The translations under genes were made by a program, and so were the position numbers. From the IMG/VR virus record IMGVR_UViG_3300030107_000008, positions 1-20,420 of that record: a stretch of DNA of 20,420 nt; one strand, given 5' to 3'. This stretch comes from a virus. Below, piece after piece: positions 1 to 20,420 of the stretch. The notes under the pieces were generated by a model. That model did not search any database. It was not told the origin of the DNA and saw nothing but the letters and a program-made list of their open reading frames with translations. Each line of letters begins with the position of its first letter. Positions within the stretch are counted from its first letter, which is position 1.

Positions 1-2385
1 CTTTTGTGTTTGGTTACCTGCTGCTGCAACTACAATTTCCTGTGCATCTTTCCATTGTGCGCCTGTAGTTAAAGAAGAATGTCTGATAAGAGTTTTACCA
101 CCTAATAAAACATCAAGTTCTGTGGCACGATTCCAGCTTAATATTGCACTTGATTCATCAATAGGAAGTAAACTAACACCACTGACGTTAGCTGGAACGG
201 CAGTCTTACCAGCAGCTACAAAAGGACTTAAGGAGTTAGGTAAAGTTGATCTAAGACCTGATGCACTAACGCTATATACTTCAATCGTATAGTTACCAGC
301 AATAGTATCTAGTATTTCATAACTCTTAGCACCTTCTACAGTACGAGATACATAGTTACCTTGTTCATATCTCCATCTAACATAAACATTATCAGTAGAA
401 GTAGTCCAACTAACAATAATTTTTACTCTTGCAATACCAGTATTTTCATAAATAACTTCTTCTGCTGTTATACCTGTAGGAGAAGCTGGAGCTACATCCA
501 AGTTAGTTACATCTCTAGTCGTAAGAGCTATTCCGCTTTCTATGTGATTATATTTACCTGAGTTATATTCACTAGCTGTCACTACATAATTTGATCTGTC
601 TTGTTCTTTAACCTCTAAAACTCTCCAAGTACTCGTAAGAATATCTGTTGTTTGGTAAACCCAGATGCTATTTACATTAGGAGCAGAAGTAAAAGCACTT
701 GAAACAGTAATAACACTGCCAGATATACCACTTACAGATTTATTCTCTACAGATCCATCAGACAGAATAACAGACAAGGTAGATCCAACTGAATAAGTTA
801 AATCTGTTGTGTCATCTACTGTTATTGCAGTAGTAGTAGCAGCTTGAATACGACCTCCTCTACGTTCTCCACTTTTTACAGGGTCAGCTATTTCAATAAT
901 CTGCCCAGGTCTGACAACTACTCCTGCATCTACCGATGTGACAAAAGTAACTACTTCACGTTCTACATTTTCCATGTATAGCAACCATTTAGCAAGACGA
1001 TTAGCTTGTCCCCTACTTGTACAGGCAAACGCATTTATATTTTTAACAACTGATCCATAACGAGTTTGGTTAGCAGTATCAATTACTTCCTCATAATTTA
1101 TATCTCGTAAATCTAAATCTAAATATTTAGCAACTACTACTGTAGGTCTTGTCTTTTGACTTGTATTGGTATAAGAAAATCCAGGAGGCAAAGTATTAGC
1201 AAGAGTAAACAGATAACTAGAATCTTTAGGAGAATCCTGTGTAATAGTTAAACTACCAGCTTGATAATATGGCATTGCCCTAAACACAGAACACATTTGA
1301 TTAATTACGTTATAAGCTTCCTGTTGATTTTGAATTGATACATTACAACTAAATCTAGGTTCTGTATTACCTGTACCTGTACCATCATCTATTTCAGTAG
1401 AACAATAAACAGATGCTTGATAAAAACTAAATTTATCTAAGTCAGCTTCAACAAGATGTGCACCTAATCCGTACCTAGAAGACGTTAGAAGGTCGTATAA
1501 ACACCATGCTGGATCGTTTGTATATTGTGCAGCACCTAGTGTCCCATTGAACGTACCAGTATAAGACAAACTCCCATCTGCTCTTACTGTTGCATTATGA
1601 GGAATTTTAACTTTAATACCCTTAACTAAATATTGTCTTTTAGGAATAGAAGTAAACTGTTCTGCATCTACCTTTAAACCAACTAATGCACTATTTGCAT
1701 AAGTTCTTTGATCGTATTTTATTTCTACATAGTTATTAAATTGAATTTCATTAGCTAATTTACTTGATCCACTATCAGCAGTAATTCTAGTGACCTTTAT
1801 ATTGACAGGAAAAGCACCATCTAGATTAACTAAATAATCTCTTTGGTAGGTATCAGGAGTTCTACCTGTAATAGTTCCTGCATTACCAGAAACAACAGTA
1901 GAATATGAACCTCCAGAATACTGAACAGCAATCTCCAACTTAACTTCTGTACCAAAGATATCTCCTTTATCACTTAAAGACTGCAAAGAAGGAACAGTAA
2001 TCGTAACTGATACTGCATCAACATCTGAATCTGTTATTTGTATAACTTTTGGTGTTGCTTGAGGAACAGTAGAAGATCCTGTAGATTTAGTTGTTTCTAC
2101 ATTTTTTGTTATAGGAATATTTGTTTGACTAGAAGTACCAGTTCTCGCCTCAAAAGTTACATCTTTAAAATTAAACGTACCATCAGTAGCTTGTAATGGT
2201 GTGTTGTTAAGGAATATAGACTTTGCACCATCTACTAACCCACCTATTTCACCTTCTGATATTAAATCTAATACTTTGGCAAACTGTTTTGAATCAAGAT
2301 TATCTTTAGCTTCGGTAGGAGTACCACCGCCTCCTCCGCCACCTTTTCCTGATCCATTACCTCCAGAGCCTATAACTTTACTCAT
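1..2385 (-). CDS. J: Lambda gpJ-like central tail tip / host-specificity protein (3' end off window)
   Basis: The frame is open for 795 codons from ATG at 2385 to position 1; I checked every codon and found no stop, so the C-terminus lies outside the window. The ATG overlaps the gpI stop as ATGA. The N-terminus has a glycine-rich run (about residues 6-22) and then the conserved opening typical of gpJ, FAKVLDLISEGEIGGLVDG. About residues 287-375 hold the core gpJ signature AWCLYDLLTSSRYGLG and the following NQMCSVFRAMPYY segment. From about residue 627 there are fibronectin type III-like stretches (for example ARVKIIVSWTT and ESSAILSWNRA). In lambda, gpJ forms the central tip of the tail and its distal C-terminus binds the host receptor; that determinant is missing here. 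Its place after I, K, L and M matches lambda gene order. The family call is firm; receptor specificity cannot be read. Confidence 0.93.
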   Translation of the reverse strand, partial: MSKVIGSGGNGSGKGGGGGGGTPTEAKDNLDSKQFAKVLDLISEGEIGGLVDGAKSIFLNNTPLQATDGTFNFKDVTFEARTGTSSQTNIPITKNVETTKSTGSSTVPQATPKVIQITDSDVDAVSVTITVPSLQSLSDKGDIFGTEVKLEIAVQYSGGSYSTVVSGNAGTITGRTPDTYQRDYLVNLDGAFPVNIKVTRITADSGSSKLANEIQFNNYVEIKYDQRTYANSALVGLKVDAEQFTSIPKRQYLVKGIKVKIPHNATVRADGSLSYTGTFNGTLGAAQYTNDPAWCLYDLLTSSRYGLGAHLVEADLDKFSFYQASVYCSTEIDDGTGTGNTEPRFSCNVSIQNQQEAYNVINQMCSVFRAMPYYQAGSLTITQDSPKDSSYLFTLANTLPPGFSYTNTSQKTRPTVVVAKYLDLDLRDINYEEVIDTANQTRYGSVVKNINAFACTSRGQANRLAKWLLYMENVEREVVTFVTSVDAGVVVRPGQIIEIADPVKSGERRGGRIQAATTTAITVDDTTDLTYSVGSTLSVILSDGSVENKSVSGISGSVITVSSAFTSAPNVNSIWVYQTTDILTSTWRVLEVKEQDRSNYVVTASEYNSGKYNHIESGIALTTRDVTNLDVAPASPTGITAEEVIYENTGIARVKIIVSWTTSTDNVYVRWRYEQGNYVSRTVEGAKSYEILDTIAGNYTIEVYSVSASGLRSTLPNSLSPFVAAGKTAVPANVSGVSLLPIDESSAILSWNRATELDVLLGGKTLIRHSSLTTGAQWKDAQEIVVAAAGNQTQK

Positions 2386-2993
2386 ACTTCCACCTGTGCA
2401 GTTTCAATACCAGCCGATATAACTACCGATCCAGTTAATACTTGTCCGTAGATAACAGGAACAGCAACACCAGCACGACTTGTATTCTGTATGCCACTAA
2501 AATTAAAAGATAAACGAGGATCTTGTTCTCTTTCTGGAATGTCAGGAACAGGAGTTAACATATTAGCAATACCGCCAAGAACCAAACTAGCACCAATAGC
2601 TGATGATAATGTTCCGATACCAGACATTAACGTACCAGTAGTGCTTGACCCAAAAACGCTTGTAGTTCCAAACATTCCAGCACCAGGAAATAAAAAAGAA
2701 GCTCCAATTAATGCTGCTCCTAATAATATTCTTCCTGTATTACCTCCAGCACCTCCAACAACAGGAATAATTTTTATATCTTCCTGTCCATTAGGATAGT
2801 GTAATTCTTCCTCTCCTATTTCCCAACTATCAACAGCAACCTTATAGTACCTATCGGCCATATGTTTTTCTAACTGAGGAAAATTAACCACTAGAAATCT
2901 TATTGCTTGTGCAGCATTATTAACTTCAGCTTCAAAAGTCTTTTGACCTAGAAACTTTGCTAGTTCTCCGTATAGCTTAATTTTACGCAGCAT
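2382..2993 (-). CDS. I: Lambda gpI-like tail tip assembly protein
   Basis: A 203-aa protein of the lambda tail assembly I family. About residues 1-75 ([17 protein letters not shown]...) resemble the small ubiquitin-like N-terminal part of the family. A glycine- and alanine-rich hydrophobic stretch follows (about residues 80-145, including [18 protein letters not shown]). The protein ends with [20 protein letters not shown], a motif shared by gpI C-termini. In lambda, gpI is needed to assemble the tail tip but is not retained in the virion in quantity. The start overlaps the end of the K gene by 11 nt, and the stop overlaps the J start as ATGA, suggesting translational coupling. The hydrophobic part could be mistaken for a membrane segment but is normal for this family. 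Confidence 0.88.
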
Positions 2994-3684
2994 AACGAAT
3001 CCTCTTACCTGTGCATTTTAGCAACCATTCGTCTAATAAATCACGACTTGATAATCTATTTTGCAAATGATGTAAAACAGTTTGTTCTCCTAAGTAAACA
3101 CCAATATGATTTAATCCGCTACTACTAATTGACATTAATAACAAATCACCTTTTTCTAAATCTTCTTCTTCTGTTAATTCTCTAAAACCTGTTTTTGCAA
3201 AACAATCAACAAACATAGGGTTTTTAACAAAATCTTCTGGATCGTTTGGTCTAATCCAATCTATAAGTTCTATACCTAGTTCATTTTTATACCAATCTCT
3301 ACATAAACTCCAGCAATCAGTTACACCCCAGACCCATTGCCTACCAATTAAAGGTGCTTCATATCCGCAAGGTTCACAATAACCCCATTGTTTAAGATTA
3401 GGTTGAACAATCCACCATTTAATACCAGATTTTTCACAAGAAATCTTATCAGCTTCACTAGGTTTTGGACTTGTAACAGGATGACTATGAACAACAGCAG
3501 TTATTTCTCCTTGATCTTCAGCATTAGCCCAATCTATAGGATCTAAAATAAATTGATCTTTTGGATCTACAGCTAAGTTTTTACAAGGAAAATACTTTTC
3601 TTTACCTTTAATAACAACTAGAAGACCACAAGATTCTCTAGGATCTTCTTTTATTGCGTGTTCAAGTGCTTTATCTTGCCACAT
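2983..3684 (-). CDS. K: Lambda gpK-like tail tip protein: JAB/MPN metallopeptidase plus NlpC/P60 peptidase
   Basis: A 233-aa two-domain tail tip protein. The N-terminal JAB (JAMM) domain shows the metal site intact: Glu17 in RESCG, then HSHP with His66 and His68, six residues, Ser76 and Asp79. The C-terminal NlpC/P60 domain has the nucleophile Cys124 in [12 protein letters not shown] and the histidine His193 in NHIGVYLG. Family knowledge: gpK is required for tail tip assembly, and the NlpC/P60 half is a cell-wall amidase-like fold that may act in peptidoglycan penetration. Both active sites look complete, so two active peptidase domains are a reasonable inference. The start overlaps the L stop as TAATG. 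Confidence 0.93.
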
Positions 3685-4310
3685 TACGAGAAGAACGTAC
3701 CAACACCAGGAAAATCTGCTGGTAGTACTTGTCTTTTAGGTAATCGAACACCTTGTAAATCAAAACTAGCAGCAAGTTCAAATTCAATAATATCTCTATT
3801 TTCTGTAACTTTACGATCTATATAATAGACTTCATTAGGAAATGTAGCTGTAGCATCAGGTGTCCCATGAGGATTATCACTAGATTCTTGACTTATGAGA
3901 CTATCATCTTCTTGTAAGATCGCACTATCATTTTCTAATAAAATATCTCCAATATCAAAGTTAATATGATCTATATATCTTTCTAATGTTCTAATTCTTG
4001 TAACTTTTGCTCCTTCTAATCCTTGAGGTAAGGTTGCAAGTATTGTTGTAAAAGTTCCTAAAATATTGGAGATTCTTAATTTGGGTCTAGGAAGTTGTTT
4101 ACCATTAAAGTCAAAACCATCAGCTTCTATAGGCATCCTTGTGTATTCAATACTATTAAAAATAAGATTACCGTTATTGTTTTCACTTACACCGTTATGA
4201 AAGTAATAAGTTGTATCAGCACCATGAATTGTGGTATCTAGTTGTAGTTGAAAAAGTTCAACAATATTACTAGGATTTATCTTCTGTAGCTCTGATACAG
4301 GAGTAGCCAT
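3684..4310 (-). CDS. L: Lambda gpL-like minor tail protein, lacking the cysteine-rich C-terminus
   Basis: A 208-aa homologue of phage minor tail protein L, identified by position between M and K and by the family-typical core: FHNGV...[17 protein letters not shown], then [11 protein letters not shown], and near the end [23 protein letters not shown]. In lambda gpL and its relatives the RQVL-like segment is followed by a domain with conserved cysteines that binds an iron-sulphur cluster. Here the protein ends 12 residues later ([12 protein letters not shown]), and I see no cysteine anywhere in the translation. Either the cluster domain has been dispensed with or a neighbour supplies it. The start and stop are TAATG junctions with M and K, so the end is not a sequence-edge artefact. 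Confidence 0.88.
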
Positions 4311-4651
4311 TAGGGTTCAAATACTTGTTGAAACGTCATGTTTAATGTTGCTCTATTTACATAAGGTATTGCCTTTGTCCATCTAAGACAGATCCATTTA
4401 TAAGCAGTAGAACTGCCAGGAGGAGTCCAATCAAAAGAAGCACCATCATCTGCTCTGGCTTCAAGAAATGTTTCTATAGTATCTGAATCTGTCTCGCTTA
4501 CTTGAAAATTTAAAGTCCAAACATATGGTTTTATATTTAATCCAAATTTAATTCGATGTTGGTAACCATCATTAAATTGAGCAACATTTACTTTTGGTGC
4601 TGTAGTTTTACGAGCTAAGTAAGTAGGATTGATAGAGGGAAAAGTAGCCAT
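4310..4651 (-). CDS. M: Lambda gpM-like minor tail protein
   Basis: A 113-aa protein placed directly after the tape measure gene and before L, as in lambda. It has the family pattern of the phage minor tail protein M group: an N-terminal NVAQFNDGYQHRIKFG segment, central KPYVWTLNFQVSETDSDTIETFL, then SFDWTPPGSSTAYKWICLRW and the closing NRATLNMTFQQVFEP. In lambda, gpM is part of the tail tip ring, where it connects the tube and tape measure to the J-I-K-L complex. Its start overlaps the tape measure stop (TAATG) and its stop overlaps the L start. Nothing is unusual in length or composition. Confidence 0.88.
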   Translation of the reverse strand: MATFPSINPTYLARKTTAPKVNVAQFNDGYQHRIKFGLNIKPYVWTLNFQVSETDSDTIETFLEARADDGASFDWTPPGSSTAYKWICLRWTKAIPYVNRATLNMTFQQVFEP

Positions 4652-6444
4652 TATGCAAGTAAACCTCCTGGTCTTTTTTCTTTAATAAGTTCTGATTGAA
4701 CAACTGCTCCTATTAATCTACCTAGTTCCTGACCGCTTGCTTCATTTCCTTCAACAGATGTACCAGAAGCGTCAACATTTACAACCACTGATGTTGTACT
4801 TCCTCCCAAAGCCTCATTTGGTGTAATCATTCCAGAAGTGCTTGGTGTAAATAATTCTGGGCCTCTTTCTCCCACTATATAACTACCTCCTTTACTAACA
4901 GGCCCTCCATCGGCTCTTTTCGAGAAAAATGATCCAATACCTCCAGGCATATTTGCTAAAAATGTACTGACCCCATATTGAATTAAAGATCGTTGAATTT
5001 GCCTAAATACGGCAGTTGCAACTTCTCCTAAAGTCTTTGTACCATTAATTGCACCTTCTATAGCATCTACTAATCCTGTCTCGATAGAGTTAGCAATATC
5101 ATCGTAAAGATTTTTTATTCTTTCTAGTCGTTCTTCTTGTTTTTCCTGTTCTACTTTTTCATCTTGTAATATACCTAATCTATCTTCAAGTTTTTTTATT
5201 TCTTCTTCTATTCCTCTTATGACTTCTCCTTGTAAACCTGTACCTCTTTTTTGTTCTTCTCTTTTTTTCTTAGCAATCTCTAAACGTAAAATTTCTGCTT
5301 TAATTTCTTCAATCATTCCTTCATTTATTAAATCAGATTGTCTTTTACGTTCTCTATTTTGTAGAACGATAGCAGTTGTAACTAATCCAATAGCAGAAGC
5401 TATAGCAATAAGTGGTAAAGCGTTCATGGCTATTGCCAGCGCACCTGTAGCTGCTGCTGCTAATTTTGTTTGTACAGTTGTAGCAGTTATGACATTATTA
5501 TAAACTATTGCACCTATAGCAGAAGCTTTAAACTTTGCAAGTAAAACAGTTTGAGCCGTAATAAGCCCTGAAATAGCAACAGTTGTAAGTTTTACAGCCC
5601 CAGCAAGTGCTGTAAATATGACTGCCCCCTGACCTATTGGTGATTCTATGAAAGCAGTTACAGCTTTAGTTAAAGAAGTTAAAAATCTTGTAGCATCTAA
5701 AATAGCAGGTGCTAATAAAGTTCCAAGAGCTATTGATAATTTTTCTGTTTGATTACTTAGGATTTTAAACACCATCGTTGGGTCGTTTTTTAATAATTCT
5801 TTTAATGATCCAGCACCTTCTTTTTCAATTAATTCAAATGCTTTAGTTACAACATCGGCTGTGATTAGTCCTTCAGCAGCCATATCTCTTAAAGCTCCAA
5901 CATTTGTCTCTAATATTTCTGCTATTGGTGCTAAAATGGCTGACATATTTTCAGCAATACTATTAAATTCATCTCCTCGTAAAGCACCAGAACCTAAAGC
6001 CTGAGTTAACTGCCTCATTGCTGAGTTTGTTTCTTGAACTGATGCTCCAGATAATATTGCTACAGTATTAAATCCATTAAATATAGTTGAAATATCTTCC
6101 ATTGATGTGCCAAGCACTCCTAATCTTGCTTGTAAATTAGTAACAGCCTCTAACGCTTCTATTGTACTTAGGCCGAATTTTTCTTGGGCTTGTTCTGCTA
6201 GTTTTACGGATTCGCTATAAGTACCATTTTCTGTTGTTAAAATTCTTAATCGTTGATTTAATTTTTCAAAATTATTAGCTGCCGAAACTGCACTTTTTGT
6301 TAATACTCCTAATCCAATAGTTGCTATAGCGGTTCTAACTCTATCAAACGAATTTTGAAGTTTATTAGTTTGACCTTGAACACCTTGTAATGCCCTAGTA
6401 GCCTGACTAGCATCAACCGTAAGTTTTACATTAGCCTGTGCCAC
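4651..6444 (-). CDS. H: Tail tape measure protein
   Basis: A 597-aa protein that sets tail length and occupies the tube lumen before ejection. About residues 60-260 form the conserved tape-measure N-terminal domain (for example NNFEKLNQRLRIL, SMRQLTQALGSGALRGDEFN in similar form, and GLITADVVTKAFE). About residues 270-365 are hydrophobic and alanine-rich, the likely membrane-active region, followed by a charged coiled-coil segment (about 370-440). The C-terminus has the gpH-type ending GGSYIVGERGPELFTPSTSG. The start is GTG. At the usual rule of about 1.5 angstrom per residue the length predicts a tail near 90 nm, short for a siphovirus. It follows the G/T chaperone genes, as expected. The stop overlaps the M start. 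Confidence 0.94.
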   Translation of the reverse strand: MAQANVKLTVDASQATRALQGVQGQTNKLQNSFDRVRTAIATIGLGVLTKSAVSAANNFEKLNQRLRILTTENGTYSESVKLAEQAQEKFGLSTIEALEAVTNLQARLGVLGTSMEDISTIFNGFNTVAILSGASVQETNSAMRQLTQALGSGALRGDEFNSIAENMSAILAPIAEILETNVGALRDMAAEGLITADVVTKAFELIEKEGAGSLKELLKNDPTMVFKILSNQTEKLSIALGTLLAPAILDATRFLTSLTKAVTAFIESPIGQGAVIFTALAGAVKLTTVAISGLITAQTVLLAKFKASAIGAIVYNNVITATTVQTKLAAAATGALAIAMNALPLIAIASAIGLVTTAIVLQNRERKRQSDLINEGMIEEIKAEILRLEIAKKKREEQKRGTGLQGEVIRGIEEEIKKLEDRLGILQDEKVEQEKQEERLERIKNLYDDIANSIETGLVDAIEGAINGTKTLGEVATAVFRQIQRSLIQYGVSTFLANMPGGIGSFFSKRADGGPVSKGGSYIVGERGPELFTPSTSGMITPNEALGGSTTSVVVNVDASGTSVEGNEASGQELGRLIGAVVQSELIKEKRPGGLLA

Positions 6445-6471
6445 AAATTAAAAGAAAGCTTTTATTATATA

Positions 6472-6654
6472 TTACCTTGTTTTATGTCTTTGTCGTTCTA
6501 ATGCTTTTTTTTCCTCTTCATATTTGTTTTCATAATATGCAGCCCAATAAATTAACTCTTCTTCTGTTATAGAAGCCCTGAGTTCATTTAAAGTCTTACT
6601 AAGTTCTGTTGCTAGGAAAAATTCAAAGTTTAACCAACTATTCCCCTTTATTCT
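6472..6654 (-). CDS. T: T-domain of the tail assembly chaperone G-T fusion, reached by -1 frameshift
   Basis: This segment has no start codon of its own. After a -1 slip at the heptamer at 6660-6654, the ribosome would read RIKGNSWLNFEFFLATELSK and continue to a TAA at 6474-6472, adding 60 residues to the 116 from frame 0 and giving a G-T protein of about 176 aa. The content (SWLNFEFFLA, then TEEELIYWAAYYE and a basic charged end) is typical of the T half of lambda-type GT proteins. In that system, G and GT bind the tape measure and tail tube proteins during tail assembly. It lies exactly between G and the tape measure gene, as in lambda. Confidence 0.85.
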   Translation of the reverse strand, partial: RIKGNSWLNFEFFLATELSKTLNELRASITEEELIYWAAYYENKYEEEKKALERQRHKTR

Positions 6655-7001
6655 TTTTTTGCTGTATCAAGATCGAGTTCTACTTCAAATAAAAATAATT
6701 CAAGATCATTTAAAACCTTTTCTGGTAATGATCTCTGTAATATTGGTGCATCTGACATATCAAAAGCTGGGCTACCATCTTCCTTTTGTGCCATTTTGCA
6801 AAGTAACTGCGTTGAAACTGTTAAGGCTTCATTGCTGCCAGCTAATTGCTGTGCTTTTTGTCTGTCAAATCTAGTAATTGGTGGAAAATATATAACAGTC
6901 AAAACTTTACCAGATGAATCTTTTAATTCATACTTGCGTCTAGTTGTCATCTCATCTTTGTATGCACCAATGATGAGGTCTGCGGTTCTTTGGTTTGCCA
7001 T
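6648..7001 (-). CDS. G: Tail assembly chaperone G
   Basis: A 117-aa protein located between the tail tube gene and the tape measure gene, the constant position of lambda G-type chaperones. The sequence has a mixed N-terminal part (TTRRKYELKDSSGKVLTVIY) followed by helical content ending in an acidic stretch (NDLELFLFEVELDLDTAKKE). The function (binding tape measure and tube protein as a chaperone, absent from the finished virion) is inferred from the position and from the frameshift that creates the GT form. I see no catalytic motif. The frame-0 stop is at 6650-6648, immediately after the slippery run. Confidence 0.83.
   Translation of the reverse strand: MANQRTADLIIGAYKDEMTTRRKYELKDSSGKVLTVIYFPPITRFDRQKAQQLAGSNEALTVSTQLLCKMAQKEDGSPAFDMSDAPILQRSLPEKVLNDLELFLFEVELDLDTAKKE
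6654..6660 (-). promoter_or_regulatory. Slippery heptamer A AAA AAA for programmed -1 frameshift
   Basis: On the minus strand the frame-0 codons are GCA AAA AAA GAA TAA, so the seven As sit in the X XXY YYZ register needed for -1 slippage. The frame-0 stop lies one codon further on (6650-6648), and the -1 frame continues into the T-domain. The next base is G, which in bacterial A-runs favours slippage. No strong downstream pseudoknot or upstream Shine-Dalgarno-like stimulator is evident by eye. Confidence 0.82.
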
Positions 7002-7029
7002 AAAATCTGGGGTTGTTTAGTTTATAAAA

Positions 7030-7449
7030 TTAAATAGCTGAAGTTATAGTTCCAGTTGGTTTAAATGTAATGTTGATTTTATTAGCCTCTCCAAGTGATG
7101 AACTTTGATCAAAGCTAGTAATAATTCCATTAAAGCTAATTTTTTTTGAGGCACTTGTGCTATCAGGGAACAACTCAAAAGATGCAGTTCCAGCATCACC
7201 AGTAACTAAAGCACCATCAATAAAAGTAGCAGTTTCTCCTGAAGCTGCATCATCGTAAAGAAGTTCTGCACTGCCTTCACCTTCAATAAGACCACCAACA
7301 AACTGTTTAAAAGTGTCACCTTGTGCTGTTGTTTCTTGTATGTCTTTAGAGATAGACATTGACCAACTTGTAGTTCCCAATACTGGGTTTACAGATGAGC
7401 CACCATCATCAAATTTGACTTGACCAACATCACCTTTTACCTTTGCCAT
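7030..7449 (-). CDS. Major tail (tube) protein
   Basis: A 139-aa beta-rich, small-residue-rich protein with the pattern of siphovirus tail tube subunits: LGTTSWSMSISKDIQETTAQ, then FKQFVGGLIEGEGSAELLY, and a closing strand pair ISFNGIITSFDQSSS / NKINITFKPTGTI. Position between the tail terminator and the G chaperone is diagnostic. It is short and ends right after the tube domain, so no additional Ig-like decoration domain is present. The 75-nt gap upstream (7450-7524) is one of the few real intergenic spaces in this block and very A+T-rich, so it may carry a separate promoter for this abundant protein. I see no good Shine-Dalgarno sequence. Confidence 0.88.
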   Translation of the reverse strand: MAKVKGDVGQVKFDDGGSSVNPVLGTTSWSMSISKDIQETTAQGDTFKQFVGGLIEGEGSAELLYDDAASGETATFIDGALVTGDAGTASFELFPDSTSASKKISFNGIITSFDQSSSLGEANKINITFKPTGTITSAI

Positions 7450-7524
7450 AACAAATAAAAGAAAGATTTATAATTATATTAACCCTTTTCTGACCTTTTT
7501 ACAGCTTTTTTATTTTTTTTATAA

Positions 7525-7947
7525 TTAAAGATCCTCGTAGATCTCAAATGTTATCCTAATTTGTGTTTGAAACTTCCCTTCTGGACTTGATGCAAATACT
7601 TCAGGGCCAACAGGAGCATCAAAAATAACATTAGAAACAGTCACTCTATTGTATAAATCTCTTAATCTTTTACCAATCGTGTAGTTCGACCCTGCTCCAA
7701 TACCTTCTTCTGTAAAAATATTGAGTATTACTAAACCTACAACATTATTTGTTGCACTACTTGTATCACCCTGTGTAAGATATTCATTTGCACCAAAACT
7801 GGTAATACATTGAACAAAACTATCCTCTGTCGTTGAATCAAAAGCCATATTATTAAATATGACAGGTATAACAGGACTTAGAGCAAGTTCTGTTGCTAAT
7901 CTAGCCTCTATTGTTGCTCTAGCAGTATTTAAATCTATAGCAGCCAT
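7525..7947 (-). CDS. Tail terminator protein
   Basis: A 140-aa protein similar to the phage tail terminator (lambda gpU / DUF4128-like) group. It opens with a helix, LNTARATIEARLATELALSP, followed by PVIFNNMAF. Later come GANEYLTQGD, VVGLVILNIFTEEG, the helix NYTIGKRLRDLYNR, and a final strand GKFQTQIRITFEIYEDL. These proteins cap the head-proximal end of the tail tube and stop polymerisation. Position directly before the tube gene and after the gp10-like connector supports the role. The start codon directly abuts the stop of the previous gene. Confidence 0.83.
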   Translation of the reverse strand: MAAIDLNTARATIEARLATELALSPVIPVIFNNMAFDSTTEDSFVQCITSFGANEYLTQGDTSSATNNVVGLVILNIFTEEGIGAGSNYTIGKRLRDLYNRVTVSNVIFDAPVGPEVFASSPEGKFQTQIRITFEIYEDL

Positions 7948-8325
7948 TTATATTCTCCTTTTAATTCTTTCATATTCTTTTCTAGCATATTGTTCAAGTT
8001 CTTTACCTATTATTTCTGGAAACCCTGCAACAGTGGATTGTCTTGTTCTATAAACCCCACCCCAAGAAGGAGGTAAGTTTACACCAAAACAAACAGGCTC
8101 TGCATAAGGTAAGTTATTAGTTATCGTGCCTTGTAATGGCTTGATTTCTGTTTGCCATGCGTTCCTAAGTTGACCTCCTCCTTTGGGTTCGCCTTTATAA
8201 ACAACTCTCACTGGTGTTGCTTTCTTAACTCTTTCAGTCCATTCTAAAGTTGTCGCAGCTACTAAATCTTCTACTGCTTCCCTCATCACATTATCAATTT
8301 GATCTAATCTAATTTTTCTTGCCAT
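7948..8325 (-). CDS. HK97 gp10-like tail completion / connector protein
   Basis: A 125-aa protein recognised by gene order (between head closure and tail terminator) and by a family-like arrangement. It opens with an N-terminal helix of charged residues (DQIDNVMREAVEDLVAATT). The conserved centre is TPVRVVYKGEP...GGQLRNAWQTEI, with NLPYAEPVCFG, which resembles the TPVDTGRLR...W and N..PYA..ve.G pattern of gp10-type proteins. A basic C-terminal helix follows (EQYARKEYERIKRRI). Such proteins sit at the neck and are needed to attach tails. Two bases separate it from the upstream gene. Confidence 0.83.
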   Translation of the reverse strand: MARKIRLDQIDNVMREAVEDLVAATTLEWTERVKKATPVRVVYKGEPKGGGQLRNAWQTEIKPLQGTITNNLPYAEPVCFGVNLPPSWGGVYRTRQSTVAGFPEIIGKELEQYARKEYERIKRRI

Positions 8326-8327
8326 AA

Positions 8328-8681
8328 TTACCTTAAAATAAGATCAAAACTAACCGCAGTATTGTTTTGTTCATTTGTTAAAACTTGTATAATTTTAAAT
8401 TCAACATTACTTATTACAACCCTATCTTTCGTAGTAGGTGCAAATGTTAAATCGCTTGCCGCTATCGTTAACCTTTTATCTTGTGACTCAACCAAATCAT
8501 TTACTTCCGATCTTGTTACATTGCTTAACGCACCCTTAACTGTGGTATCAGATGTAGATTCTGTTATAGCTCCTGTAGTTGTGTTATAACTACCAGCCGT
8601 TACTTGTCTAATAGTTACATCACCTCCAAGTTTGCTTAGAGTCTTTGATGCTGCTTTTTTTAGTGCGTTAGCAAGACTCAT
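8328..8681 (-). CDS. Head closure (head-tail adaptor) protein
   Basis: A 117-aa protein that fits the SPP1 gp16-type head closure group. It opens with a short helix, SLANALKKAASKTLSKLGGD. It continues with beta content (VTIRQVTAGSYNTTTGAIT) and VKGALSNVTRSE, LTIAASDLTFAPTTKDRVVI and a closing AVSFDLILR. The role is plugging the portal channel after packaging. I use the ATG at 8681 because it overlaps the preceding stop as ATGA. A longer reading from 8738 would run back through the upstream gene and add an unlikely cysteine-rich tail. The internal repeat of Thr and Ser is normal for this group. Confidence 0.8.
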   Translation of the reverse strand: MSLANALKKAASKTLSKLGGDVTIRQVTAGSYNTTTGAITESTSDTTVKGALSNVTRSEVNDLVESQDKRLTIAASDLTFAPTTKDRVVISNVEFKIIQVLTNEQNNTAVSFDLILR

Positions 8682-8917
8682 AAGTAATATGCAATGACCT
8701 GTCCACTTGCAAGAGTAATACTTGTAATAACACCACAAACCTCTGAAGAAGCCTTCATTGTAATACCTGCAATAGTAGCAGATCCGTTTTCTGTAATGTT
8801 TTCAGCTACAAAAGTAGCACTAGCATCTGTTAAACAATGTACTTTTCCAAATCTGCCTGTATGGGCAGAAGTGTCTGTAATGATAATTGCTGCTGGGTAG
8901 TCGTAGCCGTAGCCCAT
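8678..8917 (-). CDS. Small beta-rich phage structural protein of unknown function
   Basis: A 79-aa protein located between the DnaT-like adaptor and the head closure gene. It opens MGYGYDYPAAIIITDTSAHT, then has FGKVHCLTDASATFVAENI and closes with GVITSITLASGQVIAYYL. Similar small proteins ending in a 'GEFTAITL.SGtViAY'-type strand pair are common in marine siphovirus head modules, but no function is assigned to my knowledge. The start at 8917 is chosen over the upstream in-frame ATG at 8953 because AAGAGG lies seven bases before it and it lies right after the previous stop. A minor capsid or neck component is the likely role; this is inference. Confidence 0.72.
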   Translation of the reverse strand: MGYGYDYPAAIIITDTSAHTGRFGKVHCLTDASATFVAENITENGSATIAGITMKASSEVCGVITSITLASGQVIAYYL

Positions 8918-8918
8918 T

Positions 8919-9479
8919 TTAAGACCTCTTGATTTGTAAGTTTGCTCTTCCACCTATTCTAATACCCATCAAGTAATGATCAACTATTGGTGGAATACGA
9001 TCAATACCAGTAGCTCCATAAAATCTTGGAGTTGCATTTATATTACCAATACTAACTGTTGCAAAATCTTCTAGGCCACTTAGTTCTAATCCGTTTCTAT
9101 TGTTATTAAGATATACAGCTAAAATTACTTGTGCTTTTTTTACACGGTCTGGAATTTCAGTATCAGTATAATAATCAGCAACTAATCTATTTGGAAAAGA
9201 TAGCCCATAAAGGTTTGTATAAGTATCAGGCTTACGAACACCAGAACGAGGCCATTCTAAAACTTGAGTATCATCTACTCTAGCTCCTAAGAATTTTTCT
9301 CGATCTATTCTTTGTGTTGCCGTATATAAAGCTCTGTTTTTATTATCAGTAGAACTTGAATCCCAAACTGAAACATCATCGCTTAATACTAGGCCTTCAA
9401 CAATAGCGTTTGCATCTGAAAGAGTGACATAGCTATTAGCTGATGCACTACCGACTGTCGCTACTATGGTTATTGCCAT
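8919..9479 (-). CDS. DnaT-like head-tail adaptor protein
   Basis: A 186-aa protein of the group often annotated as putative DnaT-like ssDNA-binding protein, which in phages occupies the head-tail adaptor (HK97 gp6 / SPP1 gp15) slot. Typical features are the opening GSASANSYVTLSDANAIVEG, then NKNRALYTATQRIDREKFLG, VLEWPRSGVRKPD and the helical ADYYTDTEIPDRVKKAQVILAVYL. The 'NRALYTATQRID...F.G.r....Q.LeWPR.G' block is the family signature. The DnaT label is historical. Given its neighbours (capsid side upstream, head closure downstream), a connector ring role is more likely than DNA replication. The start overlaps the end of the small 50-aa gene by 32 nt. Confidence 0.83.
   Translation of the reverse strand: MAITIVATVGSASANSYVTLSDANAIVEGLVLSDDVSVWDSSSTDNKNRALYTATQRIDREKFLGARVDDTQVLEWPRSGVRKPDTYTNLYGLSFPNRLVADYYTDTEIPDRVKKAQVILAVYLNNNRNGLELSGLEDFATVSIGNINATPRFYGATGIDRIPPIVDHYLMGIRIGGRANLQIKRS
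8925..8930 (-). promoter_or_regulatory. Ribosome binding site AAGAGG deciding the start at 8917
   Basis: AAGAGG on the minus strand lies seven bases before the ATG at 8917-8915. It favours that start over the in-frame ATG at 8953. Shine-Dalgarno sequences are weak at most other starts here. Confidence 0.55.
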
Positions 9480-9600
9480 TTACTGTTACCTTTGAGGGCT
9501 TACGTTTTGGTTTTGGCTTTATCTGAGCTTGAGCTAGTGAAGCTGCCTCAGTAGCAGCTTCATTTTGCTCTCTCATACGCCTAAATGCGTACATTGCCAT
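9448..9600 (-). CDS. Small 50-aa phage protein in head module
   Basis: A short ORF of 50 codons reading MAMYAFRRMREQNEAATEAA, then a basic proline- and lysine-rich stretch KPKPKRKPSKVTVNGNN and a stop at 9450-9448. Its ATG overlaps the stop of the decoration-like gene as TAATG, the junction used throughout this genome, and it fills a gap that would otherwise be 120 nt. I recall comparable small 'MxxYAxRRlREQ' proteins with K/P-rich tails beside the capsid gene in related phages; function unknown. The 3' end overlaps the next gene. Possible roles include a minor capsid or scaffold-associated peptide; nothing in the sequence decides. Confidence 0.72.
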   Translation of the reverse strand: MAMYAFRRMREQNEAATEAASLAQAQIKPKPKRKPSKVTVNGNNHSSDSR

Positions 9601-9965
9601 TAGCTTGATGCACCCTTAAGAGCAACAAAATTAATAACAATAGCTTCACTTAGTCCACCGCCAGATACATTAGCAACTGTGACCTTAAAAGATCCAGATG
9701 CCATTGTGTTTGCATTAACAAGATATGCACCAGCAGTTCCAGCAGAACCATGACAAGCTACAACAACATCTGTTGCTGCAATCTTGCTGTTGGTTACAGT
9801 GAAAGTTGCTTCTGCGGCATCTGCTAAAGCAGCGTTGTTCATTGTGATTTGTCCACTCTCAGTATTAAGAGTTACACCTGTTGTTTTGTTGGTGGCCTGA
9901 GTTACAGTTCCACCGTCTGTTGGGCCAACTAAAGAGCCAGCAGTTACTTCAAATAATGATGGCAT
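9600..9965 (-). CDS. Capsid decoration-like beta-sandwich protein
   Basis: A 121-aa small-residue-rich protein immediately downstream of the capsid gene (two bases apart). After about 20 residues it consists of one recognisable repeat-like beta domain: TQATNKTTGVTLNTESGQIT, then LADAAEATFTVTNSKIAATD, a variable loop, and GSFKVTVANVSGGGLSEAIV. I know this domain from many marine phage structural proteins, where it also appears at the end of longer tail or fibre proteins. As a stand-alone gene next to the capsid it most likely decorates the head, but head-fibre or tail roles cannot be excluded. No cysteine-based or catalytic motif is evident. Confidence 0.72.
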   Translation of the reverse strand: MPSLFEVTAGSLVGPTDGGTVTQATNKTTGVTLNTESGQITMNNAALADAAEATFTVTNSKIAATDVVVACHGSAGTAGAYLVNANTMASGSFKVTVANVSGGGLSEAIVINFVALKGASS

Positions 9966-9967
9966 AA

Positions 9968-11254
9968 TTAATCCTGATTAGATACGTTAGTTGCACGAAC
10001 AATACCGATGTTCTTTGTTTCATACACCTTCGACCATGATGCAACAGTTTCCAATACACTTCTGTTTGGGTTAACAGTAGATACTGCATACTTCAAACCT
10101 ACTGGATGGTAGATGTAGTGAAGATCCACAGCCATTGCTTCTTCTAAAGCAAGGATGTCTCTATCTGTTTGAGTTCTGATTGGTGCTTGCTCACCTGTAA
10201 CAACTGATCCTTGTGTAAAGAAAAATGTTGAATACTCAGTAGAAGAACCAGAACCTGTTGTTGGAACATCATCTGAAACAATAACTTTTAATCCCATAAA
10301 GGTAGGAATAGAAGTTGTACCTGGGAAAGCCCCTGCTGTACTACCAGCAGTTGCTCCTGAATCGGCTGCTCCTGTGTTGTCATAAATGCGATCAATAGCA
10401 TTACGTTCAACCAAGTCATAATAAACTTTGGAATGAACTGCCATTGATGTTAATTTAGATCCTTGATCACCTAACAAAGCCTGGGCCTTTGCAACGTGTC
10501 TAGGACTCAAGGCTGTAGGAGAATCACCTGATTCTGAATCAATAGTTAAAGCAAATAAAGCAGAGTTGCTGTCGTTTGCATTGATAGAACCAAATGCACC
10601 AGTTAAGCAAGAGAATAAATCCTTCTGCTTTTGGTTGTTGACGTATGCAGCCATTTTTTGTGCAATAGCAGCCATTGGATCAGGGCCGCCACCAACAGCT
10701 AATGCTGCTAAGTCTCTAGAGCTAAATGCTCTACCTCTGTGCAATACAGCAGCAATTTGATTATCTGCTGTAATCTTGCCAGGTGTTAATGATGTTGAAT
10801 CTGTAAGAACTTCAAAATCACCACTTAAATTTGCTTTGTAAAAAGGTATCTTTACAAAATCTCCGCCTCTTTCTGAGGATAGATTTAATTCTGCCAAAGG
10901 TTGTACGACCCCACTTTGTAAGAAAGCATCCTTTTGGGTTGTTTCTTCGATCAAATCACGTTGTTACCAAGAAAGCTCTTTATCTTTCTTTTCTACATCT
11001 TTTCCATTGATGTAGGTCGGACTATATCTTCAACCTATAAGGTTGCAAGGCACTCGTGTCTCCGTTACTTAGTTTCCTATCGGGAGTTAGTCTCTGAACC
11101 TTCCAGCTTGTTTGCTGGCTTGGCTGCTGATTATCCTTTTATGGTGGACTTCCAGCAATTCACCTTGTTTCATTATGTTGTTACCAACATAAGCCCCAAA
11201 AATCTAGGGTGTGAACACCTCAGGGATAATTAAATCACTTCTTAATGTAGCCAT
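9968..11254 (-). CDS. Major capsid protein, interrupted by a group I intron (exons 11254-11206 and 10956-9968)
   Basis: Exon 1 runs from ATG at 11254 to 11206 and encodes MATLRSDLIIPEVFTP plus the first base of a codon. It then meets TAG in frame. Exon 2 starts at 10956 and supplies the two bases AT. The join gives Tyr and continues LIEETTQKDAFLQSGVVQPL in frame to the stop at 9970-9968, for a total of 345 aa. FTPYLIEETT is the conserved N-terminal sequence expected in this capsid family. Taking the TTG at 10954 as a start instead gives a 328-aa product missing the N-terminal arm. The rest (for example FVKIPFYKANLSGDFEVLTD, HRGRAFSSRDLAALAVGG, VYYDLVERNAIDRIYD and ALEEAMAVDLHYIYHP) is typical of HK97-fold phage capsids. 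It follows the scaffold gene, as expected. Confidence 0.9.
10957..11205 (-). ncRNA. Group I self-splicing intron, ORF-less, in the major capsid gene
   Basis: A segment of 249 nt with all core elements in order on the minus strand. P1: exon CCCU paired to UUGGGG, with a U.G wobble at the splice site (intron starts AG). P2: TTATGTTG-GTAA-CAACATAA, a perfect 8-bp hairpin with a GNRA loop. P3: CAAGG with CCTTG. P4: TGCTG with CAGCA; P5: GTCC with GGAT; P6: CCAGC with GCTGG. P7: GACTA inside GTTCAGAGACTA, paired with TAGTC in AAGATATAGTCC, the textbook R and S signatures. P8: CAACC with GGTTG. P9: CTACATC with GATGTAG. P9.1: AAGAAAG with CTTTCTT. The 3' end is a terminal G. The extra segment between P7 and P3' suggests subgroup IA. 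No homing endonuclease ORF is present. Confidence 0.93.
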
Positions 11255-11324
11255 TAAAAAATTAATCTAATATGTTCACTTCGAGGCACAACCTCTGACG
11301 TAGCACAACCACGTTGTTTCTATA
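11255..11324 (-). other. Short leader upstream of the capsid gene with two small hairpins
   Basis: The 70-nt gap between scaffold stop and capsid ATG holds two small stem-loops on the minus strand: ACAAC-GTG-GTTGT and GAGG-TTGTG-CCTC. There is no T-run after either, so I do not call a terminator. There is no clear Shine-Dalgarno before the ATG at 11254. The spacing suggests a leader or mRNA-processing site for the abundant capsid message. Confidence 0.35.
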
Positions 11325-11996
11325 TTAACTAGAAACTGCGTTTTTGAGCATATTGTATTTATTTATATCTGTTCTATATATTCTTGCTTGCTCCGTCAAG
11401 TTAAATGATTCAGGTGCAAATGGGTTTTTTTCTCCTAAAGAGACATCAGCAGTCACTTTTGTTGTTGTTGCTCCACCGCCTTGTGGTCTTGGATTCTTTT
11501 GTACCCATTGAGGCATTTTTGACATTGCCCATTCTTTTACAGGTGTTCTGTTATAGCCATCAACAATAACAACAGTGCCATCAGCTTCTCTTGCTAATTG
11601 ATCTCGATTTATCCTTGATAAAACATATTGTGGATCATGGACAACATCAGCTAATGCACTAACGGCAGGAGCTTCAACTTCAAGTTTTCTCTTTTCTTGC
11701 TCAAGCTCTTGTATTCTTTTGTTTTTAGATTCCTCTGCTTCTCTGTACTGAGTTGCAAGTTTGTCTCTTGCCTCTTCATATTTACCTTTAGCCTCTAATT
11801 CTTCTTGTTCTTTTTGTTGCTTAAAAGCAATTAATGCATTTACATCAACATCTTGAGGGACAGCTTTAGCGGCTTCCTTTGCCTTTTTATAATCATCTAA
11901 TAACTCAGAATTTTTTTTCCTCATAGATTCAACTTCTGCTTTTAAAGCATCAACTTCTGTTTGAGAAGGATTAGGTTTGATTAATTCGTCAGCCAT
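11325..11996 (-). CDS. Capsid scaffolding protein
   Basis: A 223-aa protein with the layout of phage scaffolds. Residues 14-105 are a long charged coiled coil rich in E, K, Q and A (for example VDALKAEVESMRKKNSELLD). A short globular part follows, with VVHDPQYVLSRINRDQLARE and GYNRTPVKEWAMSKMP, then a glycine- and threonine-rich linker. The C-terminal helical tail includes EKNPFAPESFNLTEQARIYR, the motif I know as the capsid-binding end of such scaffolds. It lies directly upstream of the major capsid gene, as in many siphoviruses. A role in guiding procapsid assembly, with no protease domain present, is the likely function. Confidence 0.86.
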   Translation of the reverse strand: MADELIKPNPSQTEVDALKAEVESMRKKNSELLDDYKKAKEAAKAVPQDVDVNALIAFKQQKEQEELEAKGKYEEARDKLATQYREAEESKNKRIQELEQEKRKLEVEAPAVSALADVVHDPQYVLSRINRDQLAREADGTVVIVDGYNRTPVKEWAMSKMPQWVQKNPRPQGGGATTTKVTADVSLGEKNPFAPESFNLTEQARIYRTDINKYNMLKNAVSS

Positions 11997-12032
11997 AAAT
12001 AAATTTTAACAATTATTAATATATATATTATC

Positions 12033-12311
12033 TTACCAACGTGTTTTGTCAGCCCAATAAGCCGCACTAATAGGGCCTTTCTTAATAAGTCTTGCAAATC
12101 TAGCCTTAAAAGCAGCCCTTTTATCTTTATCTTTTTGTGATTCTCCTTTTCTTGGAGGTTTATTATCTGCCCCTTGCAAACCAAATCTTATAAGTTTTTC
12201 TTTGCCAGCAACTTTAACAACAACTGCCCCTGCTTTTCCAGATTTGTGGTTAGGAGTTTTTATTGGTTTGTTTAAACCTTCAAAGGTATGACCGCCTTTT
12301 TTTATAGCCAT
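12033..12311 (-). CDS. Small basic phage protein, family of unknown function
   Basis: A 92-aa basic protein. The recognisable pattern is an internal KAGAVVVKVAGKEKLIRFGL segment, then KGESQKDKDKRAAFKARFAR and the end KGPISAAYWADKTRW. Homologues with 'KxIRFGxxG....K.....R..fkaRh........aayWa....W' occur in many phages and in some large eukaryotic viruses (resembling the DUF5754-type small proteins). They are usually next to head genes, and no function is assigned that I know. The start overlaps the previous stop (TAATG) and the gene lies just upstream of the scaffold. A nucleic-acid binding or head-assembly role is plausible but unproven. Confidence 0.75.
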   Translation of the reverse strand: MAIKKGGHTFEGLNKPIKTPNHKSGKAGAVVVKVAGKEKLIRFGLQGADNKPPRKGESQKDKDKRAAFKARFARLIKKGPISAAYWADKTRW

Positions 12312-12541
12312 TATTTTTTTGTTTTAGGTGATGCTCTTAACTCAGATCTTTTTTTTAAAACTGCATTTCCAGTTGATTCAGAAATTATTTTTACAATAGG
12401 ATCATCTTTACTTCCTACTCTTGTCACTTCACCGCCTCTTGGTGTTTTTATCTTTGCTTTTGTACCAGCATTTGCACTTACGACTTTGCCATAAGTACGC
12501 TTACCTCCATAAAGCCAGCTAACTCTAGATCCTTTTTTCAT
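12311..12541 (-). CDS. Small Tudor-like (HVA1/DUF2945-type) protein
   Basis: A 76-aa basic protein with the conserved layout of the hypervirulence-associated protein TUDOR domain (DUF2945). It opens KKGSRVSWLYGGKRTYGKVV; the middle has IKTPRGGEVTRVGSKDDPIV and the end has NAVLKKRSEL. In that family the 'GxxVsW..G...GkVv' opening and the 'e.tR.aSkddP.y.i....g..vlK..sEL' ending frame a small barrel with no known enzymatic role. Phage copies appear among head genes. I see no signal peptide or membrane segment. The C-terminal tail is positively charged. Function is unresolved. Confidence 0.72.
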   Translation of the reverse strand: MKKGSRVSWLYGGKRTYGKVVSANAGTKAKIKTPRGGEVTRVGSKDDPIVKIISESTGNAVLKKRSELRASPKTKK

Positions 12542-12543
12542 TT

Positions 12544-12648
12544 TTAATTCTTTTTAGATTTCTTTTTAGAAGTTTTAGGTTTTACTTCGCAATTTTCAAC
12601 CTTTGGTTTTGACTCATCGTAAGTCTGAACTTTAAATGTATATCCCAT
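12544..12648 (-). CDS. Tiny lysine-rich ORF, 34 aa
   Basis: An ORF of 34 codons with ATG at 12648-12646: MGYTFKVQTYDESKPKVENC, then EVKPKTSKKKSKKN and TAA at 12546-12544. It has the best Shine-Dalgarno in the window, AGGAGG nine bases before the start. Its ATG overlaps the stop of the preceding tiny ORF as TAATG. The positive charge resembles other small nucleic-acid-associated phage peptides, but there is no domain to call. Confidence 0.65.
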   Translation of the reverse strand: MGYTFKVQTYDESKPKVENCEVKPKTSKKKSKKN

Positions 12649-12713
12649 TACTTTTTACCTCCTTTTTTCTTTTTTTTACCTTTTGGCTTCATTGCACCGT
12701 AATGTGATGGCAT
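12648..12713 (-). CDS. Tiny lysine-rich ORF, 21 aa
   Basis: An ORF of 21 codons reading MPSHYGAMKPKGKKKKKGGK and one more K, with ATG at 12713 and a TAA that overlaps the next ATG. Short 'MPxHYG....KKKK' ORFs recur in the same head-module position in phage genomes I know, which supports coding. The ribosome binding site is weak. Function unknown; the peptide is far too short for a domain call. Confidence 0.55.
   Translation of the reverse strand: MPSHYGAMKPKGKKKKKGGKK
12658..12663 (-). promoter_or_regulatory. Strong Shine-Dalgarno AGGAGG for the 34-aa ORF
   Basis: AGGAGG on the minus strand lies nine bases upstream of the ATG at 12648. It is embedded in the last codons of the preceding 21-aa ORF and supports translation of the small ORF that follows. 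Confidence 0.6.
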
Positions 12714-12764
12714 AATCAAAAACATTAACTATAAATATCATAGCCATTTTTGTGAACTATGAAA

Positions 12765-14018
12765 TTAATTTAAATTATATTGATTTCTTATTTGATCTAA
12801 AGTCTTTTCTGTTCCGTCATTTCTTATAATTTGCCTCAATGCTTTTTGACCTGAACTATTCTTTCTTCTAGCTAATATTTTAAAATATTTTATTTTTTGT
12901 TCACTACCTAAAGTTTTTAACTGTAATTCTTTATCTTGATTTAAAAGCCAATCACCATAAGCAGTATTTTGTGGCACTCTACCAGTAATACTAGGTCTTG
13001 TATCAAGTGCGCTTACAGGTGGTTTTTCTAGTCCAGGGTATTTTTTCTGTAATTTATTAAAATCAACTACAGGTACAGTAGTTGATCTGCAATTAAAATG
13101 TTGGGGTGGTGTTGGGCCTTTATTATATTCAAATTTCTTACCATCTAACCTTTGACAAATAGTACTTGTTCTTGAATCAAGTGTTGCTACATATTCATAT
13201 TTAGGAGCAACTTTACTGTTTGCAGCATAAACAGATTGACTTGCTTGGTTTTGTACTTGATTTATAGCAGTTCTTACAATCGTTTGTAATTGATGATTTG
13301 CTAGTTTTGTAAGTTCTCCACCTGATGCTGCAAGTTGTTTTACAGATAATGACCCTAAATCTTCAAAGTCTAGTTTTCCTACAAGCCGTCTTGCTATTTG
13401 TTGTGTAGTTTCTCCACTGAATACACCTGTTCGTATTGCTAATGCTAATTTTTCCTGAGAACTAACAACAATACCTCTAAATGCTTTTTCTACAGTTTGA
13501 CCATTAGGTAAAGTTATTGATGCTCCTTGCCTTGCTGTTAATTCAAACTTTCCAGAGCCAAACCTTACAAAATCATCTTCAGTGAATTGTTTACTTGTAA
13601 ATATATTGGTCTGAGTAGGATCAGTCATAATAACTGATTCGGCATATTTTGGACTTATAGCAACACTATTGATCGGTACATTGCCAGACGCTGTTACTTT
13701 CTTAAGCTCTTTTACAATAAAATCTCTTTGTAAAACAGTAATCCCCTGTAATTCTTTTTTAAAATCTCTAGCGGTAACACCAGACCATGTATTTAAGCTA
13801 TCTTTTGCCTGTTTTATGATTGCCCTTAATCTTTTCCTTGTCTGGGGTGCAATAATTACAGCCTCTCCAGCTTTTGTTTGTCTTAAATCTATATCTCTTA
13901 ACTGTTTTGCCGCTCTTAATATAATTTCGTTGTAAGTGACAGCATACTTCTTAGCAACAGAATTACTAAAACGGTTGAGATCAATAGTCTCTCTGTAAAA
14001 TACCTCTGGAGTTGACAT
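12765..14018 (-). CDS. Minor head protein, SPP1 gp7 / Mu gpF-type head morphogenesis protein
   Basis: A 417-aa protein following the portal gene, the standard order. About residues 274-316 carry the signature of the phage head morphogenesis domain: YEYVATLDSRTSTICQRLDG, then KGPTPPQHFNCRSTTVPV, matching the T.D.RTS..C..LdG......P..H..CRs pattern. The region before it is helical (NHQLQTIVRTAINQVQNQAS), with a preceding repeat of gp7-like helices. Members bind the portal and are carried in the head in small copy number; in Mu, gpF is needed for head assembly. The start is ATG, three bases after the portal stop. Confidence 0.87.
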   Translation of the reverse strand: MSTPEVFYRETIDLNRFSNSVAKKYAVTYNEIILRAAKQLRDIDLRQTKAGEAVIIAPQTRKRLRAIIKQAKDSLNTWSGVTARDFKKELQGITVLQRDFIVKELKKVTASGNVPINSVAISPKYAESVIMTDPTQTNIFTSKQFTEDDFVRFGSGKFELTARQGASITLPNGQTVEKAFRGIVVSSQEKLALAIRTGVFSGETTQQIARRLVGKLDFEDLGSLSVKQLAASGGELTKLANHQLQTIVRTAINQVQNQASQSVYAANSKVAPKYEYVATLDSRTSTICQRLDGKKFEYNKGPTPPQHFNCRSTTVPVVDFNKLQKKYPGLEKPPVSALDTRPSITGRVPQNTAYGDWLLNQDKELQLKTLGSEQKIKYFKILARRKNSSGQKALRQIIRNDGTEKTLDQIRNQYNLN

Positions 14019-14021
14019 TCA

Positions 14022-15419
14022 TTAAGCTGCGTCAGGTTGTATTGGTGCTTCCATTTCAACTAATCCACCTGCTTGGGTTGCCTCGACTTCTTCCTCTACA
14101 TCGAAATCATCGCCAAGTATCTCACCACTGCTTAATTGTGTAAGCAATGTTTCCTGACTAATAGTTCCAGCAGTAAATAGTTGTAATAAAGATTGAATCT
14201 CTTGTGGTTCTAATCTTGCTGTTACAAAATCTCTATTAACAAAAGAACTTCCAGCATTAGGTTCGTTAAGATATTCACTATGAAATTTAAGACAGTTATC
14301 AATTAAATCTTGCATTTGCTGTGCAACAACCATCATTGTGCTGTCATTCTGTGAACGGTCTATCCTCTTGGCTTCAGCAGTTTCACCAACTAATTTTTGT
14401 CCAAGCACTGCCGCCAAAGATAATGTATTAATCTGCTCTTTTATATCTTCTAACCTTTTAAACTGACTATCATAGCTATCACCAGAAGGGCTGACATATT
14501 CCATTCTTGATTCAGGTGGTAATGACAATGCTTCATTTGGCCCTGTTGTTATTTCATCTGCATTGGGATAACCAAAAACAGCAAGCAAAGGAACAGAACT
14601 AATATGCAAAATATTATCTAGATCACTTTGTATCTGGTAATGTTTAAGATTTAATTCTGCTATGTCATATAAAGGGCTTCTTGATTCATACATTCCTACT
14701 CGGTTTGAATATGCAACAGAAAAAGGAATTTTATCTTTTAAACTCATTTCACCTTCTTCAAATAACTTATATTCACCTTTCTTCTCATCTTTTCTATGTA
14801 TTTCATAACGACCTGGTTCTAGTACCCTTATTTGTTTAACTACCTTCTCTCCATACTGTCCATCATTTTCTACAACTTGCTCCATTAAACGTATTTGCAT
14901 TAATTTTCTTACACCCTCTACTATTTCAGTTCTCCAACCAAGAATGTCTTTTGGTGCGTAAGTAACCCAATATGGCCTTGCCTTATCTCCTTCTTTCGGT
15001 GCATCAACAAGCACCCCTATATGCCCGAAGCTAATTGCTTGCCTTGCTGTTTGATAAAGCCAAATATTCAAGTCATTACCTTCTAAATCAACATCAAACA
15101 ACTGCTCTCTTACTAAGTCTGAAACATCATCTAAACGGACAGGCTTTCTGACCAGCATACCTGAGAGCATCTTTTCAATACGTTGCAAATATGGGACAAC
15201 TGTTGATCTTGCAAGTCTTGTATCATAACTATCATCTGTTTCTCTAGGTTCTTGCAACAAATATTTTCTATGCTCCGATCTGATTTTATATGTACCTTCT
15301 TTTAAATCTGCGATCAAATCCCAGAAATTAGACATTCTTTGATAAGCGGCATTAGGAGATGCAACCGTTGTAGGAGCTACAGTTACAGGTTGATTGTAAA
15401 TATTGAGTGAGCTATACAC
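14022..15419 (-). CDS. Portal protein (DUF4055 / SPP1 gp6-like)
   Basis: A 465-aa protein following the large terminase. It has a start with GTG and a Shine-Dalgarno-like GAGG eight bases upstream. Diagnostic parts are the helical N-terminal region SNFWDLIADLKEGTYKIRSE with YLLQEPRETDDSYDTRLARS, then IEKMLSGMLVRKPVRLDD, QTARQAISFGHIGVLVDAP, YWVTYAPKDILGWRTE and IRVLEPGRYEIHRKDEKKGE. The C-terminus is acidic (EEEVEATQAGG), as often seen in portals. The dodecameric portal ring forms the DNA entry channel and the site for the terminase and the head-tail connector. The subfamily assignment is from memory and less sure than the function. Confidence 0.88.
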   Translation of the reverse strand: MYSSLNIYNQPVTVAPTTVASPNAAYQRMSNFWDLIADLKEGTYKIRSEHRKYLLQEPRETDDSYDTRLARSTVVPYLQRIEKMLSGMLVRKPVRLDDVSDLVREQLFDVDLEGNDLNIWLYQTARQAISFGHIGVLVDAPKEGDKARPYWVTYAPKDILGWRTEIVEGVRKLMQIRLMEQVVENDGQYGEKVVKQIRVLEPGRYEIHRKDEKKGEYKLFEEGEMSLKDKIPFSVAYSNRVGMYESRSPLYDIAELNLKHYQIQSDLDNILHISSVPLLAVFGYPNADEITTGPNEALSLPPESRMEYVSPSGDSYDSQFKRLEDIKEQINTLSLAAVLGQKLVGETAEAKRIDRSQNDSTMMVVAQQMQDLIDNCLKFHSEYLNEPNAGSSFVNRDFVTARLEPQEIQSLLQLFTAGTISQETLLTQLSSGEILGDDFDVEEEVEATQAGGLVEMEAPIQPDAA

Positions 15420-15445
15420 GGTTTTTCCTCATAGTATCATTACTT

Positions 15446-16792
15446 TTAATATATTCTAATACCAGTTGGCTTGCCTGCCCTTCCATAAAGTAAATTAAAT
15501 TCTCTGAAAATAAGATAGCCAAGTGCATCTACATGATGATCATAACCATTTTGTTTGTCGGGATCTCCTGTTTTTTCATCATAACTTTGCAATTCTAAAC
15601 ATTCAATTAAACGAGAGCAACTGGCATGAATCTCCAAACGTCTTTCCCCTTTGCCGTTTTGTAATAACGCATTGACGGTTGCAACTCGATCTTTGATAAA
15701 GGGGTTGCTTTTGAGAGCCATTGAACTGAAGCCGTAACTTTCGAGAATTGCGATGTCTGTCTTTGATGCGTTAATTGTTGAACGTGCTGAACCACTTGCG
15801 TCTGGGTAAACTAATATTCTGTTTGAAGGATAACGCCTAAGTATTTCCTGTGCCAACGCATCTGTATCATTTTGTCTTGATATTTCATCTATGATAATTA
15901 ACTTATCTCCAGACTTGACACCGACCACGGCATTGCAGTTCATGACGTTAAAATCAATACCAATCCGTAACACTTCCATCTTTATGTCAAATGGTATCTG
16001 ATTTATTACATGATCATTACGATTAAAACGATCATAAACTTGACCGCTTGTAAGATTAACCCATTGACCTAGCAAGTAAGCTTTTATTAACTGCGGTGGA
16101 TAATTCTCTTCAAGAGATTGTATAAAATTATCAGGTAAGTAGGGATTGTCTTTTGTTTTTGCCTGGATTAATCCTGTATCAGATTTTTTATTCTTTTCAA
16201 ATGTTTCAAATGCCCAACCATGACCCTCTGGAGTTGTTGTTGCATAAAACTGTTGAACATTACCTGATCTTAACCTTGCAAGTGCCATGTTCATAGCGTT
16301 TTCTGCATCTCGTTTTGGAACAGTGTCTGCCTCATCAAATCCAATCGCACATAAATTTTGCCCTCTTAATCGTTGATAAGTAAGCATTGTTCTTAACAAG
16401 ATTGTATGAGTTCCTTCTTCCCAACAAAGTTGGTACTCAGGAAGTGGTGATGCTCTGAATGTGTAAGGAATCTGCCATTGATCCAATAATTCGTTAAATG
16501 TGCGAATTAAAATGTCTCTCAGCATGGCATTTGTTGGCTGAAAAACAGCAGAGACATGACCGATGTTCATGCAGGCAAGCATTACAGCTTTTGAACAAAG
16601 AGCATAAGTTTTACCAGCACCAAAGCCACAAACAAGAGCTAGTTTTCTGTGATCAATATCTTTACAAAACTTTTCTTGATGAGGTAGTAAATCCTGATAA
16701 ATTCTATCAATCGTTTGTTGTGTTGTAGGGAGATCATAAGCACCGACTTGATATAAAACTTTGCCAGGGTTTGCAGTATCTAAAATGCTCAT
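15446..16792 (-). CDS. terL: Terminase large subunit
   Basis: A 448-aa packaging motor. The ATPase domain carries Walker A GFGAGKT (about residues 56-62), Walker B FDEAD (about 152-156) and an ATTTPEGHGW coupling-like segment. The RNase H-like nuclease domain has Asp in RIGIDFNVMN (about 280), YPDASGS (about 331) and DHHVDALGYLIF (about 418-424). All motor and nuclease residues appear present. I chose ATG at 16792 because it overlaps the small-subunit stop as ATGA. A longer reading from a TTG at 16798 adds two residues and is less likely. It acts with TerS on the procapsid portal to package DNA. Confidence 0.95.
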   Translation of the reverse strand: MSILDTANPGKVLYQVGAYDLPTTQQTIDRIYQDLLPHQEKFCKDIDHRKLALVCGFGAGKTYALCSKAVMLACMNIGHVSAVFQPTNAMLRDILIRTFNELLDQWQIPYTFRASPLPEYQLCWEEGTHTILLRTMLTYQRLRGQNLCAIGFDEADTVPKRDAENAMNMALARLRSGNVQQFYATTTPEGHGWAFETFEKNKKSDTGLIQAKTKDNPYLPDNFIQSLEENYPPQLIKAYLLGQWVNLTSGQVYDRFNRNDHVINQIPFDIKMEVLRIGIDFNVMNCNAVVGVKSGDKLIIIDEISRQNDTDALAQEILRRYPSNRILVYPDASGSARSTINASKTDIAILESYGFSSMALKSNPFIKDRVATVNALLQNGKGERRLEIHASCSRLIECLELQSYDEKTGDPDKQNGYDHHVDALGYLIFREFNLLYGRAGKPTGIRIY

Positions 16793-17109
16793 GAACAAAG
16801 ATGGGCTAACTTAGCTGCGGTATTGATAGCACCTAAAGCAATATGATAATGACCTTTTTTCCTTGCCTCCATCTGAAGGGTCGCACATTGTGACAAGAGG
16901 TCAGCTACCATTTGGGGTCTTTCCATGTCCCAATCCTTCTTTAGCTCGCCTCTGGCTATCTCTAAATACTTATCTACAGTTCTTTCTCCAACCCCCCAAT
17001 TCTCTGAGGCATAACGTACACAATCAGACCTACGACCACCATTTGCAATAATTCGTGCAAATTTCTGTGATCTTACAACAGTTTCAGCTTTTGTTCCTTT
17101 TTTTGCCAT
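16789..17109 (-). CDS. terS: Terminase small subunit
   Basis: A 106-aa DNA-recognition subunit of the packaging terminase. The N-terminal half is a helix-turn-helix-like region: FARIIANGGRRSDCVRYASE, then NWGVGERTVDKYLEIARGEL, typical of small terminase subunits with a 'GvserTvdkYi..Ar' recognition helix. The C-terminal half is helical (MVADLLSQCATLQMEARKKG) and probably oligomerises. Position directly before TerL, with an ATGA overlap, is diagnostic. Its start overlaps the methyltransferase stop as TAATG. The packaging site (cos or pac) is not identifiable by eye. Confidence 0.88.
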   Translation of the reverse strand: MAKKGTKAETVVRSQKFARIIANGGRRSDCVRYASENWGVGERTVDKYLEIARGELKKDWDMERPQMVADLLSQCATLQMEARKKGHYHIALGAINTAAKLAHLCS

Positions 17110-18146
17110 TAACTAGATGATACACGTTTTGCAGTCTTGCCTGTAAAATCCTCCCATCTTTTTACTATCACATCACAATATTTTGGATCTAATTCCATTA
17201 AAAATGATTGTCTTTTAAGACGTTCAGCAGCTATAAGTGTTGAACCAGAACCTCCAAATAAATCAATTACGTTACCTTGTTTATGATTTATCAAAGCTCT
17301 TTCTGCTAATTCAACAGGTTTTTGTGTGGGGTGCATATATGAAACATCTTTTTTTACTTGCCATAAATCACTTTCATTTTTTATATGTTTATCAATTTTT
17401 GCATTAAATAAACAAAACTCGTGTTGATGTCTATAACCAACTCCTAAACCAAAAACATTTTTTGCCCAAACAATACAACCTTTGAAGGGTAACTTTGTTT
17501 GTAATGTTGCGTAAAATTTCCAATTACACCAAACATAATAATGATTAGGATTTAAAATATTTATAATTTCAACCATGCTTGTAATAAGTTCGTTAAAAGA
17601 ATCTTCAGATAAATCATCATTTTTTATAACATCGAATTTTCCACTTCTACCATTAAAAGCAACATTATAAGGAGGATCGGTAAAGACCATATCAGCCTTA
17701 TTGCCATCCATTAATTTTTCAACGTGCAAAATATTTGTAGAGTCACCGCATAAAAGTCTGTGATTATCAAGAATATATAAATCACCTTCTTTTGTTACTG
17801 GTTCTTTTGGAACTTCTGGAACTTCGTCTGGGTCTGTTAAACCTTCTGCTGGTAATACTTCTGTCTCTCCAAGTAATTCTTTTAAATCATCATTATCAAA
17901 CCAGGGGTTTAGATCATGCTCTTGACTTAATTCTTCAAGCATATTTATATCCCATTCTGAAAGGTCGGAGGTTCTGTTATCAGCTAAAGCAAGCCCAACC
18001 TTTTCATCTTCTGAAAGCCCAGTTCTTTTTACAGCAATAATTTCATTACCATCAGTTTCTATAACTTTAAGATTTTTTATACCTGCCGCCTTTGCACCAG
18101 CGATTGTTCCATTCCCTGCAAGTATTCTGTTGTTTTCATCAATCAC
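17109..18146 (-). CDS. ParB-like domain fused to N6-adenine DNA methyltransferase
   Basis: A 345-aa reading from GTG at 18146. It opens within a ParB-like (Srx/ParB-N) domain: DENNRILAGNGTIAGAKAAG. The methyltransferase follows with motif IV FTDPPYNVAF (about 155-164), a central target-recognition region, the conserved MHPTQKPVEL (about 271-280) and motif I DLFGGSGSTLIAAE (about 295-308). This IV-to-I order indicates the beta class. DPPY predicts adenine-N6 methylation. The open frame continues upstream to 18257 and encodes the missing first part of the ParB domain (NDHKNARKRT, then SSKLIKESLQKFG), but contains no ATG, GTG or TTG there. The full gene probably starts near 18251 at an ATT, or the 5' end is damaged. 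No restriction partner is visible, so protection or regulation is inferred. Confidence 0.88.
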   Translation of the reverse strand: MIDENNRILAGNGTIAGAKAAGIKNLKVIETDGNEIIAVKRTGLSEDEKVGLALADNRTSDLSEWDINMLEELSQEHDLNPWFDNDDLKELLGETEVLPAEGLTDPDEVPEVPKEPVTKEGDLYILDNHRLLCGDSTNILHVEKLMDGNKADMVFTDPPYNVAFNGRSGKFDVIKNDDLSEDSFNELITSMVEIINILNPNHYYVWCNWKFYATLQTKLPFKGCIVWAKNVFGLGVGYRHQHEFCLFNAKIDKHIKNESDLWQVKKDVSYMHPTQKPVELAERALINHKQGNVIDLFGGSGSTLIAAERLKRQSFLMELDPKYCDVIVKRWEDFTGKTAKRVSSS

Positions 18147-18262
18147 TATTGATCTTGCAGCACCAAATTTTTGTAGTGATTCTTTTATAAGTTTTGAGGA
18201 ACGATCAGTACGCTTACGAGCATTTTTATGATCGTTTTGTAAATCATTAATTTGAGACTAAG

Positions 18263-18290
18263 AGGTGTTCCCACGTTCCCAAGTGTTCCC
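18263..18290 (+). repeat. Three GTTCCC repeats (iteron-like cluster A)
   Basis: GTTCCC occurs at 18267-18272, 18275-18280 and 18285-18290, the first and last preceded by GTG or AGTG. The start-to-start spacing is 8 and 10 bases. They lie just upstream of the methyltransferase open frame. Confidence 0.7.
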
Positions 18291-18361
18291 AAAAATGTAT
18301 AAGACTTACCTAACCCTATATATACCCCTATATTACCTATTATTATATTTATATATAAAAC

Positions 18362-18379
18362 ATAGAGAACATAGAGAAC
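18362..18379 (+). repeat. Tandem 9-bp repeat ATAGAGAAC
   Basis: ATAGAGAAC occurs twice back to back at 18362-18370 and 18371-18379. The GAGAAC core matches the GAGAAC units in the neighbouring cluster, and the repeat sits at the edge of the A+T-rich core. Confidence 0.7.
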
Positions 18380-18401
18380 ATATATATATAAGATAGTGAT
18401 T

Positions 18402-20420
18402 TCAAGGGTTTAAGCCGTTCCCAGTAGTGAGAACAGAGGTGAGAACAGGTGAGAACCAAACCCATTTAGGTGTTCCCGCTACTCGTTTTCTTTTACGTTC
18501 ATAATGTAGGGATTTAAGAATAGATGAGACAGTCATTGTATCAGATTTTGTTTGTCTTTCTATTGGTTTCTCTATTGCTTCAGCCAATAAAAGTTCGATT
18601 GTAATATCTTTCATTCTGTTAGATGGATCATTTAAGTAGTTAGTAATAACAGATAACCAAGGAGAATCCACCATATATCCAAGATTTTCTTTTTCAATTT
18701 GGTTTTCCTGTTCATAGGATAAAAAGTGCGATTCATTATTTTTAAATGCGGCAACAGAAGCTGCCCAGATACTATCCCTTTCTAACTGAAGGGAGTCAAG
18801 GTCAATAGATTTCGTAGTGCAGGGTATTATATGAAAACGCCTATTTCCTGTATCATCTATCAATAAACCTGAATCACGGTTAGAACTTCCAACAATAATT
18901 CCTCTTCTAGGCCATTCTTCAACAGCTTTTCCGTAAGGAACACGAAGCAGGTCAGTTGACCTTGATAAAAATGCTTTAATTACCCCTGCGTGTTTTCTGG
19001 ATGTTACCCCATCAATTTCAGACCATTCCATACCCCATGAACGGTGAAGAACTAAGAGGTCATCTTTAGAAGAAATATCACCAAGAGCATCAGAAAAGAA
19101 AGGGCCAAATAGTGTTTGCCAAAATGATGATTTCTTTATTCCTTGTGAACCTTGAAGAACAGTTGCTGTGTCATGTTTACAACCTGGAATATAAACTCTT
19201 CTTACTGCATTAATAAGAGTAAGTTTAAGCATTATGTCATATATTGTTGGTTCTTTTAAATTTTGATCCTGTGGCCTAAGATATGTAGTAGCAAGTCTAT
19301 CTATATAAGTTGGTTGAATTTCGTTATAGCAATGATCAAGGTAAAGTTTTACTGGATCATATTCATTTTCATGAGCTACTTTTAAAAGACAATCAATAGC
19401 CATTTCTTTTGGTACTTTATACCCAAGCTCTGCAAGCGTTAAATAAAATAATTCAATATTTTTGATTACTTTGCCATCCATTTCTATTGAGTGAGAAAAA
19501 GTGTTAAATCTAATTTCTTGTTTTAAGTTGCGTAAAAAGTTTATTAGTTCTTGTGATGTTAGTTGTTCTAATTTACGAGGAACTGGTGTAGATTCTGCTG
19601 CTGGTTTAATTGACGTAGGAAAAGATCGTGGTGGTGGAGTCCAGCCATCTTCTGATGCAAATTTTTGAAGAGTGCCAATAGAAACGCCAGACGATTTAAA
19701 AGAATCCCATTTAAGCTGACATTCACCTCCTTTATATTTCCCATTTTTTTCTGATAATGCTTCCCAATCGTGGAATAAAGAATGATCGCCAACAGAATGA
19801 GCAGCCATGCCAATTTTAATCCAATCGTCATAGTCATCTAAACGGTTAGGATTTATGGCCTGTAAAAGAGAACGAACTTTATCAGAATCTGAATTTAATG
19901 TTTGTATTTGTATAGGTTTTTTCTTTTTTTGCTCCATCATCTTTTGAATTATGGCAAAAGGAGCTTCTGCTAGTTCAAGGTCAGAAGGTGACCTACCATC
20001 CATCCATCTATAGCCGTCAGTTTTTGGATGTTTACCAGATACTATTGATTGAGTACCATTCCAACGCAGTTCTATTTGCTCAACTGAGCCATCTTCATCT
20101 TTTACGCCTGTTTGGAACTTGCGTGTTTTAATTTTTGACCAATATTTATTAGGAACTTGATATATAATTTGAAACCTACCAACTCTACCTGATGTAACCA
20201 TCCATGAAGGAGGTAAAGAGGAAAGAGAAAACCCCCATTCACTTAATATTTTTGCGGCTGAAGGGCCGTCATGATCTAAAAATAAAAGACCACCAGAAGG
20301 TGTTCCGCAACATACTCCTATACCTGTTGATCTATTGGAGGAAATTTCTTTAAATAACTGTGAACGTGTAAGAGGGTTATTTTGCCAATCATTTTGATAT
20401 GGTCTTTTATTTTGAACGGC
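18402..20420 (-). CDS. Primase-polymerase / VirE-type superfamily 3-like helicase (5' end off window)
   Basis: The frame is open from 20420 to TGA at 18404-18402: 672 residues, N-terminus missing. An ATG at 20201 is internal. The visible N-terminal part is Prim-Pol: residues about 35-52 read GVCCGTPSGGLLFLDHDG, with the DHD metal motif at 49-51. Next, TSGRVGRFQIIYQVP occupies the motif III position, where many relatives have a histidine. A PriCT_2-like domain follows (about 180-270, AINPNRLDDYDDWIKIGMAA). The C-terminal VirE-like ATPase has Walker A GSQGIKKSS (424-432), Walker B GMEWSEID (463-470), VGSSNRD (510-516) and an arginine motif GNRRFHI (525-531). It likely primes and unwinds phage DNA at the adjacent candidate origin. 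The last residues are encoded by repeat DNA. Confidence 0.9.
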   Translation of the reverse strand, partial: AVQNKRPYQNDWQNNPLTRSQLFKEISSNRSTGIGVCCGTPSGGLLFLDHDGPSAAKILSEWGFSLSSLPPSWMVTSGRVGRFQIIYQVPNKYWSKIKTRKFQTGVKDEDGSVEQIELRWNGTQSIVSGKHPKTDGYRWMDGRSPSDLELAEAPFAIIQKMMEQKKKKPIQIQTLNSDSDKVRSLLQAINPNRLDDYDDWIKIGMAAHSVGDHSLFHDWEALSEKNGKYKGGECQLKWDSFKSSGVSIGTLQKFASEDGWTPPPRSFPTSIKPAAESTPVPRKLEQLTSQELINFLRNLKQEIRFNTFSHSIEMDGKVIKNIELFYLTLAELGYKVPKEMAIDCLLKVAHENEYDPVKLYLDHCYNEIQPTYIDRLATTYLRPQDQNLKEPTIYDIMLKLTLINAVRRVYIPGCKHDTATVLQGSQGIKKSSFWQTLFGPFFSDALGDISSKDDLLVLHRSWGMEWSEIDGVTSRKHAGVIKAFLSRSTDLLRVPYGKAVEEWPRRGIIVGSSNRDSGLLIDDTGNRRFHIIPCTTKSIDLDSLQLERDSIWAASVAAFKNNESHFLSYEQENQIEKENLGYMVDSPWLSVITNYLNDPSNRMKDITIELLLAEAIEKPIERQTKSDTMTVSSILKSLHYERKRKRVAGTPKWVWFSPVLTSVLTTGNGLNP
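18417..18477 (+). repeat. GTTCCC / GTGAGAAC repeat cluster inside the primase 3' end
   Basis: GTGAGAAC occurs at 18427-18434, 18439-18446 and 18449-18456 (start-to-start spacing 12 and 10). It is flanked by GTTCCC at 18417-18422 and 18472-18477. The cluster lies in the last codons of the primase gene, which accordingly encode a repetitive SPVLTSVLTTGNGLNP tail. Confidence 0.75.

Follow-up and report, generated by a model that had tools for sequence, protein, structure and literature searches.

The presence of group I introns in phage major capsid genes is not new: for the mycobacteriophage LittleE, RT-PCR and N-terminal sequencing demonstrated the splicing of such an intron, and an earlier capsid-gene case, that of Tuc2009, is cited in the same paper (PMC3706429). 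The intron described here lies on the minus strand of a 20,420-base stretch of phage DNA, the whole of which is referred to as the window. Like the LittleE intron, it belongs to group I and interrupts a major capsid gene, its upstream exon ends in U, the intron ends in G, and intronless relatives exist; the LittleE intron differs in being 819 bp long, in having a LAGLIDADG-like frame on the opposite strand, in its actinobacterial host, in its occurrence in one phage, and in that its splicing has been shown (PMC3706429). The 265-bp intron of BAKA and Optimus is similarly compact, has no endonuclease, and has sequence in common with an intron in another structural gene, but it interrupts a tail gene and only 156 bp match the LittleE intron (PMC3706429). 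Cyanophages likewise contain group I introns, in psbA of S-PM2 (F-CphI) and in the DNA polymerase gene of Pf-WMP3 (I-PfoP3I), although these are in other genes and are associated with homing endonucleases (PMC6083498, PMC3428280). The T4 introns of td, nrdB, and nrdD and the Twort introns resemble the window intron in their group IA-type core, early in-frame stop, and location in phage protein genes; those of T4, however, interrupt genes of nucleotide metabolism, and most T4 and Twort introns are larger, some with endonucleases. In Twort, several introns lie within one gene.

The window intron is almost certainly a functional self-splicing intron of group IA-like type that interrupts the gene for the major capsid protein of a Prochlorococcus siphophage, a marine cyanobacterial virus, and one copy of an ORF-less family spreading among phages of the same host. 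A literature search of incomplete coverage found no report of this family or of capsid introns in Prochlorococcus phages. The part worth following is the distribution of the family over three sites, as ectopic group I intron movement has so far been backed mainly by circumstantial support. Here, one ORF-less family occupies three sites, divided between two unrelated capsid genes, in phages with the same host, with empty sites and close relatives at hand, and the routes of movement are therefore comparable and testable. The most abundant virion protein would be made ribozyme-dependent, which may provide a fair system for the coupling of splicing, translation, and capsid yield. The locus is also a warning where gene callers overlook the N-terminus of the capsid protein.

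The interrupted capsid gene and the intron boundaries

The source record is assigned to a siphophage because the neighbors of the capsid gene are scaffold, head morphogenesis, portal, terminase, connector, and tail genes. The product of exon 2 matches the major head protein family PHROG 247 (E=3.7e-75) and Pfam Gp13-like (E=6.7e-12), and the major head protein of cyanophage MED4-117 is 90.5% identical to it. These matches bear out a preliminary description of the locus, in which the interrupted gene was taken for the major capsid gene; it is that of a Prochlorococcus siphophage related to MED4-117. Between the window and a related contig, L042, 24 of the 26 differences in the capsid exons are at third positions, and the exons evidently evolve under purifying selection. 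The parts of the gene are as follows.

11206 to 11254, minus strand: exon 1 of the major capsid gene, 49 nt, from ATG (at 11254) to GTGTTCACACCCT, ending in U; contiguous in intronless relatives
10957 to 11205, minus strand: group I intron of 249 nt that lacks an endonuclease ORF; identified by RF00028, with boundaries from intronless alleles
11204 to 11206, minus strand: in-frame TAG spanning the 5' splice site, predicted from the sequence to stop ribosomes ahead of the intron core in unspliced RNA
9968 to 10956, minus strand: exon 2 of this gene (AT TTG ATC ... TAA), encoding a phage major head protein by the PHROG 247, Pfam, and MED4-117 matches

The last bases of exon 1 are CACACCCT, and the intron begins with AG and ends with G (omega-G at 10957). 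Its removal is predicted to join TTCACACCCT/ATTTGATCGA, where the slash marks a junction in phase 1 inside a Tyr codon (T from exon 1, AT from exon 2), giving a product of 346 aa that reads ...EVFTPYLIEETT... across the junction. Among the best IMG/VR capsid relatives covering this position, nearly all are intronless and have a contiguous FTPYLIE or a close variant, with TAT or TAC as the Tyr codon. Because the intronless relatives are contiguous over FTPYLIE(E), the predicted junction is exact. The coordinates 11205-10957 proposed in the preliminary description are thus right to the base, and its restoration of Tyr from T plus AT after a 49-nt exon 1 agrees with the relatives contiguous at FTPYLIEE.

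Translation of the unspliced gene reaches TAG (11206-11204) after 16 codons, as had been claimed, and all resolved family members have an in-frame stop at intron position 0 to 37, 5' of P3. Group I introns that interrupt coding genes usually have such an early stop (PMC3073962), and the junction TAG would keep ribosomes off the ribozyme core. The reported absence of an endonuclease ORF also holds: the longest sense open stretch inside the 249-nt intron is 38 codons, and no intron-borne homing endonuclease is found there. The length of an antisense open frame across the intron is not conserved (38-104 codons among relatives), and this frame is therefore regarded as chance.

A 328-aa ORF is open from TTG 10954, as would suit a degenerate, non-splicing insertion in a gene that is either dead or started downstream, for example at this TTG. 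No ribosome site is evident 5' of that codon, however, and the core is intact and has compensatory changes, while exon 1 still encodes MATLRSDLIIPEVFTP, the same as in intronless relatives. Furthermore, carriers of the intron at a second site (site B, below) are unable to use the TTG start because their intron lies further into the gene. We consider this reading very improbable. For the functional intron, the dependence of virion production on splicing suggested in the preliminary description can fairly be inferred.

Upstream of exon 1, the 5' leader (11283-11314, minus strand) contains paired adjacent hairpins with an identical loop, ACGUGG-UUGUG-CUACGU and GAGG-UUGUG-CCUC. In relatives, the stems vary with compensation, and in several classes of relatives the two loops co-vary (UUGU/UUGU, UUGC/UUGC, UAGUG/UAGUG). 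A search of Rfam with these hairpins gave no match, and they are a candidate cis-regulatory RNA. Elsewhere on the window, 17112-18146 (minus strand) encodes a ParB-like N-terminal part fused to an N6/N4 DNA methylase domain, and 2986-3684 (minus strand) a tail-module protein with a JAB metalloprotease domain and an NlpC/P60 domain, a pairing that resembles lambda-like tail assembly proteins.

The intron family at three capsid sites

Relatives of the intron were gathered by pattern scans and blastn of fetched loci, with family matches of 88-99% identity over 240-249 nt. The ORF-less family occupies three sites, each of them in a capsid gene, and was found on at least 27 contigs (a slash marks the insertion point).

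Site A, TTYACNCCCT/AY: the window, L056, L086, L087, L096, L103, L305, and the truncated L037
Site B, ATCCCT/TTCTAC, phase 0, in the same gene as site A and about 110 nt downstream of it: 18 distinct contigs and the truncated L092
Site C, ..ALFL/KVFSGEVLTAFARNN in a T7-like capsid gene: L121 and L306

The L121 intron at site C and the window intron share 83% identity. The capsid gene at this site is unrelated to that of the window and belongs to P-SCSP2-like Prochlorococcus podophages; it is 95.7% identical to the gene of P-SCSP2, a Prochlorococcus phage that was isolated on MED4. The same strain is infected by MED4-117 and MED4-184, and this host, common to both phage groups, therefore gives a chance of exchange. 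Of 79 relatives, 76 are contiguous at site C without an intron. A scan of 16 carrier records with RF00028 found exactly one copy in each. None of the phage isolates searched had the intron; the matches, in crAss-like and Escherichia phages, were partial or of roughly 70-87%. The family would spread among same-host phages and, as far as seen, occupies capsid sites A, B, and C only. Mutual exclusion of the site-A and site-B introns was considered and set aside, since the zero double carriers where both sites are visible have no meaning with carriers so rare.

Some related and other introns deserve separate mention. In the uncultured crAss-like phage cr1_1 (L307, 3001-3208), a 71% similar intron core adjoins an HNH endonuclease gene, both sitting between two dUTPase pieces annotated as separate genes; it is likely an endonuclease-bearing relative of the capsid intron core. 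On a single-cell contig of Prochlorococcus sp. AG-363-M21 (L258, 605-831, minus strand), a T7-like podophage capsid gene is interrupted close to its 3' end by another, distinct group I intron (RF00028, 94.7 bits), which separates ..TSGDVSVV from QGDVILGRLAMGADF.., and capsid genes have therefore been hit repeatedly; a Glutamine-II riboswitch is also on this contig. A site-B capsid intron of the ORF-less family occurs at 3028-3253 of single-cell contig AG-426-I04 (L291), which is labeled Alphaproteobacteria and is probably a phage or mis-sorted contig.

Secondary structure and pairing with the exons

The preliminary description had claimed a complete group I core, to be checked with the RF00028 covariance model on the minus strand. 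Such a core is confirmed by cmscan, in which RF00028, the sole Rfam match within the window, aligned over its full length (model 1-253 of 253) at 11216-10993 (minus strand) with 89.8 bits (E=3.9e-22; gathering threshold, 50 bits). The R and S signatures are as quoted there. The model stops at P9, and the 3' splice site was placed by exon comparison. The fold of the whole intron has a z-score of -3.74, with none of 200 shuffles equally stable. A structure of 60 pairs (P1-P9.1, including the P3/P7 pseudoknot) was defined on the window sequence and evaluated in an alignment of 24 distinct introns, each with 8 nt of exon per side. Its elements are listed below.

11206 to 11209, minus strand: P1 5' strand, exon CCCU, pairing with the guide GGGG (11197-11194), with U.G at the splice site
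11202 to 11205, minus strand: proposed P10 strand AGAU, which would pair with the exon-2 start AUUU (10956-10953), from inspection of the alignment
11194 to 11197, minus strand: internal guide sequence (IGS) GGGG, from structure and alignment
11175 to 11190, minus strand: P2 hairpin, with compensatory changes in 3 of 6 pairs
11163 to 11167, minus strand: P3 5' strand CAAGG (3' strand 11050-11046)
11124 to 11158, minus strand: P4-P5 (P4 11158-11153 with 11129-11124; P5 11149-11146 with 11136-11133)
11099 to 11123, minus strand: P6-P6a, with compensatory changes in P6a
11088 to 11092, minus strand: P7 5' strand (R element), pairing with 11024-11020, from the RF00028 alignment
11060 to 11086, minus strand: P7.1 hairpin between P7 and P3, a group IA-type insertion, CUCC/GGAG in the window and AAGC/GCUU in others
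11031 to 11045, minus strand: P8 hairpin, from pair counts in the alignment
11020 to 11024, minus strand: P7 3' strand (S element), from RF00028 and the alignment
10993 to 11015, minus strand: P9 hairpin, from RF00028 and the alignment
10969 to 10990, minus strand: P9.1 hairpin, with compensatory changes in 4 pairs

Over the 60 pairs and 24 introns, 99.7% of cells are paired, compared with 94.6% in shuffled alignments and 27-42% with partners slid. Changes on both sides occur in 14 of the 60 pairs (6.8 in shuffles, 0-3 with partners slid). Most of the catalytic core is invariant among the 24 introns, which is expected and uninformative alone. P7.1 occurs as two fully compensated forms, with three pairs changed on both sides in 11 of 24 sequences, and P9.1 is AAGAAAG/CUUUCUU in the window and CCGAAAG/CUUUCGG or CUAAAGG/CCUUUAG in others. 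Subgroup IA is recognized by P7.1, and P7.2, between P7 and P3; P7.1, with compensatory changes, is found here and suggests that the intron is group IA-like.

The claimed U.G pair of P1 and the terminal intron G are both present: the 5' exon U pairs with an IGS G in 24 of 24 aligned sequences, and all resolved family members end in G. The P1 core is CCU with GGG in all family members. At site B, L097 has exon UCCU with guide GGGA in place of CCCU with GGGG in the others, a co-change that directly supports the proposed P1. The P1 loop varies by site and complements the local 3' exon: AGAU with AUCU or AUUU at site A (AUCU in 5 of the 6 other site-A carriers), GUAG with CUAC or UAGA with UCUA at site B, and CUUUA with UAAAG at site C. 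The one exception is L097, for which no clear P10 is seen in the alignment. These putative P10 pairings are short matches and individually weak, and in nearly all copies the loop would fit the local 3' exon.

In the proposed mechanism, P1 (exon CCCU with intron GGGG) would set the 5' splice site, which would be attacked by a guanosine bound at P7. The 3' end of exon 1 would then attack after G10957, aided by P10, and the exons would be ligated in phase 1 within the Tyr codon to encode the 346-aa capsid protein.

Possible routes of spread

The introns are more alike than their surroundings, with mean identities of 92-95% for introns and 81-84% for the surrounding exons, a difference of which ribozyme constraint could be a partial cause. 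Sister introns that occupy different sites have an identical P1 core, CCU/GGG, and no HNH_3, HNH, GIY-YIG, LAGLIDADG_1, or Endonuclease_7 gene was found in the 16 carrier records, mostly fragments. Capsid mRNA is abundant late in infection. The sister introns, the lack of these endonucleases, and the abundance of capsid mRNA suit a route in which the intron moves between sites by reverse-splicing into capsid mRNA, with the short IGS as guide, before reverse transcription and recombination. No source of reverse transcriptase was identified, however, many other CCCU sites are empty, and the P1 loop differs between sites, so that a reverse-spliced insertion would need later adaptation. We regard this route as possible but doubtful. 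The broader proposal of a protein-free group I lineage specialized on capsid genes, moving by RNA-guided reverse splicing between sites and unrelated same-host phages while P1 and P10 adapt to each site, is unlikely and somewhat less credible still.

Spread in mixed infections, either by homing with a trans-acting endonuclease or by ordinary recombination of flanking exon DNA, has slightly better than even chances in our estimate. It accords with the closer likeness of the introns than of the exons, with P7.1 haplotypes common to sites A, B, and C, and with the exon haplotypes adjoining the intron. At site B, [CT]CCT/TTCTAC occurs in 17 of 17 carrier rows (15 distinct) and in 2 of 63 other alleles (P = 2e-15, an optimistic value, as relatedness is ignored). 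The wider site-A haplotype CCCT/AT[CT]T[AG]ATCGA occurs in 4 of 4 carriers and 9 of 76 others. Although their exons are 96% identical, the window has its intron at site A and L042 at site B, and 8 of their 24 third-position differences fall within 33 nt of site B (8 clustered synonymous bases; permutation P about 1e-4). A direct jump from A to B between these two was considered and set aside: the exon haplotypes make lateral acquisition likelier, although intronless L002, which has part of the L042 haplotype, shows that a background mosaic accounts for some of the clustered differences. Only about -8 to +6 at site B is therefore strictly specific to carriers, a stretch that overlaps what P1/P10 pairing would select and, like the lack of the five endonuclease families, counts against homing or recombination. 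Taken as a whole, the exon haplotypes appear to favor lateral gain through DNA exchange. Intron and exon distances nevertheless correlate (Mantel rho 0.42), and part of the history is therefore vertical.
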